33,195 nucleotides of DNA from Nitrospirae bacterium GWB2_47_37 (lineage in GTDB: Bacteria; Nitrospirota; Thermodesulfovibrionia; Thermodesulfovibrionales; Dissulfurispiraceae), in contig MHDU01000050.1 in NCBI GenBank assembly GCA_001803635.1, forward strand, positions 1 to 33,195. The letters run 5' to 3'. The stretch's first letter is position 1, and every line of letters begins with the position of its first letter. Below are positions 1 through 33,195 of the stretch, piece by piece. Below the pieces are notes generated by a model. It saw only the letters and a program-made list of their open reading frames with translations, did not search any database and was not told the DNA's origin. The translations under genes and the position numbers were made by a program.

Positions 1-88
1 TGCCGGTAAATGAGAAAAAGATTTGGCAAGCAGCAGCGTAAAAACCGGACATTTTCATTTTGGTGAAAACCGGACATTTCTATTTTGG
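1..88. mobile_element. Probable end of an IS21-like insertion sequence
   Basis: Two 23-bp direct repeats lie at 41-63 and 66-88. Each runs from AAAACCGGACATTT to ATTTTGG, and they differ only at two adjacent internal bases. Short multiple terminal repeats of this type are typical of IS21-family ends. An open frame entering from the left edge stops at 41 (last residues PVNEKKIWQAAA) and could be the C-terminus of the element's last gene. The body of the element is outside the window, so the family call is an inference. Confidence 0.4.
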
Positions 89-157
89 CTTGACAATGAG
101 CCGATATTGAGTGGTAAATTTTTTTTTAATATGCTACTATATTGCAAACTATAAATG

Positions 158-166
158 TGATATACT
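158..166 (+). promoter_or_regulatory. Extended -10 promoter of the Ig-repeat protein gene
   Basis: TGATATACT fits the extended -10 pattern TGnTATAAT. It would give a leader of about 45 nt before the ATG at 218. A G-rich stretch at 206-212 could serve as a weak ribosome binding site. A second possible -35 hexamer, TTGACA at 90-95, sits right at the end of the terminal repeat and could be an outward promoter of the insertion, but I see no well-spaced -10 for it. Confidence 0.4.
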
Positions 167-217
167 TTGTCTTAATAAAATTACAATAAAATTAATCCGT
201 TACAGTGGGGGTTTTAT

Positions 218-1987
218 ATGACGAGAAAAATAGTGAGACCGCTTATTTTCCTGCAATTGATTATAGCCGTTATAACGATAATCCCTTCATTGGCTTATAC
301 CAAGGAAATTGTCGTGAAACCCGGAAAATTCGATCACTTCAATGTCTCGATGCCCGACAGGATAGTCGCCGGAGAAGAGGCATCCATAAAGATACAGGCG
401 GTCGATGTGTTCAATAATATCATTACTAATTTCGGTGAAATACAAAAGGAGTTCCATGTATCTGTTTCGGGCTCGGCTGCGGTAAAGCCGGCAGTGTTTA
501 AGTCTTCCGCCTTTGCAAACGGCGCTCTGACCGTCACGGTAACGGATAGGATTGCGGAGACCGTTAATTTATCGGTAAGGGAAAGCGGCATCACGATCCC
601 CATCATGTCTAAGGATTTTTCGGTAGTTCCCAATAAGCTGAACGCATTCTCCATAAAGGGGCCGCGCAGCGCGCAGGCGGGAGAAAGATTCGATGTGAAG
701 ATAATCGCAAAGGATTCTTTCGGCAATACCGTCATCGAGCCTATTTTAGGGAAAAACCTGAATATCATATTCAAGGGCAACGCCGATCCGAAGATCGATA
801 TGGCATCGATACCCGATTTCAAAGTCGGGGTCTGCACGATAGCCGTAACATCCCAGAAGTCAGGAGCGACGACAATCGAAGCAAAGGATCTCATAACAGG
901 AAGCATCGGGACGAGCGATAAGATCGATATAACAAGCGGTCCGGTAAATTCATTCAGGATATTCGCTCCGAAAGATGTTATAGCGGGCGAGCCTTTTGAA
1001 GTCGATATAGTTGCCATAGACCGGTTTAACAACATCGTAACCAATTACGCGACTACCGGCAGCGGCGTAACTATAACGTCATCCGGAAAACTAAAACCTT
1101 TCCCCTCGACCCTTGCGGCATACGAATTCGCGAACGGGCAGGTAAAAATCGACCTCCGTTATGACATAGCGGAAGACATAATCCTAACCGTTATCGAGAG
1201 CGGCAAGGCTCAGAAGGGCATCACCAATATAATAAAGGTCATTTCGCCGATACCTGAGAGATACGAAATTACAACTCCAGATTCGGTTGTCGCCGGGCAG
1301 AAATTTAAATTAAAAGTAACCGTCTATAATCAGCTCAGCCATGTAATAAGGAACTACAACCTTGTAGGCCCTGACGTCCTTTTGACGACAACAGGGAGCG
1401 GCATGCTGGTGCCGGACAAGATCCCGGCATCCGAGTTCATAAACGGCACTGCGGTTGTAGAGGTGCAGTATAATAAGTCCGAGTCATTCGCGATCTCTGC
1501 GTCTCCGCTGAAACAGGCTCCGGCGCCTGCGCCTGTTGCAAAAAAACCTGCGCATGCCGCCAAACCGGCCGTTACCGAGCCGGCAAAGGCTAAGAAGGCA
1601 AAAGATGAAGTAAAGAAGGATAAGGAAAAGAAGGTAAAAAAGGAAAAGAAAGAAGCAAAGTCCCTCGAGATAACAAACGTTTCACTTGTCGAGCCCAAGA
1701 AAAAATCTACGATTACTATACATATACCGAATCTCGACAGCGCGGTGAAATATAACGCGTCCACCGAGACGGCCGGCGGTAAGAAATGGATTGTGATAAA
1801 GGTAAAACCCGCGGTCAATAAGATAGATAAGGAAGTAAAGTTCGACTCCTCGTTTGTCGGCAGCGTTGTCGTGGAAGAGGATAAGAAGGAAAAAGGCACT
1901 GTTGTTGTTAAAATAGAGCAGATCAAGCCGGCACGTTTCCATATAACAAAAGAAAAAGGCTCTCTTACCGTTACGCTGAAACACTGA
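218..1987 (+). CDS. Secreted protein with four Ig-like repeats and a C-terminal AMIN-like domain
   Basis: This 589-residue protein has an N-terminal signal peptide (hydrophobic stretch about residues 8-26). Four repeats of about 103 residues start near residues 38, 141, 243 and 347. Each carries the pattern P-x4-AG-x-x-F/A-x-(V/I)-x-(I/V)-x-A-x-D-x-F-x-N-x-(I/V), as in bacterial Ig-like or invasin-type domains. The fourth repeat is the most diverged. A Pro/Ala/Lys-rich linker (about 433-481) follows, with many KK and KE pairs. The last ~108 residues are a beta-rich domain ending LTVTLK, resembling AMIN domains that localise envelope proteins such as PilQ and AmiC. An envelope-structural or peptidoglycan/pilus-associated role is inferred. 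The gene stands alone between the insertion remnant and ftsY. The exact function is not recognised. Confidence 0.75.
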   Translation: MTRKIVRPLIFLQLIIAVITIIPSLAYTKEIVVKPGKFDHFNVSMPDRIVAGEEASIKIQAVDVFNNIITNFGEIQKEFHVSVSGSAAVKPAVFKSSAFANGALTVTVTDRIAETVNLSVRESGITIPIMSKDFSVVPNKLNAFSIKGPRSAQAGERFDVKIIAKDSFGNTVIEPILGKNLNIIFKGNADPKIDMASIPDFKVGVCTIAVTSQKSGATTIEAKDLITGSIGTSDKIDITSGPVNSFRIFAPKDVIAGEPFEVDIVAIDRFNNIVTNYATTGSGVTITSSGKLKPFPSTLAAYEFANGQVKIDLRYDIAEDIILTVIESGKAQKGITNIIKVISPIPERYEITTPDSVVAGQKFKLKVTVYNQLSHVIRNYNLVGPDVLLTTTGSGMLVPDKIPASEFINGTAVVEVQYNKSESFAISASPLKQAPAPAPVAKKPAHAAKPAVTEPAKAKKAKDEVKKDKEKKVKKEKKEAKSLEITNVSLVEPKKKSTITIHIPNLDSAVKYNASTETAGGKKWIVIKVKPAVNKIDKEVKFDSSFVGSVVVEEDKKEKGTVVVKIEQIKPARFHITKEKGSLTVTLKH

Positions 1988-2005
1988 TTAAAAAACGTCA
2001 GAGCA

Positions 2006-2053
2006 GAGGAGTTAAGAGTTAAGGAGTTACAACTCCTTAACTCTTAACTCCTC
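2006..2053. repeat. Perfect 23-bp inverted repeat upstream of ftsY
   Basis: Arms at 2006-2028 and 2031-2053 are perfectly complementary with only two bases (AC) between them. Each arm is itself built from a repeated GAGTTAA-like unit. There is no T-run after either arm, so it is a poor intrinsic terminator. It ends 21 nt before the ftsY start codon and could form an mRNA hairpin or a DNA cruciform. Confidence 0.85.
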
Positions 2054-2074
2054 GCCCGTTTAACTCAAACTATC

Positions 2075-2980
2075 ATGGGATTCTTAGACAGATTAAAAAC
2101 AGGCATTGCCAAAACAAGGAAGAATATCGTCGAGAGGGTCGAGTCGATACTGCTGAACAGGGCTATCGACGACGACGTCATTGAAGAGATAGAAGAGGTG
2201 CTCATAACCTCCGATATCGGAGCCGAAGCCGCCGATAAGATAATAGGCATCCTCAGAGAAAAGGTAAAGGCAGGCGAAATAAAAAATTCGGATGACGTGA
2301 AGGCGCATCTAAAAGGAGAGATGTCCGCCCTGCTCGGCAAGTCGCAGCCGCTTGTTGTATTCGGAGAAAGACCCTTCGTAATACTTGCCGCGGGCGTAAA
2401 CGGCGTCGGCAAGACTACAACCATAGGAAAGCTCGCCTCCCGTTTCATATCCGAAGGCAATTCCGTTATATTAGCTGCTGCCGACACATTCAGGGCCGCG
2501 GCTATAGAGCAGCTTGAGATATGGGCAGACAGGACCGGCGCGGAAATAATAAAACACCGGAGCGGCTCGGACCCGGCCGCGGTTGCCTTTGACGCCGTAG
2601 AGGCCGCAAAGGCGAGGGGTGTCGATGTGGTTATCATAGATACGGCTGGAAGGCTTCATACGAAAAGCCAGCTAATGGATGAATTGAAAAAGGTTAACCG
2701 CGTCATCAAAAAATCGGCGCCTGACGCCCCTCACGAAATACTCCTTGTCGTGGATGCGACTACGGGACAGAACGCTCTTATTCAAGCCAAAATATTCAAC
2801 GAGGCAATAGGCGTTACCGGCGTTGCCCTTACAAAGCTGGACGGCACCGCAAAAGGCGGGATTATCTTCGCGATAAAAAAGGAATTGGGAATTCCGGTAA
2901 AGCTTATAGGCATAGGCGAAGGCATCGACGATTTGAAGGACTTCGATCCGGAAGACTTCGTTACTGCGCTGTTTGAGTAA
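2075..2980 (+). CDS. ftsY: Signal recognition particle receptor FtsY
   Basis: FtsY is the GTPase receptor that docks ribosome-SRP complexes at the inner membrane for co-translational insertion. The 301-residue protein has a short amphipathic N-terminus and the helical N domain (about 1-90), with no long acidic A domain. The GTPase G domain follows: P-loop [10 protein letters not shown] at 107-116, [22 protein letters not shown] and the closing [17 protein letters not shown] motif. The start fits family N-termini (MGFLDRLK). No Shine-Dalgarno sequence precedes it. The immediate upstream region is the right arm of a perfect palindrome. Its last 20 nt overlap the 3' end of accA on the other strand. 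Confidence 0.97.
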
Positions 2981-3938
2981 GGCTGCCGATTTTTCTTATC
3001 TTCTTATATCTATCTTCTATGAGCTTTGAAGCGCTTTTCGACTGCAACGGTTCGAGCGCCTTAAAAATATATTCGACTATCTTCTTAGCCGTTGTCTCAG
3101 GTTCCCTATTGGCGCCTCCGAGCGGCTCCGGAATTATGTCGTCGATAATTTTAAAGGACTTAAGATCTTCGGCGGTGAGTTTCAAAGAGTCAGCCGCTCT
3201 CGAGAAATCCTCGGGGCCGAGTTCCCCGTTTTTTCTCCATAAAATAGCCGCGCACCCCTCGGGCGAAATCACGGAATATACGGAATGTTCCAGCATGTAG
3301 AGCCTGTCCGCAACGCTCAGCGCGAGGGCGCCGCCGCTTCCGCCTTCTCCTATTACCACGGCGATTACAGGCGTTTTCAGCCTCGACATTTCCATTAGGC
3401 TTACAGCTATCGCTTCTCCCTGACCGCGCTCTTCCGCCCCAATTCCGGGATATGCGCCGGGAGTATCGATAAAGGTTATAACGGGCATTTTGAACCTCTC
3501 CGCAAGCTTCATCAGCCTGAGGGCCTTCCTGTACCCTTCGGGATTGGGCTGCCCGAAATTTCTGTATATCCTTTCCTTTGTGCCTCTTCCCTTTTGATGG
3601 CCTATAATAACCATCGGAACGCCGTTAATCTTTCCGACCCCACCCACAATAGCGGGGTCATCGCCGAATCTCCTGTCTCCGTGCAGCTCGATGAAGTCCT
3701 CCGCAATAATGCCGATATAATCGAGAGTATACGGCCTCTCGGGATGGCGGGCTATAAGGGTTTTTTGCCATGGGGTGAGATTCGAGAATATCTCGGAGCG
3801 CAGATCCTTCGCCTTTTTTTCGAGACGCTTTATTTCGGATGCTATATCTATTTCCGTGCCGTCCGAAAGCTTCCTCAGCTCTTCGATCTTAGTCTCGAGT
3901 TCTTCGAGAGGTTTTTCAAAATCGAGATAATAACTCAT
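2961..3938 (-). CDS. accA: Acetyl-CoA carboxylase carboxyltransferase subunit alpha
   Basis: AccA with AccD forms the carboxyltransferase that moves CO2 from biotin to acetyl-CoA to make malonyl-CoA for fatty acid synthesis. The protein is 325 residues, normal for the family. It starts with the coiled N-terminal segment typical of AccA ([18 protein letters not shown]) and contains the crotonase-fold signatures [18 protein letters not shown] and [14 protein letters not shown]. Its ATG overlaps the dnaE stop as ATGA (3935-3938), so translation is probably coupled to dnaE. A dnaE-accA pair is common in bacteria. Confidence 0.97.
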
Positions 3939-6900
3939 AATATCCTTACAGTTTCTCCGGTTATTTTTTCCGCTTCAAAGGCAAAGTTGCCGGCCGGCTG
4001 AAGCCGGGATGCTATAATAACACAATATTCGGGAAGATAGAATTTAAAAGATACGCTGTCTTTGCCGTTCGGGGCGTCTCCGAGCAGTTTTTTTATCGTA
4101 ACGAGCTTTTCGGCGGTTTCTTTAAAATCACCGCACCTGAGCGCCACCTCATACTTCGTGCTGATCTCCATTTCCGTCAGATTCTGTATTTCCCGCGCCA
4201 TAACCTTCGCGCCTTTTTCGGACTTGAATACCTGACCGCGTATTATAACCAGGTTGCCCTTTTTCAGGATGTCAGTGCTTTTTTTATAAAGGTCGGGGAA
4301 TACAAGCATATCGCAGCGCCCGGTTTCATCCTCCATGGTCAAATAAGCCGTAATGCCCTTCTCTTTTGCCTTGCTTTTCATCTCGCTTATAATCCCGGCA
4401 ACGCATACATCCGCCCTCTCGTCTTTTTCTTCCACATAGGATAACGGAACAATATCCATAGACGATAATGTTTTCCTGTATCTTGTAAGAGGATGTCCCG
4501 ATATGTAAAAACCGAGAGACTCCTTCTCATTATTCAACAATGTATTCTCGTCCCACGGCTTGACGGCTTCGTCTAAAATGCCGCCTTCTCCGAACAGCCC
4601 CGGACCGAAGCCGTTCGCCCTCGATGAGGATACAAGCGTATCCATAGCCTTTGCCCTTGCCGTAAACCTGTTATCCGGATAAATGGAGTCAAAGGCCCCT
4701 GCCTTAATAAGGCTTTCCGTTACCTTCTTATTCACCTTTTTATTATCGATCCTCGACATGAAGTCCTCGAAGGTTTCGAATTTTTTGCCTTCCCTCTCTT
4801 CCAAGATTATTTCTATTGCCGCAGTGCCCACCCCTTTTACCGCTTCGAGGCCGAACCGGACGCGGCTTCCGACTATCTTGAATTCCCTTTCGCTCTCGTT
4901 GATGTCCGGAGGTAATATCGAGATGGACATGTTCCTGCATTCATTTATGAGCTTGACTATTTTGTCCGTATCCCCCATGTCTACGCTCAGGTTTGCGGTC
5001 ATGAATTCGACGGGATAATGCGTTTTCAGGTATGCCGTCTGATACGCCACGTAGGCGTAGGCGGCCGAATGGGATTTGTTAAAGCCGTATCTCGCAAACG
5101 GTTCCATGATTTCGAACAGCTTTCGGGCCTTCCCCTCGGAAAATCCGTTTGCGACAGCGCCTTTTACAAAGACCTCCTTCTGCTCCTCCATCTCCTCCTG
5201 CTTCTTTTTCCCCATCGCCCTTCGCAGGATATCGGCCTGCCCCATCGAAAATCCGGCTATTTTATTGGCGATCATCATGACCTGCTCCTGATAAATAATG
5301 ATCCCGTAGGTTTCGTCGAGGAGTTCCTTCAGTTGAGGCAGCTCGTATTCTACATTTGTTTCGCCTTTTTTCCTTTTTATAAAGTCGTCTATCCACGCCA
5401 TCGGCCCGGGCCGGTAAAGGGCGACAAGCGCTATGAGGTCTTCGAACCTGTTAGGCTGCATTCTGACGAGGATGTCCCTCATGCCGGAACTTTCGAGCTG
5501 GAATATCCCGGTGGTTTCTCCCGAGCTTAAAAGCCTGTATGTCTTTTCGTCAGCGATAGGGATCCCGGAAAGGACTATGTCGCCGCCCTGTTGTTTTATG
5601 TAATCCACGGTCTTTTCGAGCACGGTCAGCGTTTTTAATCCCAGAAAATCGAATTTTAAAAGCCCTACGCTCTCCACGGCGCCCATATCGAATTGGGTGG
5701 TAACGGTATTTTCCGAAGGGTTTTTATAAAGGGGCATAAAATCCGTCAACGGCTTCGGCGCTATGACGACTCCAGCCGCGTGTGTGCCTGCGTGCCTCGA
5801 CAAGCCTTCGAGCCTTTGAGCTATATCGAGCAGTTCCTTCACGGTCGGGTTGGTGTCATACAATTCTTTTAACTGCGGCTCTACCTTCAGGGAATCGCCG
5901 ATGCTTATGTTGTGTCCGGGCACGAGCTTGGCTATTTTATCGACCTCGGCGTATGGAATATCCATTACCCTTCCAACATCTCTTATCGCGGCTTTTGCGG
6001 CCATTGTTCCGAATGTGATTATCTGCGTGACGTGGTCGCTGCCGTATTTTTCCCCGACGTAATTTATGACCTCTCCCCTCCTGTCCTTGCAAAAATCAAC
6101 GTCGATATCCGGCATGCTGATCCTTTCCGGATTAAGAAACCTTTCGAAGAGAAGATTGTATTTAAGGGGGTCTATTTCCGTTATATCGAGGCAATACGCA
6201 ACGAGACTTCCGGCTGCGGAGCCCCTGCCGGGGCCGACGGGTATGCGGTTTTTTCTCGCGTAACTTATAAAATCCCAGACTATGAGGAAATAGGAGGAAT
6301 ATCCCATCTTTTTTATTACCCGAAGCTCCAGCTTGAGCCTGTCGAGATAGTTTGCCGGCGGATTCCCGCTGAATTTGGCCTTCAGTCCCTCCGCGGCAAG
6401 ACCTTCGAGATACAAATCAGGCGAAACGCCGTTGGGCAGGTCATATTTCGGCAACAGGCTCTTTCCGAGCGTAAAATCGAAATTGCACCGCTCGGCAATT
6501 GCGCGGGTATTCAGTATCGCCTCGGGCATGTCCCTGAATGCGTGCTTCATCTCATCCGGAGACCTGAAGTAGAACTCATCCGTAGACATCCTCAGGCGTT
6601 TTTCGTCCTTAACGGTCTTGCCGGTCTGTATGCAGAGGAGTATGTCATGGGCCTTTGCATCCTCTTTCCTGAGATAGTGGCAGTCGTTAGTCGCAACGAG
6701 CGGGATATGGAGTTCCCGCGAAAGCTCAGCTAAGAGTTTATTCGCCTCTTCCTGCTCCGGCATGCCGTTATGCTGTATCTCGAAATAGAAATTTTCAGGG
6801 CCGAGCATATTTTTATATAGAAGCGCTGCTTTACGCGCCTTTTCTTTATTGCCGATCCTGAGATAATAGGGAATTTCGCCTTTGATGCATGCGGTAAGGC

Positions 6901-7327
6901 CGATAAGCCCGCCGCTGTGCTGTTCGAGCAGGTCTTTGTCTATTCGTGGCTTGTAATAAAAGCCCTCCAGATAAGCCTTTGTAACGAGAGTTGAGAGGTT
7001 TTTATACCCGGCGCTGTCGCGCGCCAGCAATATAAGGTGGAATGCCGCAGCCTCTTCGGAAAGGCCGTTGTCGATGGTTGTTTTCGACCTGTCGAACCTG
7101 CTGTTGGGGGCGACGTACACTTCGCAGCCTATAATGGGCTTGATGCCCTTTTTCATCGCTTTTTTATAAAAATCTATAACGCCGAAGAGATTGCCGTGAT
7201 CGGTGATTGCGACTGCAGGCATTTTATAGGCGGACGCCTGTTCAACAAGCTCGTCTATTTTTATGGCGCCGTCCAGAAGGCTGTATTCAGTATGCAAATG
7301 GAGGGGGACGAAATCAGAGTGCTGCAT
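3935..7327 (-). CDS. dnaE: DNA polymerase III subunit alpha
   Basis: This is the replicative polymerase catalytic subunit, 1130 residues and full length for DnaE. An N-terminal PHP domain starts at once with HLHTEYS and DHGN metal-site motifs. The polymerase catalytic motif PDIDVDF is at 406-412 (Asp407 and Asp409). Later come the palm and fingers motifs ([18 protein letters not shown]), tandem helix-hairpin-helix segments and an OB-fold near the C-terminus ([10 protein letters not shown]...[12 protein letters not shown]). No intein or 3'-5' exonuclease domain is visible. It is the first gene of an operon with accA. The start codon lies 6 nt after a -10 box with no ribosome binding site, so the transcript may be leaderless. 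Confidence 0.97.
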
Positions 7328-7333
7328 GGGGAA

Positions 7334-7363
7334 ATTTTACCCCTATAAAGCAGGTTTAGTCAA
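7334..7363 (-). promoter_or_regulatory. dnaE-accA promoter
   Basis: On the minus strand TTGACT (7358-7363) and TAAAAT (7334-7339) are separated by 18 bp. The dnaE ATG begins 6 nt after the -10 box, so transcription would start at or next to the start codon. The left arm of repeat copy A begins at 7369, directly upstream of the -35. Confidence 0.6.
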
Positions 7364-7368
7364 TTTTT

Positions 7369-7510
7369 ATTCAAAGCTGAAGACAAAGCATTTCTGCTTC
7401 ATTCTCGGAAGGCATCCAGCCTTCCTCCGAAGCTGCGCCAGCCCGCTTAAACATCCATGTTACGCTTGGACTGCCGAAGTCGCTTCAATACTTTGTCTTC
7501 AGCTTTGAAT
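7369..7510. repeat. Structured palindromic repeat, copy A
   Basis: This 142-bp element has perfect 20-bp terminal inverted repeats at 7369-7388 and 7491-7510. On the minus strand the outer helix extends four more pairs, including one G-U. Inside, on the minus strand, are CAGUCC/GGGCUG enclosing AACAU/AUGUU, and a separate hairpin GGAAGGC/GCCUUCC. The interior is about 85-90 percent identical by eye to copy B at 16133-16264 in reverse orientation. Several differences are compensatory. The element fills the space between the divergent dnaE and kinase promoters. Size and folding resemble ERIC-type intergenic repeats or MITEs, but I do not recognise the sequence. Confidence 0.85.
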
Positions 7511-7520
7511 GTGCTATTCT
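7493..7520 (+). promoter_or_regulatory. Promoter of the APS-kinase-like gene, -35 inside repeat arm
   Basis: The extended -10 TGCTATTCT lies at 7512-7520. TTGTCT at 7493-7498, inside the right arm of repeat copy A, is 16 bp upstream of TATTCT and could be the -35. The ATG at 7528 follows the -10 by 7 nt and no Shine-Dalgarno is present, so the message would be essentially leaderless. Confidence 0.45.
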
Positions 7521-7527
7521 TTAAATT

Positions 7528-8058
7528 ATGAACGGATTTGTCGTATGGATAACGGGTCTGCCGGGAAGCGGCAAGAGCACAATTGCCGACGGCATAAAAG
7601 AACGGTTCCCGGAGTTCGTCATTCTCAGGATGGATGAACTGAGGAAGATAGTTACGCCCTATCCTGCCTACTCAGAGCAGGAAAGGGAACTTGTCTACCG
7701 TGTCATTGTCTATACAGCTAAGACGATATCGGAACTCGGGCATAATGTGATCATTGACGCAACAGGAAATATGAGGCGGTGGAGGGAGCTTGCGAGGCAT
7801 CTTATTCCCAGCTTTGCCGAGATTTACCTTAAATGTCCAATCAAGACCTGTATCGAGCGGGAAATATCGCGTAAAGAGACCCGCGGCGCGCCTAAGGATA
7901 TTTATAAAAAGGGCAGGGAAGGCCGGCCTGTGCCGGGGATGAGCGTCCCTTATGAGGAGCCTTTAAATCCGGAACTAATGATAGAAACGGATACGACCTC
8001 TATTGAAGAGGCCGTATCCGTTATTACCGGTTTTCTGTCTTGCGTTATTCGAACTTAA
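7528..8058 (+). CDS. Adenylylsulfate kinase-like protein
   Basis: This 176-residue P-loop kinase has GLPGSGKST at residues 10-18. The C-terminal half carries the APS-kinase pattern: an LKCPIKTC strand, then IYKKGREG, and [16 protein letters not shown] in place of the usual FTGIDDPYEPPxxPE. This points to the CysC family, which phosphorylates adenylylsulfate to PAPS. The usual GDxxR substrate motif after the first strand appears only as RMDELRK, and no sulfate-assimilation genes are nearby, so the substrate is uncertain. It is a single-gene unit with a near-leaderless start. Its last 14 nt overlap the 3' end of the convergent chemoreceptor gene, and the shared hairpin at 7986-8022 lies inside its coding sequence. 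Confidence 0.75.
7986..8022. terminator. Hairpin, possible bidirectional terminator
   Basis: Arms of 16 bp (7986-8001 and 8007-8022, one mismatch) flank the 5-nt loop ATTGA. The sequence after it on the plus strand is T-rich but lacks a clean run of Ts. It sits inside the 3' end of the kinase gene, just before the overlapping convergent stop codons, where a terminator serving both genes would be expected. Confidence 0.45.
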
Positions 8059-9670
8059 ATTCGTCTACCGTGCCTTTGAGCCGCACCGAAAGGCTGTTAA
8101 GCCCTTCGAATATCTTTTGCAGGTTTTCGGTTGATTCCTGCGTCTTTTTGGCAATCAGCGAGATGTCTTCGATATTCCTCGCTATCTCTTCCGATGCGGC
8201 CGACTGCTGCTCGACCGAGGCCGCTATCTGAGATATTTCATCGGCTGTTTTCTGAACGGAGCTTACGATGCTGCCGAGGGATTGCTTCGCCGTCTCCATA
8301 AAGGAAACGCCGTCCGTTACATGGGTAAGCGCCTTTTCCATCGAATGCGCTGTCTGTCCTGAATCGTCCTGCACGGCCCGTATTCTGCCGGAGATTTCTG
8401 TAGTCGCCTTCATTGTGCGCTCCGCGAGTTTTCTTACTTCGTCGGCTACTACGGCAAAACCCCGTCCCTGCTCGCCCGCCCTTGCAGCCTCGATAGCCGC
8501 GTTAAGGGCAAGGAGGTTTGTCTGGTCGGCTATATCGCTGATTACGGAAACGATCTCTCCTATTTCGGTCACCCGCGAGTTGAGTCTTCCTATCATGGAT
8601 GCCAGTTCCTGCGTCGCATCCCCTGCCGAATTTATCTTATCGACCGATTGGCCGACAACGTCCCTCCCCTTATTAGCCACATTTATGGCGTCGCGCGCGG
8701 AATCCGAGGCTGAAGAACTGTTCTTTGCGATCTCGGTTACCGTCTGGGACATCTCTTCCGCCGCAGCCGCGATCTGGGCAGCCTGCTGCGCCTGTTTGTT
8801 AGTGCCGTCCACTGTTTCTTCAACCGCTGTTTTAAGCACGCCTGCGCTGTTCGAGAGGTCGGTTGCCGCCCGCGCAACGTTTCTCATGGAATCCGCGAGT
8901 TGTCCGGACATCCTGTTTATGGATTCCGACAGCTTTCCGATGTCGTCGCGGAACTTTACCTGAAGTCTCTTTCTGAAATCTTTATGCGCTGCGTCTTCTA
9001 CTACGTTTATCACATTTTCCATCGGCTTGCTGAGGGATACGCTGAGAACGAAATATATTAAGGCAATACTCGCTATGGAAAGCAAAACAGTAATGACCGC
9101 TATAAGGATTACTGTTCTAACCACGGCGCCTTCCGTCTTTTTAATGGAATCGCTCATTCGGATGGCGCCGATGACGTCGCCTTCCTTTACGCCTTCGGAG
9201 TGGCAGTTGATGCAGTTTGTTCCCATGTAATCTTTAACGTTTACGTAAGGAAATACTCCGGTTAAATAGGTTTCGCCTTTGATCTTTTCGAGCTTAAATG
9301 CAGGCTTTCCGGTTTTAAACACCTCTTTTTCCAATTCGCCCTTCGGGTATTCATCGGCAGGTTTTTTGCCGTATTGCTTGTCCAGCAGCTCGCCCCAGAT
9401 CATCCTTACAGGGAGCATTTTATTCATATGTTCGAGGAAGGGTTTTTTGTTATCCGCAAGCATGCCTGTAGTCATGTAGCCCGTCATAACTCCGAATACG
9501 GTTTCGGACATGCGGGTCAGGTCTTCCTTACTTTTCTCGATAGAAAGTTCTTTTACCTTCATTCCCATCCATGTACTGTTGGCAATGCCGATAGTGATCA
9601 TAATGACGATGACCGGAATCATAAGCTTCCATCTAATGGTCAGACTTTTGATTTTTTCCAACGCATCCAT
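8045..9670 (-). CDS. Methyl-accepting chemotaxis protein with periplasmic c-type heme motif
   Basis: This 541-residue transmembrane chemoreceptor has TM1 at about 15-33 and TM2 at about 184-211, with a periplasmic domain between them. Near its end the domain has one c-type heme attachment motif, CINCH (153-157), in a DUF3365/Tll0287-like context ([11 protein letters not shown]). A HAMP domain follows TM2. The cytoplasmic signalling hairpin has the conserved tip [28 protein letters not shown] and [15 protein letters not shown]. The role inferred is sensing redox state or a heme ligand and signalling to CheA. An upstream in-frame ATG at 9691 is possible, but GGGGGAGG sits just before the ATG at 9670, so I chose the latter. 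No che genes lie nearby. Confidence 0.93.
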
Positions 9671-9712
9671 AACGCCCTCCCCCTTTTTCACGTTTGTAAT
9701 TTTCTTATCGGG

Positions 9713-9721
9713 ATTATATCA
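9713..9721 (-). promoter_or_regulatory. Extended -10 promoter of the chemoreceptor gene
   Basis: The minus strand reads TGATATAAT, a near-perfect extended -10. It gives a leader of about 36 nt that contains the strong GGGGGAGG ribosome binding site. Confidence 0.6.
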
Positions 9722-9793
9722 CAAAAGTTCTGGAAAAAGTCGCCTCTTGTATAGTAAATTAACAACTGATTGACTGCATAAAGAGGAGAATTT

Positions 9794-10351
9794 ATGGACA
9801 GGTTTTATCTCGATAAAAATGATGTGCTGCTGCTGATAGTCGATATTCAGGAGAGGCTTGTTCCGGCCATGAAGCCTGATGTTAAAGATGCGGTGTTTAA
9901 AAACTGCGGACACCTTATAGAGCTTTCAAAGATGCTGAACATCCCGACAGTCCTGACAGAGCAGTATCCCAAAGGGCTTGGTCCTACTGTGAATGAAATA
10001 AAGGATTTACTGCCGGAGTATCGGCCTATCGCGAAACTTACTTTCAGCTGCTGTGAAGAGCCTGATTTTTTGAGGGAGATTAAAAAGCTCAATAAGAAAA
10101 CAATCATACTCGCCGGGATGGAAACTCATATATGCGTGCTTCAGACATGCATAGGGCTTTTAAAGGAAGGATTTAATGTCCATCTTGTAAGCGATGCGGT
10201 CTGCTCGAGGGCTAAGGCGAACTGGAGGACGGCTATTGAATTCATGCGCGACGCCGGCGCTGTAATAACATGCACGGAGACTGTTTTATTCCAATTGTTA
10301 AAGGTTGCAGGCACAGAAGAGTTCAAGACGATATCAAAGAGGATCAGGTAG
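9794..10351 (+). CDS. Isochorismatase-family cysteine hydrolase
   Basis: This 185-residue protein has the catalytic triad of the isochorismatase/nicotinamidase fold: Asp17 in LLLIVDIQE, Lys81 in IAKLTFSC and Cys114 in ETHICVLQT, preceded by the cis-peptide region GMETH. Members hydrolyse isochorismate, nicotinamide, ureidoacrylate or similar substrates. This short single-domain form cannot be assigned to one substrate from sequence alone. A strong ribosome binding site (AGAGGAGA) precedes the ATG, and TATAGT at 9750-9755 is a possible -10. The gene is divergent from the chemoreceptor and its last 8 nt overlap the 3' end of uvrB. Confidence 0.88.
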
Positions 10352-12356
10352 GTTTAACCCCTACCTTCAGTATCTTCTCTTTAAGCTCCTTTATCCTGTC
10401 CCTTATCCGGGCCGCTCGTTCGAAGTCGAGGGTTTTCGCCGCCTCTTTCATCTCCGCATCGAGCTTCTTGACGGTGTCTTCGCTTAATTCATATTCCGCC
10501 TTTTCTTCGGCTGCCATAGGAACCGTAAAATAATCCGACTCGTAGATGGAGCCTAAAATATCCTTTATCTCGCTTTTGACGGTTTCAGGGGTTATATTCA
10601 TTTTTTTGTTATATGCCGATTGTATTTTCCTTCTCCTCCCGGTCTCGTCCATGGCCTTTTTCATCGAGCGGGTTATAATATCGGCGTAAAGGATTACCTC
10701 TCCGTTTATATTCCGCGCTGCGCGGCCGGAGGTCTGTATCAATGAGCGTTCGGAACGGAGAAAGCCTTCTTTGTCGGCATCGAATATGGCTACAAGCGAA
10801 ACCTCCGGCAGGTCTAATCCTTCCCTTAAAAGGTTAACGCCTATCAGCACGTCGAATTCTCCCATTCTCAAATCTCTAAGTATCTCTATTCTTTGAAGAG
10901 TGTCGATGTCCGAATGCAGATACCTTGCCTTCACGCCGAGTTCCGTATAATAGTCCGTTAAATCTTCCGCCATCTTTTTTGTGAGAGTCGTGACCAATAT
11001 CCTCTCGCCGATTTCGGCTCTTTTTCTTATTTCGCCGAGGAGGTCGTCCACCTGGCCTTTTACGGGTCTTACCGTCATCTTCGGATCCATAAGCCCTGTA
11101 GGTCTTATAACCTGTTCCACGATTATCCCTTCCGATTTGATCATTTCGTAATCGGAGGGGGTTGCGGATACGTATATAACCTGATTTACTCTGTGCTCGA
11201 ATTCATCGAACTTCAACGGCCTGTTATCGAGCGCGGAGGGAAGCCTGAAGCCGTAATCAATGAGCGTCTGCTTTCTCGAACGGTCGCCCGCGTACATGCC
11301 CCCTATCTGGGGAACTGTGGCGTGGGATTCGTCTATTACCATAAGATAATCCCCGTTTGAAGGCCCGCTGATAAGATAATCGATCAATGTATACGGCGGC
11401 TCGCCGGGAAGCCGTCCGCTTAAATGCCTCGAATAATTCTCTATCCCGTGACAATAGCCGAATTCCTTCAGCATCTCCATATCGAATCTTGTCCTCTGCT
11501 CGATCCTCTGAGAGTAAAGGAGTTCGCCCATGTTTCTGAATTGGCGCATCCTGTCTTCAAGCTCTTTTTCTATGCCCTTGAATGCCTTTTGCAGCTTCGA
11601 CTTCGGGGTGATCCAGTGACTGTTCGGATAAATCGAGAGCCTCCCGATCCTTTGTATCCTTTCGCCTGTCAGCGTGTCGAATTCGTGCAATGCGTCTATA
11701 TCGTCTCCGAAAAACTCTACGCGTATCGCCTTATCCTGAGAGAATGCCGGATATATCTCCACAATGTCTCCCCTTACCCTGAAGTTCCCTCTTTTGAATT
11801 CCGAGTCTGAGCGGACATAGAGTATTTCGACAAGCCTTTTTAACAGGTCGTCCCTCTTTGTCCTCATGCCCTCTTCTATAAAAAGATGCATTCCCAAATA
11901 ATCTTCGGGAGAGCCTATGCCGTAAATGCACGATACGGATGCGACAACAATCACGTCCTTTCTTTCGAGGATGGACATAGTAGCCGAGTGGCGCAGCCTG
12001 TCGATATCGTCGTTTATCATCGAGTCCTTTTCGATATAAGTGTCCGTTGTCGGGATATAGGCTTCCGGCTGGTAATAATCGTAATAGCTCACAAAGAACT
12101 CCACCGCATTTTCAGGGAAGAGTTCTTTGAATTCCCCGTAAAGCTGAGCCGCGAGAGCCTTGTTGTGGGCGATGACAATCGCGGGTTTGTTCACGCGGGC
12201 TATGACATTTGCGACGGTAAAGGTCTTTCCTGAACCGGTAACTCCAAGAAGGACCTGATGTTTTTGCCCTTTTAATATTCCGTCCGTGAGCTGCTCTATC
12301 GCTTCCGGCTGGTCGCCCTTAGGCGTAAAATCGGTTTTTAATTTAAATTCGTTCAT
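10344..12356 (-). CDS. uvrB: Excinuclease ABC subunit B
   Basis: UvrB is the damage-verifying helicase-like subunit of nucleotide excision repair; it takes lesions from UvrA and recruits UvrC. The protein is full length at 670 residues. Walker A GVTGSGKT lies at 38-45. The beta-hairpin region rich in aromatic residues ([12 protein letters not shown]) is at about 91-102. DESH, helicase motifs V-VI ([25 protein letters not shown]) and the C-terminal UVR motif ([24 protein letters not shown]) follow. Its start lies 47 bp from purF, read divergently. A weak -10 (TAACAT) ends 6 nt before the ATG and no ribosome binding site is visible. Confidence 0.98.
10346..10366. terminator. Small hairpin at the isochorismatase/uvrB convergence
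   Basis: AGGTAGG (10346-10352) pairs with CCTACCT (10360-10366) across a 7-nt loop, exactly where the two coding regions converge and overlap. There is no T-run on either side, so termination is only suggested by position. Confidence 0.3.
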
Positions 12357-12363
12357 CGGTTTA

Positions 12364-12372
12364 TGTTAAAAT
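12364..12372 (+). promoter_or_regulatory. Extended -10 promoter of purF
   Basis: TGTTAAAAT fits the extended -10 pattern. It would give a leader of about 24 nt containing AGAGGAT at 12392-12398, the ribosome binding site that supports the TTG start. Confidence 0.45.
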
Positions 12373-12402
12373 ATTCATAGCTAAAGATAAAAGAGGATAA
12401 AT

Positions 12403-13830
12403 TTGGATAGAAATATCCGTTTGCCATACGCTTTTCACGACATCCACGAAGAATGCGGTATATTCGGCGTCTTCGGCCATCCCGAGGCAGCCAATCTTAC
12501 CTATCTCGGACTTTACGCGCTACAGCACCGGGGACAGGAAGGGGCGGGCATCTGCTCTTCCGACGGGGCGTCTCTCCATATAGAGAAATCCATAGGCCTT
12601 GTCGCCGATATATTCAGTGAAAAAAGGTTAAAGCGCCTGCCCGGCGATATAGCCATAGGCCATAACAGGTATTCGACGGCAGGAGGAGGGGGGCTTAAAA
12701 ACGTCCAGCCTCTGATGGCGAATTATGCCTTGGGTTCTATCGCGATAGCTCATAACGGAAATCTCGTGAACGCGGAACAACTGAAAGAAGAGCTGGAGAC
12801 CGAAGGCGCTATTTTTCAGTCCACATCCGACAGCGAGGTTTTTCTTCATTTAATCGCGCGATCAAAGAATGAAGATCCTTACGAGCGTATTATAGAAGCC
12901 GTCAGGACCGCAGTCGGGGCGTTCAGCCTGCTTTTTCTGGGAGAGTCCGAATTGATAGCCGTAAGGGACCCGCTCGGCGTGAGACCCCTATCTATCGGCA
13001 GGGTGGACGGCGCTTACGTAGTCGCTTCCGAGACCTGCGCGTTCGACCTTATCGGGGCGGAATACATCAGGGATGTGGAGCCCGGTGAAATGGTCATCAT
13101 AAATCACAACGGCATTCGTTCCATTTCCGTTTTACAGAGCGTAAGGAAGGCCTTTTGTATATTTGAGTTCATATATTTCGCACGCCCCGACAGTTACATC
13201 TTCAACCACATATGCGTGAATACCATGAGGAAAGAATTCGGAAGGCAGCTTGCGCGCGAGTCGAGAGTCGATGCGGATATAGTCATACCGGTGCCGGATT
13301 CGGGTGTGCCCGCTGCAATAGGCTTTGCGGAGGAGAGCGGCATGCCCTTTGATTTCGGGCTGATAAGGAACCACTACATAGGCAGGACATTCATAGAGCC
13401 GAAGCAGACCATAAGGCACTTCGGGGTGAAGATAAAACTCAACCCGGTAAGAGATTTGCTGAACGGAAAACGGGTCGTAGTCGTCGATGATTCCATCGTA
13501 AGGGGAACTACAAGCAAGAAGATCGTAAAAATGATACGGGAGATTGGAGGCGCAAAAGAGGTGCATATGAGGATAAGCTCTCCACCTACGGTAGGCCCCT
13601 GTTTTTACGGCATCGACACCCCCACGCGGCAGGAACTGATCGCATCGAGCCATAGGACCGAAGAAATCAGGAAGTATATAACCGCGGACAGCCTCGCCTA
13701 TCTGAGCATAGAAGGGCTTAAGAATATCGTTCCCGACTCCTCGAATTACTGCACGGCATGCTTTGACAACAACTACCCTATTATGTTCCCCAATGATAAG
13801 CTGGAACAGATGGAGTTGGTCTTTGCATGA
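12403..13830 (+). CDS. purF: Amidophosphoribosyltransferase
   Basis: PurF makes phosphoribosylamine from PRPP and glutamine, the first committed step of purine synthesis. In the 475-residue protein a 17-residue propeptide precedes the N-terminal nucleophile Cys18 (CGIFGV). The glutaminase domain is followed by the phosphoribosyltransferase domain with the PRPP motif [13 protein letters not shown] at 358-370. Cys252, Cys400, Cys450 and Cys453 match the four ligands of the B. subtilis-type structural [4Fe-4S] cluster, so this is the oxygen-sensitive, propeptide-processed form. The start is a TTG, chosen because AGAGGAT precedes it at the right distance and no ATG is available before Cys18. The stop overlaps the next ATG (ATGA, 13827-13830). 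Confidence 0.97.
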
Positions 13831-14957
13831 TCACGAAAACCATAGCCTCTATTTATAAGACAAACTTAGGCGTCAGAAAAAGCGAGAAAGTCCTCGTATT
13901 CACGGACAGGATTGCTTCATCCGAGCTTCCAACCGGCAACGAACTCTGCAGAAGGGAAAGGCTCAGGGATATTGCGTTATTGGCTGCGGAGATCGGGAAG
14001 GCATTTACGAAAAAAATATTTTATTTGGAATATTCGGCAACCGGAAGCCACGGCGCTGAACCTCCGGAGGCTTTGTGGGAAGCGGCATTCGGAGAAAAGA
14101 CAACAGGAGAACTGAAAAAATACGGGCTTTTTAAACCGCTCCTTAACAAAAAGATCGGCGACGCCGGGATAAAAAGAGCGGAAACGATAATCTTAAAACA
14201 TAAAAGGTCAGCCGTGAACGCGGTTATCGCCCTTTCGAATTATTCAACGAGCCATACGAGATTCAGGGACTTTTTGACGAGGGTCTGCGGCTGCCGTTAC
14301 GCGAGCATGCCGATTTTCGATGCGTCTATGCTCGAAGGCTCTATGAATGCCGATTGGAAAAGGCTTTCAAAAATGACAAGAGATATAGCAAAGATAGTAA
14401 ATACGGCGGAATACATAGAAATAAAAACACCCGATGGAACGCATATAACTATGTCTAAAAAAGGAAGGAAGGCTTTAGCCGATGACGGAATGCTCTCAAA
14501 GCCCGGTTCTTTCGGCAACCTTCCGGCAGGAGAGGTTTTCCTCGCGCCGGTTGAAGGAAGCGCGAACGGAAGGCTCGTTCTAAATTGGGCGCCCACGCGA
14601 GAACTGGCATCGCCTATTACGGTGGTCGTTAAAGACGGCATCGCAAGAGAGGTGATGGGGGATGAGCCTTACGCGGATTATCTGAGGGCAAAACTCGATG
14701 AGAGGGAAGAAAACAGGAACATAGCGGAATTAGGCATAGGCACGAACGATAGGGCCAAAAGGCCGGACAATATACTCGAATCCGAAAAAATACTCGGGAC
14801 CATACACATTGCCTTCGGCGACAACAGTTCGTTCGGAGGAAAAGTAAAAACGCCTTTTCATCAGGACTTTGTATTTTTCAGACCTACGGTAACTTTGACA
14901 GAAAAGGACGGGAGCAAAACATACCTGCTTAAAAACGGTGTGTTAATGCCCGATTAA
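13827..14957 (+). CDS. M29-family (AmpS-like) metalloaminopeptidase
   Basis: This 376-residue protein resembles thermophilic M29 aminopeptidases. The metal-ligand pattern is visible: Glu236 in [11 protein letters not shown], Glu301 in AELGIGTN, His327 in [15 protein letters not shown], and His345 with Asp347 in FHQDFVF. Such enzymes remove N-terminal residues using two divalent metals, usually in the cytoplasm. The N-terminal half is more diverged than usual, so family membership is more secure than substrate. Its ATG overlaps the purF stop by four bases, implying translational coupling, although a metabolic link with purine synthesis is not obvious. Confidence 0.8.
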
Positions 14958-14965
14958 CCCGTAAA

Positions 14966-15120
14966 ATATGGAGGCATGTGCAGATAAATGGCTTTACCTC
15001 GCCACATTATTGAGGCACACCACAAACATATCCATTACTAAAAATATACGGATAGTTTTCTTGGATTGTTTCAAATGAATTGCGAATTGTAAAGGCATTT
15101 AGATGTCGATGCCTCCATAT
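14966..15120. repeat. Palindromic intergenic element with nested inverted repeats
   Basis: Perfect 12-bp terminal inverted repeats lie at 14966-14977 (ATATGGAGGCAT) and 15109-15120. Eight nt inside them is a second inverted pair of 12 bp with one mismatch, 14986-14997 and 15089-15100. In the middle AAAC-A-TATCC pairs with GGATA-GTTT. The 155-bp unit folds back on itself over most of its length and occupies almost all the space between the aminopeptidase and the next gene. It is not visibly homologous to the repeat at 7369 and 16133. Confidence 0.75.
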
Positions 15121-15146
15121 AAGTTCATTATTTGGGGTTAATCGTT

Positions 15147-15476
15147 ATGTGGAAAAGAGTTGTTGTTGCCGTAGGCATAGGGCTTATACTATGGGGCTAC
15201 TACCAGTTGTTCGGCATAGAGCCCGATGCCTCTCTTATAAACAGGCGCGTGACGGCGATAACCGACAGGGATGAGATTTCGGGAGAGGTTGTAGGTATTA
15301 GAGAGAGGACTATTCTCGTATCGAGCAACCGGGGTATAGTCGAGGTAAGGACCGGCAGTATTCTGAGGATTGAAGGACTGCTGGTGAACGAATACGAAAC
15401 CAAAAGGGCAATGAATGCGGTTTTTATTATCATGATCGGCGGTGTCATAGTATGGGCCGGGCTGTTTTTGATTTGA
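15147..15476 (+). CDS. Small two-helix membrane protein of unknown function
   Basis: This 109-residue protein has hydrophobic helices at about residues 4-22 and 90-108. Between them is a soluble stretch of about 65 residues, predicted beta-rich, with a repeated pattern of charged and aliphatic residues (ISGEVVGIRERTILVSSNRGIVEVRTGSI). A TTG at 15132 is also in frame, but GGGG lies just ahead of the ATG at 15147. The stop is 4 nt before the Crp/Fnr gene, so the two are co-transcribed. I do not recognise the family. Confidence 0.7.
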   Translation: MWKRVVVAVGIGLILWGYYQLFGIEPDASLINRRVTAITDRDEISGEVVGIRERTILVSSNRGIVEVRTGSILRIEGLLVNEYETKRAMNAVFIIMIGGVIVWAGLFLI

Positions 15477-15480
15477 TGGT

Positions 15481-16119
15481 ATGAAAATATTATCCCGCGA
15501 CACTTTTATCGAAACCTTCCCCTCATTCAGGAAAGCTCCCGACAGCCTGATAAAAGAAATCCTCTCAATCGCGCGTTATCAGACCTTTCCCGGCAATACG
15601 GTTATATATACAGAGGGGGACTCCTGCTCATCCATCGCCTTTCTGCTTTCAGGGGGAATTAGGGTCTATAAGATCGGAGAGAACGGCCGTGAGATAACAT
15701 TATACGAGATCGGGGCAGGAGAGACATGCATCCTTAATGCCTCCTGCATATTGTCGCCGAAAACGTATCCGGCGCATGCCTTATCCACGGAAGGCGGAGA
15801 GATGCTGCTTGTCCCATCCGGAGAGTTCCGCAGGCTGGTCGCAAGATATGAAGACATGAGAGACTTTGTTTTCGGACTCCTCAGCGAGCGCTTGACGACG
15901 GTGATGGCGCTTGTCGAAGATGTCGCCTTCGGCAGGATGGATGAGAGGCTAATGGATTATATTATCGAAAAATCCGAAAACGGCGAATTAAACGCAACCC
16001 ACCAAAAGATAGCGAGCGACCTCGGCACATCGAGGGAGGTCGTGAGCAGGCTGCTAAAGGATTTTGAGAGAAAAGGCAAAGTTACCCTTTCGAGAAATTC
16101 AATTCGATTGAAAATTTAG
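15481..16119 (+). CDS. Crp/Fnr-family transcriptional regulator
   Basis: This 212-residue protein has an N-terminal cNMP-binding-like beta-roll (about 20-115), a dimerisation helix, and a C-terminal winged helix. In the latter, the recognition helix (TSREVVSRLLKDFERKG) has the E-xx-SR pattern of FNR/DNR-type proteins. The conserved cAMP-contacting signature is absent from the roll, and no N-terminal Cys cluster for an Fe-S centre is present. The effector is therefore unknown and may be redox-, heme- or NO-related. Cysteines at LNASCILSP and GDSCSS are notable. It follows the small membrane protein by 4 nt and lies upstream of a palindrome at 16286-16300 that could be its operator. Confidence 0.92.
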   Translation: MKILSRDTFIETFPSFRKAPDSLIKEILSIARYQTFPGNTVIYTEGDSCSSIAFLLSGGIRVYKIGENGREITLYEIGAGETCILNASCILSPKTYPAHALSTEGGEMLLVPSGEFRRLVARYEDMRDFVFGLLSERLTTVMALVEDVAFGRMDERLMDYIIEKSENGELNATHQKIASDLGTSREVVSRLLKDFERKGKVTLSRNSIRLKI

Positions 16120-16132
16120 AATTTAGGGGTTA

Positions 16133-16264
16133 AAGAGGGAGACGGGGCATTGTAGCGACTTCGGCAGCCCAAGCGTGACATGGATGTCTAAGCGGGCTGG
16201 CGCAGCTTCGGAGAAAGGCGTGATGCCTTTCGAGAATGAAGCGGAAATGCTTTGTCTCCCTCTT
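16133..16264. repeat. Structured palindromic repeat, copy B
   Basis: This is the reverse-oriented second copy of the repeat at 7369-7510. On the plus strand the outer helix AAGAGGGAGACGGGGCAUU (16133-16151) pairs over 19 bp with the 3' arm (16246-16264), using three G-U pairs. The interior matches copy A closely. Helices that stay paired despite changes are CAGCCC/GGGCUG, GACAU/AUGUC and GAAAGGC/GCCUUUC. The outermost arm sequence is entirely different from copy A yet still self-complementary. Confidence 0.85.
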
Positions 16265-16280
16265 CGCTATCGTCTATATC
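16252..16280 (+). promoter_or_regulatory. Possible outward promoter at the end of repeat copy B
   Basis: TTGTCT (16252-16257) in the 3' arm and TATATC (16275-16280) are spaced by 17 bp. The arrangement mirrors the TTGTCT/-10 pair at the end of copy A. It would transcribe the DUF2892 and zinc-ribbon genes. Confidence 0.3.
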
Positions 16281-16285
16281 CTGTT

Positions 16286-16300
16286 TGTGACTTTGTCACA
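16286..16300. promoter_or_regulatory. Crp/Fnr-like palindrome
   Basis: TGTGAC-TTT-GTCACA is a perfect 6-bp inverted repeat with a 3-bp centre. It resembles a CRP-type half-site pair (TGTGA/TCACA) but with spacing one base short of the usual N6. It lies 62 bp before the DUF2892 gene and downstream of a Crp/Fnr regulator gene. Confidence 0.35.
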
Positions 16301-16362
16301 TACTTGTCTGTGATACTCCTTTAAAATAAAACTAAGATTTTTTAAAAAGGAGGTGAGCAGAG

Positions 16363-16554
16363 ATGAAAAAGAATATCGGTAATGTCGAAAGGGCGGTAAG
16401 GGTAGTAGGAGGCGCGGCAATAATGTCTCTGGCCTTTGTCGGGCCGCAGACGCCGTGGGCTTTTTTCGGCGCGATTCCATTATTGACCGGCTTGATCGGA
16501 TGGTGTCCGCCGTACGCGCTGTTTGGCATCTCGACATGTAAGAGCTGCAAATAA
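16363..16554 (+). CDS. DUF2892 (YgaP-type) inner membrane protein
   Basis: This 63-residue protein matches the DUF2892 pattern: an N-terminal NxxxxERAVRVVGGAAI, then a hydrophobic hairpin ending WCPPYALFGISTCKSCK. Three cysteines lie near the C-terminus. Such proteins are small membrane partners often found beside rhodaneses or redox regulators; a role in sulfur or redox handling is only inferred. A strong ribosome binding site (AAGGAGGTGA) precedes the ATG. It is followed after 18 nt by a zinc-ribbon gene. Confidence 0.85.
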   Translation: MKKNIGNVERAVRVVGGAAIMSLAFVGPQTPWAFFGAIPLLTGLIGWCPPYALFGISTCKSCK

Positions 16555-16572
16555 AACCTAAGAGGAGGAGAT

Positions 16573-16779
16573 ATGAAAACAAAACAATGCCCTTTATGTA
16601 AAAGAGAGGTTAGCGAACTGCTTTACGACATGCACATCGCTACGGATGAGTTGAAAATAAAATTGATAAAGCAGAAATTTCCGGACTGGTCGGAAAAGGA
16701 CGGCATATGCGAGCCGTGTCATGAGAGATTCAAAAAAATGGCGGAGGTTATGGATAGATCAAAAGCGGTTGCCGCATAA
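16573..16779 (+). CDS. Small zinc-ribbon-like protein
   Basis: This 68-residue protein has two CxxC knuckles (CPLC near the N-terminus and CEPC near residue 46), predicted to bind one zinc. The segment between them is charged and helical. A GAGGAGGAG ribosome binding site precedes the ATG. It is co-transcribed with the DUF2892 gene and followed by a clear terminator. No specific function is recognised. Confidence 0.7.
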   Translation: MKTKQCPLCKREVSELLYDMHIATDELKIKLIKQKFPDWSEKDGICEPCHERFKKMAEVMDRSKAVAA

Positions 16780-16805
16780 AAAGCAAGGGCGCAGAAATAC
16801 TACAG

Positions 16806-16834
16806 AAAAGGCGGGGTATATTCCCGCCTTTTTT
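16806..16834 (+). terminator. Rho-independent terminator
   Basis: AAAAGGCGGG (16806-16815) pairs with CCCGCCTTTT (16823-16832) across a 7-nt loop, running into a T-tract. It terminates the DUF2892/zinc-ribbon unit. Confidence 0.92.
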
Positions 16835-16843
16835 ATCGATACT

Positions 16844-16873
16844 TTGCAGTGAAAAGCCTGTTATGATTATAAT
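16844..16873 (+). promoter_or_regulatory. cutA promoter
   Basis: TTGCAG (16844-16849) and TATAAT (16868-16873) are separated by 18 bp. The leader would be about 20 nt and contains TAGGAGGT before the ATG at 16899. Confidence 0.65.
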
Positions 16874-16898
16874 GAGATTGGAATTAGGAGGTCTTTTG

Positions 16899-17213
16899 AT
16901 GGAAGCGATTGTAGTCTATATTACCGCTCCGAATGAAGAAGAGGCCGCAAAAATAGCCAAAGCAGTTGTCGAAGAAAGACTTGCTGCCTGCGTTAATATC
17001 GTCAAAGGCATCCGCTCGATTTACAGTTGGCAGGGAAAGATAGAAGATGATGCAGAGGTCTTAATGATAGCTAAGACGCAGAGGCATTTATTCGAATCTC
17101 TTAAAAATCGAGTTAAAGAGCTTCACAGTTATAAAGTGCCTGAAATTATCGCCTTGCCTATTATCGAAGGCTCCGAGGATTATCTCAATTGGCTTAAAGA
17201 AGTAACGGGCTGA
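16899..17213 (+). CDS. cutA: Divalent-cation tolerance protein CutA
   Basis: This 104-residue protein has the CutA1 signatures: VVYITAPNEEEAAKIAKAVVEERLAACVNIV, SIYSWQGKIEDDAEVLMIAKT, and SYKVPEIIALPI followed by YLNWLKEVT. CutA forms very stable trimers with a ferredoxin-like, PII-like fold and has been linked to copper tolerance; its molecular role is unsettled. I chose the ATG at 16899 because TAGGAGGT precedes it at 16885-16892. An in-frame ATG 36 bp upstream would add non-conserved residues. The stop overlaps the next start by one base. Confidence 0.95.
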   Translation: MEAIVVYITAPNEEEAAKIAKAVVEERLAACVNIVKGIRSIYSWQGKIEDDAEVLMIAKTQRHLFESLKNRVKELHSYKVPEIIALPIIEGSEDYLNWLKEVTG

Positions 17214-17542
17214 TGAAAGATAAGAGTTATACCGAAATCGTCTGCAAAAAGTTCTGTAAATATTACAAAGAAGGCAAAGAAGAGCTTCTATGCGGGGGAT
17301 ATGAGTTTTTAAGGAATAACCTTACGCCTCATGAATTAAAAATCATGCTTAACTCCCCCCTACCCCCTCTTAATTTAAGAGGGGGCGAGGGGGAGTTATA
17401 TTTAGATGAAGAATTGATAAGCCTTGTATGCAAACAATGCGGTTTTTTTATTGACGGCTGTGATTTCGCGGAAAGCCGCTCGGGACCGCCGTGCGGAGGA
17501 TATATACTTATTTCTCGAATTGTCAGCCGACGAGCCTGCTGA
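17213..17542 (+). CDS. Cys-rich protein of unknown function with in-frame palindrome insertion
   Basis: This 109-residue protein starts on the cutA stop (TGATG). It has two Cys clusters: C11/C15/C27 in VCKKFCKYYKEGKEELLCGGY, and VCKQCGFFIDGCDF followed by PPCGGY. The paired CxxxC and CGGY motifs suggest a metal-binding duplication. Between the halves, residues about 47-62 (SPLPPLNLRGGEGEL) are simply the translation of a 23-bp-arm palindrome at 17351-17397, which looks inserted without breaking the frame. The last residues after CGGYILI overlap the convergent gene by 20 nt. Function is unknown; coupling to cutA suggests metal handling. Confidence 0.65.
   Translation: MKDKSYTEIVCKKFCKYYKEGKEELLCGGYEFLRNNLTPHELKIMLNSPLPPLNLRGGEGELYLDEELISLVCKQCGFFIDGCDFAESRSGPPCGGYILISRIVSRRAC
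17351..17397. repeat. Palindromic repeat inside a coding sequence
   Basis: Left arm 17351-17373 and right arm 17375-17397 are complementary at 20 of 23 positions. They are built of AACTCCCCC and CCCCCTCTTAA blocks around a single T. The strong pyrimidine/purine asymmetry is unlike the surrounding coding DNA. No second copy is visible in this window. Confidence 0.85.
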
Positions 17543-17900
17543 TCTGCCTCTCCCTTAAACGCTCCGGCTTTTCGTTATTCTCCCTCTCGGTCGTCTTGTT
17601 TGCATTCTTATACGCCTGCACTGCTCGTTCGGATGTGACATTCCGGGACTCTTCGGTTCTGCGCCTGTTTTCAACACTTGAAGTGGATTCTCTTCTATTT
17701 GCCGCTTCCTTTCTGCCGCGTTTTGAAACGGATACCTTCACGCCTTCCTCGGCAGATGACTTTTCCTCAACATCTTTTTTCTCTCTTGCCGCCTGAGGTT
17801 CCTGCTGCTTTATCTGCTCTTTGCCCTGTTTTTGCTGTAAACCGTATTTTGAAATTACATCGGCCTGAACCGGATTGTTGGATGTCTCATTCACTGCCAT
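17523..17900 (-). CDS. Small basic hydrophilic protein of unknown function
   Basis: This 125-residue protein is very rich in Lys, Arg, Glu, Gln and Asn. It has no hydrophobic segments and is probably largely disordered. A short motif, VKVSVSKRGR, is followed by ERAVQAYKNANK. AAGGAGG sits at the correct distance before the ATG, so it is a real gene. It follows hisD by 15 nt and is likely co-transcribed. It vaguely recalls FlgM-like or flagellar-associated small proteins, but I cannot support an assignment. Its 3' end overlaps the convergent Cys-rich gene by 20 nt. Confidence 0.65.
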   Translation of the reverse strand: MAVNETSNNPVQADVISKYGLQQKQGKEQIKQQEPQAAREKKDVEEKSSAEEGVKVSVSKRGRKEAANRRESTSSVENRRRTEESRNVTSERAVQAYKNANKTTERENNEKPERLRERQISRLVG

Positions 17901-17915
17901 TTTAAACCTCCTTGC

Positions 17916-19193
17916 TTAAAACCCCCGCCTTATCCTTATAGTGTTTGCGTGGGCCTCGAGTCCTTCTATATCCGCAATAGCTTCTACGGTATCTGATAAT
18001 AGCATAAAACCTTTTCTGTCGAATTGCAATAGGCTCGTCCGTTTTATGAAGTCGTAGACTCCTAAAGGAGAGGAGAATCTCGCGGTGCCTCCCGTGGGCA
18101 GGGTGTGGTTCGGCCCCGCGGAATAATCGCCGAGAGGCTCCGGTGTCCATTGTCCTAAAAATATTGCGCCGGCATTTTTTATATATTCCGCGTCTTTTTC
18201 GGGATATTTCGTCATTATCTCAAGGTGTTCGGGCGCTATTTCATTCGCTATATCTATCGCCTTCATTATGCTCTTTGTTTTTATCACTGCGCCGAACCGT
18301 TCCAATGACCTTAAGGCGATATTTTTCCTTTTTAATCCGGCGAGTTGCACGCGCAGTTCCTTAAGAACCTTTTCCGCGAGGAGATTCGAATCGGTTGCCA
18401 GTATGCTCGATGCCATTTCATCGTGCTCCGCTTGAGAAAGCATATCAGCGGCTATAAAAGAAGGGTTTGCGGTTTCATCCGCGATTATCAATATCTCGCT
18501 CGGTCCTGCGATCATATCGATATCGACCTCGCCGAAGACCATCTTTTTTGCGAGCGCGACATAGATATTGCCCGGCCCCACAATTTTATCGACTTTTTTG
18601 ATGCCCCTCGTTCCGTATGCCATAGCTCCGACCGCCTGAGCGCCGCCGATGCGATAAACTTCCTTAACGCCTGAAAGCTCTATGGCGGCCATAACGTAGG
18701 GGTTTACCTCGCCGGTGGGGGTGGGAACACAGAGGGCTATTTCTTTAACGCCCGCAACTATGGCCGGTATAACATTCATTAATACCGTAGAAGGATATGA
18801 CGCCTTGCCGCCGGGGACATAAACGCCGGCTCTTTCTATCGGCCTGATTATCTGGCCGAGGATAGCGCCGTCTTTTTTGAAGCGCCATGATTGCTCTTTT
18901 TGTTTCTCATGGAAATCCCGGATCCTGCGGGCAGACAGCTCCAGCGCCTTGATTATCTTCTTGTCGGCCGTTTTCGCGGAGCGTTTAATTTCCGCCGCCG
19001 TCAGTTTTAAGGGAAGGCTGTGGCCGTCGAATTTGCGGGTGTATTTTTTTACCGCGGAATCGCCGTTTTTCTTAACATCCGAGAGGATATTTTTTACTGT
19101 CTTCTCTATTTCGGGGCTTGCTCCAGATGCCCTTTCCCTGAGAATATTAAGAAAGGCTGTTATTTGTTTTTGAGTTCTAAAAATTCGCATCAT
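17916..19193 (-). CDS. hisD: Histidinol dehydrogenase
   Basis: HisD oxidises L-histidinol to L-histidine in two NAD+-dependent steps with a bound zinc. The protein is 425 residues, normal length. The four zinc-site regions are present: Gln and His in MLSQAEHDEMA, Asp in PLGDYSAGPNHTLPTGG, and His in GLEAHANTIRIR. It also has GPSEILIIAD and the RIGGAQAVGAMAYGT nucleotide-binding region. No other his genes are in the window, so the pathway is dispersed. The ATG (or a second ATG one codon later) follows an extended -10 by only 5 nt with no ribosome binding site. Confidence 0.97.
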   Translation of the reverse strand: MMRIFRTQKQITAFLNILRERASGASPEIEKTVKNILSDVKKNGDSAVKKYTRKFDGHSLPLKLTAAEIKRSAKTADKKIIKALELSARRIRDFHEKQKEQSWRFKKDGAILGQIIRPIERAGVYVPGGKASYPSTVLMNVIPAIVAGVKEIALCVPTPTGEVNPYVMAAIELSGVKEVYRIGGAQAVGAMAYGTRGIKKVDKIVGPGNIYVALAKKMVFGEVDIDMIAGPSEILIIADETANPSFIAADMLSQAEHDEMASSILATDSNLLAEKVLKELRVQLAGLKRKNIALRSLERFGAVIKTKSIMKAIDIANEIAPEHLEIMTKYPEKDAEYIKNAGAIFLGQWTPEPLGDYSAGPNHTLPTGGTARFSSPLGVYDFIKRTSLLQFDRKGFMLLSDTVEAIADIEGLEAHANTIRIRRGF

Positions 19194-19198
19194 TTGAA

Positions 19199-19207
19199 AT
19201 TATAACA
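19199..19207 (-). promoter_or_regulatory. hisD extended -10 promoter, leaderless start
   Basis: The minus strand reads TGTTATAAT, a perfect TATAAT with the TGn extension. It is followed by 5 nt and the hisD ATG-ATG. It lies in the 33-bp gap after the tlpA-like gene, so hisD has its own promoter. Confidence 0.65.
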
Positions 19208-19226
19208 TAACCATTTAATGCAACTT

Positions 19227-19733
19227 TCATTTCCCCCCTCTTAGGAGCCTGATTATTTTCTCTTTAATTCGGGGACTATTCCACTCCCTTTCACCGATAA
19301 TTTTTTCTGCAATGAATCCGTTTTTATAGATTATGAAAGTCGTAGGCAGTCCTAAAACACCGTATTCGTCGAATGAAACCGCCTTGTTTTTGTCCATGAG
19401 CACCGGAAAAGACAGGTTATGTTTTTTGATAAAGGATTTGACCGGTTTTTCGGAGGTGTCTACAGATACGGCAATAACCGCAAGGCCTTTATCTTTAAAC
19501 TCAAGATACAATTTATTCAAGGAGGGCATTTCAGCCCGGCACGGACCGCACCATGTCGCCCAGAAATTCAGGATTACAACCTTGCCTTTGAATTCCGAAA
19601 GGCTGATCTTTTTGCCGTTAACGTCCGGCAGCGTGAAGTCGGAGGCGGGATTCTCTTTTGCAATAGATACGCCCGGATTCCAGAGACTGAAAATTACGGA
19701 TAGAGCTGACGCAAGCAACAAGAAACGTCTCAT
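19227..19733 (-). CDS. TlpA/ResA-like thiol-disulfide oxidoreductase
   Basis: This 168-residue periplasmic thioredoxin-fold protein has a signal peptide (residues 1-25) and a redox-active WCGPC at 61-65 in VVILNFWATWCGPC. The cis-Pro motif follows in GLPTTFIIYKNG. Proteins of this type reduce disulfides in the periplasm, often during cytochrome c maturation. That would fit the c-heme chemoreceptor in this window, but no ccm genes are visible here. I chose the ATG at 19733 because AGGGGGG lies before it and the signal peptide begins there; a GTG at 19772 is an alternative. Confidence 0.9.
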   Translation of the reverse strand: MRRFLLLASALSVIFSLWNPGVSIAKENPASDFTLPDVNGKKISLSEFKGKVVILNFWATWCGPCRAEMPSLNKLYLEFKDKGLAVIAVSVDTSEKPVKSFIKKHNLSFPVLMDKNKAVSFDEYGVLGLPTTFIIYKNGFIAEKIIGEREWNSPRIKEKIIRLLRGGK

Positions 19734-19781
19734 CTGATAGTTCCCCCCTTCAAAGTTTACGAAGTTTGTCACGTTCTAAAC

Positions 19782-19790
19782 AGTATAGCA
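19782..19790 (-). promoter_or_regulatory. Extended -10 promoter of the tlpA-like gene
   Basis: The minus strand reads TGCTATACT. Transcription would start near 19775, leaving a ~40-nt leader with the AGGGGGG ribosome binding site. Confidence 0.5.
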
Positions 19791-19831
19791 TTATAAAGAA
19801 TGGAGGGGCTTGATGCCCATGACAGCCCGGC

Positions 19832-19853
19832 GGCTCCCTCTAATTTAGGAGCC
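19832..19853. repeat. Short inverted repeat between divergent promoters
   Basis: GGCTCC (19832-19837) and GGAGCC (19848-19853) flank a 10-bp AT-rich centre. The element lies between the tlpA-like promoter and the promoter of the gene at 19899. It could be an operator or a small hairpin. Confidence 0.4.
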
Positions 19854-19885
19854 AAGATAATAACCTCGCAAACTTATCCCTGTGG

Positions 19886-19891
19886 TATAAT
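19886..19891 (+). promoter_or_regulatory. Extended -10 promoter with near-leaderless start
   Basis: TATAAT is preceded by TGG (extended -10) at 19883-19885 and followed by 7 nt and the ATG at 19899. No Shine-Dalgarno and no good -35 are visible. Confidence 0.6.
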
Positions 19892-19898
19892 TAATCAA

Positions 19899-20381
19899 AT
19901 GGAGCTTTTCAGAGAGATAAGGGCCTTCTATATAAAACTGCCGTATTCTTACAAAGCCGTCGATCAGGAAATTGTCGACGACCTTTGGAAGATGTCGGTG
20001 GAGCTTCCCGTAAACGCCATAGATATCACCATAACCGACGAGGTCTTGATACATTCGGAGATCGAATTTTCCCTTTCAAACTGGAACGAGGCTATAACGT
20101 ATTTGCGCTCGGCGCTTAATGCGTTAGGCGCGAAAAGCGGATATCTCATCGTGCGGAAGGTGACGGCTTTAAGCGGTTCTCTTAAGACTGAGATTGAAGG
20201 TTATAAGGTTACGAAAAGGGGCGTCTATAACTCCGGATTGCCCGAGTCAGCCGACTTTATTCTGGATGTGATGAGGTTTTCAGGAAGAAATAAAAGGCTT
20301 CAGCAGATAGATGCGATGGAAAAACTCTTCAGATTTATCGAGGAGAAAGAAAAAGATACCGATACGGCCGAGGGGGGATAA
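19899..20381 (+). CDS. Conserved-looking protein of unknown function
   Basis: This 160-residue soluble protein begins MELFREIRAFYIKLPYSYKAVDQEI. It has an alternating hydrophobic strand/helix pattern and an acidic C-terminal tail (EEKEKDTDTAEGG). There is no signal peptide and no motif I recognise. An in-frame start at 19800 would add 33 residues, but TATAAT ends 7 nt before the ATG at 19899, so I take the shorter form. The stop is 2 nt from the 3' end of tRNA-Asn on the opposite strand. Confidence 0.6.
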   Translation: MELFREIRAFYIKLPYSYKAVDQEIVDDLWKMSVELPVNAIDITITDEVLIHSEIEFSLSNWNEAITYLRSALNALGAKSGYLIVRKVTALSGSLKTEIEGYKVTKRGVYNSGLPESADFILDVMRFSGRNKRLQQIDAMEKLFRFIEEKEKDTDTAEGG

Positions 20382-20383
20382 AT

Positions 20384-20459
20384 TGGCTCCCGGGGAGGGA
20401 TTCGAACCCCCGACAGGGTGGTTAACAGCCACCTGCTCTGCCGGCTGAGCTACCCGGGA
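20384..20459 (-). tRNA. tRNA-Asn (anticodon GTT)
   Basis: A 76-nt cloverleaf with encoded CCA (20384-20386). The acceptor TCCCGGG pairs with CCCGGGA. The D-arm is AGCTCAGCCGGCAGAGC. The anticodon GTT (20424-20426) lies in the loop CTGTTAA, and the T-arm contains GGGTTCGAATCCC. The discriminator base is G, as expected for Asn. Confidence 0.97.
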
Positions 20460-20467
20460 ATCCTAAT

Positions 20468-20497
20468 ATTAAATCAGAAAATTTGAGGAGTTGTCAA
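20468..20497 (-). promoter_or_regulatory. tRNA-Asn promoter
   Basis: On the minus strand TTGACA (20492-20497) is followed after 18 bp by TTTAAT, preceded by TGA (extended -10, 20468-20476). The -10 ends only 8 nt before the mature tRNA 5' end, so the precursor leader is very short. The -35 touches the first base of the hsp20 terminator stem. Confidence 0.65.
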
Positions 20498-20530
20498 ACT
20501 TGGGCGGGATAAAACCCCGCCCAAGTTTTT
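20497..20530. terminator. Terminator hairpin downstream of hsp20
   Basis: A perfect 12-bp stem, AACTTGGGCGGG (20497-20508) with its complement at 20516-20527, encloses a 7-nt loop. It lies directly after the hsp20 stop codon. The T-tract is better in the plus direction (TTTTTC) than in the minus direction, where TTTGACA follows, so it may act both ways. Confidence 0.75.
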
Positions 20531-20531
20531 C

Positions 20532-20990
20532 TTACGATACCTCTATCTTTATCTCTTTCGGTTTCGCCTCTTCCCTCTTTGGAAGCACTATCTCGAGCAC
20601 GCCGTTTTTGAAGGACGCCTTTGATTTTTCGCTGTCTACCTCCGCGGGCAGAGCGATGGTCCTTGTAAAGCTTCCGTAGCTTCTCTCCGACGCGTAATAG
20701 TCTTCTTCCTTAATCTCTTCCTCTTTTTTGACCTCGCCTTTTAATGTAATCGAATCCTTGGTTATTGTGAGGTCTATATTTTCCTTGGAAACTCCCGGAA
20801 GCTCGGCCTTCAGCACGATTTCGTTTTTCCTGTCGTACATCTCGATATTCGGGACTATTACTCCCATTTCAGGTTTCAGCCGGCCGATTCTCCTTCTTGT
20901 GACAGGCGAGAAAAACTCATCAAAGAGCCTGTCCATGTCTTTTCTCATCTCCTCAAGCTCTTTTAAAGGACTCCACTTTACTATTGACAT
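20532..20990 (-). CDS. hsp20: Hsp20-family small heat shock protein
   Basis: This 152-residue alpha-crystallin-domain chaperone begins MSIVKWSPLKELEEMRKDMDRLFDEFF. The ACD has KAELPGVSKENIDLTITKDSITLKGE, the ASERSYGSFTRTIALP loop and the terminal GVLEIVLPK motif, followed by a KEIKIEVS tail in the position of the I-x-I/V anchor. It holds unfolded proteins in oligomers for later refolding by DnaK and ClpB. I prefer the ATG at 20990 because AGGAGG ends 6 nt before it; a TTG two codons earlier is also in frame. It is the last gene of the dnaJ-hspR-clpB-hsp20 operon, 41 nt after clpB. Confidence 0.95.
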   Translation of the reverse strand: MSIVKWSPLKELEEMRKDMDRLFDEFFSPVTRRRIGRLKPEMGVIVPNIEMYDRKNEIVLKAELPGVSKENIDLTITKDSITLKGEVKKEEEIKEEDYYASERSYGSFTRTIALPAEVDSEKSKASFKNGVLEIVLPKREEAKPKEIKIEVS

Positions 20991-21031
20991 AGCCAACCTC
21001 CTGAAATTGATTTTTAACGGGTCAAAGACCC

Positions 21032-23680
21032 TTATTGAACAACCTCGGCAACAGCGAGCCTGCTGAATACTACCTTGCCGTTTTCATAATCCACTTCCAC
21101 TACATCGCCTTCCTTGAATGTGCCGTCAAGGAGTTTCAAGGCAAGCGGATTAAGGATTTCCTTTTGCAAAGCCCGCTTTAACGGGCGCGCTCCGTAGACC
21201 GGGTCATATCCGGCCTTTGCAATGAACTCCTTTGCGTTTTCGGTAAGCGCGATATCGATTTTCTTTTCATGGAGATATTTTTTCATCCTATTCGCCTGAA
21301 TCTCCACTATCTGTTTAAGGAGTTCCTCGCTCAATGAGTTGAATATAATGGTCTCGTCTATCCTGTTCAGGAACTCCGGCCTGAAAAAGGCCTTCAGGTC
21401 TTCCATTACCTTATGCTTCATCTGTTTTTCGTTATCATCACCCCAGTGCGCGACAGGCCTCTTAGACCTTTCTTCGAGGATTTCCTGTATGTGAGAGCTG
21501 CCGATATTCGATGTCAGGATGATCACGGCATTCCTGAAGTCTACGGTGCGGCCGTGTCCGTCCGTCAGCCTGCCGTCGTCGAGGAGCTGGAGCAGGATAT
21601 TGAATACCTCCTGATGCGCCTTTTCAACCTCATCAAAGAGGATTATGGAATACGGCCTTCTTCTTACCGCTTCCGTGAGTTGTCCTCCCTCTTCATAGCC
21701 GACATAGCCCGGAGGCGCTCCTACAAGCCTCGATACGGTATGCCGCTCCTGATACTCGGACATGTCGATTCTTATCATCGCGGCCTCGTCGTCGAAAAGG
21801 AACTCAGCGAGGGCCTTTGCCAATTCTGTCTTTCCCACGCCTGTGGGGCCGAGAAAAAGGAAGGAGCCTATGGGCCTGTTGGGGTCTTGAAGGCCTGCCC
21901 GCGCCCTCCTGATCGCGTCGGCCACCGCGGTTATCGCATCGTCCTGACCCACCACCCTTTGTTTGAGCCTGTCTTCCATTCCTATCAGTTTCTTTATCTC
22001 GGTCTCGAGCATCTTAGATACCGGAACCCCTGTCCATTTGGATACAACCTCCGCGATATCTTCTTCGTCCACCTCTTCCTTGAGCATTTTCCGCTTTGCC
22101 TGTGTCTCGATCAATTTTGCGTTTTCGGTATCCAGAGCCCTTTGGAGTTCAAGCAGCCGTCCGTATCTAAGTTCCGCCGCCTTTGCGAGGTCTCCTTCCC
22201 TTTCAGCCCTTTCCGACTCGATCTTCGTCTTCTCTATCTGTTCCTTTATATCCCTTATCTTTTGGATCGCCTCTTTTTCGTTGAGCCACTGCGCCCTTAA
22301 GACATCCCTTTTTGACTGGAGTTCCGCCATTTCTTTATTCAGTTTTTCGAGTTTTTCCCGGGCATCGGATGAGCCGTCATCCCTCATTAATGCCTGTTTT
22401 TCTATTTCGAACTGCCTCAGCTTCCTTTCAATCTCATCCAACTCCACAGGCATGCTGTCTATCTCCATCCTGAGACGCGCGGCGGATTCGTCTATGAGGT
22501 CTATCGCCTTATCCGGCAGGAACCTCTCGGTTATGTACCTGTGGGAAAGCACTGCGGCGGCTATAAGCGCCGAGTCTTTTATCTTTACTCCGTGATGCAC
22601 CTCGTATTTATCCTTAAGTCCTCTTAAGATCGAGATGGTGTCCTCCACGGACGGCTCTTTTATCAAAACCGGCTGGAATCTCCGTTCGAGCGCAGGGTCC
22701 TTTTCCACGTGTTTTCTGTATTCATCTACGGTCGTAGCTCCGATGCATCTAAGTTCTCCTCTCGCGAGCGCGGGCTTCAGCATATTGGCCGCATCGACCG
22801 CCCCTTCCGCTGCCCCTGCCCCAACAAGGGTGTGAAGCTCGTCTATAAATGTTATTATCCTGCCTTCGGACTGTTCTATCTCTTTCAAGACCGCCTTCAG
22901 CCTCTCTTCGAACTCTCCCCTGTATTTCGAACCGGCAATGAGGCTTCCTATGTCGAGGGATATTAATTTTTTGTCCTTGAGCGTTTCCGGAACGTCTCCG
23001 GCAACAATTCTCTGGGCAAGGCCCTCGGCTATCGCGGTTTTTCCTACGCCGGGGTCTCCGATAAGGACGGGGTTGTTTTTTGTCCTCCTCGAAAGCACGT
23101 GTATCACCCTTCGTATCTCTTCGTCCCTGCCTATAACCGGATCGAGTTTTCCCTTTTTCGCGAGATCGGTAAGGTCTTTCGCGTACCGGGCAATGGCCTG
23201 ATATTTTTCTTCGGGGTTGGGATCGGTAACGCGGTGCACGCCTCGTATCTCTCTCATTGCCGACAAAGTATTATCAGCCGCAGCGCCGTGTTTCTTTAAG
23301 ATATCCGCCGAAGGGCCATAGGTATTTATTATCGCAAGCAGTAAGTGCTCCACGCTGATGAATTCATCCGTCAGATGCACAGACTCATCGTAGGCCTTTT
23401 CCATCACAGTCTTCAGCCTCGGCGCGATGTAGACCTGCCCGAGCGGAGTCGCGCCGGATACCTTCGGAAATTTTTCGATCTCTTTCTCTATATCAGCTTT
23501 TAATGCGTTTATGTCTAAGCCGAGGCGCTTGAGTATCTGATATGCTATGCCTTCTTCGTCCTCAAGGAGCGCGTACAGCAGATGCTCCGTCTCAAGTTGC
23601 TGGTTTCCTTTGCTTTCGGCAATCCTCTGCGCCTCCTGCAGAGCCTCCTGACTTTTCACGGTCAATTTATCCAATCTCAT
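21032..23680 (-). CDS. clpB: Disaggregase ClpB
   Basis: ClpB threads aggregated proteins through its hexameric pore in cooperation with DnaK/DnaJ. The 882-residue protein has the Clp N-domain (1-145), NBD1 with Walker A GDPGVGKT at 208-215, and the long coiled-coil M-domain (about 400-540). NBD2 has [14 protein letters not shown] and the arginine-finger and sensor regions. The C-terminal D2-small domain ends [27 protein letters not shown] precedes the ATG. It starts 10 nt after hspR. Confidence 0.98.
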
Positions 23681-23690
23681 CTGAGTCCTC

Positions 23691-24044
23691 CTAATCTTCG
23701 CTGAATATCTTTCTCAGCCTGTCTTCAAAATCCTGTCTTATATCGTCTTCGATGAATCTCATCATTTCCCGTATCTCGCTTTGCATCGCTTCCATGCGGC
23801 TCCTCATTCTCAAAATTATGTCCACGCCGGCCTTATTGACTCCCATCTCTTTTGTAAGCTTTATGACAAGGTTGAGCCGCTCTACATCCTCCTCCGAGTA
23901 AAGCCGCTGCTGGTTTATCCTGTGGGGGCATACAAATCCTTCCCGCTCGTACATTCTCAATGTCTGCGGATGCACCTCCAGTATTCTGGATACCACGCTT
24001 ATCATATATAACGGCCTGTTCTTATTTTCTTTTTTTCTCGTCAT
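23691..24044 (-). CDS. hspR: MerR-family heat-shock repressor HspR
   Basis: In this 117-residue protein an N-terminal MerR winged helix ([47 protein letters not shown]) matches HspR closely. It is followed by a short coiled-coil dimerisation helix and an acidic tail. HspR represses dnaK, dnaJ and clpB operons by binding HAIR inverted repeats, usually with DnaK as co-repressor. Its place between dnaJ and clpB (gaps of 3 and 10 nt) makes autoregulation through the HAIR-like site at 25153-25173 likely. Confidence 0.93.
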
Positions 24045-24047
24045 AGG

Positions 24048-25121
24048 TTATTTCACCAGCCCCTTTCTCGGGTCTTCCTTGTACAGAGATTCTATGGCCT
24101 TGATCGCTTCCTTCGCCTTTTCCGGCACATCCTTTGGAACCGCGATCTCTATCTCCACGTATTCGTCCCCCCTCTGTTTCGATCTTGGAGATATAAAGCC
24201 TTTTCCCGAAAGCTTGAACCTTTGCCCTCCCTGTGTGCCGGCCGGCAGTTTCATCATAGTGGCGCCGTCGATAACCGGAACTTCTATTTTCGCTCCGAGG
24301 GCAGCTTCGCCGAACGTTACCGGGATCTGCACGTAAATATCGTCCCCCTTCCTTTTAAAAACAGGATGCGGTTTAATTGATATCTCGATGTGCAGGTCTC
24401 CGGCAGGCCCGCCTCCGGCGCCGGCATTGCCTATTCCCCTCAGCTTTACTATAGAGCCGTGATCGACCCCTGCAGGGATCTTCACCTTTGTGGTGTCGGT
24501 ATAGACGGTTTTTCCACGTCCTCCGCATTTTTTGCAGACAGAAGTGATCTTCTTTCCTGTTCCTCCGCATTCATGGCATGTCTGGGCTATCTTGAAAAAA
24601 CCCTTTGCCGCTTGAACGCGCCCGGTTCCCTTGCAGGCAGGACATGTCTGCCATGATTCGGCTCCGCTTCCTCCGCACGCGTCGCAATTCATTGTCCGCG
24701 TAATAGTGATAGGCCTTGTTGCTCCTGCGAACGCGTCTTCGAGGGTGAGTTCAACGCCGATGAGAATATTCTCTCCGCGGGCATAATGGCGCTCCGCCCC
24801 GAACCTTGTGCCGAATACATTCCCGAATATATCTCCAAGGTCGAACGCCTCTCCGGAGTCAAAGCCGCCGAATCCCTCAAAGCCTCCGAACTGCTCGAAT
24901 GTGGTGCCGGCCCTGTCGTATTCCGCGCGCTTCTGCGGGTCGCCGATAACGGCGTAAGCCTCGTTTATCTCCTTGAACTTTTCCTCGGAGCTTTTATCGC
25001 CCGGATTCAAATCCGGATGATATTTTCTCGCAAGCTTTCTGTAAGCCTTTTTGATATCATCCTGAGAATCGTTCTTGGCGACGCCGAGAGTCTTATAATA
25101 GTCTTTTACAGCAGCAGACAT
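24048..25121 (-). CDS. dnaJ: Chaperone DnaJ (zinc-containing)
   Basis: DnaJ delivers substrates to DnaK and stimulates its ATPase. In the 357-residue protein the J-domain has HPD at 35-37. A Gly/Phe-rich linker spans about 73-105. Four CxxCxGxG zinc motifs have Cys pairs at 146/149, 160/163, 182/185 and 196/199, and the C-terminal substrate-binding beta domains follow. It is the first gene of the HspR operon; no dnaK or grpE is next to it, unlike the common dnaK-grpE-dnaJ-hspR order. GAGGTGAT precedes the ATG. Confidence 0.97.
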   Translation of the reverse strand: MSAAVKDYYKTLGVAKNDSQDDIKKAYRKLARKYHPDLNPGDKSSEEKFKEINEAYAVIGDPQKRAEYDRAGTTFEQFGGFEGFGGFDSGEAFDLGDIFGNVFGTRFGAERHYARGENILIGVELTLEDAFAGATRPITITRTMNCDACGGSGAESWQTCPACKGTGRVQAAKGFFKIAQTCHECGGTGKKITSVCKKCGGRGKTVYTDTTKVKIPAGVDHGSIVKLRGIGNAGAGGGPAGDLHIEISIKPHPVFKRKGDDIYVQIPVTFGEAALGAKIEVPVIDGATMMKLPAGTQGGQRFKLSGKGFISPRSKQRGDEYVEIEIAVPKDVPEKAKEAIKAIESLYKEDPRKGLVK

Positions 25122-25143
25122 CTTATCACCTCTTATTATTCAT

Positions 25144-25172
25144 ATGATAAAACCTTAGTCATACCTTGTCAA
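25144..25172 (-). promoter_or_regulatory. dnaJ-hspR-clpB-hsp20 promoter
   Basis: On the minus strand TTGACA (25167-25172) and TATCAT (25144-25149) are separated by exactly 17 bp. The -35 hexamer lies within the HAIR-like inverted repeat. Confidence 0.75.
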
Positions 25173-25173
25173 G
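25153..25173 (-). promoter_or_regulatory. HAIR-like HspR operator
   Basis: The minus strand reads CTTGACA-N7-ACTAAGG. The HAIR consensus is CTTGAGT-N7-ACTCAAG. Each half matches at five of seven positions and the N7 spacing is exact. It covers the -35 and spacer of the heat-shock promoter, where a repressor would block polymerase. Confidence 0.55.
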
Positions 25174-25237
25174 TATTTTTATTTGAACCCGGTTAGATTG
25201 CGTGGGACATAGCCAAGGCCTGTCCGATGTCGATTGC

Positions 25238-25633
25238 TTATTTCAGAGCTGTGAGAACAATATCCGCTGCGACGGCTATTACCGACAAAAGGAAGATGAT
25301 CGCATAGTTGAGGTCTTCGAGGGAGGCTTTAATGGATGAGAGGAGGTAAAGCACCACTTCCCTGTCTTCTTCCGTAAGGCACGCGTTGGACTTGAGCTTT
25401 TCTATTAATTGAAATTCAGCTACAGCCCTTTTCCTCTTCTTTGTGATTTTATACCGGTAAAGGAAAAAGAGTATGTATCCCATAGTGCCCGTATACCAGA
25501 CAGTCCTTACCCAATCCGGCTCCAATTTCTGGATGATTATTATCGCCCTGAACGCGATAGCTGAAATAAGCCCTACCGCGAAAAAGGCGTAAATGACGTA
25601 TTTCGGCACTATATGCGGTTTGTTATGTTTCAT
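25238..25633 (-). CDS. Small membrane protein of unknown function
   Basis: This 131-residue protein has three predicted transmembrane helices (about 12-34, 46-60 and 107-128). A basic loop (YRYKITKKRKRA) and an acidic helix lie between the second and third. Its ATG overlaps the stop of the YihY-family gene by four bases (ATGA), so it is translationally coupled to it. No known domain is recognised. Confidence 0.7.
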   Translation of the reverse strand: MKHNKPHIVPKYVIYAFFAVGLISAIAFRAIIIIQKLEPDWVRTVWYTGTMGYILFFLYRYKITKKRKRAVAEFQLIEKLKSNACLTEEDREVVLYLLSSIKASLEDLNYAIIFLLSVIAVAADIVLTALK

Positions 25634-26454
25634 GCCCTTCTTTCTTTGGCTGAATCGAGATTGTTGACGACCTCGGCGCCTATGAGGAATATCGATGAGG
25701 AATAAAACATCCAGAGCAGGAATATCACGAATGCCGAGAGAGGGCCGTAGATTGTCCCTAATTTGGCGACCTTCACCACATAGAGCGTAAAGAGGTGCTT
25801 TGCCGCCTCGAGGAAAACCGCCGTGAACAATGCGCCCGACAGCGCGTGGTTGAGGCGTACCCGTTTTTTCGGCAGGAAGATGTAAAGGGTTGCCGCGGTC
25901 AGAAATACCAGTATCAACGGCACTACAAACCTTAAGAGGAAGCCGGTTATTCTGCCTATCTTCAGTTGAGGGAAAAACTCTTGAAGGGTCTTAAGCGCGG
26001 AGATCGCCGACGTCGCGCCGAAAGAGATCATGATGAAGGCGATTATAAGGGTGATGATGAAAAGGGACAGCACGAGCGAGATTATGAACGGCCTTTTTGC
26101 TTTTGTCTTGAATATCACGTTCAATGCGGTTTCGAGAGATGAAAAGAGCTGATAGGAGAGCAGGGCATAGAGTATTACGGTAAGCTGCCCTATTCCGCTG
26201 TAGGATATTATCTTTTTTATCTCATCGGTTATCTCGTAAGTGATCTTCGGGAATAGTCCCGCGAGCTTTGAAGTAAAGAACCTGAGCAATTCCTCGTCGG
26301 CGCCGAGAAAATGCCCGATAATGGCCGTGAGGAGCAGGCAGAAGGGGATAATCGCCATCATTGTAAAGTAAGAGATGGAGCCCGCTAACATGAGACCGCC
26401 GTCCCTGAAAAAATCGATGAAGCTTTTTAATATTGTCTTTATATATCTGCCCAT
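25630..26454 (-). CDS. YihY/virulence factor BrkB family membrane protein
   Basis: This 274-residue protein has six or so membrane helices and the family signature near the N-terminus (FFRDGGLMLAGSISYFTMMAIIPFCLLL). A C-terminal stretch, GTIYGPLSAFVIFLLWMFYSSSIFLIGAEVVNNL, is also diagnostic. These proteins were once mislabelled ribonuclease BN; their real role is uncertain, possibly transport or envelope function. An upstream in-frame start would add 50 residues without family similarity. The ATG at 26454 follows an extended -10 by 10 nt and has no ribosome binding site. Confidence 0.9.
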   Translation of the reverse strand: MGRYIKTILKSFIDFFRDGGLMLAGSISYFTMMAIIPFCLLLTAIIGHFLGADEELLRFFTSKLAGLFPKITYEITDEIKKIISYSGIGQLTVILYALLSYQLFSSLETALNVIFKTKAKRPFIISLVLSLFIITLIIAFIMISFGATSAISALKTLQEFFPQLKIGRITGFLLRFVVPLILVFLTAATLYIFLPKKRVRLNHALSGALFTAVFLEAAKHLFTLYVVKVAKLGTIYGPLSAFVIFLLWMFYSSSIFLIGAEVVNNLDSAKERRA

Positions 26455-26464
26455 GTATTCGACA

Positions 26465-26492
26465 ATTATACCAGACCATAATAAGCAATCAA
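26465..26492 (-). promoter_or_regulatory. Promoter of the YihY-family operon
   Basis: The minus strand has TTGATT (26487-26492), a 16-bp spacer and TATAAT (26465-26470) with a TGG extension. Ten nt separate TATAAT from the ATG, giving a leader of only a few nucleotides. Confidence 0.65.
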
Positions 26493-26501
26493 AACATCTC
26501 A

Positions 26502-26671
26502 ATATAAAGTGTAGGTCTGATTCAATGACTTTATCGGCAGAACTCTTTAGCCGCATGCTCTTATACCCGTACTCCGCATCGGCGGCATCTGTCTGATAAA
26601 GCATATATTATCTTTGCTTTGCATAACAAACAACACTTATAAAGGCGTTGAAGCAGACTTGCACTTTATAT
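26502..26671. repeat. Large palindromic element between divergent promoters
   Basis: Terminal arms of 18 bp lie at 26502-26519 and 26654-26671. Sixteen pairs are canonical and the other two are G-U on the plus strand. Nested inside are CTTTATC...GATAAAG (26529-26541 with 26588-26601, one bulge) and GCCGCATGC (26550-26558 with 26576-26586, 2-nt bulge). The 170-bp unit sits exactly between the promoters of the yihY-like and lipoprotein genes. It is not visibly homologous to the other elements in this window. Confidence 0.75.
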
Positions 26672-26684
26672 CGGATATTCTGCC

Positions 26685-26712
26685 TTGCAATTCGGGCATG
26701 CCGTGCTATCAT
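26685..26712 (+). promoter_or_regulatory. Lipoprotein gene promoter, near-leaderless
   Basis: TTGCAA (26685-26690), a 16-bp spacer and TATCAT (26707-26712) with a TGC extension form the promoter. The ATG at 26719 is 6 nt after the -10 and no Shine-Dalgarno is present. Confidence 0.6.
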
Positions 26713-26718
26713 TATAGT

Positions 26719-27237
26719 ATGAGATACAGAGCGGCTTTTATATCCATCTTAGTATTAGTATTTCTCGCTTCCTGCGTAACGAACAGGTTCATCAGGACAG
26801 AGCCGTCAGAATATAAAGAGCTTGCCGGAAACTTTACCCTCATCCTCTACGGCAGCAGGCATTTAAATGACATAGAGACCGTAGTTATCCTCGATATGGA
26901 AGGGGACAAATACAGCTTTGAGCCTTATGCTCCCGAATTCGACTATAAGATAAAAAAAGGCGTTCCCGCAAAAGAAGCGCTTAAAGAGGCCGAACACTTC
27001 GTAAGCCGGCACAGCTCGTTTCATCGCACTCAGTTGAGCAGGATAATCGATGAAAAAGGCGTTGCGATAGGGTATGAAATGAGGCCTTTATACTACCCCC
27101 TTGCATTCGGTGTTTCCGACGTCCTCGATGTCTATTATATAAAGGAGGGCGATAAGATAACCGTCAGGATAAAGCTTATACCGTCCGTTGAGAGAATGCT
27201 TTTTGACGGCGACGGTTTCAAATTAGGGGACAATTAG
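26719..27237 (+). CDS. Putative lipoprotein of unknown function
   Basis: This 172-residue protein begins with a lipoprotein signal peptide ending in the lipobox LASC, with Cys19 as the predicted lipidated residue. The mature part is soluble and mixed alpha/beta with many charged residues, and no known domain is recognised. I chose the ATG at 26719 because the signal peptide starts there and an extended -10 ends 6 nt before it; an earlier in-frame start would bury the lipobox. It is divergent from the YihY-family gene. Confidence 0.75.
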   Translation: MRYRAAFISILVLVFLASCVTNRFIRTEPSEYKELAGNFTLILYGSRHLNDIETVVILDMEGDKYSFEPYAPEFDYKIKKGVPAKEALKEAEHFVSRHSSFHRTQLSRIIDEKGVAIGYEMRPLYYPLAFGVSDVLDVYYIKEGDKITVRIKLIPSVERMLFDGDGFKLGDN

Positions 27238-27285
27238 ATTATCTCCGCCTTCCGGTGTAACCTGAAGTGCATTCACTGTAATCAA
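27238..27285 (+). pseudogene. Possible radical SAM motif remnant
   Basis: Directly after the lipoprotein stop, and in the same frame, the DNA reads IISAFRCNLKCIHCNQ. This contains a textbook radical SAM CxxxCxxC loop with its usual hydrophobic lead. The frame continues for about 25 unrelated residues and stops. There is no start codon or ribosome binding site and no further family sequence. It may be a decayed fragment, or chance. Confidence 0.3.
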
Positions 27286-27441
27286 AAAATATACACACGT
27301 CGCTTTTCCATATTTGTGCGCCTATTTTCAAGCATCTACGGCTGTTGAAGGGTTGAAAGCCTTGCCCGGCGGTGTATTGAAAAAGTATACACTTTTTTAT
27401 GTCGGGACGTGTAAAATAGAAAGAATACGCCTTTTTACCGC

Positions 27442-27457
27442 CGGCATTAATATTGCT
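27442..27457 (+). promoter_or_regulatory. Candidate sigma-54 promoter of the redox operon
   Basis: CGGCAT-TAATA-TTGCT matches the sigma-54 consensus TGGCAC-N5-TTGCW. The invariant GG and GC pairs are present with exact spacing. Transcription would start near 27468, with AAGGGGGG before the ATG at 27495. A TATATT at 27460-27465 could be an alternative -10. Confidence 0.5.
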
Positions 27458-27494
27458 TTATATATTCCGGACAAACTTTTAAAGGGGGGCGTGT

Positions 27495-28262
27495 ATGGAG
27501 AAGCAACGCATACTGGTCGTGGACGACGACCCTGTTATAGGCCTTAGCTGCAAGAGGATACTCGGAGCCGAGGGGTTTACGGTATTTACGGTCGAAGACG
27601 GAGAAGGCGCGATAGAGAAGGTATCGAATGAAGAGTTCGACCTTGTTATAACGGACATAAGGCTTCCGGATGTCTATGGTCTTAAGGTGGTGCAGGAATC
27701 CAAGACAATACAGCCCAAGGCGGACGTCGTTGTCATTACCGGTTATCCTTCCCTCGACGACGCGAAGGAGTCGATAAGGCTCGGCGCTTTAGAGTATCTT
27801 GAAAAGCCCTTTACTCCGGATTTCATGATGAACGTCGCCAAGAGGGTGTTCGATAAGAGGGGCTGGATATTAAAGAAGGCGTATATAGATCAGTTCAGGG
27901 ACTACGTGGTGCCTTCCTCTGAAATGGATAATCTTACGGTTTATTACAAAGACGGCACATGGGCCCGGCCTGTTCAGGAAGGGATGTGGGAGATAGGAAT
28001 AGACGTGAGGAACTTCCTGGCCGGAGGCCAGCTTCTATATGTAGATATAATGAAGAGCCTTAAAGAGGTCGTAAGCGGCGAGACCTTCGCCCAGCTTATA
28101 AGCGGCGGAAGGAATATCATCACATACGATATAAATGCCCCTATGACCGGGATCGTGAAAAGTGTAAACTCGCATGCCAATGACGCCATATGCTCTTTGC
28201 TGAAGGACCATTTGAGCGAAGGCTGGTTTCTATGGCTTGTCAGGATAGAGACAATCAAGTGA
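27495..28262 (+). CDS. Response regulator receiver fused to a GcvH-like domain
   Basis: In this 255-residue protein residues 5-120 form a complete receiver domain: acidic pocket Asp10-Asp12, phospho-acceptor Asp54 in VITDIRLPD, Thr82 and Lys104. Residues about 146-252 resemble glycine cleavage H protein (WEIGIDVRN, then NAPMTGIVKSVN and SEGWFLWLVRI). The lipoyl lysine of GcvH falls in a segment reading GGRNIITYD with no Lys, so the domain is probably not lipoylated and may act as a docking or sensing module. It is the first gene of the operon, preceded by AAGGGGGG and a possible sigma-54 promoter. No histidine kinase is present in the window. Confidence 0.85.
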   Translation: MEKQRILVVDDDPVIGLSCKRILGAEGFTVFTVEDGEGAIEKVSNEEFDLVITDIRLPDVYGLKVVQESKTIQPKADVVVITGYPSLDDAKESIRLGALEYLEKPFTPDFMMNVAKRVFDKRGWILKKAYIDQFRDYVVPSSEMDNLTVYYKDGTWARPVQEGMWEIGIDVRNFLAGGQLLYVDIMKSLKEVVSGETFAQLISGGRNIITYDINAPMTGIVKSVNSHANDAICSLLKDHLSEGWFLWLVRIETIK

Positions 28263-28278
28263 TTAAGGAGGATAGAGG

Positions 28279-29139
28279 ATGAAGGGAAATATCCTTGTGG
28301 TGGATGACGAACAGATAGTTTTGAAGAGCTGTGAAAGGATTTTGTCTCCGGAGGGATACGGCGTAGATACCGCGACTTCCGCGAAGGAGGCCCTGTCGCT
28401 GCTCGACAAAAATTTTTACGATCTCGTCATTACGGACATCAAGATGCCGGAGATGGACGGCATAGAGTTTATGAAACAGGCGAGGCAGAAGAATCCGGAT
28501 ATAAACATAATAGTCATAACGGGCTATCCTTCTCAGGAAAGCATAAAAGAGGCCTTGCGGCTGAGGATAATAGATTACCTTCCCAAACCGTTCTCGCCTA
28601 CGCATCTTTTAGAAGTTACCGCTAACGCTATCGAGTTGAAGAAAAGGGGAATAATTCCGGAGCCTCAGGTGGAGAATTATACGGAAGAGGTAGCCGTGAA
28701 ACTGGATGCCGTCATAGACAGGTATAGGCATAAGCCAGGCAGCCTTATACCGGTGCTTCAGGAGGCTCAGGAACTCGTGGGTTATCTGCCTCCCGTCGTT
28801 CAGAGGCATATTGCCGGGGGCCTTAAGATACCCGTCAGCGAGGTTCACGGCGTGGTATCGTTCTATTCCTTTTTCACAATGAAGCCTAAGGGCAAGCACA
28901 ACATAAGGGTGTGCCTCGGAACGGCCTGTTATGTCAAAGGCGCGGAAGAGATAGTAAAGAAATTCAGCGACGGCCTTAAGCTCGAAGTCGGGGGCATTAC
29001 TTCGGACAAGAAATTTTCCCTCGAGACCGTCAGGTGCCTCGGGGCGTGCGGCCTCGCGCCGGTCGTGGTGATAGACAAGGACACGCACGGCTCCATAAAT
29101 CCGGTCAAGACATTAGACCTTTTGAAGGAATTCGAATAG
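28279..29139 (+). CDS. Response regulator receiver fused to NuoE/HndA-type [2Fe-2S] subunit
   Basis: In this 286-residue protein residues 4-120 are a full receiver domain (Asp9-Asp10, phospho-acceptor Asp53 in VITDIKMPE, Thr81, Lys103). Residues about 130-286 are a complete NuoE/HoxE/HndA subunit. It has the helical start (LIPVLQEAQELVGYLPP), the VSFYSFFTMKPKGKHNIRVC signature, and thioredoxin-like [2Fe-2S] ligands Cys212, Cys217, Cys253 and Cys257. In NADH dehydrogenases and NAD(P)-linked hydrogenases this subunit partners NuoF/HndC. The fusion would let phosphorylation act on the electron-transfer complex itself. The gap to the preceding gene is 16 nt, and AGGAGG-type sites precede this gene and the next. 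Confidence 0.93.
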   Translation: MKGNILVVDDEQIVLKSCERILSPEGYGVDTATSAKEALSLLDKNFYDLVITDIKMPEMDGIEFMKQARQKNPDINIIVITGYPSQESIKEALRLRIIDYLPKPFSPTHLLEVTANAIELKKRGIIPEPQVENYTEEVAVKLDAVIDRYRHKPGSLIPVLQEAQELVGYLPPVVQRHIAGGLKIPVSEVHGVVSFYSFFTMKPKGKHNIRVCLGTACYVKGAEEIVKKFSDGLKLEVGGITSDKKFSLETVRCLGACGLAPVVVIDKDTHGSINPVKTLDLLKEFE

Positions 29140-29148
29140 GAGGAATAT

Positions 29149-29532
29149 ATGGCCAGACTTACGGTGGATGACTTAAAAAAGATCAAGGAAGAATATAAGT
29201 CTACGCTCACACTGAGAGAGGGCGGTTCGAGGGCGAAGATAACGGTTCACATGGGCACATGCGGCATAGCCGCCGGAGCGAGAAAGGTAATGGAGGCCGT
29301 GCTCGACGAGATAAATAAAAATAACGTTAAGGATGTTATCGTGACGAATTCCGGATGCGCCGGGCTCTGCAGCAAGGAGCCTATGGCTACCGTGGAAATA
29401 ATAAACGAAGCGCCCGTTAAATACGTTCAGCTCAACGAAGACAAGATACGGAAGATATTTAAGGAGCATGTTATGGAAGGCAGCGCGGTTCAAGATTACG
29501 CCCTTGTTGTGGGCAGCGAAACGGCGTACTAA
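29149..29532 (+). CDS. HndB-like thioredoxin-fold [2Fe-2S] ferredoxin
   Basis: This 127-residue protein resembles HndB of NADP-reducing hydrogenases: VHMGTCGIAAGARKVMEAVLDE followed by TNSGCAGLCSKEPMATV. Only three cysteines are present (Cys38, Cys70, Cys74). The position of the usual first ligand is taken by His34, or the cluster is held differently. The gene lies 9 nt after the receiver-NuoE fusion and 9 nt before the NuoF-like gene, the same order as hndA-hndB-hndC. It is probably an electron-transfer or structural subunit of the complex. Confidence 0.88.
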   Translation: MARLTVDDLKKIKEEYKSTLTLREGGSRAKITVHMGTCGIAAGARKVMEAVLDEINKNNVKDVIVTNSGCAGLCSKEPMATVEIINEAPVKYVQLNEDKIRKIFKEHVMEGSAVQDYALVVGSETAY

Positions 29533-29541
29533 GGAGGAGAG

Positions 29542-31425
29542 ATGGAAAAGTATCGCACAAGCGTTATGCTCTGCGGCGGCACCGGATGCATATCCGGAGG
29601 CAGCTTAAAGGTGAAGAACGCGCTTACGGAAGAACTTATTAAGAGAGAACTTCAGGATGAAATAAATGTAGTTGTTACCGGATGCAACGGGTTCTGCGCG
29701 AAAGGTCCCGTAATGACGGTCTACCCCGAAGACATATTTTACGAAAAGGTTACGGTAGATGACGTTCCGGTTATTATCGAAGAGCACTTCATTAAGGGAA
29801 GGCCTGTCGAACGCCTTCTGTATAAAGAACCGATAAAGAAGCAGACGATTCCGCTCATGCGCGATATCCCGTTTTTCAACCTTCAGGTACTGAGGGCTTT
29901 GAGGAACAAGGGGCTTATCGACGCTGAAAAGATCGACGAATACATTGCAAGGGACGGTTATCAGGCCGCTGCCAAGGCATTGACCGAAATGACCCCGGAG
30001 CAGGTTATAAATGAGCTTAAACGCTCCGGCCTCAGGGGAAGGGGAGGCGCGGGTTTCCCTACCGGAATGAAGTGGGAATTATGCTCGCGTGTTAAGGGCG
30101 ACAGTAAATACATACTGTGCAACGGAGACGAAGGAGACCCCGGCGCGTTCATGGACAGGAGCATTATGGAGGCCGATCCTCACGTGGTCCTCGAAGGAAT
30201 GATCATAGGCGCGCGGGCTATCGGCGCGGATAAAGGTTACATATACGTCAGGGCGGAATATCCCCTTGCGGTTCATAGGTTGCAGCTTGCGATAAATCAG
30301 GCAAAGGAATACGGGCTTTTGGGAGAAAACATTCTCGGCACAGGCTTTAATCTCGATATTGAGATATATCTGGGCGCGGGCGCGTTTGTCTGCGGAGAAG
30401 AGACCGCGCTTATGCGCTCAATCGAGGGCAAGAGGGGCATGCCGAGGCCTAGGCCTCCTTTCCCGGCGCAGAAAGGACTCTGGGATAAGCCCTCGGTGCT
30501 TAACAATGTCGAAACATACGCCAACATACCCCAGATAATACTGAACGGAGCCGACTGGTACAAGAGCCTCGGAACGGAAAAGTCCACCGGCACGAAGGTA
30601 TTTGCCCTTACAGGTGCCATAAATAATGTCGGACTTATAGAAGTTCCGATGGGAATCCCGTTAAGAAAGATTATTTTTGATATCGGAGGCGGCATATCCA
30701 AGGGCAGGAAATTCAAGGCAGTGCAGCTTGGAGGCCCTTCCGGCGGCTGTATCCCGGAACATCTCCTCGACACTCCGGTAACGTATGAAGATATCGTCCA
30801 GACAGGAGCGATTGTAGGCTCCGGCGGCATGGTCGTTATGAACGACCTCAACTGCATGGTGAGCGTTGCAAAGTTCTTCCTTGAATTTACTACCGATGAG
30901 TCGTGCGGCAAATGTCCGCCTTGCAGGATAGGAACTACCGTAATGCTCGATATCCTGACCAACATAACCGAAGGCAGGGGCAAGGAAGGATATATAGAAT
31001 TACTGCAGGATATTTCTCAGGATATAATCGCCACGTCCCTTTGCGGATTAGGACAGACCGCGCCTAATCCCGTTCTTACTACAATAAAATATTTCAGGGA
31101 TGAATACGAGTCTCACATAAATGAAAAGTGGTGCAAGACCGGCGTCTGTAAGGAGCTATGCACATTTTACGTAGATGAAGAAAAATGCAAGGCGTGCGGC
31201 GCGTGCAAGAGGGTATGCCCGCAGAACGCCATTTCAGGGGAAAAGAAGGTTCCCCATCGCATAGAACAATCCAAATGCATACAGTGCCGCTCGTGTTACG
31301 AGGCATGCAAATTCGACTCCATAAAAATAGGGCCGAGGAGCATGAGGGAAAAGCTTATGGAGACTACCGATCAGGAAGCGCTCAAAGAGATTTACACCGC
31401 GGCGATAGCAGCGAAGGAGGAGTAA
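29542..31425 (+). CDS. NuoF/HndC-type NAD(P)H-binding flavoprotein subunit
   Basis: In this 627-residue protein the N-terminal thioredoxin-like [2Fe-2S] domain has Cys11, Cys16, Cys48 and Cys52. It is followed by the FMN/NAD-binding core (LRGRGGAGFPTGMKW, CNGDEGDPGAFMDR, GAGAYICGEE-like GAGAFVCGEETAL). Then come an SLBB domain, the [4Fe-4S] site (ESCGKCPPCRIGT plus SLCGLGQTAPNP) and a C-terminal 2[4Fe-4S] ferredoxin (CKACGACKRVCP, CIQCRSCYEACK). This architecture is that of HndC/HydB in bifurcating hydrogenases and formate dehydrogenases, longer than plain NuoF. It oxidises or reduces NAD(P)H and passes electrons to its partners. It is spaced 3 nt from the next gene. Confidence 0.95.
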   Translation: MEKYRTSVMLCGGTGCISGGSLKVKNALTEELIKRELQDEINVVVTGCNGFCAKGPVMTVYPEDIFYEKVTVDDVPVIIEEHFIKGRPVERLLYKEPIKKQTIPLMRDIPFFNLQVLRALRNKGLIDAEKIDEYIARDGYQAAAKALTEMTPEQVINELKRSGLRGRGGAGFPTGMKWELCSRVKGDSKYILCNGDEGDPGAFMDRSIMEADPHVVLEGMIIGARAIGADKGYIYVRAEYPLAVHRLQLAINQAKEYGLLGENILGTGFNLDIEIYLGAGAFVCGEETALMRSIEGKRGMPRPRPPFPAQKGLWDKPSVLNNVETYANIPQIILNGADWYKSLGTEKSTGTKVFALTGAINNVGLIEVPMGIPLRKIIFDIGGGISKGRKFKAVQLGGPSGGCIPEHLLDTPVTYEDIVQTGAIVGSGGMVVMNDLNCMVSVAKFFLEFTTDESCGKCPPCRIGTTVMLDILTNITEGRGKEGYIELLQDISQDIIATSLCGLGQTAPNPVLTTIKYFRDEYESHINEKWCKTGVCKELCTFYVDEEKCKACGACKRVCPQNAISGEKKVPHRIEQSKCIQCRSCYEACKFDSIKIGPRSMREKLMETTDQEALKEIYTAAIAAKEE

Positions 31426-31428
31426 GAG

Positions 31429-33195
31429 ATGCCGATAGAGCTTACTATAAACGGAAAAAACATAAAGGCGGAGCAGGGAATGACCATTCTTCAGGCCGCC
31501 CTGAAAAACGATATTTACATACCTAACATGTGCTATGACAGGAGGCTTAAGCCCTACGGCGGATGCAGGCTCTGCGTTGTCGAACTCGAAGGGCAGAAAA
31601 GGCTTTTTGCAGCGTGTTCGACCCCGGCTGAAGACGGAATGATCGTTCATACGGAAACCCCGAAACTCGCAAAGGCGAGAAAGACGGTGCTCGAACTCCT
31701 GCTCGTGCATCACCCGCTCGACTGTCCTATATGCGACAAGGCGGGCGAATGCAGCCTTCAGGACCTTGCATTCAAATACGGGCCTTCCCAGAGCAGGTTC
31801 GTCGCGGAAAGAAAGCACGACCCGGAAAGGGTTGACGCGCCCATAGTAGAGAGGAATCCTAACAGGTGCATATTGTGCGGCAAGTGCGTAAGGGTATGCG
31901 CCGAGCATCAGGGAGTAGGGGCGATAAACCTTATAGGAAGGGGCTTTAAGACAAAGGTGAGCCCTGCCTTTGAAGAAACCCTGAACTGCGAATTCTGCGG
32001 CCAGTGCATAGACGCATGTCCTGTGGGCGCCCTCGGGGCCAAGCCTTACAGGTTCAGGTCGAGGGTGTGGTATATGGATGAATACGAGACCATATGCCCT
32101 TACTGCGGCTGCGGATGCACGACAAACTTGAGTCTCAGAGAAGGAAGGATAATAAGGGCGAGGGGTAAAGACGGCATAGGCATAAACGAAGGAAACCTCT
32201 GCGGCAAGGGCAGGTTCGGGTTCGATTACATATATTCCGAAAACAGGATCACCGCGCCCATGATTAGAAAGGACGGAAAACTTACTCCCGTATCATGGGA
32301 AGAGGCCCTGCAATATGTCGCAAAGAGGCTCGAAGATATAAAGGAAAAATACGGCCCTTCGGCCATCGGAGCGATAGGCTCCCAGAGATGCACAATAGAA
32401 GACAACTATATGCTCCAGAAGTTCATGAGGGATGTCGTAGGCACCGATAATATAGATTCCGGAGCGCGGTTCGGTTACGCCAAGGCGCAGAAGGCGCTCG
32501 AAAAGGCATACGGCGTAGACTTTATGCCGATAAAGTGGAAGGCGCCTCTCAAAGCTGACTTTATGCTTGTGGTGGAATCGGACATAACATCCACGCTTCC
32601 GGTGTGGGGGCTTAACTTTATCAAAGCGAAAAACGACGGAGCGACTCTCGTGGTAGCGGACGTGAAAGAGACAAAGCTCGCGCGGAACAGCACGCAGTGG
32701 CTCAGGATAAAGCCCGGTTCCGGCACCGTCTTAATGAACGGCATGATGAAGGTAATAATAGACGAAGGGTTATATGATAAGGATAAGGCTTCTGTTGTGC
32801 CGAATTTCGACGCGCTTACCGCGGGCCTGAAAGAATTCACGCCGCAAGCGGTATCGAGTATTACAGGCATAAGCGAAGACAGGATTATAAGCCTTGCAAG
32901 GTCGTATGCGTCTGCGGGGAAACGCCTTATAGCCCTTACTTCCAATATATCGGAAAATACCAAGAGCATAAATACGATATTAGCAGCCGCGAACCTCGCT
33001 ATTCTTATGGGCGACGATCCCGATACGGTTCAGGTGCCGGCCGAATTTTCTAATACTGCCGGCATGTGGATGTCGGGAGTAAGGCCGCTTTCGGGAGGCA
33101 AAGACGTTTATAACATGCTCTATGAGCCGGGATCGGTGAAGGCGCTTTATATAATGGGCGAAAATCCCATCGTAACTTTTCAGGACGCGGCAAGG
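31429..33195 (+). CDS. NuoG/formate dehydrogenase alpha-like molybdopterin-fold subunit (partial)
   Basis: The 3' end is cut by the window; 589 codons are visible. It starts with a [2Fe-2S] ferredoxin (Cys35, Cys46, Cys49, Cys63) and the His-Cys [4Fe-4S] site (His95, Cys99, Cys102, Cys108). Next are two [4Fe-4S] motifs (Cys147-157 and Cys187-197), then the Mo-bisPGD family N-terminus with a [4Fe-4S] motif (CPYCGCGC at 223-230, Cys258). Where formate dehydrogenases have CAR-x-(Sec/Cys)-His, this protein reads GARFGY. The catalytic position is Gly349 and the His is Tyr350, so formate oxidation is unlikely. It is best read as a NuoG-like electron-wiring subunit of the module upstream. AAGGAGGAG overlaps the end of the NuoF-like gene. 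Confidence 0.92.
   Translation, partial: MPIELTINGKNIKAEQGMTILQAALKNDIYIPNMCYDRRLKPYGGCRLCVVELEGQKRLFAACSTPAEDGMIVHTETPKLAKARKTVLELLLVHHPLDCPICDKAGECSLQDLAFKYGPSQSRFVAERKHDPERVDAPIVERNPNRCILCGKCVRVCAEHQGVGAINLIGRGFKTKVSPAFEETLNCEFCGQCIDACPVGALGAKPYRFRSRVWYMDEYETICPYCGCGCTTNLSLREGRIIRARGKDGIGINEGNLCGKGRFGFDYIYSENRITAPMIRKDGKLTPVSWEEALQYVAKRLEDIKEKYGPSAIGAIGSQRCTIEDNYMLQKFMRDVVGTDNIDSGARFGYAKAQKALEKAYGVDFMPIKWKAPLKADFMLVVESDITSTLPVWGLNFIKAKNDGATLVVADVKETKLARNSTQWLRIKPGSGTVLMNGMMKVIIDEGLYDKDKASVVPNFDALTAGLKEFTPQAVSSITGISEDRIISLARSYASAGKRLIALTSNISENTKSINTILAAANLAILMGDDPDTVQVPAEFSNTAGMWMSGVRPLSGGKDVYNMLYEPGSVKALYIMGENPIVTFQDAAR

Follow-up and report, generated by a model that had tools for sequence, protein, structure and literature searches.

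A receiver domain fused to the NuoE/HydC subunit of a predicted electron-bifurcating complex in Nitrospirota

Introduction

In anaerobes, electron-bifurcating enzymes balance NADH against reduced ferredoxin. The closest described systems to the locus reported here are HydABC of A. woodii and T. kivui and the NiFe-Bfu enzyme of A. mobile. Proteins of the Bfu family contain an unusual cluster, B2, whose ligands are Cys, Cys or Thr, His, Cys and Cys (C438, C476 or Thr, H525, C531 and C536 in NiFe-Bfu), and the B2 histidine is found in nearly all BfuB proteins and is missing from non-bifurcating homologues (Schut et al. 2022, PMC9304861). In NiFe-Bfu, the C-terminal domain of BfuC moves between positions that link FMN to either pathway, gating electron flow (PMC9304861). 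Neither "response regulator" nor "receiver" occurs as a term in this survey, the main one of the Bfu family, and a receiver-NuoE or receiver-BfuC fusion was described nowhere in the openly licensed literature searched.

Response regulators with enzymatic outputs, such as PorX and CheB, join an N-terminal receiver and an enzyme-type output in one chain. The protein described here shares this arrangement, but its output is an iron-sulphur subunit of a predicted electron-bifurcating complex. Two further systems resemble the locus: NuoEFG of complex I, through homology of the NuoE, F and G subunits, and the NAD-dependent or bifurcating formate dehydrogenases (FdsABG, Fdh-Bfu).

Results

The window, that is, the whole stretch of DNA analysed (33,195 nucleotides), is a contig of a 2.47-Mb draft genome whose named relatives are Nitrospirae/Nitrospirota bins. 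An earlier reading of the letters alone (the sequence-only reading) had proposed an in-frame fusion of a receiver domain and a NuoE-type subunit at 28279-29139. We recovered it at exactly these coordinates as a single open reading frame on the + strand (286 aa, ATG start) with two Pfam domains, and a Shine-Dalgarno-like "taaggagga" lies 5' of the ATG at about 28263-28271. The gene divides as follows:

28279..28632, + strand: receiver domain of the fusion, residues 1-118 (Pfam, conservation, AlphaFold model)
28633..28698, + strand: interdomain linker, residues 119-140 (highest alignment column entropy)
28699..29139, + strand: NuoE/HydC (BfuC) domain, followed by the stop (Pfam PF01257, solved relatives)

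Residues 5-113 matched Response_reg, a CheY-like receiver (E = 1.3e-30), and residues 143-285 matched 2Fe-2S_thioredx (PF01257, E = 2.1e-48), the thioredoxin-like [2Fe-2S] subunit NuoE/HydC. The claim of an intact receiver held: the phospho-acceptor D53 (codon 28435-28437) and K103 (codon 28585-28587) were present as read, together with the acid pair D9/D10 and T81. The four [2Fe-2S] cysteines were likewise in place at C212, C217, C253 and C257 (codons 28912-28914, 28927-28929, 29035-29037 and 29047-29049). The best solved relatives of the BfuC domain were 7t2r_C and 8a6t_C, both HydC subunits of bifurcating hydrogenases. An AlphaFold2 model of the whole fusion (pLDDT 76.5, pTM 0.51) gave a well-modelled receiver (pLDDT mostly 84-95 over residues 1-80) and low-confidence cluster loops, and carries no information on docking to BfuB. 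Foldseek searches with this model returned HydC subunits as top matches; the NuoE half superposed poorly (rmsd about 10 Å), and the receiver lay 1.2 Å from the CheY-like structure 3crn.

A search with the fusion protein found the full-length fusion in most of 60 relatives. Using a 22-row alignment as the query, we detected it in 75 of 296 sampled Nitrospirota genomes from 17 family codes (counted from the table), where full length means a query start of 4 or lower and an end of 285 or higher. All 75 genomes belong to the window's Nitrospirota class, presumably Thermodesulfovibrionia, and the single-contig genomes G007, G035 and G044 are among them. This recurrence shows that the fusion is neither a chance product nor an assembly join. 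That a frameshift or assembly error joined two genes, an explanation favoured only by its prior, is thus of negligible probability, since the same full-length frame recurs in all 75 genomes.

Among 55 distinct fusion copies, the four NuoE cysteines were kept in every copy, and D9, D10, D53, T81 and K103 formed a complete set in 51 of the 54 whole receivers. The loss of the receiver in all close homologues, which the sequence-only reading had raised against itself alongside a joining error, was therefore not found. Receiver segment 81-90 showed low entropy (0.55 bits), the TGYPSQESIK segment of the receiver was nearly as conserved as the NuoE core, and the linker (121-140) was the most variable stretch of the fusion, with column entropy of about 2.3-2.5 bits. 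A variable linker would suit a receiver that serves as a structural, docking or targeting module, its phosphorylation no longer relevant to the enzyme, as would three copies that have lost phospho-residues and kept the NuoE cysteines (G197 and the sister genomes G015 and G024 of genus g14), and a fusion from another phylum, described below, in which Glu replaces the phospho-Asp. However, a mere scaffold would need neither the five residues kept in nearly all receivers nor the conserved segment 81-90, and we consider this explanation unlikely.

The genes flanking the fusion are closely packed and all on the same (+) strand. Those 3' of it supply the rest of the complex, as had been claimed:

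29149..29532, + strand: thioredoxin-like [2Fe-2S] ferredoxin-like protein (Fd) of HydABC-type operons, 127 aa (weak Pfam PF01257 match)
29542..31425, + strand: NuoF/HydB (BfuB) subunit, 627 aa (Pfam, solved HydB relatives)
31429..33195, + strand: NuoG-like BfuA subunit, cut by the contig end (Pfam, motif alignment with the genome's Sec-FdhA)

The Fd gene is common to most related operons, including those of Bacillota. Pfam searches of BfuB identified an N-terminal 2Fe-2S_thioredx domain, Complex1_51K, NADH_4Fe-4S and two C-terminal Fer4 domains (2x[4Fe-4S]), so that the B1, B3, B4 and B5 cluster domains surround the FMN domain. BfuB matched A. woodii HydB (7q4v_B, E = 6.5e-254) and NiFe-Bfu (7t2r_B, E = 1.8e-250), whereas its matches to complex I NuoF were far weaker, at about 1e-114 and higher E-values. 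All B2 ligand residues aligned in the window's BfuB, at positions counted by eye: C, T (TNITEG), H (YESHI), C (KWC) and C (GVC). The sequence-only reading had placed the fusion in an NAD(P)H-linked diaphorase; the redox complex stood, but a plain diaphorase did not, since BfuB carries the bifurcating B2 ligands. These sequence features point to a predicted NAD(H)/ferredoxin electron-bifurcating Bfu (HydABC-type) enzyme rather than a simple diaphorase, derived from a HydABC-like operon. HydABC/Bfu and this locus share BfuC and BfuB homologues whose cluster ligands agree. The Nitrospirota systems differ in their fused BfuC receiver, in the added receiver, kinase and NtrC genes, and in a NuoG-like BfuA with a molybdopterin-fold domain, the BfuA of the Bacillota operons being shorter.

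Pfam identified the NuoG-type A1-A5 cluster domains in BfuA and the molybdopterin-fold domain, the latter complete in relatives. The best solved match of BfuA is the FdsA structure 6tg9_A (R. capsulatus), and fdhD lies nearby in several genomes. Nevertheless, at the site of DHCARL-(TGA/Sec)-HSP in the genome's own formate dehydrogenase, BfuA has DS(A/G)ARFGYAK (DSGARFGY in the window), and Gly replaces the Sec/Cys metal ligand in almost all BfuA copies aligned. Lacking this ligand, BfuA is not a formate dehydrogenase, and we rejected that assignment; the true Sec-type enzyme of the window's genome is encoded in another operon. Complex I shares the ...FGYA... segment at this site, but additional iron-sulphur domains at both termini set the window's BfuB apart, and the tree places the two NuoE domains in separate clades. 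A complex I N-module was also rejected, as contig C38 of the genome carries a separate nuo operon that includes NuoE, F and G genes; we recognised no membrane-arm genes adjoining the fusion in the loci read.

The window's genome has three other NuoE genes, none with a receiver, which lie in an Fdh-Bfu operon, in a Bfu-like set by CODH/ACS genes and in the complex I operon. The FdhA gene of the Fdh-Bfu operon (L150:13072-15777, contig C77) contains an in-frame TGA, probably read as selenocysteine, and is followed by a formate-tetrahydrofolate ligase-like gene.

Two features lie 5' of the fusion:

27442..27457, + strand: putative sigma-54 (-24/-12) promoter of the operon, CGGCATTAATATTGCT (conserved element TGGCAT-N5-TTGC)
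27495..28262, + strand: receiver + GcvH-like protein, 255 aa, companion of the fusion (Pfam)

The companion matched Response_reg (E = 4e-25) and GCV_H (E = 7.5e-6), and its receiver acid residues, D54 and K104 were intact in 41 of 41 relatives. We saw no conserved lysine at the lipoyl position by eye in the alignment of relatives, and a lipoylated GcvH was rejected on this ground. Its AlphaFold model was poor (pLDDT 49.8, from 5 sequences) and was left out of the analysis. The element TGGCAT-N5-TTGC occurred about 30-60 bases 5' of the receiver-GcvH start in roughly 27 of 41 related loci, which are non-independent, in a looser core-anchored scan compared with mononucleotide shuffles of each stretch. 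Its distance to the start was nearly constant across loci. The window copy has one mismatch, within TGG; a search of the window for the exact sigma-54 pattern, with a different spacing and zero mismatches, returned nothing.

Mapping of gene neighbourhoods, which the sequence-only reading had proposed together with the search for receiver-NuoE architectures, revealed a two-component cassette in the relatives' clusters. In the complete genome G007, the order is histidine kinase, DRTGG, RsbW-like ATPase, DRTGG, PHP, HATPase, CheY-like and NtrC-type, followed past a short interruption by receiver-GcvH, receiver-NuoE, Fd, BfuB and BfuA; the L156 locus has the same cassette uninterrupted. The PHP, HATPase, CheY and NtrC genes of the window's genome are on contig C27, which begins just 5' of the PHP gene. 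The cassette kinase was not placed in this genome, where the top-scoring candidate (C60, 37% identity) is possibly unrelated. On contig C27, RnfB/RnfA-like genes (L206:3519-5335) adjoin the CheY/NtrC genes.

A histidine kinase with an H-box stands beside the cassette in several genomes. In many cassette kinases, the sensor part contains CxxCH paired with CxxxxCH, which hints at c-type haem; the G007 kinase is a shorter membrane protein without these motifs. The DRTGG, RsbW-like, PHP, HATPase and small [2Fe-2S] Fd genes likewise accompany NuoE, BfuB and BfuA in the Bacillota loci examined, a likeness to the HydABC operons that extends to their accessory genes. The same arrangement occurs in another Nitrospirota class (f23), with a stand-alone NuoE. 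At L139:2332-3183, the RsbW-like ATPase of the cassette itself carries a fused receiver; this receiver is closest to that of the neighbouring NuoE fusion, which suggests that the NuoE-fusion receiver was copied within the cassette.

In G015 and G024, two of the genomes without the phospho-site, a genome-wide search found no receiver-GcvH, and the stretches read contained no CheY or NtrC receiver. The G024 kinase is shortened and its H-box is changed (AHELEGPL). These observations fit a loss of phospho-signalling along with its site, in a single lineage. Three other genomes (G016, G025 and G164) lack receiver-GcvH and have an intact NuoE receiver, which speaks against a strict link between receiver-GcvH and the phospho-site.

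On the NuoE tree, the fused domains clustered, and next to them stood the unfused NuoE of f23, from operons of the same type. This quick tree (147 columns, many forks unresolved) gave two label changes, one of them from the long-branched stand-alone L181, which may be misplaced. The trees favour one origin of the fusion within Nitrospirota. Searches at strict thresholds (1e-60 or 1e-70, which weak or diverged fusions would escape) found no fusion in the phyla represented by the Desulfobacterales MAG G308 (297 genomes searched), the Ignavibacteria genome G307 (247) and the Bacillota genome G319 (299). One of 132 genomes from the phylum of G309 (Zixibacteria) encoded a receiver-NuoE protein (G1168, L217:8095-8976). 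It has a diverged NuoE on a long branch and a receiver with VTAN and TEL motifs, in which Glu, by eye, occupies the phospho-Asp position; DRTGG, Fd, BfuB and Hdr-like genes share its operon. This protein is probably an independent second fusion, which the tree does not prove. In an Ignavibacteria cluster (L098:8992-10972), a CxxCH-containing histidine kinase is encoded with two receiver proteins, one of 261 aa and the other of 384 aa with a GcvH-like C-terminus.

Discussion

We propose that the fusion is the BfuC (HydC/NuoE) subunit of a Bfu-type NAD(H)/ferredoxin-coupled bifurcating complex, with a phospho-receiver tethered at its N-terminus. The cassette histidine kinase would phosphorylate a set of receivers: CheY-like, NtrC-type, receiver-GcvH and receiver-BfuC. 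The NtrC-type protein would drive the sigma-54 promoter 5' of the operon, and the phosphorylated receiver on BfuC may shift the mobility or docking of that subunit, so that bifurcation or assembly of the complex would be turned up or down. Because the C-terminal domain of BfuC gates electron flow in the solved relative, BfuC is a sensible site for a switch; because the linker is variable, a rigid allosteric path is not evident. As the receiver lies within a larger two-component cassette with a sigma-54-type promoter, transcriptional and enzyme-level control may coexist. Direct phosphorylation control of the complex, as first suggested by the sequence-only reading, is in our view the best reading and a plausible one, in which phosphotransfer, the acting kinase, the effect on activity and bifurcation itself are predicted steps. 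With modest confidence, we regard the whole explanation, a kinase-phosphorylated receiver tuning the complex together with NtrC/sigma-54 transcription, as probable.

The signal could also run in the reverse direction. The complex would then act as a sensor or phosphate sink: phosphorylation of the BfuC receiver would follow the redox state or NADH occupancy of BfuC, and through its competition with the CheY and NtrC receivers for a single kinase, electron-carrier status would be reported to the sigma-54 regulon. One kinase indeed appears flanked by several receivers, the L139 cluster carries a NuoE-fusion-like receiver on its RsbW-like ATPase as well, and addition of NAD(H)/FMN moves BfuC in the solved relative (PMC9304861). 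Yet all 75 genomes have the receiver covalently joined to a catalytic subunit, the layout of effector-type response regulators, and we judge reverse flow rather improbable.

If control by the BfuC receiver is real, a phosphorylation switch within a bifurcating subunit would bring bifurcation under the direct control of signal transduction. The system lends itself to testing, with its conserved phospho-site, a candidate kinase, natural site-loss variants and well-studied structural relatives. Receiver insertions in HdrA-type proteins and the receiver-NuoE protein of another phylum would, if the proposal holds, make receiver control a recurring theme among bifurcating enzymes. The broader proposition, that Nitrospirota exert class-wide two-component control at two levels (NtrC/sigma-54 transcription and direct phosphorylation of the BfuC receiver) and that receiver control recurs, is put forward tentatively.

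The HdrA-like proteins are encoded at L100:1122-4655 and L107:9365-12859 (1177 and 1164 aa), each with a receiver inserted after ferredoxin-type clusters. Their genes adjoin HdrB/C-like and kinase genes, and the two inserted receivers group together on the tree. They are a second kind of receiver-equipped redox subunit, of the Hdr type.
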